Shown: positions 1 through 64,000 of the stretch, piece by piece
Layout: the number at the start of each line of letters is the position of its first letter
Position numbering within the stretch: position 1 is the stretch's first letter
Assembly (NCBI RefSeq): GCF_004027225.2
Contig: NC_044288.2
Span: 16,502,744-16,566,743 of the forward strand
Length of the DNA: 64,000 bases
DNA from: Strigops habroptila
Lineage: Eukaryota > Chordata > Aves > Psittaciformes > Psittacidae
Reading direction: 5' to 3'
Made by a program: the position numbers and the translations under genes
Notes under the pieces: generated by a model
The model's database searches: none
What the model was told of the DNA's origin: nothing
The model's input: only the letters and a program-made list of their open reading frames with translations

Positions 1-555
1 GGTATCTCCCTGCCCCGGGGGGGCTCCCACTTCTCTGTGGGAATGAGGTAACGTCTGCACCGGGAGGGAATGGGACGGGTGCCTGGGGGCTGCCTCCCCT
101 GTCCCACCCCTCGCCCCGGGCGATGAGCAGGACGTGCCTGTGGTTTGCAGCGAGACGTGGGCTGTCCGGCGGGTCCTGACTCACTGCGCTCTCTTCCCAC
201 CGCTGGGATGGCTCGGAGGGGTGGCCGGGCCTCCTCCCGGGGCTGAGCCAGCACGAGCCTGAGCCAGCACCGCCTCTGCTGTTCGGTGTCATGGGGACAG
301 GGCCCCAGGGTGCTGGCATGGCCCCAGCTGTGCCAGAGGACAGGGTGGGCAGTGCTGACTGGAGGGGCAGAGGCTGCTCCGGGCTAATGCGCTGGGAAAT
401 GGGAGGTGATGTGTGGGTCCCTCCTTCCCCCTCATCAGGCTTGTATGGGTGTCCTTAGCCGGGACCCAGCAGATCCCTGCTGTCATGAGGACAAGGGCAT
501 CCCTCTGCTCCCACATCAGCCATCCCGGCTCTCCCTGATTCTGTCTGTCTTTCAG

Positions 556-3500
556 CTGACGCCGGGTGGGAAGGCGGCGCAGGCTGGCGTGGGAGTGGGA
601 GACTGGGTGCTGTACATCGATGGGGAGAGCACCAGCTCCATGACACACATCGAGGCCCAGAACAGGATCCGCGCCTGCGGGGACAGGCTCAGCCTCACCC
701 TGAGCAGGTAGGATTTGTGGGTCCTGATGTGGCCGGAGCAAAGCCACTCTGCCCAGTGCCATCTCCCAGCATCACTGCTCCTTGCTCGGAGCCTGGCAGC
801 CCCTGGATGGGTCCAAGGGCTCTGCTTGGCTGGATGAGGCTTGGCCTGGCTGCCAGCCCTCTCTTGTGAGCTGTGGGGCAGTGCCAGGTGGCCATGGCTC
901 CCCTTGTGTTTTGGGGGGGTACCAGTGTCCCAGTGGTGGCTGGGCCAGTTCCATCACCTGCCTACCTGTCTCCTCTCTTGCAGAGCCCAGAACCTGGGGA
1001 AGCCGCAGAAGGTACGTGTCGCTCCTGGTGCTGCAGAGGTGCCTCAGCCTGGTTTCAGGGGAGGGGAATCATCTCTGAGTGTAGATGGACAAATGGACTT
1101 TGCTCCTGGGGCCTGCAGGCTTCTGGGGGGACTGGGGTGTATTTGGAGGGCTGGAAAATTCCCCGCTGGAGGAGCAGCTCTGACTGCTGTACTGCAGGGG
1201 ATTGGAGGGAGCAGGGTCTGTCCAGCAGGCGCCCAGACCATGGCTGCTGCCTGCCTGTGCCTCTGCCAGTGCTGGGTGCGGGCAGGGGTGCAAAGGCCAA
1301 TGCAGGGGAGGAGGCCAGGCAGCCGCTCATGGCCTCGGGGCCCCATGTTTGTCAGCGCTGGGCAGTGCCCTGGCACAGGAGCAGGGCTGGGGCTGGTGAC
1401 CGGTGACTCCTGGATGGAAGCCACCTGCATGCATTCAGCTTCATGCTGCGAGGCAGTTGGGATCGGCGTGTGTGCATGCACTGCCCCGCTGCGTGCAGCA
1501 GCGAGTGTCTGGGCACTTACTAATTCTCCAGCAACCCTCGGGCTGGGCTTGTGACCTGCAGAGCGAGGTGCCAGCCTGGCAGAGCCCGGTATCCTGCGGT
1601 GCACATGCTGTCCGGCTTTCCTGCCTGCTGCGCTGCCCGGCCCCTTGCATGCTGCTTGACGTGTGAGCCCGTGTCTGTGTGTTTTGTCTCGCTCAGGACT
1701 CACTCCCCTGCTCTGAACCCCTGAAATATAACTTCGCTCCCAGCACCGCCCTCAACAAAACAGCCCGGCCCTTCGGGGCCGGCTCGCCTCCGAACCCACG
1801 GCCCGGGCTGGTGACGAAACCCGTGACGTACGCCCCCCTGGCGCCTGCCTGCACCCCCCAGCACAATGGGTACGTTGCTGTCTGTCCTGCTCCCCGAGGA
1901 TCGGGGGGACCCCACTGCCCAGCCCTGCTGCGCCTTGCATGCCAGGCCCTGGGGTGGCAGTGGGTGACAGTGCCTATGCTGGGGTCCCCCAGTGGCTGGT
2001 GCTGAGGTGGCACAACAGGACTGTCATGCACGGGGACGCACAGCCATGCACATGCTGGTCCCTTGCTCAGGGACATGTCAAGCCTGTGGGGAGTCCTGCA
2101 GGACATCGCATGGTGGTTGCAGGAGGACATTCACTGGCATCTGTGGCAGCAGGGAAGCGGTGGCTGCGTTGTGGCCACCAGCCAGTGCCTGCCCCGGGAT
2201 GTCCTGCTGGGCCCATGGCTGCCAGGACAGGCTGGCACAGTGAAGCCCTCGCACCCCATGCAGCACCGTCCTCACCCTGCTTGCAGGGAAGACGCTCCTG
2301 GCTCTCCAGGCTGCCCACCCGTGTGTCCAGCAGCTGCTGCTCCCTGCCCCTCCTGCTGGGAGCTGCTGTGGTGCCCTGAACAGGGCAATGGGGGGATGCA
2401 GCCCTGGCTGCCCTGGGCACCCAGCTCTGTTTTGGGGGGCTGAGGGAGGCATGGTCTGCTCTGCTGGTGTCTGGCCCTGTGCCCCAGTGTGCTCCCAGCC
2501 CTGGCAAACTGGGCATGAGTCTCGGGGTAGAGGGACTGATGCAGGCCATAGGTGAGCTCTGGAAACTTCTCGGGTGCTGTGGGTCTAATTTCTCTTTCCT
2601 TTTTCTTTCTTTCTCTCATCCCTTTCTCTTTCCCTCTCCCCTACAGGTGCTGAGCCTTGACAAGTCAGTAAGCCTTTTGCCTGCCCTTTCTATCCTCCCT
2701 GCATGCCTCTTCCCTGCTATTGACAGCCTGAGGACAGGCAGCATGTCCTGCTCTGCCCATGGGGTGGGTCACTCCTGGCAGCATGCTGCCCCTAGCCTGA
2801 AGGGCAAGCTCTGCCTGTCTCTGTTGGGGCCCTGGAGTGTCCTCACGCATGGTCCCTTTCCTCCTCCCCAAGACATCTCTTAGTTGGGCAAGGGCTGTCA
2901 GGCTGTGCTGGGGACCATGCCCAGGGCCAAGAAGGCATCACTGCCATAGACACCATAGGTGTTCATTCAGCTCTCATGCAGCTGCCCTGCCAGTGATTTA
3001 TTTACCTTAGCTTATTCTTGCCCTGTCTTTTCCACTGCTGGCCCTTGGGACCAGTCTTACAATGCCAGGTATGGTAGTCAGTCCTTAATGGGCCCTCCTG
3101 ACATGGAGGAGGAGTAGGGGTATGGGGAGTAGGCAGTGCGTGGTGTCTCAGGTACTAATGTGCTGTGGTTCTGTCCCGGGGCAGCCCCAGGGGGGTGATG
3201 CTATGGGGATCTGTCAGATTTGACAGACCACTCTGTCACTCACAGGCAGCCCCCGGAGCCCCCCAGCACCCCTGTATATGACCCCATGAAGTTACGGCTG
3301 ATAGAGGACTCTGAGAGCTGGCAGCCCCGCTCCGGGACCTCCCAGTCCCGCTCCTTCCTCAAACTGGCCTGGCTGACGGGCACAGATGGATGTAAGTTCC
3401 CTCAGGGGCTGGCGCTGGCAGCCTGGGAGTGCTTGGCTTTGCCAGGGCCACTGCAGCCAGATAGATGACATGGTGTATTGTGGCACCGAGTGTTGGTTTT

Positions 3501-6500
3501 GGCCTCGTGTGGTACCTCTGAGCTGGTGGGAGCTGCCTGGGACTCTGTGTGCTCGTAGTGGTGCCGCTGGGCTGGGGCTGTGCTCTGCCCCGTGCCCGGG
3601 CAGGGCTGTGTGTTGGGGCAGGAGGGTGGCGGGAGGAGAGAGCAGTTTTCCTTCCTTTCCTTTTCCTTCCTGCTGTGCCTGGTCCTCGGTGGCCACAGAC
3701 TGACTCTGTCTCCTCCTTTCTCTCCTGCTGTGCTCAGTGGAGGATCATGAGGATGATCTTGTTAAAGAGCCCAGGTAAGGGGAGCGTGCACCAGGGCAGC
3801 AGCAGGAGCCACGATGGTGCCCACTCAGCCCACCCGGCTGGTTTGCACTCACTGCTTGCAGTGACTCTGGGGAAGCTCTTTGCCCTGTTGTTGTTTCTTC
3901 TCTCCTGTCCTCTGGCTCCATCCTCACATTCCATCTCTCTCCTTTCGCCCTCCCTAAGCTGAGCTCTTGATGGAGCTGCGGAGCCTGCCCTGCACTCGCC
4001 ACACGGTGGCACGATGGGCACCTCTAGCGCTCAGCCACCGATCTGACCATCACCTCGGGAGGGTCCTGCCTGGGCACCCACCTGCAGGGCTGGCTGTCCC
4101 CAAACAGGGTGTGCCAGGCAGGACCTGCTGGGCACTGCTGGCACTGAGCTGGGGAGGCTGAGCTGCACCGTTGCTTCTTGAGCAAATGGGATCTGGGGGA
4201 GGCTGGTGGCACTGGCAACAGCTTGCTGGGGGTGTTGGGAGGTGCTGGAAGTACCTGGACCTGGGGCACAATATCCTGTGGGCCTGAAAGACAGCCTTGC
4301 AGACTGGGGTGAGTGTCACCGGTGTTCCTGTGGAGCTGGGGGTGGCCAGGAGGCTTGTCAGGAAGGAATGCTGCTGGCTTCTCTATTGGGCTGGAGAAGC
4401 ATATGGGAGGGATGCACTGAGCCATGGGTCAGCCACTGAGTGTTGTGCCGCCGTTTTTCTGATGCCACAGGGATGCCTGTGGGTCTGGCTGGGGCTAAAG
4501 GGACTGTGGTGCATGCTGGTGGTGAGGGTCTGGAGAGTGTGTTAGCGTGTGTGAGGGCAATTTTGGGGTCACTGCCATGTGCCCAGGCAGGGTCCATGCA
4601 TGGTGCTGGCTGAGCGCCTGCCTCTGTCGCTCGCAGGCAGCCCCTGCAGCCAGTGGAGCCCCCCAGCATCCCTGTGTGTGACCCTGGGAAGTTACGGCTT
4701 GTAGAGGACTCTGAGAGCTGGCAGCCCCGCACTGGGACCTCCCAGTCCCGCTCCTTCCGCAAACTGGCCCAGCTGACGGGCACTGACAGCAGTGAGTTCA
4801 CGCAGGACCCGGCGCTGGCTGCTGGGCTTTGCTGGGGCAACTGGAGCCTGATATAGGCTGTTGTGCGGTGTGGCACCGGTGTGTTGGTTGTGGCCCCTCT
4901 GAGCCAGTGGGAGCTGCCCAGGGCTGTCCCGTAGTGGTTGGGCTGGGGCTGTGCTCTGCCCCGTCCCCAGGCAGGGCTGTGTGTTGGGGCAGGAGGGCGG
5001 TGGGAGGAGAGGGCGATTTTCCTGCCTTTCCTTTTCCTTCCTGCTGTGCCTGGTCCTCGGTGGCCGCAGACTGACTCTGTCTCCTCCTTTCTCTCCTGCT
5101 GTGCTCAGTGGAGGATCATGAGGATGATCTTGTTAAAGAGCCCAGGTAAGGGGAGCGTGTGTCAGGGAAGCAGCAGGAGCTATTCACTCCTGCAAGCCAC
5201 TCTCTGCTTGCAGTGACTGGGGAGGCTCTTTGTCCTGTTGTTTCTTCTCTCCTCCTGCTCCATCCTCACGTTCTCTCTGTCCTCTCACTCTCCCTAAGCT
5301 GAGCTGTTGATGGAGCTGCATAGCCCGCCCTGCACTCGCCACACGATGGCACGATGGGCCCCTCCAGCGCTCAGCCACTGATTTGGCCATCACCTCGGGA
5401 GGGTCCTGCCCAGGCACCCGCCTGCCAGTCTGGCTTCTCCAATGAAGATGTCCTTAGAGCATATTATCCCCGTGCTGGCTGTGCTGGGCAGGACCCTTGG
5501 GCACTGCTGGCACTGAGCTGGGGAGGCTGAGCTGCACCAAGATGTCCTGGCTGTAATGGGTAGGGGCAGCTGGTGGCACTGGTAACACCTTGCTGGGGGT
5601 GTTGGGAGGTGCTGGACACATGCCTGGTGCACAGTGTCCTGTGGGGGGCTGCAAGGCTGGTCATGAGTTAGTGCTGATGGCATTTTTATGGGGCTTGTGC
5701 CTCTGTGGGGCTGGGGGTGCATAGGGAGGGATGCACTGAGCCATATGTCAACCACTGACTGTTGTACCGCCGTTGTTTTTAATGCCACAGGGAAACCCAT
5801 GGGGCTGGCTGGGGCACAGGGGAGATGTGGTGGTAAGTGCCAACATCATGGTGTCTCTGAAGGCACCTTTGCGATCAGTGCCCAGTGCTGCAGTGCTGGG
5901 CAGGGGCTGTGCGTGGTGCTGGCTGAGGGCCTGCCTCTGTCACTCACAGGCAGCCCCCAGAGCCGCTGGACCCCCCCAGGAGCCCCGTGTGTGACCCTGG
6001 GAAGTTGCGGCTGATGGAGGATGCTGAGGACTGGCAGCCCCGCACTGGGACCTCCCAGTCCCGCTCCTTCCGCAAACTGGCCCGGCTCACGGGCACAGAC
6101 GGATGTAAGTTCCCTCAGGGCCCAGTGGCGATGGACTGCCTGGGGGTGCTGGACTTTGCCGGGACAGGGAGTGCCTGGCAGAGGCTGTGGGGTGATGTGG
6201 CACTGGGGCTTTGGCCCCATGTGGTACCTCTGAGCCAGTGGGAGCTGCCCAGGGATCTGTGTGTGCTCGTGGTGGTGCCGCTGGGCTGGGGCCATGCTCT
6301 GCCCCGTGCCTGGGCAGGGCTGTGTGTTGGGGCAGGAGGGCGGTGGGAGGAGAGAGCGGTTTTCCTGCCTTTCCTTCCTGCTGTGCCTGGTCCTTGGTGG
6401 CTGCAGACTGACTCTGTCTCCTCCTTTCTCTCCTGCTGCGCTCAGTGGAGGATCATGGTGATGTGTTTGTTAAAAAGCCCAGGTAAGGGGAGTGTGCACC

Positions 6501-9470
6501 AGGGCTGCATATCCCAGCCAGGACTTGCTGGGCACTGCTGGCACCAAGCTGGGGATGCCAAGCTGTGCCATGATACCCCAGACACAGCAGGTCTAATGCA
6601 GCTTGTGGCACTGTTAAAACCTCTCTGGAGTGGTTGTGATGTCTGGGCAGCGCCTTTACATGGGGCATAATGTCCTATGAGTCTGGCGTGGGGCTGTGGG
6701 GGTGGCCAGGCAGAGCTTGGGGAGTTTCACCCGCTCCTCCCTGTGTGAGGACAGAGAAGGGAGCCGGGGCTGTGTTGAGGGGTGCTGGGTGCTGTTCTTT
6801 GCCCCGTGCAGCCGGTCAGGAGTGGCGCACAGCGCCCCTGTTTTCCCTTCCCCTCTCTGTGATGCCTCCTGCCCTGGCGCTGTGGCCGCTGGGTCCCAGC
6901 TGTGTCTGGTTTGCTCTGCTGCAAACAAGTGCTCCTGGTTTTGTAGCCGTCTCCTTATCTATGCCCTGGAGAGGCACAGAGCCACTGGCTCTCTCTCTGT
7001 CCTGTCCTCTCTCTTGGGTGGGTTGTGCCTGTCTGGCCCTGGCTTGCCCTGCCTGCTCCCCAGCCCAGTGCTGGCAGCCTGCAGGGAGACAGGCCTTGTC
7101 CCTCCCAGGGCCAGCCTGGCCCTGTGTAGCCGGCAGGGATGGCAGAGCCCTGCCTGTCCCCAGCTATGCCAGAGCTGGACCCCGGTGCTCCCCACTCTAT
7201 GTCAGGTTCAGGTCCCTCTGCACCCTGATGGGGCTGGGGGTGACCGTCATGTGTGAGTGGGTAACCAGGGTCTGTGAGGTCTCTGGTTGGTCTGGAGCAG
7301 CCCAGAGCTGGTGTGAGACCCCAGCAGGTCTGTGCTCCCTCCCACCACTCCCCAGATCACTGTGATGGGTGCCAGAGGGCTGAAGGTGCTTGGCTTTGTA
7401 CCCCATCATTGCCAAACCAGCTGCCAGCTGGGCACATGGGCTTGGCCAGCTCCTGCCTGCTTGTTGGGGTGGGGGGCCGTGCTTTGCACACATAGGATGG
7501 TAGGGTTGAGTGGGGCAGGCTGGATTAACTGCTTGTTCTGTAGCCAGGTCTCTGTGCCGGACCCATCCCCAGGAGCAGGGATGAAGACTGAGCCAGGACT
7601 GGGTGAGCAAAATGTTTCCTCTGGTCTTGGGGTGAGAGGGATGGGGGAGCCGGGGGTTGCTGCTTGCCCATCTGTGGGTGCTGAGAGTGGGCTGCTGAGG
7701 GATCAGGAGCACTGTCCTGGAGACCTGTGTGTGTGCAGCCCCCAGGACCCCCGCCACCACCCCTGGCCCTGCCAGCCGCCCTCCTTGGGCTGTGGACCCC
7801 TCTTTCGCGGAGCGCTATGCCCCGGACAAGACGAGCACAGTGGTGAGCAAGCATAGCCAGCCGGCCACACCGACCCCCATGCAGAACCGCAGCTCCATCG
7901 TGCAGGCAGCACAGCAAGCCCCCGAGGGGCCCGGCCGCACGCCGCTCTGCTACAAGTGCAACAAGGTCATCAGGTGAGCCCTGGCCACACCGCCACCGCC
8001 ACCACACCAGTGTCCTGCGTCCTGGCGTGGCTGATGTGGTTCTGTCCTGTTGTAGGGGACGCTACCTGGTGGCGCTGGGACATTATTACCACCCTGAGGA
8101 GTTCACCTGCTGCCAGTGCAGGAAGGTGCTGGATGAGGGTGGCTTCTTCGAGGAGAAAGGCTCCATCTTCTGCCCCAAGTGCTACGACACGCGCTATGCA
8201 CCCAGCTGTGCCAAGTGCAAGAAGAAGATCACAGGGGTTAGTGTCCCTCAGACTGCCCCTCACCTCCCATCCTTACTCCCTGCTCACCTATGGGTGCCTG
8301 ACCCCTTCCCTTCCCATCCTGATCCCATCCCATGGATCCCTTGTCCCTTTCTGCCCTGGGTGGGATTCCTGTGGCACTGGGTGGTCCTGCCCCTGGCTGA
8401 TGGTGGTTCCTCTCCAGGAGGTCATGCATGCACTGAAGATGACCTGGCACGTGCAGTGCTTCACGTGCGCTGCCTGCAAAACTCCCATCCGCAACCGTGC
8501 CTTCTACATGGAGGAGGGACAGCCCTACTGCGAGAGAGGTAGGACCTGGGGACCCCATGTGTCATCCTGCATGGCACTGGGGCACTGGGCACTATCAGGG
8601 CTCAGCAGCTGCCCACAGGGGTGGGGGCAAGCTGCCCTGCACTGCAGGGCTCCCCTGAGCCATGAGGAAGGCTGGGACCCCGCTCCCACAGTCCTGAGCC
8701 CTCCATCCTGGTCCTCCCAGGATGCTGCCGGGGGTAGTGCCATCACTCCCACGTTGCCATGGTGATGACACAGGATGTACATCAAAGGCGAGTGCTGCAT
8801 CCTGGGAGATGAGGTTTGCCTCCTCCCTGCGCCCGGGGCCACCCTGCACGGCACAGGCATCTCTCCCGGGTGTCTCCATCATCATCCCTCTGGGGCTGGC
8901 AGCAAGTTGTCCTCAGGCTGTGCGTGTGGGATCCCGGCTGTGCGGCAGCCCTGCTCCACTGGCTGAGGAGCTGCAGTGCAGGGGAGCACTGACCTGGGCT
9001 CTGCCTCTCCTCACAGACTATGAGAAGATGTTTGGCACCAAGTGCCGCGGCTGCGACTTCAAGATTGATGCTGGGGACCGGTTCCTGGAGGCGCTGGGGT
9101 TCAGCTGGCATGACACTTGCTTCGTCTGTGCGGTGAGCCATGTGCCTCCCTCCTTGGCTGCTAGTGGGGCTGTGGCTCTCCCTGGCAGTTGTGCCATGCA
9201 TGGGATACACCAGCAGCATGGGGTCCCTGCTGCAACAAGGTTTTCCCCACTTGGCGCTGTGCTGGTGGCTCAGAACCCTGCTCCCTGGCATCTGCGCCAC
9301 ACCAGTGCTGAGCCCTGGGCCACGGAGGGAAGCCAGGGGCAATTCAGCCCCCCTGACCTGATCTGTGCTCTCTTCTCCTCCAGATCTGCCAGACCAACCT
9401 GGAAGGGAAGACGTTCTACTCCAAGAAGGACAAGCCGCTCTGCAAGAGCCACGCTTTCTCCCACGTGTGA
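556..9470 (+). CDS. PDLIM7: PDLIM7 (Enigma / LMP-1), PDZ and LIM domain protein 7; 5' end outside window
   Basis: Scaffold protein linking actin/alpha-actinin structures to kinases through one N-terminal PDZ and three C-terminal LIM domains. Coding exons seen: 556-707 (second half of the PDZ, starting [11 protein letters not shown]), 984-1011, 1697-1869, three copies of a two-exon cassette (3246-3391+3738-3774; 4637-4791+5109-5145; 5950-6104+6446-6482), 7544-7602, 7739-7973 ([20 protein letters not shown], start of LIM1), 8056-8236, 8418-8538, 9017-9132 and 9384-9470, ending KSHAFSHV and TGA. Every junction has GT-AG sites and matching phase. The LIM part carries the expected Cys/His pairs (CYKC, CCQC, CAKC, CAAC, CRGC, CAIC). 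The first exon (MDSFKVVLEG in known orthologues) must lie upstream of base 1. The remembered chicken protein goes directly from the 1697-1869 exon to the 7544 exon, so the cassettes are probably alternatively spliced. Identity is certain; isoform structure is inferred. Confidence 0.95.
3240..4620 (+). repeat. PDLIM7 cassette copy 1 (two exons plus introns)
   Basis: First copy of a tandemly repeated block. Exon A1 (3246-3391) encodes 48 residues containing the core [14 protein letters not shown] and LTGTDG. Exon B1 (3738-3774) encodes [12 protein letters not shown] plus two bases of an Arg codon. Together they are 183 nt, so the cassette enters and leaves in phase 2. The introns also match copies 2 and 3, for example the stretch around 3580-3640. 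The human protein has one such module (RSFRILAHLTGTEF followed by MQDPDEEHLKKS). Three codons are missing near the start of A1 relative to A2 and A3. Confidence 0.9.
4621..5930 (+). repeat. PDLIM7 cassette copy 2
   Basis: Exon A2 (4637-4791, 155 nt) encodes 51 residues including [20 protein letters not shown]. Exon B2 (5109-5145, 37 nt) encodes [12 protein letters not shown]. Total 192 nt, phase 2 in and out. Downstream intronic sequence (about 5200-5660) closely parallels copy 1 (about 3840-4290), so copies 1 and 2 share more than the exons and look like the most recent duplication. The unit length from A1 to A2 is 1391 bases, and from A2 to A3 1313 bases. Confidence 0.9.
5931..6660 (+). repeat. 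PDLIM7 cassette copy 3
   Basis: Exon A3 (5950-6104, 155 nt) encodes [20 protein letters not shown] and LARLTGTDG. Exon B3 (6446-6482, 37 nt) encodes [13 protein letters not shown]3 is the closest of the three to the human motif (LMENTEDWRPRPGTGQSRSF), so it may be the ancestral copy, while B3 has drifted most from the acidic consensus. Similarity to the other copies fades at about 6660. Confidence 0.88.
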
Positions 9471-10261
9471 GGGGCAGGAGTTCAGCTGCACCCACGCGTG
9501 TCCCTGGCCCTGCATGTTCCTCTCCCCCCCACCCCTGCTGCCCCCAGGGAGCCAGGCTGGGCCCTCACCCTTTCTCCTTGCTCCTGCCTCTTTCCTGGCA
9601 GCTCCTGGCCCAGCTCCAGCCAGAGGCAGTGCTGGGTCCAGAGCTCCTTAGAGCTTGGTGGCTTCTTCTGTGCCCCCTGACTGGCCCTAGGAGCCCTGGG
9701 ACAGGGATGCTACATGGGTCTCCTTCCCCCCAGCCATGCAGTGTGGTGGTTGTGCCTGTGCTGAGGCTGGAGCTAGGGAGGGTCTGGCACAGCAGGGCTG
9801 TTCCCTTGCTCAGCTGGGGCCCTGCTGCCTGGCAGGTCAGCGCTGGGGCACGGATGCTCCCAACACATCCCTGAGTGGGTGAGGACCAGCTCCCTGCCCC
9901 GCTCTCCCCTATCTTCCCTGCTGTGTGCTCAGTGTGTGGGGCTGGAGCCCTAGCCCCACTCCCCTATGGGGTCCTGACCACAGCAACCCCTCAGCCACCC
10001 CACACACTGCTGTGGTGGCTTCCTTCCTACCCTAGCTCTGTGCCTGGGGTCTCTGCCTCCTATCCCCTCAACCCAGGCCCGCTGCTCCCCTGGGGCTGGC
10101 GTGTGGCAGCACCCCCAGTGTGGCTGTGCCGGGGAGCAGGTCACGGCTTCCTACCAAAGAGCACTCTCCCACCGCCGTCCTGGGCCTGTGAATGCCTCTC
10201 CCAACCCCACGCTCTCCAGTTGGGTTGCTGCTGATGTAGCCATGGTGCTTTTAGTGCCTTT

Positions 10262-10267
10262 AATAAA
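10262..10267 (+). terminator. PDLIM7 poly(A) signal AATAAA
   Basis: Canonical hexamer about 790 bases after the PDLIM7 stop codon, giving a 3' UTR of roughly 0.8 kb (9471 to about 10285). A GT-rich stretch follows. Confidence 0.8.
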
Positions 10268-10289
10268 CACTTCTCTGCAAGTGCCGGCT

Positions 10290-12640
10290 GTCTCAAGGCC
10301 TGCGGTTTTGCCGAGCGAGGTACAGCTGGGTGGGAAGGTCACGGTCAGCCCTCGCCCTGCTCCCCCCTGGGGCCTGACTCAGCTCCTTCCAGCTTTCTAG
10401 GGAAAATCTTGGCCTTGCATTCCACCTCCTCTGCCTGTGTCAGCCTGGGTTGGATGCCTCATGTCATCTGGGTTGTCTCTCTCTTCATAGCAGGCAGGAC
10501 CTGCTAATGGAGGCAGAAATTAGTGGGGGGCAAAGCTGCAGCAAGGGGAGATGGGGCAGGTTTTGGACCCTGCAGGGGTGTCCTTACTTTATCTGGCCCT
10601 GTCCCTCGGTTCCTGCTCTGCTCTGGCCCTGAGTCCCGCACAGGGACCAAGAAGTGGGGGCACGCGTGGGCCACGTGCACCGGCTCTGGGTGTGCTCCAG
10701 CACAGAGCAGCCAAGCTCTTGCTCATGGATGCAGCTGCTGTCCCAAAGGATGGGTGCGAGGCCAAGCCGGCACCTCCGGCTGGAACGGGCTCAGGGCAGT
10801 GGGTGTGGGGAAGATCCGCTCCTCCTGCTCTACTCTGGCAGCTGGAATGGTCATTAATAATTGCAGCTCTTACCGTGATGAGCAATTGTAAGGAAAATTG
10901 CTAATCTACTGGAAGGTTCTGCTGAGGGCAGGAGCTGGCTGCGGGAGCTGGTTTGTGGCTGCGGTACCAGCTGCAGCAGTACAAAACCCCATCAAAGGTG
11001 GGGAGGGAGAAGCAGGACGGATGGTGGCAGGCAGTGGTAGGGCTGAGCACTTGGGCTGAGGCATGTGAGGTGATGGGACAGTCACATCAAGGAGCAGCAG
11101 GACATGGCTGAGAAAAGGGACAGAAACAACTGGTGCCTGCCTGGCAGGCCTGGGACGAGCAGGGCTGTGGTAAGTGCCTGAGTGTGAGTCCCAGCTGCAG
11201 CCAAGGTCAGGGGAAGCGCACGGGAAGGTGAAGTGATGGCGGCCTCACGTGAGCAGCCACCCAGCCAGCACTGGCTCAGCTGGGACAGCGGAGGACAGGG
11301 AAGGGGCAGGGGAAGCAGCCATGCGGGACAGAGCCCGCTGGGGTAGCACGACCCTGGAACAGGTCATGCCAGCTCAGTGCTGGGGTACCTGACCTTGGAG
11401 CGGGGCCGTGGCCGCAGCCCGCCTCTCCTTTGTGCTCCTGCAAGGCCTGCACCCATGGGGGGCTTGGTCCCTTCTGCTTGGTGCCCTGTTGCCTCTGGTG
11501 TCTACTGATGACACCTCTACCACCCAAGGTGCCTCCATGCTTTGCCGAGAGCAGCTCTTGCCCACCAGCTGCGTGCGCCATGCGAGGGGCTTGTGCTGAG
11601 GCAGCGGAAGGAGGGTCTCGGGTGGGATATGGAGGTGGAGCCTGGGGAGGGGCTGCGGCCGCTGCTCCGAGAACAAAGCCTGGCAGCAGCAGGCTCAGGG
11701 CTCCCACCATGTCCCCAATTGGGGTCCCACCACATCCACCCCAATGGCAGTGGAACCACTCACAGGGCGCCTGCTGCAGCCCCAGCCCCTGCGCTGGCCC
11801 CGGCAGCTGCTCCACAGCTGCTCACACACTCCCGCAGCCTCCGAGGGCGGCTCCGGCTCCGGCCTGGCTCCAAAATGCTGGTGTGAGGAGGGTGTGGGGG
11901 GAGCAGGCAGCACAGGCAGGGCCCGTCGCACCCTGTCCCGTACCTCACTGAGCTTGGGGGGGCTCATCCACAGGCAACTCTGAAGGGCTCGGATTGGGAA
12001 GTGCCACACCAGCATCGGCCCCCGCCTGTGGGGATCAGTCCCTGTACGCTCCCCACTGCTGCTCTGGCATGGTGACCTCTTCAGCATGACTCTGGGCCGG
12101 GATATGGGAAGTGCTGGAGGTCGGGGGTGGTCAGGGCGATGCTGCCTGCCCTGGCAGGAGCATGTGGACCCCGCTAGGAGTCCATACAGAGCCCTGCAGG
12201 GTCTGGGCAAGAGCAGCTTTGTGGGTTCATGTGGAGGCAAAACCTCCTGGAAAAGGCACCATTGTACGCAGGGATGGGGGAAGCAGGTGGGTGGTAAAAG
12301 AGCCCCCACAAAGGCTGTGCCCGCTGACACCTTGTGCAGAGGGAGGGCATGGCTGGGTCCGTGGGGCAGAGCCCACGGTGCCATGTTCTTGGAGAGGAAA
12401 CCTCAGGGCACAGGGGCAGAGGGGAGCTGAGGGCACAGGATTCCCGGTGGCCCTAGGGTGGGGGGACAAGAGGCAGAGGACAGTCTGGGGTGCACGGTCT
12501 CCAGGAGGGGTAGCACTGGGCACCAGTCCCTCAGGCAGAGGAGATCCCACGGTGCAGAACCACCGGGGGTGCAGGGTCCCGGTGGGAAGCTGAGCCACGC
12601 TGTAGCTTTCCGCGGTTCAGTCGCCGGAGCGGGGGCAGAG
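10290..12640. other. Spacer between PDLIM7 and DBN1
   Basis: No recognisable exon, RNA gene or mobile element was found. Open frames here are short and carry no known motif. GC content rises towards 12.6 kb, where the drebrin CpG island begins. Confidence 0.6.
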
Positions 12641-13600
12641 CATAGTGCAGGCTACGGGTCCCCGCGGTGCAGGATCCCGGGGCCGAGCCGTGTGCGGGGG
12701 CACCCCGGGGCGGGTGGGTGCTGCCCGCACCCCCGGGGGCCCGGTGCGGTGCACGGCGGCGCGGCCGGCGGTGTGCCCCGGGGGTGCCCCGGGGGCGCGG
12801 CGGGGGCCGGGGCGGGGGCCGGGCTGGGGGGTGGGGGGGCGGAGAGGGGGGGGCCGCCGTTCGCGGCGCTAGGACCGGGCGCGGCGGCGGGCGGAGCCTC
12901 CCCGCCGCTCGCCCCTCCGCCCGGCCGCTGCGGCAGTGTCTCGGAGGCGGGCAGGCGGCCGGTCCCTCCGGTCCCCCCGGCAGCATCCCGGCCCCGCCAT
13001 GGCTGGCGTCGGCTTCGCGGCGCACCGCCTGGAGCTGCTCGCCTCCTACCAGGACGTGATCGGCGAGGACAGCCCCACCGACTGGTGAGCGCGCCCGCCG
13101 CCGCCGCCGCCCCTTTGTCCCCGCCGCCGCCGCCGCCCTTTGTGCACGGAGCCGCCCGGTATCACCGGCCGCGCCCCGAGCTGCGCCTCCCGCCGCCCCG
13201 GGCCCGCGGTGCCGGCAGCCCCGGCACACAAAGGCGGGCGGGGCGGTGGGGGGGGCGGTGTGCCCGGCCTGCGGCCCCCGATGCCCGCACCTGCCCGCCG
13301 CTACCGCCGCACCGGGCCGGGGCGCGGTCCCCGCTTTGTCTGCGCCGGGCCGGCACGTGCGAGCGCCGGGACCCGCCGCCTCCGGGAGCCTCGGGCACGG
13401 CCCGACCCCCCGCCGGGCAGCGAGCGCGGGGAGCGGGGGATCCGTGCACAGCGGAGAGGGCCCGGCGGTGCCCCCGGTGCTGGGCCCGGCCCCGGGTCCC
13501 TCGCCATTGTCTGGAGCCGGAGCCGCGGGCAGGGGCGCCCGGGGAAGGGGGGGATCGCGGTTCCCTCAGCCCGGCGGAGCGAGGCCTGCGGCCGCGGGGG
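12640..13600 (+). promoter_or_regulatory. CpG island spanning the DBN1 promoter and first exon
   Basis: Very dense CG dinucleotides and GGGGCGG-type boxes extend from upstream of the drebrin ATG (12999) through exon 1 into intron 1. The position around the first coding exon makes it the likely TATA-less promoter. The transcription start was not located. Confidence 0.7.
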
Positions 13601-16600
13601 CACCGGCATCTCCCGATCCCGCTGTCCGCGGCCCCCCAAGCTCTCGGGGTACTCCATCCCCGCGGGGCCGCGGTACGTCGGCCCGGGACCGCCCCGCCGC
13701 GGGGTCTGCTGCGGGCTCGGGGCTAGAGGGCCCTTCCCCGGCGGGACCCCCGCGCTGCCCTGCCCTGCCTTGCCTGCACCCTCTGTGCGGGGCACCCCGT
13801 GCTGCGGGCGCCGGGGCCCCGCTGGATCCAGGCCCCGCTGCAGCCGGTGCAGCAGCCCGCAGGGAGCATCTCCTCATCACCCTCCAGGTCCTCCAGCGCC
13901 CACTCGCATCTCCCAGCCCCACCCGGGTGCCGTGGGGCTGGCTGGGGGTGTCTGACCCGGGACCCTCTCCTTGCCCCCCAGGGTGCCTGTGCTTTGTGGT
14001 GGGGGGGATGCTACTGGCACCCTGGGCTGCAGCCTGCTGGGCAGAGCTGTGTGCTGGATGCATGAGCTGTGTGCTGGATGCATGCTATTAGTGCTGCTGT
14101 CTTATGAGGGTGCTGACCATACACCCACCACCCATCCGCGGCGCACCCACTGCCCAGCTCGGGGTATCCAGCACCCTGGGGTGCACACCACTTTAGCCAG
14201 GTCCCTGCTCTTGGGACAGGGCTGGGAGTCCCCCGGGTTTTGTGGACCTGGGCGGGCACCCCTCAGCCCCAGGTCCCTGGGATGCCCCACACTCCTGCTG
14301 CCAGCCCAAGGGCGCTGTGGGGAGCATGGTGTGTGCCGGCCAGGAGGCAGCTGTCAGCCCTGGGTACATCGCTTCCCGGCATCTGCTGCAACGAGCCCTC
14401 CCTGCCAAAGCTGCTGAGAGCAGCAGAAACGGTTCCCTGGAAGGCAAGCTCCTGGGCTAGGCCCCCCCGTCCCGGTTGGGCCCCCCCACCTCCAGCACTG
14501 AGCCCCATCCAGGCAGCGAGCCCCTGTCATCCCCATCCTCAGTGCTGAGCTTGCTCCAGCATCCCCAGCCCCTCCATCCCATGGTCACTGGGGGTACCCG
14601 GCACTCGATGCCAAGTGGGAGCAGCATCCCCACTGCAGGGCCCAGTGCCCGGGTGCAGGATGAGGGGTGATGCTGGTGGAGCTGTACTGGGCAAGGTGAT
14701 GGGGAATGGGGACCATCCCCCCTGGTGGTGGCCCAGTGTGGCTGAGCTAGGGGCTGAGCCAGGGGCTGTGAGGACACTGCGCAGGAGCCCAGCCATGGGC
14801 TGGTGCCGAGGGATGCCGTGTTCTTGCCCGGCTGGGATCCCTGTGTTTATCCTGAGATCCCTGTGTTTAGTCCGGGATTCCCCCTGCTCCAGCCCGGTCC
14901 TGGAGGGTCCAAGCGTCCCCTCCCCCTGCCCGGCCCCGCGGAGGCTGCTGGGGCCCATTACTCGATTGGAAAGGAATTTGGTGCTGCTTTCTGAGCACGC
15001 CGACTCCCTGGAGCTCCCAGCCACATTGGAAACACATGTGCCCAGGCTGGGGTGGGCGGGCTGGGGCGATGCTACCCCTCCCCGGCCACAGTGTGGGGTC
15101 AGGCAGCTGTGGATGCCCCATGTGTGCTGCTCCGGTGAGCCATGAGGCCATGCAAGGGCAGTGGGGCCACTGTCCCCTTAGTGGGGTGATGGGGGATCCT
15201 CACTGGAGTCCCCGGCCGCATGGAGCCCACCTTGCCTGCACTGCACCGGGCATCTCTAGTGACCCACATGCCTGGAGCCCAGGGGTGGGAAGGGGCTGTG
15301 TGGGTTAGGTGGAGGGGTTAAAGCCCATGGAAGGGGGTTAGCGATGCAGGATGCTGCCTGCACCCACTGTGACACGGTTGGTCCCTGCTGCCTTTGTGCT
15401 CGGCTGTGGGTTCCTGGGGCACCCCTGGGGATGCTGCTGGCCCCGCTCACCCCTGGACTGGAAACCTCTGGATCGTCCATCCAGGGATGTGCTGCCAGGC
15501 CGTGCTGCTGGGCTGCATTCTGGGCACGGCTCTGTTTCTGCTGCAAGCCCCAGCTGCATTCGAGCATCCCTGGGTGCAGGCAGCAGCACTGCACTCAGCT
15601 ACCGCCCTGCATGGCCCCGGGGGAGAGAGAGCAAGCAGTGGGTGCCCCCAGCACAGCACGTCCTGGGCCGGGGCTGCAGTTGCAGGCAGGGGCTGCGTTT
15701 GCCCTTCCCCAGCGCAGCATCACAGACGGCGCTTTGCAGCTGCTTTGCCAGCTCCAGGCCGGGAGCTGGCGCCGGCTGGGGCGGCCGATTAGCGGGATCG
15801 GGATATGCGGATTAAAGTCAATCTTGTTGGTGCAATTATCTGCGGCTTGCTGCCAGGGGCTCAGGACAGTGGGTGCCAGGGGGTGGAGGGAGCCCCCCTC
15901 CCCATGTTACACACCCTCCTGCCTTCCCCTTGTTCTCCAGCATCCAGGGTCCAGCCATGGCCCTGGTTTGGGGGTGGCTCTGCTCATGGGGACCCCTCCA
16001 GTTCCCATCCCCCAGGCTGTGGCTGGAAGCCTGGTGAGGACAGCTCTGCTTGGCACTGGGGGATATTAGTTCTCTGACAAGCACCGCACAGGCGCCGCCA
16101 GCCGAATGCCGATGGGCAGAGCCTCACCAGTGCAGGGATGGGGGGGTCCAGCACGGGCAGCACCAGCTTTCCGGGTGCAGCGTGTGACGGTGGCAGGAGG
16201 TTTGGGTGCCTGCCAGGCCCCGGCAGATCCCCGCTGCCTGCCTGCCTCCCCCGCTCCCCTCCACTAATCACCTCGTCATCGGGGCGAGCTGCATCCCAGC
16301 TGGGATGGGGGGGTTGCCATGGCGATGGAGGATGCTGGTTACCTAGCAACATCCATCCCCTCGCCCACTTGCCCTGGACCAATTTGGCGTGTGTTCTCCC
16401 CCCCTCTGTAGCTGGCTGCATGCCCCTAGGGAGGTGCAGGCTGGTGGGGGTCCCCATGGAGCCCCGGGGGGGCTGGCCAGGGTGCAGTGGGAGCGAGAGG
16501 GGGTTTCCCATCCACTGGGAATGGTTTCCAAGGAACAGTCTCCATGACGGCCCCATCACACCCCGGCGGCACATTGATTTGCTGCTGCTGGTGCACCGGC

Positions 16601-19600
16601 ATCCTCCCCCGGCCTGGTGCCTGCCGGGCTGGCGGCTCACGCAGCCGGGCACGTGAGCGGCCCCGAGCTCCCTGCTGGGCTGGGGGGCTGGCCCCAAAGC
16701 CGGTCGGTCACCGGCAGGGTCGGGGGGAGGACAGGGACAGGCGTGTGAGGAGCCACAAGGCTGCAGCAGCTTGCGTCATGGCGCGGCTGCCAGCTGTTCC
16801 CTGTGTCCAAGTGACCCTTCTGTCCCCAACCTTGAGACCCTGCCTGCAGGGAGGGGGAATAGCCCTGCCCGAAGTCCTGCCTGCCCTGCCTGGCAGCTTG
16901 GCCCTTCACAGTGGTGAAGGGTTCGGGGTGGCTGTGCGGCAGCTTGGGGACACATGGACAGTCCCCCAGGACCTGCTCTGACCTCAGTGTTATAAGGATG
17001 GGGAGGTGGGGGGCTGCCCCATGCTCCCCCCAGCTGTGGCTGACCCACGCTGTCTCCCCAGGGCCCTCTACACATACGAAGATGGCTCTGATGACCTGAA
17101 GCTGGCAGCATCAGGAGGTAAGTTCCTCTGTCCCCACAGCTCAGCTCTGCCAGCCTTTTCCCCGGCACCCATCCTGGTGCTGGGTGGACATGGGCTGATG
17201 GTGCTGTGCCAGGCGGAGGTTTGCTGGAGCTCTCCGGCCACTTTGAGATCCAGAAGGTGATGTATGGCTTCTGCAGCGTCAAGGACCCCCAAGCCGTGCT
17301 CCCCAAATACGTCCTCGTCAACTGGGTGAGTGGTGGGTTGCTATGCTGGTGCGGCTGTGCCGTGCCCACCGGAGCCATGGTCTTGGCAGGGGCATGGCTG
17401 GGTGCAAGGCCAGGGAGGATGCGGGTGTCCCCCTGTCCCACTGCCCATGGTAGTCACCCTGCCATCCACCCCTGACTGCCATAGGTAGGTGAGGATGTGC
17501 CGGACGCCCGCAAATGCGCCTGCGCCAGCCATGTGGCCAAGATTGCCGAGTTCTTTCAGGTGGGTGACACTGGGAAAGGGGATGATGTTGCCAGGGCACA
17601 GACTCTCATCCCTGATGGCTGCTTTGCCCCCTCCCCAGGGCGTGGATGTCATTGTCAACGCCAGCAGCGTGGAGGACATCGACCCGGGGGCCATCGGGCA
17701 GCGGCTCTCCAATGGTCTGGCCCGTGTCTCCAGCCCGGTGCTGCACCGCCTGCGGCTGCGGGAGGACGAGAACACCGAGCCCGTGGTAATGTCCCCATGG
17801 AGGCGATGGCAATGGTGGTGGTGATGGCAGCGGGCACAGGGCATCCCTCCCGCCCGGGGCTCCTGTCTGCCGCAGCCCGTCACCCCGTGTGCCGCTTACT
17901 GTTATATCCCCCCTCGCTGATCCCAGCCCCTCCGTCCCCCCCGCCTCTCCTCCGTCCCAGGGCACCACGTACCAGAAAACTGATGCCACTGTGGAGATGA
18001 AGCGTCTCAACCGGGAGCAGTTCTGGGAACAGGCCAAGGTAGGGTATGGGGAAGCAGATGCGAGCCCCTGGGGAGCGGGGTGAGCCGTTGGCAGGCTGAT
18101 GGGCAACCCTGTCCTTCATCCCCTCCACCAGAAAGAGGAGGAATTGCGTAAGGAGGAAGAGCGGAAAAAGGCCCTGGATGCCCGGCTGCGGTTCGAGCAG
18201 GAGCGGATGGAGCAGGAGCGGCTGGAGCAGGAGGAGCGGGAGCGGCGCTACCGGGAGCGCGAGGAGCAGATTGAGGAGCACAGGCATGGCGGGGGCTGCG
18301 GTGGGGCTTGTGTGCGAGGATGTGCATGTCCAGGGTGGCTGCGAGCGTCTGGGTGGGCGCATGGGTGTTTGTTCATGGGAAGAAGTTGTTCCCTGTGAGG
18401 GCGGTGAGACGCTGGCGCAGGCTGCCCAGAGAAGTGGTAAATGCTCCATCCCTGGCAGTGTTCAAGGCCAGGTTGGACAGAGCCTTGGGTGACATGGTCT
18501 GGTGTGAGGTGTCCCTGCCCATGGCAGGGGATTGGAACTGGATGATCTTAAGGTCCTTTCCAACCCAAACCATTCTATGATTGTATGATGGGGTTGGGGC
18601 AGGGGCTGGCAGGAGCCAGTGCCCAGCCCCTCTCCTGTGCCCCCGTCACAGGCGGAAGCAGCAGAGCATGGAGGCAGAGGAGGCCCGGCAGCGCCTGAAG
18701 GAGCAGTCCATCTTCGTAAGTGCTGCGGCAGGAATGGAGGCAGGGTCCGAGCCGGAGCTGCTGCCTGGCATCACCCCAGGGAAGGGCTTTTCCCAGCCGG
18801 GTCCCTAGGGCATCCCGGGGCTGGGGGGTGACGCTGTGTATCCGCAGGGGGAGCAGCAAGACGAGGACGACAGGCAGCAGCTCAGGAAATCAGAGTCAGA
18901 GGTGGAGGTGAGTGTGGTGTCAGCCATGCCCGGTGCTGGACCTTGCTCCCAGCCAATGGTGCCCACGGCATGTGGGGAGTTCCTGGCGGGTGTTGGGCCT
19001 CAGCCTCCCCCGTCCCTGCAGGAGGCTGCTGCCATCATCGCTCAGCGGCCCGACAACCCCCGGGACTTCTTCAAGCAGCAGGAGCGGGTGGCATCGGGCA
19101 GCAGCGACGCCATCTCGCCGGGCAGCCACAGGACAGGTGAGGGGGTGGGGGGCTGTGGGCACCAGGGGGGCACAGAGAGCCCCGGGGGAGCAGGTGAGTG
19201 CAGTGCCACTGGGGCTCCCCACAGCTCAGTGCATCGCAGCAGGATCTGGGGGGACCTGTGATGCGGGGAGGGGGTGTCCCCTCTGCTGTCCCTAGCGCCG
19301 CAGTTGCGGGTGCCGGGGGCACGAGGGTGGCAGGGGGTTGTCCTGCTCTGCTGTGCCACCATCACCACCACTGCCACCGCACCTCATGTGGCCCCTGCAT
19401 CTGGGGCAGCTTGGCAGGGGCTGGATGTTGGGGTGTCTTCAGCAAGGGGGGCTCATCCTACTCCTTGCTGGGTGTCGTCCATTCACCCTTCATGGCACTG
19501 TGCTGGCAGCCAGGTTGGCAGTGTGGTCGGTGTGGCTGGGGTGAGCTGCTGGAGGTCCAGGGTGGCTTGGGAACTCATCCCATGGGGGCAGCTGTAAGAG

Positions 19601-22600
19601 CGAATGGGGCACCCAGTGTGCTCCTGGCTGGCAGAGGATGCCCCGTATTGAGGCTGGGCTGCCCCACAGTGCGGGGTCCAGCCCTGGGATTCTTTGTGGC
19701 TCTAGGGTAGGAGCTGGCTGTCCTGGTGGGCACCGTGGCCATGGGTCCATTCATGGCACAGCGCTGGGGGTCGTGCTGGGGTGCTGTACAATGGGGCTGT
19801 GCCGGGGGGAGCCTGTGGTGTGTGTTCTTGCTGTGGGGTCGTGCCATGGGTCATGCCATGGGCTGTGCCATGGGCTGTGCCGTGGGGCTGTGCTGTGGTG
19901 TTGTGCCTCAGGGCAATGCCGTGGGGCTGTGCTGTGGGTCGTGCCGTGGGCTGTGTGTTGTGGCCGTGCCATGGGGCTGTGCCGTCAGTTGTGCCGTGGG
20001 TTCATGCTGTGGGGCCGTGCTGTGCCTGAGCAGATAGTTGGTCCCAGGGCCGTGTCCTGGCCTCTCTTCCCACATGGCCATGCAGCACCACCTTCCATTT
20101 TTCTGTCCTGCTGTCTTTCCATCCTCTTGTCCTGCCATCCTCCCACCCCGCTGTTGGTGCTGCTCCTGTCCTGCCGTCCTCCCATCCTGGTGCCTCCGTG
20201 TCCCGGCCCTGCCATGGCTGCGCTGAGCAGGGACTGACCCATCTCTTTGCTCTCTCTCTCTCTCTCCGTCCGTCCGTCTGTCTGTCTTTCTCTCACAGGT
20301 CGTCTGCACTGTCCTTTCATAAAGACAGCTGACAGTGGGCCGCCTTCCTCCTCCTCCTCATCCTCTTCCCCCCCGCGGACCCCCTTCCCCTATATCACCT
20401 GCCACCGCACCCCAAATCTCTCCTCTTTCTTTCCATGTAGGTAGCTGGGAGCCCCTGGGCGTGCAGCTTCGGGGGGCCGCGCCACGGGTGGCTGCCCCAC
20501 AGCCCACCCCAGCCCCACGGCACATGGAACCGACAGCAGAGGCAGCGCCGCTCCCATGGGCACCCTGCACACCTCAGCTGGGGCTGGCCCCATGGCGGGT
20601 GCTGTGCCTCTGGGGTGGGGGGATGCAGCAGGCTGTGCCCATGGGGCAGGTTGTGCCCATGGTATGGGAGGGGGGCACCGGGCAGGCTGGGCCTGTCAGA
20701 TAGATGGGGACAGGGCAGAGCTGTACCCATGGGGCACGCTGTGCCCATGGGGCAGGCAGGGACAGAGCAGGCTGTGCCATGGAACACGTAGGACTGTGCC
20801 CATGGGGCAATGTGGGATGGAAAAGGCTGTGTCCATGGGGCAGAAGGGGCCGGACAGTGCTTGGGGCCGTGTGGGACTGTCCCCGCCCCTAGCCAGGAGT
20901 GGCAGGGCACAGAGCTGTGCCTGCAGAGGCTGGGCAGTGCCAGGGCCCAGCAGGGTGATGTGTGGGCAAGGCTGGCGTGCACCATGGCACGTATGCCTGT
21001 GCCCATACCTGGCAGATGTGGGGTCTGCGGCTGCGCAGGGCCGGTGGGGATGCCTGGAAGGGGACATGTTAGTTGTTGCACCCATGGGTGCCTCTGCCCC
21101 ACCACTGCAGGACGCAGTGGCAGGTACATGGTGATGTGTTTGACAGCTCACGGTTGGCGTGGGGCAGGAGCAGGGGCGGTGCTGGGGGGCCAGTACCCCT
21201 GCCCATGTGGGCACCCCCCCACACACCCCCCTGTCTCCCTTGTCCGCAGGCAGCCAGTCGGACGCGTACCGCAAGGCCTCGACAGCGGGCTGCAGCCCCT
21301 GCGAGCGCAGCCCCGCCGCCACGCCGCTGGGCACGCCGGGCACCCGCGCGCCGGGTGACGACACGCCGGCAGCGCCCAAAGGTGGGCGCAGGGCTGGCAC
21401 TGCCCGGGCTCATCCCTGCAGCGCAGCCCCTGCTGCAGCCCCGCCACCCTCCCTGGCATTGCTTTGTGCACCCATGCTGCCCCATTTGCATCCCTTGGTA
21501 TACCCCCCGCCGGCTCTGCTGTGTCCCCCAGCACATCCCCGCCATATCTGCTGCTCCGCACCGGTGCATCCCCGCCGTCTCTGCTGCATTCCCCCCCCAG
21601 TGCTCCGCCGTCATTGTTGCATCCCTGCTGTCTCCAGTGCATTTGCTAACACGAGTGCATCCCTGCTGTCTCTGCTGCAAGCCCTCACAATCCCCATCTC
21701 CAGTGCATTTCCCAGCCAGTGCATCCCTGCTATTGCTAGTGCATTCCCTGCTCCGAACATCCCTGCCACCTTTGCAGCATCACCCCAGTGCAGTTCCCAC
21801 TGTCTCTGCTGCATCCCCCAATGCAACTCTGCCCTATCTGCACCATCCGCGCCAGTATTGCTGCTTCCTTCCATGCATCCCTGCTATCCCACTGCATCCC
21901 CAGTGCGTCCCAGCCAGCTATGCTGCAGTCCCTGTATGTCACTGCTCCATCCCCACTGGCCCTTTCCACACCTCTGGTGCATCCTAGCTTTCTCTTCTGT
22001 ATCTTCAGAATGCACCTCTCCTTGTCCCCTCCACATCCCCTGAGTTTCCCAGCTACTCTCCCCACTCCAGTAGGGCCCAGTCACACCCCAAGGGATCACC
22101 TTGCTCCCCCACCATGTCCCATCCACCCCGGTCCCCTGGTGCATGCCATTGGTCCCCTCTCTGCCCACCCACTCCCACCCATCCCCACAGCACCTCCCCA
22201 TTGCACCCACTCGAAGGAAGCCCCCCAAAACGCAGCCCTTTCCCTGGGTGTCCCTGGGCCCTGGATGAGTTGGGGGCTGCCCCCACTGACTGCTGTCCCC
22301 CCCTTGCAGACACCCCCAGCCCCAGCACCCAGGAGGCCGAGCCAGCCACCCCCGAGCAGCACTGGCCCTTCCCGGGGCCCGAGGACAAGGCCACCGAGCC
22401 CCCCGGGGACGAGCCCAGCCCCAGGCCGGTGTGGACAGCGGGGGGTGACATCCTGGGGGACCTGGTGACCCTGGAACCCGCTGAGCCCTCCCCGCCACCC
22501 ACGGCCACCGAGCCGCAGCCCGGGGGGACCCCCAACCCCGAGAGCCTCATCGACCTGTGGCAGAGCGATGGGGCCACCCCTCCGGCCGCCTGGCCCCTGC

Positions 22601-23228
22601 CTGCTGCCCCTGTCCCCGAGGGGCCCCCGGCCGTGCTGCCTGACGAGGGGCCCCTGCTGAGCCTGGACGAGCTGCCCGAGCCCCCCGCCACCTTCTGCGA
22701 CGCGGAGCAGGAGGAGGAGGAGGAAGAAGAGGAGGAGGCAGCCGGCGGGGGGGGCCCCCAGCCCGGGGGGCTCGGCTGCCAGAGTGCCCCCCAGGAGGAT
22801 GCCCCGGGCCGAGAGACCCCCCCCCATCACCAATGGGGAGATGGCCCCCAAAGATGGGACGCCAGGTCGTGGGGAGCAGGTGAGCATCGCCAGGGGGTGG
22901 TGGTGGTGTGGGGGGGTGATGGCGTGGATGGGGGGGTCCTGACCATTGCCCCCCCACCCCAGGCCAGCGAGGGCTACTTCAGTCAGTCCCAGGAGGAGGA
23001 GGTGCCCCCCCCCGAGGAACCATCGGCCAAAGCCCCCCAGCCTGTCTTCTACAACAAGCCCCCAGGTGAGTGGGGACAGGGGAAACACGGGGGGAGTGTC
23101 CATTCCTCTATGGGACATCCCCACCATGCTGACCCCACCCTTTCCTTGCCCCCCCAGAGATCGACATCACATGCTGGGATACGGACCCCCTGCCCGAGGA
23201 GGAGGAGAGCTTCGGGGGGGGTCTGTAA
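12999..23228 (+). CDS. DBN1: DBN1, drebrin (actin-binding protein of dendritic spines)
   Basis: Drebrin binds and bundles F-actin in dendritic spines. Exons: 12999-13084 ([19 protein letters not shown]), 17062-17117, 17213-17325, 17485-17559, 17639-17785 (ADF-homology domain, ends EDENTEPV), 17961-18038, 18132-18283 and 18652-18715 (Arg/Glu-rich coiled coil, [16 protein letters not shown]), 18848-18907, 19022-19136 ([12 protein letters not shown]), 20299-20436 (drebrin A-specific), 21250-21381, 22310-22879, 22963-23065 ([13 protein letters not shown]), 23158-23228 ([20 protein letters not shown]). All junctions fit in phase except exon 22310-22879: its 570 nt are one base too many for the conserved C-terminus. 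The exon starts in the frame of [13 protein letters not shown] but ends in the frame of TNGEM, with a C9 run at about 22817-22825 between them. The intron after 18283 has a GC donor and contains a CR1 copy. Identity is certain; the single frame conflict is unresolved. Confidence 0.95.
18284..18651 (+). other. DBN1 intron with GC-AG splice sites
   Basis: Exon 18132-18283 ends GAGCACAG followed by GCATGG. The next exon begins at 18652 after CCCCGTCACAG. Joining them gives the conserved EEHRRKQQ stretch in phase, whereas no nearby GT donor does so. The exon end CAG is the strong-consensus context expected for a functional GC donor. Confidence 0.75.
18378..18590 (+). mobile_element. CR1 LINE, 5'-truncated 3' end
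   Basis: About 210 bases match the 3' end of avian CR1: GGCTGCCCAGAGAAG, then GTGTTCAAGGCCAGG, GTGTCCCTGCCCATGGCAGG and the terminal CCAACCCAAACCATTCTATG followed by a degenerate copy of the 8-bp tail repeat. It lies sense-oriented inside the GC-AG intron of DBN1. No open frame remains. Confidence 0.92.
19835..20030 (+). repeat. Minisatellite in DBN1 intron 10
   Basis: Degenerate tandem copies of a roughly 11-base unit close to GGCTGTGCCRTG (many GTGCCATGGG / GTGCCGTGGG copies). Located upstream of the drebrin A exon. Confidence 0.75.
20250..20294 (+). repeat. CT / CCGT / CTGT microsatellite forming a polypyrimidine tract
   Basis: A run of CT dinucleotides passes into CCGT and CTGT tetramers and ends in the CACAG acceptor of the drebrin A exon at 20299. 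The repeat thus serves as the polypyrimidine tract of a regulated exon. Confidence 0.8.
20299..20436 (+). CDS. DBN1: Drebrin A-specific alternative exon (ins2)
   Basis: 138 nt, entering in phase 1 and leaving in phase 1, so it can be skipped without a frame change (drebrin E) or included (neuronal drebrin A). It encodes the Ser-run module with [30 protein letters not shown] and a final FFP plus the T of a Cys codon completed by the next exon. This matches the human A-specific insert almost residue for residue. The donor lies in CCAT|GTAGGTAG, so a second GT lies four bases downstream; using it would shift the frame. Confidence 0.9.
20630..20845 (+). repeat. Minisatellite in DBN1 intron 11, unit near CTGTGCCCATGGGGCA
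   Basis: Six or so imperfect copies of a 16-base motif separated by short spacers. It shares the CATGGG core with the array in the preceding intron but has a different unit length. Confidence 0.65.
21440..21990 (+). repeat. Degenerate minisatellite in DBN1 intron 12, unit near GCATCCCTGCTGTCTCTGCT
   Basis: About 0.55 kb made of irregular copies of a 25-35 base unit built from TGCATCCC, CTGCTRTC and CAGTGCAT. No coding potential was recognised; open frames here come from the repeat itself. Confidence 0.7.
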
Positions 23229-23630
23229 GCTCGGGCCCCGCTGCCGGCACCCGCAGCTTGCCCCGGCCGGCGCGGGGCATGGGGGGGGGCCACAGCCGGG
23301 GGCCGGGACCCCTCGTCACCCCGCTGGGGCCCTGCAGGATGAGGCCTCCGGGTGGGGGCCCCCCCGCTGCACCCCCACCCCGGGGCACCTTTTGCAGTCC
23401 CCCCATCCCCCCTCTTTTTTAAGTTGTCGGTAGGAGCCGTGTCAGCCCCCAGCCCCCCATTAGCAGCCCCCCCCCCGCTGCCCTAGCACCCCTTTGGAGG
23501 GGGGGGACACGACACACGCTCGCATCCCCTGCCCAGCTATGGGACAGGGTCCTCGTTCTCTTCGTGCCCCCCCCCGGGAGTCCCCAGTACTTTGCACGAG
23601 TTAAAAGAAAAAGAAAAAAGGAATAATAAT

Positions 23631-23652
23631 AATAAATGAATATGGCAATAAA
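23631..23652 (+). terminator. DBN1 proximal poly(A) signals (two AATAAA)
   Basis: AATAAA at 23631-23636 and again at 23647-23652, about 400 bases after the drebrin stop, inside an A/T-rich patch unusual for this GC-rich region. Confidence 0.75.
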
Positions 23653-23859
23653 GTGACCTGACCGAGGCGAGGCTGCGGCCAGCAGTGCCCCCCCCAACCC
23701 AAGCCCTAGCAGGGAGCTGGCATGGGGATTTCACACCCCAACCCTTCTTCCCTTGCTGGGACCCGCCCCCCCCCCCCCCCTTCCCTCTCCCTTTCCCCAT
23801 TTCCGGTGACTGTTTTTGGAAAGCACAAGTTCTGTACCGGCAGTGTGCTCATGTCTGTT

Positions 23860-23869
23860 AATAAATAAA
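23860..23869 (+). terminator. DBN1 distal poly(A) signal (overlapping AATAAATAAA)
   Basis: Two overlapping hexamers 630 bases past the DBN1 stop. They are the last + strand signals before the PRR7 signal on the opposite strand at 23972. Confidence 0.7.
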
Positions 23870-23971
23870 GCGACTCCCATGGGGGCTGCAGCCTGCTGGG
23901 GGGGGTGCAGGGAGGGCTGGGGGGGTCCCCTTGACGCCAGCCCGCCGGGAGGCGAACCCGAGCCACAAACT

Positions 23972-23977
23972 TTTATT
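23972..23977 (-). terminator. PRR7 poly(A) signal (AATAAA on - strand)
   Basis: TTTATT on the + strand, about 250 bases beyond the PRR7 stop codon. It leaves only about 100 bases between the drebrin and PRR7 cleavage regions. Confidence 0.75.
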
Positions 23978-24224
23978 CTCAAACTGTAACAAACAAAAAA
24001 ATTAAGAAACAGAGCAGAGTCCGGGTCCCCAGAGCCCCCGGCCAGGGGGGGGCCAGCGGGGGCCAGATGGGGAACCAGCCCCTTCCGCGCCGGCGGTGAT
24101 GGCCCGCGCCAGGGCGGGTGTCCCCGGGGTGACGGGGGCAACCAAAACCAAATTCCCCCCCCCCTCCTCCTCCAGTGCCGGAGGGGCACCCGCGGCAAGG
24201 TCCGGGGGTCCCCCGGTGCCGCCG

Positions 24225-25037
24225 TTAGACAGCGGTAGTCCTGCCGAAGAGGGGCATGGAGACCGGGAGGTGCCAGGGTCCCGGCTCGTAGGTGTCCCTG
24301 CTGCTGAGCTCAGAGTCCGTCCAGCTGGGAAACATGCGAGGGGAGCACTCTGACTGCAGGTAGAGGTCCGGGCAGGCAGGGCCGGGGCTGGCCGAGCGGG
24401 GCAGGTGCAGTGCGGAGCCGTAGCCGGCGTCCAGGAAAAGGGGTTTGTAGCTGGGGGGCTGCTCCTGCTTCTCCAGCCGCTCGTGGCTCAGGAATGGGGC
24501 GTTGATTTTGCGGTAGAGCCCCCGCGTGTCCATCAGCACCTCACTGTATGGCGGGGGGGGCTCCGCCATCAGCAGCGCTTCCTCGTAACACGGCGGCTTT
24601 GACAGGTCTGACTCTGCAAGGCAAAGCCCCCCCCGGACCCCTGCTGCCATCAGTGCTGCGCCCCGGTTCTCCTGCCGTATCCCCCCCCGACACCAGGGAG
24701 AGGCGCACATTGTGCCGACATCCCCTCCATGCTCCTTACCGTGCCGGCAGCTCCAGGGCCGGGGGGGAGGGATGTGGTGGGGGTGGTGATGGTGGGGCTC
24801 GAGGCGCAGGCGGTGGGGAATGGCGATGCCGGGGGGGCTGCCCCCATAACCCTCGTAGTGCAGCGGCTCCAGCTCCAGCGCGCGCAAGCTCTGCTCCCGC
24901 AGCCGCTCCTCCTGCTGCCGCTTCACCCGCCGCCGTAGGTAGCTGCAGAAGCAGCACAGCAGCACGATGAGGCCCCAGATGAGCCAGAAGCCCGCGAAGC
25001 AGGTGAGGAAGGTGTAGGTGCCCTGGGACATCACCAT
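24225..25037 (-). CDS. PRR7: PRR7, proline-rich synaptic membrane protein
   Basis: Two coding exons, 25037-24740 and 24613-24225, joined in phase at HE/SDLSK; 228 aa against about 274 in human. PRR7 is a small transmembrane adaptor of the postsynaptic density and lymphocytes. The N-terminus [20 protein letters not shown] opens a single membrane segment (about residues 9-31), followed by CCFC cysteines and a basic, Arg-rich juxtamembrane stretch. A short His/Pro-rich region around [13 protein letters not shown] is clearly smaller than the long His tract of human PRR7, accounting for the length difference. Further on are [10 protein letters not shown] (PPxY motif), [24 protein letters not shown] and the C-terminal PLFGRTTAV, a class I PDZ ligand. 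The ATG is in a good context (AAGATGG). The 126-base intron is a multiple of three and stop-free, so the frame also reads through it. Confidence 0.95.
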
Positions 25038-25039
25038 CT

Positions 25040-25379
25040 TGGCTGCCGGCCCCGGGGGGAGGCCACGGCCTCTCCCTGCCCTCGGGGTGGGGGACGGGAT
25101 GCTCAGGGCGGCGGCAGGGCCAGGGCAGGACCCGATGCTGTCAGGGCTACCGAGGGCATCTCCCCGGGCTGTGCCCGGCGGCGTCTCCTCCGGCCCGCGG
25201 GCGCCCGCCGTCAGGGGTCCATCCTCGCCATGGAGCCGGGGGGGGCTGGAGCGGGTGGGTCAGGCCTGGGTGCGCTGGGCAGGCGGCGGGGCAGGGGGCC
25301 GGCGGGGTGGGCGGCGGGGGGACGGGGCCGGCGGGGTCCCGCTGCCCATCGCTGGGAGGGGGCCTCTGGGGAGAGGGCC
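25040..25379 (-). promoter_or_regulatory. Probable PRR7 5' UTR on the first coding exon
   Basis: Upstream of the PRR7 ATG, the - strand has a good acceptor, CTGTCTCGTTGCAG, placing an exon start at 25379. No other known coding motif was found. It pairs well with the donor at 28457; the join is inferred. Confidence 0.45.
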
Positions 25380-26649
25380 CTGCAACGAGACAGACGCGAG
25401 CGTGAGCGTGGCGGGCACGCGGCCGCCCTGTTCCCATGGCGACCGGCGGGGAGCCCCACGTGCACCCCCGCCATCGCCCCCACGGCGGCAAACCTGCACC
25501 CAACCCCAGCTCCCTGCCACAGCACTGCCAGGCACCCCGGGGTGTGACATGGATGCTGCGGCCACCGCAGCATCGACACCTTCAACATCAAGGGGTGTCC
25601 ACTGGTATCCCCCCGCTCCTGCCCACCCAGTGCACCCCACATCGGCTGCAGAGCCCAGGCAGATCAGCCCCCTGTGCTGCCAGCAGGGAGCCCCGGGGTG
25701 CCTGAGGAGGAGGAAGAGGAGGAGGAGGGACGTGTGGAGCTGCCGGCTGCCTGCAGCACGTGGCACTCGTGGGAGCACGTGCACCGCGGCCATCACTGGC
25801 CTCATGGCCACCAAAGAGGCTCAGGGGATGGTGGCACCTTGACTCGGTGGTGCAGGGCGATGGGAATGGTCACCCCTGTCAGGTCGCTGCCTTTAGGCAG
25901 GGTGACAGCTTGGTCATGTTCAGCCAGGCACCAAACAGGGACAGCGCGTACCGGGGTTGGGGGAAACGTACATCAATGAGTGGGGAGCAGCACCCATGGG
26001 TGCTCACAGGCAGGCATATATGCATCCGTGAGGATCATTATTATCATGGTATGGAAGAAAATGGAGTTGCCTGTGGGAAGGAGTGTGAGTGCTGGACTGG
26101 TGGTGGCTGAAGGCAGAGGGACCACAGTGGCACCATTGCTCCCACGTGCCTCCGCTCGGCAAAGAGGTCCCTGATCACCTCGTGGGGCAGGGTCGAGGTG
26201 ACTATGGCAGGGCCACCGGGTGCCAGGGGGCTGGCAGGGCAGCGGGAAGGGCAGCGGGGCCGGAGGGCTGAGCCCAGCCGGAAGGAAGGAGGGACGGGGG
26301 AAGGAAGGAGCTGGGGGCCCTGGCTATGCCCTGCGGGCAGCGATGGGCAGCAGGGGTTGCTCCATCACACAGATGGAAGCGGGGAGAGGGTCGGTGTCGG
26401 GATGTGGGTGTCTGGGGAGGGGTTGCCCCTTTCCTAGGGTTCCCCAAGCTGCCACCGCTGCCTGGCCAATGCCAGGTCGGTGCGGGCAGAGCTCGCCAGT
26501 GCCGGCAGCAACAGGGTCCGCATCGGCAGCCTGGGTGTCCCCGGGGGCACCGTGCGGGAAGGGCCGCGGGTCGAGCAACGGGAGAATGGCCGGAGGAACA
26601 CCGGGAATGACGGCGGGGGGGGGGGGGGTAGACTGACGGCGCCTGGAGA

Positions 26650-27500
26650 CCGGGGGCGTTTGCAGCCGGGGGGAGCGGGGCTGCCGGGGCCGTGCGGGCT
26701 GCGGGAGGAGCGGGGCCGGGCTGGGAGACACCCACACCGTGGGGAGGGAAAGACCGGCCGCCCGGTTGGGAGCAGCCGCCGAGCCGCCCCGCTGTCCCCG
26801 GCCGCGGCCTGGGCCCCGCTGCCCGCGTCGCATCCCCGCCCGGTGCCTCCGGCGGGAGGGGGACACCCCGGCGGGGACCTCCTCGCTCCCGCTGCCGGGC
26901 GCGGCAGCCCCCTCCTCATCCTCCTCCTCCTCTTCCTCCGCTGGAGCGCGCTCCCGCCGGGCACGGACCGGAGCCGCGCGCCCCGCTACGCGCCGCGCGC
27001 CTCGGCCCTGGCCGCCGGTTGCCGGTGCCGGCGGTCCCGCGCGCCCCCGCCCCGGCCCCGCTGCCTCCGCGCCGCGCAACAGGCGGAGGCGTCGCGCCCG
27101 CTCCCACCGCGGCTCCCGTTACCGGCGGCGGCGCACGTGGCTCAGGCGGCGGGCGGCGGCTTCATAGGGCGGCGGCGGCGGGAGGGGAGGGGGGGGGGAA
27201 GGAAGGGAGCCCGGTGCGCGCCCGGTGCGCGGCGCCGCCGCCGCCTCCCGGCGCTGCCTTTGTCTCCGGTGAGCGCTCCCGCGCCGCCGCCGCGCGCCGC
27301 CCCGCCCGGGCTCCCGCCCCGCCGCTCCGCCCCGCCCTCGGCTCGGGGAGGGACCCGGGAGCCGGCGGACCCCCCGCACCCCCACCCTGGGACCCGCCGC
27401 CGAGCGGGGGCTACCAGCGGGGGGAACGGGCACTGCCACGGGAATCCCCTTCCTCCCCCCCCCCCGGGGAACGGCCACGGGGTGCCGGTGGCGTGAGGGC
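26650..27500. promoter_or_regulatory. CpG island within the inferred PRR7 5' intron
   Basis: Extremely CG-rich block with GGC/GCC runs (for example 27140-27190 and 27230-27310). No start codon followed by a recognisable protein was found on either strand. It may be an alternative PRR7 promoter or an enhancer/CpG island promoter for an unannotated non-coding transcript. Confidence 0.5.
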
Positions 27501-28456
27501 CGTGGCATCCCCGGGGGTGGCCGCGGGAGACCCACGAAGTGGGGGCCGGGGATCCCCCCCGCGTGACGGCGTCACGGTCCGGGTGGGGTGATGGTCCTGC
27601 GATGCCCTGTGGGGTGATGCTCCGTGGGGTGATGCCACGGGCTCCCGCATCCGGTGGTCCCGCACTCGCCCGGGGGGTTGGTTGGGGGGTGCCGGAGGAT
27701 GCCAGCCACCCACTGCCGCGGTGCCAGCCGCAGCCTCCTTGGGTGATAGTCACGGGCTCCTCCGGGGTGGCGGCCGGTGAAGGGACAGTGACAGGGGCAG
27801 CTCAGCCGCTCAGAGACCTTGACAGCCCCCATTGCAGTGGGGCACACGGCTGTGCGGGGCAGGAGGCCAGCCTGGCCCCGAGGACAGCGAGGGACAGCGG
27901 TGGCACTGGGTGACACAGGGGGCTGCCCTGGTGGCAGCCCGAACTGCCATTGCCCCGGAGCAGACCCCTCGCTGGCCTCATGTCCCCTTGCACTGGGGCT
28001 CCCCCGGCCATTTGCCATCGGGGCCGTCACCAGCTCTTCTCTGCTGCGCCCAACGCTGGTGGTCACGGTCCCCATGGGAAACCCCCCCAGGCTCATTGGG
28101 ACAGGGCACAAAAGCCCCGCTCCCCCTTCGCTGCACCCTGAGGCACCCTGGTGACAGGGCAGAGCCGTGCCAGAAGCCGAGTGGATGAGCGGGTGTGGGT
28201 CCCCACGCAGGCTGTGACCCCGCCGCCGCTTCCTCCCCGTGGGCAGGGTGACGGCCGCACACACGGCGCATTGTTCTGCCGGGGCCTGGCCGGAAGGACT
28301 TCCTCCGTCCCAGCCAGGGGACGACCCGGGGCCGCCGGGCGCCCGCACAGGCAGGCAGAGCGGCTGCGGCAGCCGGCCAAGCCCCGCCACCTCGCTCGGA
28401 GCAGGGCCATGGTGGCCATGTCTCCCCCGGCCCTCTTGGCTGCGGCCCCGACTCAC

Positions 28457-28560
28457 CTTGTCGAAACTCGCCTCCTGCGATCGGACCTCAGAGCGTGGCC
28501 GCGGCCGCCCGGCAGAGCCGGCTCGACGGTTGTGGGGGTGCCCGAGCAGCACCCTCGGCG
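28457..28560 (-). other. Candidate non-coding first exon of PRR7
   Basis: On the - strand, GAGTTTCGACAAG is followed by the perfect donor GTGAGT at 28456. It lies in a CpG-rich stretch (about 28150-28780) of promoter type. The 5' limit given is arbitrary. It may splice to the acceptor at 25379, 3.1 kb away. Confidence 0.4.
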
Positions 28561-28829
28561 GGCAGGGGGCTGCGGCCATGCAGGGGGGCTCGGGTGCTCC
28601 CTCGGGGCGTGGGTAACGCAGAGGCGGGGGGCACGGCGGGGCCCTCAGGCATCGTCAGGCCAGGGCGATGGCGGGCGGGGGGGGGCCAGGCCTCCGGCCC
28701 CGCCAGCGCCGGGGGCCGGGAGCTGCCTTCCCCTTCCCCACGGCGGCGGGGGGAGGCAGGCGGGGGAGCACTCCCCGAGCCACATGGTGGGCTGGAGGAG
28801 GAGCCGTTGCCCAGGCAACAGCTGAGAGC

Positions 28830-30030
28830 ATCCTTCACCCCTGAAAATCGTGTGCCGGCGCTGCCGCCACAGCCCCACGGCTCGGGGGGGCAGCACCCCG
28901 GACCCACAGCGCCCCAGCGCCCACCCAGAGCTCGGCCAGGGGCTGCCGTGTCCGTGGGGCACAGCTGCAGCCATACACCAGCACCCCCTGACCTACATCC
29001 TGCTCTCCCCCCACCCAAGGACAGGGATGAGGATGAGGCACCCCCCAAATGCTGGGGCTGGGACGATGCTGGGGAGGGGTGGGGAGCTGGAGACAGGCAG
29101 GGCCCCCTCCATGCCCTGCTCAAGGCAGGGGCTGCCCAGAGCCCGGCCCTGCCCGCACAGCCACGCTGACGGGGTGACAGACACCACTAACACACTGGTG
29201 ACCCCAGGACCCGGGTGCCACAGCCCCGGCAGTGCCGGTAGGGCGGCACCACATCCCCCGGCTGGTGCGGTGGGAACAGCAATCCCCAAGCAGCCCCATC
29301 CCCCCACCCTGCCTGCTTTCCTTCCATGGCTGCAGAAAATTCCTGGATTTTACCCCAAGATGCCCCCTCCGAGTGTGAGAACTCCTCCTCAGCCTGCTCC
29401 CATAGCAACTGTTCCCTAGCTACCCAGCCGCACTTGCTATTCTCATCCCTGTGCAGCTGTGTGTGGCCCCCCCGCGCTGCGCATGAGGCTGCTGCCACCA
29501 CCAGCAGCCCTGTCACCGGCCCCAAACGCACCCTGCAGCCACCCCGACCACGCTGACCCCCTTTGCACGCTCCCCTATGGTGACTGTCATGAGCCCAACC
29601 CTATTCCACTGTGCGTCGCCCCCTTCAAGGGGCTGTCCCTTGCGCTGAGGCTGTGCTCCATGCTCCTCTGCACGGTTGCCCCTGAAGAAGGGATGCACAG
29701 CACCCAGAGAGGAGTGGGACTCTGTCCCCAGCCCCACAGCACACCAGGATAGCCCAGGAGGGGCTGTGCCAAAGGCAGACAGGGGACCATAGCAGACATG
29801 AGCACCCCAACGGTACAAGGCTCAAATGACCCATCAGAAGCTACGGAGGGTCACCCATGCTCCCCAGCACTCAGCATCAGCCCTTGTACTGGAGAGCAGC
29901 CCCAACCCTTTCCTGGAGGAGAGAAGAACCAGCAGAGCCCATGGGAACAGGGGGGGCCTTGCTTCCCTCCTCCTTCCAGCCAGCAACCCTGCATGGCCTG
30001 CACAGGCCCCCCCTTGACCTGACAACAACA
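28830..30030. other. Spacer between the PRR7 promoter region and the GRK6 3' end
   Basis: No recognisable exon, RNA gene or repeat family. The sequence falls from CpG-rich to average GC, and the end of the GRK6 3' UTR is probably near 30.05 kb. Confidence 0.5.
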
Positions 30031-30039
30031 CAAGGCACG

Positions 30040-31463
30040 GCCAATCTTAGGCTTAAGAAAAGGTTAAAAATTTAAATACTCTCCAACTTTAGTGCAAGGC
30101 AAGCAAATGATACCACAGGTCCAAGTAGGTGCTCAGCCCCCCCGGGGGGCCTGGCTCAGAATGAGCACGAGGCAGCAGCACACACGTGCACACACGCATG
30201 TGCGTACATACACACATACAGAAGAGACAAGTTATTGCTCAGGACACAGCTGGGACGAGTGTGCAAGAGGAGACAGGACAAGGAGAATGGAGAGGTGGGC
30301 TGAGCCCCACACTGCTCCCCAGGGCCACACAGGGCTCCAGCCCCTCCACTCCTGCCTGCGCTTGGTCACAGATCCCTGGGGACACACACCAAGCCCGTAC
30401 AGCAGGGAGGCTGGTCCTGGCCCTATTCACTCTTACGTCACAGCTCTCAGCATGACCCCAGGAAGGGATAGTCCCTTTACCACAGCTTCACTCCCTGAGA
30501 GCAGGGTCCCTTATGCGTCTGCTCTTCCAACACCAAGCTGGGCCTCGGGGCCCCCAGCACGCATAGACGGGCAGTCCAGAGTTGGTGGAACCACACTGGG
30601 GATCAGATCGACCCTTTGGCCCCAGCAGCAGGTACCTTCCAGCAGGTACCTGCCGTGACAGTGGCTGTGTCCTGCTGTCACAGTCTGGAGAGGAGACCAG
30701 GATCAGCTCACCAGAGCTGGCAGCATGTGTGAGACGAGGCAGAAGGAAGCAGGCTCCGGCAGACAGGGAGGCAAGGATGAGGCAGTGACGCTCTGCTGCC
30801 AGGATGCAATGGTAGACGCTTTGGCACAGCAGTTTCCTGTGCCTTGGGGCTGAGCAATGGACGCCGCTGGAGCCAGGGATGCCTCAGTATGGCCAGAAAG
30901 GTCCAGGAAAGATGCTTTAGACACCTCAAGGCACAGAAGGCCTCTGCCCAGGACTCCCTGGTAACAAAGCTGGGACCGTCGCTCCCCCCATAGGAGGACA
31001 TTTGTGCCTTTGACAGGGTGGGGGCAGTGCAGGCCCCCACCTATAGATTAAAAACTGACATGTGATATGTACAGACCAACATACATAAATATACACCAAA
31101 CCTGCAGTGCCGCTCCGGCACCATGGAATGTGTGAGCAGAGCTGCTCCAGCCTGGCCTCAGCCCAATCCCTCCCTCCCACTCTGGGTCCGAGAGGGGAGC
31201 CGCAGCAGCACAATCCCAAGCGGCAGATTCAGAGGCATCCAGGTCTGCGTCGGGGTTGAGGGCTTGCCCATGGCCAGAGGCAACTCAGCCTGAGCCATGT
31301 GCTGCTGCCAGCCCTGGAGCCATCCAGAGTCTTCAAATACAGATATATAGAGCTGTAAACAAATCCACCTTGCGGGGCCGCTGCTACCTTGTCCTTCAGG
31401 CTGGGCTGTTGTTCTGCTGGGCAGAGGCAGAGGGGTCCCAGGGGCTGGAGAACAAGCTGTGCT
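30040..31463 (-). other. Probable GRK6 3' UTR
   Basis: Follows the GRK6 stop. It contains AT-rich islands at about 30050-30090 and 31050-31110 and a CA/TG-rich stretch at 30180-30225. No perfect AATAAA was found on the - strand, so the cleavage site may use a variant signal; the left limit is a guess based on the AT-rich patch. Confidence 0.4.
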
Positions 31464-45379
<13,916 letters not shown>

Positions 45380-46036
45380 GGGCCCGGCGGCACCGCCGCC
45401 TCCAGCCCGGCTTCTCGCCGCTCCCGTCCGCTCGGCCCGCGCCCCACCGCCGCTCCCCCCGACACCGCCGCCACCGCGCCGCGCCCCGCCCACCGCCGCC
45501 CGGCCAGCCAATGCCTGACCACGCTCCTCCCGCGCCGCGCTCCCATTGGCCCAGCCCCCCAGGAAGCCCGGCCCCCTCCGCCGCGCCGCTGCCCTCCCGT
45601 TGGCCCTGGGGCGGGCGAAGGTGTGGGAGGGCGGGGCGGGGAGAGGGAAGCGCGCGTCATTAGGAAGCCATTGGCGAGGCTCTGCCGGGAAGAGAGGGCG
45701 GGTGCTGATTGGTGGGAGAGATGTCACTCAGCCGCCGCTCCAGGAACGGATTGGAAGAGGCTCATCAGAGGAAAAGACCCGCCTCCTGCTGCATCTGATT
45801 GGGTGCACAGCTGCCACTCTGATGCAGCGTGGGCCGTGATAGGGCCGTTCCGTAAGGGGGTGGGGCCGAGCAGTGGTTTGTAAGGGCGCGCTGGCGCTCC
45901 GCAGCAGGCGTTGCTGCGCCGGGGCGGGGGGTGCGGCTGAGACTTGCCGGAGGGGGTCCCGCGGTGCTGCTCCCAGCGTTGATGTGCCCTGCCTTCCCTC
46001 TTTGTCGCCCGGCCCTCTGCTTGCGATGGCCTTAAT

Positions 46037-46042
46037 AATAAA
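46037..46042 (+). terminator. Isolated + strand AATAAA just upstream of GRK6
   Basis: TTAATAATAAAGTC lies about 660 bases upstream of the GRK6 ATG, on the strand divergent from GRK6, where the CpG-rich promoter gives way to ordinary sequence. It could end a short divergent transcript; no protein is recognised. Confidence 0.35.
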
Positions 46043-46059
46043 GTCTTCGAGCACCTGTC

Positions 46060-48950
46060 TTCTAGTGTTGGTCAGTGCCTGTGTCGTGGTGACAGCGAGC
46101 TGCGGTCTCCCCTGTCACCGCTGCTGTGGAGCTTTGGGGTTTTCCCATCCCCGGTGCCGCTGGCTGACGCCAGTGCCTGCTTATGTGCTGTCCTGTTACT
46201 TGAACTCATCTTGAGCTTCTGACTGGGCGTCACTGGTCCTGCAGGTTTCCTCCCTCCAATGGTCTGCTCTAAAAGCCCTTTTTTTGCTGCTACTTCCATT
46301 ACCAGCAGCCTTACCCTATCTGAAAATGAGCTGTAGCATGGGAACCTCTTCTCCAGCTGCTCCCCAGCAGGTCATTGATTTCTCTGCAGAGCTCTGTCTT
46401 GCTCAATGATGTGCTCAACTTGGTGACCTGTCAGCCCTGCAGGTGACCTGCCCTGCTCCTCCTGTGTGTAAACCCACTCATTAATCCGCTTACCCGTTAG
46501 CAAGTTGTGCCTGTCCTGCTCTCTGCTCCTGGTGGCTCTCAGGAGTGGATGTCACCTCTGCCTTCTGACAGCTCCCATCACTTGCTCCAGCTCATGGGTG
46601 GCGCCTCCTTCCCACCTTGTGTGAGGCTGGTGGCAGTGGGGCTGCCCTGGGTGCGAGGTTGGTGGTGCCCAGGGCATGGAGGAGCACATGGTGACAGGCA
46701 AGTCCCTCCACCGGCCTCTTTCAATGGCAGCTTGCTGGTGGGCCCCTGAGCACCGCTTGGCCGGGCCATGCTGGTGAGCAGGAGGGAAAGGGATCATGTC
46801 CTCAGGCTGTAGTGAGGCTGATAACAATGCAAATTACTCCAAGCACTCATTGCCCCTGCAGTTGGTGCTGCCTGTGGTCCACTGTGCCCTTCAGCATCCA
46901 ATGGAGACCAGGTGTTGCATCTTCTGGTTATGAACCCACAGTGACAACGGGGTTGCTTTGCCCTGCCATCCCTCAGAGGTGATCTCCCGTGTCAGTCTGC
47001 CATAACAGATGAGCTCACACTGTGAGCTTTCTTCATTTAGAGCTGCTTTCCTTTTAAAGGTGGCACACGCTTATTTTGAGCTTCAAATGCGATGAATTTG
47101 TTCCCATGCATTTGCATGCTTAACCCTTAGGTTGCTACTTTCTGCTTCCTCCCAGCTGGCATTTTGCAGCACCATGGCAAGAGTCATTGGCCATGCAATG
47201 CCACTGGAGCAGCACAAGTGTCCAGAGGGGTCCTGGTGTACCCAGAAGAGCTGGTGGCAGCCCAGACAGTGGAACTGGTGCTCTGCTTTTTATCTCTGTG
47301 GAGGGGGCCTGATTGGAGAGGGCTTCAAACCCAAGCCTATCAGGGGAGTAATTAAAAATAATCTTGAGAAATTGAAGAAACAGTTGAAAATGCAGGATGC
47401 AATTCCAGGCAGAGGAGCCCCCCAGTACTCTCTGGGGCAAAGAGGGGGACCAGGTGCTCCCAGCCCCTGTCCAGCCCATGGGATTTGATGCGTCGGAGAT
47501 CAGCCTGAAGCTCCCTTTGGTGTCTCAAATGTCACCCTGATGCCAGCACAAGCTGGATGTGTCAGTGACTCCTTGCCCAAGTAGGGGGGTCCCTGAGTGC
47601 CCTCACTCCAGCTGGTCCCTGTCTCCTCCTCCCCTCCATCATGCCCAGAAGGATGGACAGTGCCTGACTGTGTGGCCTCGGGGTGCTGCCCATGGGGCTG
47701 GTGCCCCTTGGCAAGATCTCTCCCTGCCCAAGCTGTCCTGTCCGAGTCCCCATCAGACACTCTCATCTCCCTGGGTATTTTTAGAAGCAAACTGCTGTTT
47801 AATTATGAGAAGGAGAAAGGCAGCCGTGGAGGGGAAGCCAGGCGGCAGCGATAGGGCAGCTCCTTCCGCAGACAGTGCCAGCGGGGCTCCAACCGCTGGA
47901 GCCAGCCACATCCAGGGGTCAGTGCCAGGGCCCCACCCCAGCACGATTCCACTGGGAGCTTCCACTGGCCCCAAAGTTCGTGCCACAAGCTTCCACGCAT
48001 GGGGCCAGCAGGTGCAGGAGATGGACATGGAATCCTTGTCTCTGCGAGTATCCCCATCCCTTCCAGACCCCCAAACCCCATGGCTGAGCTGCACCCCCTC
48101 AGCACGGGCTGGTGGGAATGGTGAGGGATGTTGGGGAATGGCATTCCTTGGGCTCTAGCTCCCAGGCACTGGTGGCTGTTTTTAGCCGAGTGAAAGTCCG
48201 ATGTCTTGAGGTTTTCTATTTTGAGCATAAAGCTGGAGAAGTGGAGCAGCCCCTGACCCCCACGTGTCTGTGCAACACAGGGCAGGGAGCCAGGCAGGGC
48301 GGGCGCAGGGCTCTTGCTGCCCCTGAGGGGATGTGGTTGTCCCCGGCTCTTCACCCCATGGTTCCCCTGGTGGCCTCTTGCACCTCAGGCTGTGCTGGAG
48401 CTTGTTCCCATGCTGTCCCATCTCTCACACTCTCCCAAGGGACACAGCCTTTCCAGCACTGGGATGTCATTCCTTCTTTCTCTCCTGCAGCAAGATCCTG
48501 GTGAAGCCCCTGAGCAGGCTGTGGGTTGTTCCACCCCAGCCCCACACCCCTTGTACCTCACTGTGGGGTACATATCTGCCCCCATGGAGCCCCCATGGCA
48601 TGGCACAGCTACATGCTGATGAGCAGTGGAAGGGGCACCTCTGGCCGAGAGGCACAGAGCTCAGACTGGGCTGCTTTAGTGGCATGGCCAGCTCCCCCCA
48701 GCACTGGTAACAATACTACATGGAGGGTTTCACCCCCCCCTGCAGCAGCTGTGGAGTCTGTCCCCCACATGAGAGGATGCGGAGGGTCATGAGCCTGGGG
48801 TTTGCCTGGCAATGGGAGGACTGGCGCTTCCCAGAGCTGCCATGGTGAGTTGTCACCACCAGCATGTCACCCACGCTGCAAGGGGGACGTATGGGTCACA
48901 ACAGGTCTGGTGATGGCTCCCAGAAGGCAGACGCCAGCCCTGGGACAGGC
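46060..48950. other. Gap between GRK6 and the alpha-2 receptor, where human has F12 and PFN3
   Basis: No exon of coagulation factor XII (kringle, serine protease) or profilin 3 was recognised on either strand, and no RNA gene or mobile element was seen. Open frames are short and lack known motifs. An AT-rich patch occurs at about 47030-47130 and 47340-47400. Confidence 0.55.
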
Positions 48951-48961
48951 TTTGGCCTCAT

Positions 48962-48967
48962 TTTATT
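48962..48967 (-). terminator. ADRA2D-like receptor poly(A) signal
   Basis: TTTATT on the + strand (AATAAA on -), 128 bases beyond the receptor stop codon, giving a 3' UTR of about 150 bases. Confidence 0.75.
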
Positions 48968-49094
48968 TAACCCTGTGTTTCCAAAAGTACCTTGAGGTGC
49001 ACCCTAGCACTGCAGTCCAGGGTCCATGGTGGGGCTGGGTGCTGACAGCAGTGAGCAGGGCTGGGAGCTGCATCCCCGGTGTCCCAGTGTGTCC

Positions 49095-50123
49095 CTAGGT
49101 GCAGTGCTGGCGGGGGATGGTGAGGAGCCGTCGGAAGGCGTTGCGGAAGTCCCGATTGAAGAGGGTGTAGATGAGGGGGTTGAGGCTGCTATTGCAGTAC
49201 CCGATCCAGAAGAAGAAGCTGAAGAGGGGCTTGGAGATGTGGCAGCCGTCCCCACACACAGCCCCCAGGCTGTAGGTGAAGAAGAAGGGAAACCAGCACA
49301 GCACAAAGGCGCCCATCACCACAGCCAGCACCATGGTGAAGCGCCGCTCCTGTGCCCGCATCAGCCGCCAGCGGCACAGCAGCATGCTCTGGTGCTGGCT
49401 CTGGCGCCGCCAGCCCGGCATCCTGATCCCTGGCCCCTTCCTGCTGGCAGCGGCAAGGTGCAGGGAGCGGGCGGCGAGGAGGGCTGCAGCCCTGCGGGTG
49501 GTCAGGCGGTAGATGCGGCAGTACACGGCGATCATGACGAGGCAGGGGCCGAAGAAGGATGCTGTGCAGGAGGCCAGCACGTACCATGTCTCCTGGCTCA
49601 GCTGGCACTCGGGGCCGCCCGGCCGGGCCCACAGCAGTGGTGGCAGTGCCACCAGCGCCGCCGCAGCCCAAACCGCCCCGATCATGCCCTTCACGCGCCC
49701 AGGGCTGCGCCGCAGGTTGAGCTGGGCCGCCCGGGTGACGGCCCAGTAGCGGTCAAGGCTGATGGCGCAGAGGTGCCCGATGGAGGAGGTGCAGAGCAGC
49801 ACGTCCAGCGCCAGGTACAGGCTGCACCACAGGCCGCCGAAATGCCAGTAGCCCATCACCTCATTGGCCAGCGAGAAGGGCAGGACGAGGACAGCCACCA
49901 GGATGTCTGCCGAGGCCAGGGACACCAGGAAGAGGTTCTGCGGGGCTCGCAGGGCACGGCTGGTGGAGATGGCCACCACCACCAGTGTGTTGCCCACCAC
50001 TGTGGCCAGCAGGATGGCCAGGGCAGCCAGCAGGATGAGCCCCGTGGCCACAGGCGAGTGTGGGGCACTGCTGGCACCGCTGCTGTTACAGGAGGCATTG
50101 GGGAGGGCACCGGCTGGCTCCAT
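49095..50123 (-). CDS. ADRA2D: Alpha-2 adrenergic receptor, probably the alpha-2D subtype (ADRA2D)
   Basis: Single-exon GPCR of 342 aa for adrenaline/noradrenaline, Gi-coupled by family. Seen: N-terminal glycosylation sites (NAS, NSS); TM2 [20 protein letters not shown] and ECL1 [12 protein letters not shown]3 [20 protein letters not shown] with the amine-binding Asp107; DRYW at 124-127; ECL2 Cys173 pairing with Cys100; TM5 Ser185 and Ser189 for catechol; TM6 [13 protein letters not shown]7 [18 protein letters not shown]; helix 8 [13 protein letters not shown]. The TM2-TM3 and TM6-TM7 signatures are those of alpha-2, not dopamine or serotonin, receptors. The third intracellular loop is only about 50 residues, against 150 or more in mammalian alpha-2A, B and C. 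Position beside GRK6 fits the fourth vertebrate alpha-2 gene, kept in fish and absent in mammals. The alpha-2 class is sure; the D subtype rests on synteny. Confidence 0.85.
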
Positions 50124-50990
50124 GCTGGCCCAGCCCCTCAGGTGGATGAAGCCCTATGGAGCTGCCCCCCGCTGCACATGCCCTGCTCACCAGCCCTGAT
50201 GCATCTTGTGCCACAGCTCCGGCACCGCTGAGTCCTTCTGAGGCCGTCCCGGCCACCACCGCTCCAGTGCTGACCAGGTCTGGTGGCAAGGAGAGGTTGT
50301 CCTGGTCTGGTGGTCACCCGGTCATGCACATGGGGTGATGGTGCTGGGAACCCCGGAGCAGCTCCCACCACAGCCCTGCTGGCTGGGCTGGTCCCAGCCC
50401 AGGAGGAGGGCGGGCGGGAAGGAGGGAGGGAGGGAGGGATGGGCTGCTATCACTGGCAGGAGCCCAAGCGTCTGTGGGCAGTGAGAGAAGCCGTTATTAA
50501 CAACACTTGAAGGGCTCCTGCTGGGGTCACCATGGCGTCAGGGTGCATGGCGGGCTAAGGGCACTGCCCGGCCGTCCAGAGTCAGCATTCTGCTGATCCC
50601 AGCCTGGCGGCACCTCACCAACTGTGCCATGCTGTGCACCGCTCACTGACACACTGCCGTGGCCCATAGTAGTGTGACATGAACCCAGCCATCTCAGCCC
50701 TCTGGGGACGAGGCGGGTGGAAGAAGATGCTGCCCATGACACCTCATATAAGCTATTTGCAAACTGCAGATGAAGGGTTTGGCTGTGGCATTGTCAGTGT
50801 GTGCCCCCATGGCACCAGCAGTTCGTTTGGTGCACCTCCAGCACTGGGCACCCATACAGAGCTGGGCTGTGCAGTGGTGGTGTATGGACAGGAGGGTGCA
50901 TGGTGGGTGTCTGGTACCAGTGGCCCTGACTGTGGCTCTGGCAGGGTTTACAGAGGCAAGAGCCAGAGACACACACCCAGGGCACAGGCG
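50124..50990. other. Upstream region of the receptor gene / spacer to SLC34A1
   Basis: About 0.87 kb with no recognised exon. It should hold the receptor promoter. A short GGGA repeat is present at about 50418-50438. Confidence 0.5.
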
Positions 50991-50997
50991 CTCAGCG

Positions 50998-51003
50998 TTT
51001 ATT
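50998..51003 (-). terminator. SLC34A1 poly(A) signal
   Basis: TTTATT on + (AATAAA on -) only 59 bases past the SLC34A1 stop codon, so the 3' UTR is about 80 bases. Confidence 0.75.
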
Positions 51004-51061
51004 AGGCACCAGCTGAGCGGTGATGGAGGAAACCAGGCAGCCATGGGAGCAGCGGTGCCAG

Positions 51062-54756
<3,695 letters not shown>

Positions 54757-55079
54757 CGCTCCTGCTGAGGCTGAGCAGAGTTGGCCACATGTCACCACAG
54801 CCATGCTGTGCCACCAGCCCAACAAATCCCTGCAGTGCTGGCACCACTGAGGAGCACCACCGAGGCGTACCATCCCAACACCCAATGGTTCCCTGGCCCA
54901 CCAGTCACCGCTGTGCCAGCCCAGTGAGCTCCTGCAAGGGCAGGCAGGGGACACAGGGAGGGGACCGCTCCTGCCCAGGGCTCTGCTCACCTGGGGCTGG
55001 CCGGGCACTCAGGACAGCACCGTGTCCACATGCCACATCCACACGTCCCTCCAGTGAAGTGGGCTGTGGATCACCATGG

Positions 55080-56610
55080 CCCTTTATATGCATGCCAAGA
55101 GCAAAGTCTAAGGAGCCCGCGTTGCCCCTCGCCTCTGCTTGCTGCTCACCTCCTCCCCAGAAATTCCTGCAGTTAATGGGTAACCCCGCAGCATCCCTGT
55201 CAGCTGCAGCACCGGGGCGGGATGGGGCACATAGCACCAGGTACCGCACCACTGGCACACCCCTCCCTGCCTGAGGCTCAGCATCACCCTTGGGCAAGCG
55301 GCAGCCAGTGGTGGGGAGTGAGACAGGGCAGTGCTGGAGCCCAGTGCCCGAGGGGCAATGCCAGAGCAGCCTCAGCTCTCCATCACTTGGTGCTGGGTGC
55401 TTCATTCCCCGCACCAGAGGAGGAGGAGGAGGAGGGCTCAGTGCTGGTGCTGCCAGAGTTTCCCAAACTAGAGGTGATGTCACACACACATCCACCATCC
55501 TTGGAACCATCTGAGCACCAGCCGTGAGGGACCTGGCTCTGTGCAGGATGCACGGTTCTTGCTGCCTGGGCATTGGTGGTGGGTTACATCAGCACTAGTG
55601 CAATCCTTGTGCCCTGTCATTGCTGGTGATGGTGGCACATGGCCCGGCTCAGCCCATGCCAGTGGCTCAGTGTGGAGCAACTGGCAGTGCTGCGAGGGCT
55701 GCATGGGGCAGAGCACGCATCTTCCCAGCATATGTGATGTGGTGGGCAGGAGGGGAGTGACACCAGCGCTGCCATCACCACCTCCTCGGTGCTGTTTATC
55801 ATTACCTGCTGTTTATGCACCTCCAGCCAAGTTTCCATCCACCCACGAGGTGCTCAGTCAGCTCCTGTCCACGTCTGCCCTGGGGAGAGTCAAGGGCCAA
55901 AGGCTTTTCCAGCCCTGGTGACTGTGTGGAGTGGGCACGGAGAGTCCACACAGTCACCACATCCCCATTCCTCCATCACTGGACACTCCCAGGACCCATC
56001 ACCATGGACAAGCCAGCTGCAATTGTATGGGGAGAGCAAATGGAGATCCCTTGGGTACCCCAGTATGCTTGCGGACAGCCTGGGGACATCCCTGTCATGG
56101 CTGGACCATCACAAAGCCTCCACCTCCATTCAGCTCCACAAACCAATGGAGCTGAATGCCGGGAGGTGCCACAACAGGAGACATGTCCTGCCTCTGAGGG
56201 CTTGGGGACCCTTCTGTCAGGGGGGCACAGCCAGTGGCACCCACAGAGCCCTGTGCCAGGCAGGAGGCCAGTGTCCACACTTGCCCCGTGCCCAGGGGCT
56301 CTTGGCCAGCTGCCCCCACAATCATTAACCCAGTGAGGCCCTGGCAGCTCTGGCTGTCACTCATTGACAGGGTCAGGGCTGAAGTCCTTGGCTGTGCTGG
56401 TCCTGCAGCTTCCCCTACACCATCAGTGGTGCTGGGAAAACAAGCCCCTGGCACTGTCCCTTGCCACAGGGCAGGGCGGCAGCAGAGCTGAGGGCTGGCT
56501 CTAGCCCTGCCCTGGCCCTGGGGTGGCTCTGTGGAGTGTGGGAGGGCAGGAGGGACACCACTGCCTGGAAAAGCACTGTCTGGCTTTGGTGATGGAGGAA
56601 AGAGAGGGAC
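55080..56610. other. Spacer between SLC34A1 and RGS14
   Basis: No recognised exon or repeat. The right-hand side of the SLC34A1 5' region (54764 to about 55070) probably contains its non-coding first exon and promoter. Confidence 0.5.
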
Positions 56611-56614
56611 ACAC

Positions 56615-57903
56615 ATCAAGGCAATGCTCTTTATTTCCCCTGGTTTCACACCACAGATGGGACTGAGCAGCACCACAGAGACACAGCGGGGCTCTGACCA
56701 GGGCTGCAGGGCTGCAGCTGGCCATGGCAGCGTGGGGCTGGGTGGCCATGGCCCCTGTCCCTGGGTGAGCTCCAGGCTGCCCTGGGTCACCCTCTGCCTC
56801 TGGCCGGGCAGTGGTGGCAGAGCGGTGACCCACAGCACAGCCAGGCAGGGCCCCAGCACGTGAGGACGATGGAGGGATCACTTGGCTGTTGCTGGGGGGC
56901 GGTCTCCATCACAGACTGGATCTGGGACCTCTGGGGATATGGGACTGCTGGGGATGGGGACCCGCAGGGCACAGCCAGGTCTGGCAGAGCTGGGCTCAAG
57001 GTTCCAGCCCAGCACAGCCACTGGCAGAGGTGACAGGCTGGGCACACGCTGGGTACCTGCACACCAGGCTGAGGTGCTCAACACTCAGGGGAGCTGCATC
57101 CCTCTGGCACTAGAGAGCTGAACACCCCCAGCCCTGACCAGGCTGGGGCAGGGGATCTACAAGGATCTGCTCCTGTGGGTCACTTCAGCAGCTACCACCA
57201 CAGGGGTCTCCCTGCAGGGAGGAGGAAGGCTTCTTTGGCACAACCTGCTGGCTCTGCCTCTGTCTGCGTGGGGCAGGAACCAGGCGCCTTGCTGCACAGC
57301 AGTGCTATTGTGGCAGGATCAGGCCCAGCCACACTCACACAGTGTGGAAGGTAACAACCTGCTGTGCAGGGCCTGCAGGGCCATGCACATCAACAACAGG
57401 GAATCCCCGTTCCTGTGGGGTCAGGGACTGGATCCGGCCCTCAGCTCTGGACACTGTTCTCCTGCCCATGCTTGCCCACAGCACTGAGGTCTGGGGCTGG
57501 ACCCTGCCTTGCCACCCTCCCTATCCTGCACACCTTTAGGTTAGAAGGGTGCCAAACAGTCAGCGGGGCTGTGCCAGCCCAGCACAGGCAGGATTTGCTG
57601 GGCAGGAGGCTCTGCCACAGGCAGAGGCACTGGGCAGGACGTGGGACATTGCAAAGTGCTTTGCAACAGGGGTTCCAACTATGTACAGGACTCCCTTGAC
57701 GTGCACCAGGATGTGACCTGCTGAGGGGCAATGGCAGCTGCTCAACCACTCACAGTGACACGACACGACAGTTTGGGGCAGGACGTGGATGGATCTGTGG
57801 TCCGGGCAGTGTCAGCAGTGCAGGGCAGAGGCCAGTTGGGCCCATGTTGAACCCCGGCATGGCCTGAGGGCACCACACACCGGGTGCGGACATGCAGCAG
57901 GAC
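56615..57903 (-). other. Probable RGS14 3' UTR with poly(A) signal at 56630-56635
   Basis: The only good - strand AATAAA (TTTATT at 56630-56635) beyond the RGS14 stop lies 1.27 kb downstream. No other coding feature is recognised between them, so the interval is best read as 3' UTR. Confidence 0.55.
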
Positions 57904-60900
57904 TCATCGGAGCTCATGGTCAACTGGAGGCTGAGCTGGGGCGGGCTCTGCGGGCTGGGGATGGCTGTTCCCCTCCGAGCCTGGGCAATCCGGCCCCTTG
58001 CAGGCACTGCCGTCCTGCTCAGGGAGCTGGAGGAAGTCAGGCAGGACCAGGTCCTCCTTGGAGAGCAGCCCACGCTGGTCATTGGCCCGGCAGCTCTGGG
58101 CACGGTTCAGCAGCTCCACAAGCCCTGGGGGAATGCAGGTTGTGCACCTGAGCCCGGCACTCGGGCTCTTGTACCAACAACTGCCCTCTCCAACTGATGT
58201 GACCCTGAACATGTCACAGTTACAGCACCTTGTCCCTGCTCCATGCCAGTGCCCATGGGACCCTGCATCCATCCCTAGCAGACTGGGGGCTCTGACTCCC
58301 TCATAGCCGATCCCCAGCTTCACAGGACCCTGCACCCACCCCCAGCAGACTGGGGGCCCTGAGTCCCTCACCCCAGCCCCAGCCCCTCTGGTTTCAGACA
58401 CACCAGATCTCACCTTCCAGGTCGTATGTGCGGCGGTTCAGGTTCGTGGCAGCTGAAGAACGGGGCTGGGAGAAGGAGGAGGGCATCTCCCACAGCTTGT
58501 CAGGCTCTTCTCCTGTTGGGCTTCCCTCCTGCAATGAGCAGACCAGGTCTTATCCACGGGGCAAGGAAGCAGCGTTCCTCCAGCCCACACCCCCATCGCC
58601 CTCCCACAGCCTGGCTCCCACCTCAGTGCTCTCTGTCCAGTCCTGTGCCATGTGCCAGGGTCGCAGCAGGACACACCTTCCCCATGGACCATAGCAGCAG
58701 TCATGGGGGCATCTCTGACTGGGGCAGTGGGATTTGAGCTCACCTCGCTCCTGAGCGGGGAGGGGGCAGCCGCAGCGCTCTCTGTCACTCGCATGTCTGC
58801 AAGATAAGTGATGCTCAGTGTCCTGTGCCAGTATCCCAGTCCTGGCCCAGACTGTGATAGGATAAAGCCCATCCCAGGGAGCAGGAGCCACGGCCAGCAG
58901 GAAGCAGCCTGGCCCTGTGAGTGCTCTGTGCTGGGACACAGCTTGCGGGGGAACACTTTACCTGCTGGAGTTTCCAGGACAAGTTTCTGAGCAGCCACTG
59001 TGCTGACCAGCTTCTCCAGGTCCAGGGCAGCTGGCTCACCTTGCTGCAATGGGAAGTGCCAGCGGGTGTCACGCTCAGCGTGGCACAGCAACAGCAGCCA
59101 GGACCCGTGAGCTCCTTGGCCAGACCCTGCTGGGTCATGAGCTGCACAGCGCAGAGCACACCCGTGGGTCCCTCCCAACCCATCTCAAACACTGGTGACT
59201 CTCCACGAGCCTGCAGCACAAACTGCTGCTCCCCACCACCGCCAGCAGCCCCTGGCCTGAGCCCCAGACCCATTTTCCCCCCCAGGATCCCATCCACAGG
59301 AGGCTGGGTCCGTGCTCACCCTCCGCAGCAGTGCCAGCTCCACGCTCACACCGTACTTCCCCAGCACAGGCTGCAGCGCTTCCCGGATGCGCTTGGTTGA
59401 CTTCGCCGTGATGCGGATGGTCTTCTTGAGGGAGGAGATTTCCAGGCTGTGGAGGGGGACAAGAGGCTGTCTGCCGGCAAACAGGCAGGGGCAGAGCCAG
59501 GGGTTCGGAACTACCTGGGGGCAGTTGGGTGTGGGTCAGGGTGAATGGCCACACATGATGTGGACCATGTGTGGGTAACAGCACCGGCCCCAAAGCTTCC
59601 ACTCACTCAAAGCTTATCCTGTTTTCAAGCTTCACCTCCTGGTCTGCCAACACGGAGCACTCCTGGTCCAGCACCAGCGCCTTCTGCAAGAGCCAAACCA
59701 TCAGGAGAGAGTAAGCAGAGCAGCAGCTTTTGGCATAGCTTGGCTGGCAGGAGCCACCTCTCCTCTCTGCCTGCCCTACCTGCTCATTCCCCACCAGGTA
59801 GACCTTGATGTCAGGGAGGCTGAAGCCACGTTTCTCACATATCCCTGCCAGCATGTCGCGGATGGAGTGGCCGGGCCGGATGGAGGCCAGCGAGGCTGTG
59901 CCATCGGGCAGGTACACGCAGCAGTACTTCATGGGCTTGGCCGGCAGCTCTGCCTCACTGCCCCCCAGACTCTTCCGATGGCCCTGCGGGAGGGATGCAG
60001 TGGGAAGGGCCTGGCCGGTGGTGGTGTGATGCCTTGGGGCCGGCACGGTGGAAACTCACCTCTGTCCAGGGGCTGGGGGCTGTGCTTCCCGAGGACAAGA
60101 AGCCCAGGTCCAGGCTGGCCGAGGAGTTGAGCGAGCCCTGGGACTCCCGCCACAGCATGGTGCTCCCACCGCCTTCTCCCCTGTCTAGGACAGACAGAGG
60201 GACAGTGGTGGGGACCACGGACACCCTTTGGGGGTGGCATGACCCCTTTGCTCTGCTTTGGCACAGCACCTACCTGCCCAGGAGGGCTCCCGCCGCTCTC
60301 CTTTCCTGAAGGACCGGCGGGGACTGCGGTTGGCACCACTGCCTGCCGTCTCCACACCCAGAGGCAGGGACTTGCCCAGCTTCAGCTTCGATTTCTGGGG
60401 AGAACAGAGAAGCATCTCAGCACAGGGACATCCGAAGCTCCCCCTTCCCTTTCCCCAGTCCCCTGTCAGCCTGGGGCTGGGTTTGCTCTGAGCAGTGATG
60501 AAGGGACCCAGCACCGTTTTCTCAGGTGAAGGGGCAGGTCCCTGTCCCCCCCTTCCCACCGCACTCACCTTGCTGAGGTCGGGCGGGGGGCTGCTGCTGC
60601 GGGAGTGGGGCCGCAGGTCGGGCAGGGGCTGCCCCTGGTTCTCTGCCCGCAGGCAGGCCTGGTAGAGCGGGGATTTCACAAACCGTGTGTAGCTGTCAAA
60701 CTTCATCAGGTTAAAGATCTGCAAAGGAAGGATGCGTGTGCTCAAGACCCCTGCCCACCCACAGCTCGCTTCAGCCACTGCCCCGTGGCACAGCCCCATG
60801 GGGACAGCAGCGATACTGGGTGATGTGCAGGGTGGTCCCACAGCCCCATCCTGCAGGTGCTGCTCATACCTGGAGCTGCTGGGTGCGAAACATGTCTGGG

Positions 60901-63900
60901 GAGGGAGTGGCCAGCATCTCCTCCCCAATCCAGGCCTGCTTGTCGATGTTCACAGGACTGATAGAGTGGCTGGAGAGGAACTCATCGTAGATCCGCCGTG
61001 CCTCCTGGGCCAGCTAGGGGGGGAGCAGGGGGGTCAGGCCGAGGCCAAGAGCCCCCTCCATACTGCTACCCTATGCAGGGAATCCCTGGCTCACCCCATG
61101 GAGCCATCTGAGGGGCCAAGTGTCCCCTTGGGCCCAGCTCAATACCTGGGCTTCAGGATGGGTATTGCAGCCAAGACACCCCACCCAGGACCAAGCTCTG
61201 TCACAACACACCACTCTCTGCACAGAGATACAGCCCGAGGTAGGACCTGTCCCCCCGGCTGTGTGGCTCTGTCCCCATGATCTCAAATCCAGCTCTCTGC
61301 TCTTGGACTCTTTTTTCTTCCCAGCAGCACCCTCTACCCTCTGGCTACTCTGGGGTGGAGAAGCACACCCTTCAGATACACATCACATCTGTCTCCTTGT
61401 TCCTCCCACCCAGCCTGCTCAGCCTCCCACAACAGGGGTCTGCTGGGACATGCAGGCACAACAGCTACCCCTATCCCTGCCCACCTCCCTCCCAGTAGCT
61501 CTGTGACCGTGGCTGCATGGAGGCCAGTACCTGCTGCGTGTCGCTGGCCGGGATCTGCTGGAAGTGCTCACATGCCTGCCAGAAGTAGACATTTTCAGCG
61601 CTGAACTCCTTCTTGAGGAACTCCTGTGGGGCAGAGAGAGCTGCTGGCCTGGCTGGCACGTGGCTGTGGGAGGGCTGCTGCCAACGGTGGGCAGGAGCAG
61701 AGACCAAGGACTGGGCTGTGGCACTCACAGTGAAGTAGGTGACGGCCACGCGGTCCTGCAGCAGTGTCTCGAAGGATTCAGCCCAGCTGACCACAGACCC
61801 CGGTGCAGAGCTGCAGGAGGCAGAGGGTCCTGGCAGGCTGTTCACACTGTGGTTGCTGCCACGGGCTCTGGAGGCGTTTAACTCTGAGAGAGAAAAAGGG
61901 TCAGTTCTGGCAGCCTGGGTGTCCCCCAGTGTCATTCCCCTGTCACCAGCAGCCCTCTGTATCTGCGGTGCGTTCATCCACCCCATCCCAATCAGAGCCA
62001 GCAGCCCTCAGGGAACACGAGGAGCACCACAGTGACATCCTTGCTGGATTGAGCCAGTGATGGCAGAGCTGGCACTTTCTGGCATGACAGCCTCCCTGCC
62101 AGCGCTGGCCTCCCCTCCCCGGGTGTCACCGTGACTCCACCAGTGACTCACCTCCCAGCGGAACAAAGCAGATATGTGGGGAAGGAACGCAGCCAGGGAG
62201 TGAAAGTGGGGAGGAAGGGGACACAGGAAGCACACAGCATGGAGGGAAGCTCAGAAGATGGGTAGAGGTCCTGATTTCCTTCACCATTCCTCCAAGCCAT
62301 GACGAGGAACAAACCCAGCAAGAGGAGGGCACAGAAAGTATCATCCCCAGCTCCCAACCCTGAGGAAACCCTTCCCTGGGGAAACCCAAGGTGACCATGC
62401 ATTCAAATGGAATCCCTCCATCAAAGAGATGGAAGTTCCCAGGAGCAACCCCAGCTTTTGAACTGCTTTGGCTGGTGAGCAACTGGCAACAGAGAACCCT
62501 TTGCAAGAGAAGGTAAAGGTATGGAAGCAGGGTTCTCCCGGGAAAGCTGGTGGGAGCAGAGGAGGAGGCAGGCTGCTGCTTTGCCAAGCTCCCCACCCTT
62601 CCTCTCCTGTCCAAACCAGGGGGTAACTGCACACTGCATATGGGAACATCAGCCACCAGCACCCCACACTGGAAGGATCCCGCAGCGGGGCTGAGATGGG
62701 TGAATTGAATGGGCTATCTGAGATATCTGATGCACAATGAGACAGACGGACAGACAGACTCCCTCAGGGAACGTGGGGCTGGCTGGTACCCAGGTTCTGC
62801 CTGCCCCGGGAAGCCCCTCAGCCCCCAGCACCCAACGGTGCCAGCTGAGCAGCCAGGAGGGAAGGACAAGGCAGAATGGGAGGGATGGGGGTATGGTGAG
62901 TCCCTGTCAGAGGGCTCATCCCAGCACCATGGGGGCCTGGCCATACACTCGCCCATGGCACAGCCTGTGCTAACACAGGACCTGGCTCTCTGCTGGCTCC
63001 TTGCCCCCAGCACCACGCTGGCTGTGGCTTCCCCCTCCCCTGAAGATGATGCTGGCCTCCAGCAGAGCAAAGAACAGCCTTACCTCCATCCGACACAGCC
63101 GGACCCTGTGGGGTGGAGAGAAGAGAGGTGAGAGGAGCCACACGGCATCTGCCACCACAGTGGAGCAGTAGGCAGGTGAGCAGCAGCACCAGGGCAAGCC
63201 CAGTCCGAACCCAGGACACAGGCTGCTGGCAAACACTGCTCTGGTGATAGCTGGAACCAGAACGGCTGCCCCATGGCAGAGGCAGGACAGCAGCACGTAG
63301 GAGTACGGGGTTACAACGGGTGTGCAGCTTTTCTTCCACCTCCTGTGCATCTAGTTCCCTGGGGCCAGGCCAGCAGTCGGGAAAGGGCAGATGCTATCAG
63401 ATGTAACCCTGCCACCGCTGCCCAGAGAGGAGAGAAGCAGCCTCCCCGGCACAGGAAGAGGAGGGGAGGAGGGGAGGGAAGGAAGGACAACCACAGCCCT
63501 AGGCAGGCAAACTGCCTGCTCCCTCCTTCCTTGGGGCCTGGGGCTACTGGAGCGCAGATGCCCCAAACCAGGGACTGGGAGCTGCCAACCCAGGGCTCAG
63601 CAGGACAGGGTACCCTGCACCCCTTGGGCCGCCCCAGATACCAGCAGTGAGGATGTGGTACCCCAGGATCCACAGCAAGCAGGGGCATGGGCAGAGCCTC
63701 CACAGTCAAAGCCCAGCCAAGAGACAATGTCTCTCATTGCCTGCCTGGGACCATGCCGAAGTGCCCCCACCCTGCCAGCTCCACACACCCCAGTTTACCC
63801 TGCATACCCTCTGCCTGTCCCCACCCCAGCCCCACTAACCCACCCCTGCCTCTCCCTTCTTCCCCACCCTATATACTGCTGCCACGCCCCTTACCCCAGC

Positions 63901-63945
63901 CCCACATACCTCTATCTTGCCAGCTCCTTGCTCTTCCCCATCCAT
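57904..63945 (-). CDS. RGS14: RGS14, regulator of G-protein signalling 14
   Basis: GTPase-activating scaffold for Gi/o that also binds Ras/Rap and inactive Gi; a brake on plasticity in hippocampal CA2 in mammals. Exons from the right: 63945-63910 (tentative, [12 protein letters not shown]), 63105-63084 (GPAVSDG), 61883-61729, 61623-61531 ([23 protein letters not shown] box), 61013-60870, 60718-60569, 60394-60274, 60184-60060 ([17 protein letters not shown]), 59983-59780 ([15 protein letters not shown], first Ras-binding domain), 59683-59607, 59446-59320 and 59043-58962 (second RBD), 58796-58744, 58528-58414, 58124-57904 ([20 protein letters not shown], GoLoco motif). Total 1725 nt, 574 aa (human 566), all phases matching. 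The first exon is inferred only from an ATG, matching phase and a GTATGT donor; the true start could lie beyond base 64000. Confidence 0.93.
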
Positions 63946-64000
63946 CCCTGCTGCCCACACCCACAGAGCTCTGTCCTGCCTGTGCTACCCAGCCCCAGAC

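Follow-up and report, generated by a model that had tools for sequence, protein, structure and literature searches.

The mutually exclusive exons of LDB3 (ZASP/Cypher), a paralogue of PDLIM7, sit between the regions encoding the PDZ and LIM domains. Human PDLIM7 (Enigma/LMP) presumably carries, between its PDZ and LIM parts, a single cassette of two exons (termed A and B here), and the chicken PDLIM7 protein is not known to contain this A+B pair. Mouse oocytes that lose SRSF3 switch Pdlim7 from a 40-residue exon 5 to a 6-residue exon 6; the two are mutually exclusive, in-frame and placed just after the PDZ part, and DUF4749 is reported to be encoded by the form with exon 6 (PMC6006335). The locus described here resembles mammalian PDLIM7 in having candidate exons for such a switch, but differs in carrying three tandem A+B cassettes. 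Mouse Ldb3 likewise has exclusive exons 4 and 6, the latter within an exon 5-6-7 cassette, and its exclusive exons include a multi-exon cassette; the available part of PMC9822979 describes no tandem copies of one cassette. Nebulin is also a muscle gene with an exon block (eight exons) present three times in tandem, but that block is a segmental duplication with highly identical copies and variable copy number (PMC9109913), whereas the PDLIM7 array consists of divergent copies of a two-exon unit. Clusters of mutually exclusive exons that arose by tandem duplication share with the array a row of similar exons with conserved phase (PMC5740500), but the array shows no sign of exclusivity and its unit is a linked pair. 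Correlated adjacent cassette exons are neighbours that preserve the frame jointly (PMC2432081), whereas in PDLIM7 the pair itself is triplicated. In-frame repeated exon blocks (nebulin) and splicing in this stretch of Pdlim7 are therefore already known. A tandem A+B array in PDLIM7 was not described among the matches listed in literature searches on exon duplication and chicken isoforms, a search with three peptide strings returned no match, and none was found on LMP-3 insertion and splicing; the available parts of PMC3835322, PMC2967529, PMC8153164 and PMC6613909 hold general statements only, on PDLIM7 splicing or RBPMS targets. The array presents a clean case in which the unit multiplied and kept is two linked exons instead of one.

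The window analysed here is a stretch of 64,000 nucleotides (64 kb) from Strigops habroptila that starts within PDLIM7, with the gene on the plus strand. The gene model was rebuilt from exon E2 to the stop codon and comprises E2, E3, E4, the array, exon C, exon D and four LIM exons. Exon E2 (556-707) encodes part of the PDZ domain and is delimited by AG/GT borders, an open frame and matches to Pfam PDZ and to the PDLIM7 PDZ domain in the PDB. Frame reconstruction places E3 (984-1011, 28 nt, leaving phase 0) and E4 (1697-1869, 173 nt, phase 0 in and phase 2 out, with the peptide PLKYNFAP) upstream of the array. Downstream, exon C (7544-7602, 59 nt), which accepts phase 2 and passes phase 1 to D, is needed by frame between the last array exon and exon D (7739-7973, linker plus start of LIM1, open joined frame), and is followed after D by LIM exons L1 to L4 (8056-9470, up to the stop codon; frame and three LIM stretches). 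The joined protein matched Pfam PDZ and LIM above cut-off, with LIM in three stretches. Among the best 60 of 148 PDB matches, the leading chains for the PDZ part were PDLIM7 (2q3g and 7rm8), and those for the LIM part were paxillin and PDLIM5. The order of one PDZ followed by three LIM domains, with PDLIM7 as nearest relative of the PDZ part, bears out the gene identity given in the original prediction, although part of the PDZ domain falls outside the model. Visual inspection of the three forward frames over positions 1-555 revealed no PDZ start, so the first coding exon of PDLIM7 probably lies 5' of the window.

A choice between two exons that the frame makes mutually exclusive sits 5' of the array. 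The alternative to E4 is a 17-nt exon candidate, M17 (2647-2663, plus strand; VLSLDK), with phase 0 in and phase 2 out, an acceptor tract of 25/27 pyrimidines and a donor of 6.2 bits by general consensus frequencies. M17 and E4 make an equal frame step (17 and 173 both leave 2 on division by 3), and if the two are joined the protein ends one residue later. The mouse exon 5 antisense oligonucleotide printed in PMC6006335, when reversed, encodes PPRYTFAP; given its likeness to PLKYNFAP, E4 is taken as the counterpart of mouse Pdlim7 exon 5, and very probably is. The M17 candidate matches mouse Pdlim7 exon 6 in both place and size. As a side observation, joining of E4 to M17 could give a PDZ-only form, which would presumably resemble human LMP-3.

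The array itself consists of three head-to-tail units spanning positions 3246-6482 on the plus strand, each with one exon A and one exon B: A1 (3246-3391, 146 nt) and B1 (3738-3774, 37 nt), A2 (4637-4791, 155 nt) and B2 (5109-5145, 37 nt, identical to B1), and A3 (5950-6104, 155 nt) and B3 (6446-6482, 37 nt). All six exons are bordered by AG and GT and have open frames, and the A+B pairs are 183, 192 and 192 nt long. Self-comparison aligned 3231-5167 with 4622-6504 (76% over 2019 columns, E 0.0) and 3231-3801 with 5935-6509 (83% over 587 columns, E 2.5e-173). Both exons and the intron between them are alignable across all three units; for the intron 3' of B this holds for units 1 and 2 but only partly for unit 3, which lacks 308 bases present in the unit 1 downstream intron. 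Introns within the array are 317-862 nt long. The units thus share orientation, exon order, phase and flanking intron, as expected of a tandemly duplicated cassette. A fourth copy did not turn up in the window: a blastn search with unit 1 over all 64 kb matched units 1-3 alone, and tblastn of the cassette peptides against the 64-kb window gave no further match better than E 0.007. The window has no N. The original prediction had proposed a tandem triplication of a phase-symmetric exon pair with copies that differ in sequence, and on both counts (including the peptide differences that it quoted) it was right; its six array exons stand, but its exon list lacked exon C and the M17 candidate.

Each A+B pair enters and leaves in phase 2: one incoming base of exon A completes a codon and the exon leaves phase 1, while B takes two incoming bases and leaves phase 2. 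Forms with no pair, one, two (units 1 and 2) or three pairs read open to the LIM end, in agreement with the earlier claim that zero to three copies are frame-neutral, whereas the frame is shifted if A1 or B1 is included without its partner. Joining B3 directly to D, without exon C, also loses the frame. When all 256 subsets of the eight optional exons were considered, 30 kept an open frame to the end of the LIM part; 26 contain exactly one of E4 and M17, with A and B exons alternating, and the other 4 contain neither and start with two B exons. The 26 frame-keeping forms with E4 or M17 are all open and encode 22 distinct proteins. On balance, we think it probable that the array is a triplicated optional cassette, linked by frame, that tunes the motifs of the PDZ-LIM linker; in mammals the cassette is presumably single. 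Since neither A nor B keeps the frame by itself, the two exons of a copy would be included or skipped together, and the transcript would run from E4 or M17 through zero to three cassettes to exon C. The anatomy, the frames, the divergence and a residue change below neutral at the intron rate are observed; splicing of the copies, regulation of their number and the nature of their binding partners are inferred.

Each cassette encodes a proline-rich start, a 33-residue stretch and an acidic tail, with 6, 7 and 10 lysines plus arginines and 12, 12 and 11 aspartates plus glutamates in copies 1, 2 and 3, respectively. The protein would accordingly carry zero to three probably disordered, helix-prone motifs (RSFxKLAxLTGTD), each with an acidic tail, and their copies would most likely set the spacing and number of binding motifs for actin-linked partners or for LIM domains; cassette copy number would in this way alter how many motifs separate PDZ from LIM and how they are spaced. 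A structure model of exon A had a mean pLDDT of 68.3 and a pTM of 0.26, with one low-confidence helix at residues 38-47, and was too weak to serve as query in a fold search. Relationship to DUF4749 (PF15936; Pfam gathering score, 28.7 bits) stays below that cut-off, with 20.5 bits for the three-cassette protein and 14.1 bits for copy 2 behind M17, a weak match confined to profile positions 69-90 of 93, in the last quarter; copies 1 and 3 alone gave no match to this Pfam profile. A presumed human cassette segment also scored below the cut-off (18.2 bits) and was identical to copies 1, 2 and 3 at 28/60, 31/63 and 33/63 columns. PF15936 has been used for the ZM domain in fly work, where ZM-LIM binding drives oligomers and the balance of ZM and LIM modules in Zasp proteins sets myofibril diameter (PMC6910826), and the dendrite-branching activity of Pdlim5 is carried by its DUF part (PMC11312917). 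Docking proteins of the actin cytoskeleton include PDLIM7 and related proteins (PMC9751615); section 7 of the same article describes the ZM motif as probably disordered and its alpha-actinin binding as disputed, and does not name PDLIM7 among the carriers.

Divergence among the copies bears on a first rival, that one cassette is used and the other two are duplication leftovers that still look intact, which we consider unlikely. Between copies, exon A differs at 19-23 sites (K 0.145-0.166) and the 5' half of the A-B intron has K of 0.28, 0.318 and 0.304; the sole alignment gap in exon A is 9 nt, compared with 1 to 14 nt for the gaps in the A-B introns. Exon B is little informative: B1 matches B2 at all 37 nt, and B3 differs from either at 6/37, with dN exceeding dS on 12 codons. 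Silent change in the cassettes is 0.17-0.26 and replacement change 0.10-0.15 (NG86). The dN/dS comparison that had been proposed for the copies gave 0.60, 0.62 and 0.56 by NG86 and 0.42, 0.85 and 0.64 by YN00, values that indicate mild constraint and, at about 0.6, are compatible with leftovers. Likewise, all three copies would escape stop codons by chance with a probability of 0.05-0.08 at the intron rate, rising to 0.13-0.27 when slower rates are assumed. Against leftovers, variable residue sites number 20, below the neutral mean of 38-41 at the intron rate (none of 3000 simulations was as low at each of three rates); the corresponding P values are 0.03, 0.10 and 0.27 at neutral branch rates of 0.09, 0.08 and 0.07. 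Residue change is therefore below neutral at the intron rate and less clearly so at slower rates, and the cassette residues are likely to be under constraint, albeit mild.

The intron before each B exon also argues against leftovers, unless gene conversion is responsible, as a 170-nt block (3568-3737, 4939-5108 and 6276-6445 in the A1-B1, A2-B2 and A3-B3 introns, respectively) is alike in all three copies, with K of 0.055-0.072 versus 0.28-0.32 in the 5' half of the intron. Of the shared columns in this slow block 15/164 vary, compared to 54/147 in the first half of the intron (Fisher P = 4e-9) and 29/146 in exon A (P = 0.009), whereas the difference is not significant against exon B (6/37, P = 0.23) or the 32 nt after B (6/27, P = 0.09); the block border was chosen after viewing the repeat list, and these P values are therefore optimistic. 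Purines dominate one run of the block, which also has a CTGAC site and a long pyrimidine tract; no convincing pairing partner was found for it. It could serve as a splicing element common to the copies or have been kept alike by gene conversion, and constraint and conversion would look the same here. The longest runs of shared variable sites were at 3731-3785 for units 1 and 2 (P = 0.026) and at 3388-3407 for units 1 and 3 (P = 0.009), with P = 0.14 for units 2 and 3 (all uncorrected, three tests), and gene conversion is a possible source of the identity of B1 and B2. Two other explanations of the block were rejected: as structured RNA it has fold z scores of -0.43, 0.37 and -0.99, and as a hidden exon it fails on an AG 39 nt before B that leads to an immediate stop after A1 or A2, and on a stop common to its frames at CTGACT. 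At gathering score the window had no Rfam match, and no tRNA was found in it.

Splice signals speak on both sides of the leftover reading. Donors were scored with general consensus frequencies and ranked as percentiles among all GTs of the window; by this measure the six cassette donors (95.4-99.8) rank as high as or higher than the remaining donors scored in the gene model (94.3-99.5), which argues against decay. The donor of A2 is nevertheless the weakest of the six (5.9 bits), and A2 has no branch-point-like match within 120 nt. No branch-point match (CTNAY) was found at ordinary distance before A2 or A3, nor before C or D; A1 has a branch-point-like TTGAC at -26. Acceptor tracts are also relevant to a second rival, in which all three cassettes are constitutive and yield one longer protein with no tuning. 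The A tracts (15-17/27 pyrimidines) are no weaker than those of C and D (14/27), and the B tracts are strong (23/27, with CTGAC at -38), as constitutive use would have it. However, the chicken protein is not known to contain the A+B pair. Long reads from chicken myoblasts point the same way, in that the event types listed for TPM1 and PDLIM7 together include exon exclusion (available part of PMC10849790). Constitutive use of the whole array is, in our assessment, decidedly unlikely.

A third rival, raised in the original prediction, is that the three cassettes are mutually exclusive, with one per transcript. The cassettes have similar lengths (183, 192 and 192 nt) and keep phase 2, as in known exclusive clusters, the copies differ in charged residues, and in human such exons can occur in clusters of three to ten (PMC5740500). 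The 25 of 51 pairs listed include an upstream site (1910-1928) that could pair over 19 nt, at 79% complementarity, with the equivalent position of every copy. However, nothing in frame, crowding or pairing was found to bar joint inclusion: the frame is kept when copies are included together, the array introns of 317-862 nt leave room between exons, docking/selector pairing with the upstream site is not clearly above shuffles (3, 2 and 4 of 30 equal or better), and the slow block is without an unusual fold. Mutually exclusive use of the three copies is therefore not supported by this analysis, and we rate it as very unlikely.

Within one downstream stretch, units 1 and 2 are closer to each other (K 0.255) than to unit 3 (K 0.478 and 0.471), and the 5' half of the A-B intron is without such an order of closeness; two successive duplications are a plausible origin of the array. 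The neutral rate in birds is about 2 per billion sites and year, at which a K of 0.30 would make the copies, as a rough estimate, ~75 million years old; at that age the array is predicted to be common to related families, and an assembly artefact is disfavoured. Although tandem arrays are prone to expansion of one real copy during assembly, such an origin is barely credible here given the 19-23 differing sites in A, the K of 0.28-0.32 in the intron half (which makes recent expansion unlikely), the many gaps, the 308 bases missing from unit 3 and a window free of N.

A bolder version of the optional, frame-linked cassette reading, which we offer tentatively and think unlikely to hold, is that the three-cassette array behind an exclusive exon pair would act as a counting device, in which tissues would choose the number of motifs and hence the strength of cross-linking at Z-discs or stress fibres, with the 170-nt block as a shared splicing switch. 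Zero to three frame-neutral cassettes in a natural gene would allow a test of motif number in a vertebrate. Elsewhere in the window, a minus-strand open reading frame with a WBP-1 match (24225-25259) reads like PRR7, a neighbour of PDLIM7 in human. A single-frame receptor open reading frame lies at 49095-50153, also on the minus strand, with the alpha-2A (373 bits) and alpha-2C (366 bits) adrenergic receptors as nearest solved structures; its third inner loop appears by eye to be only ~50 residues long, and it is possibly of the alpha-2D type, which is missing from mammals.
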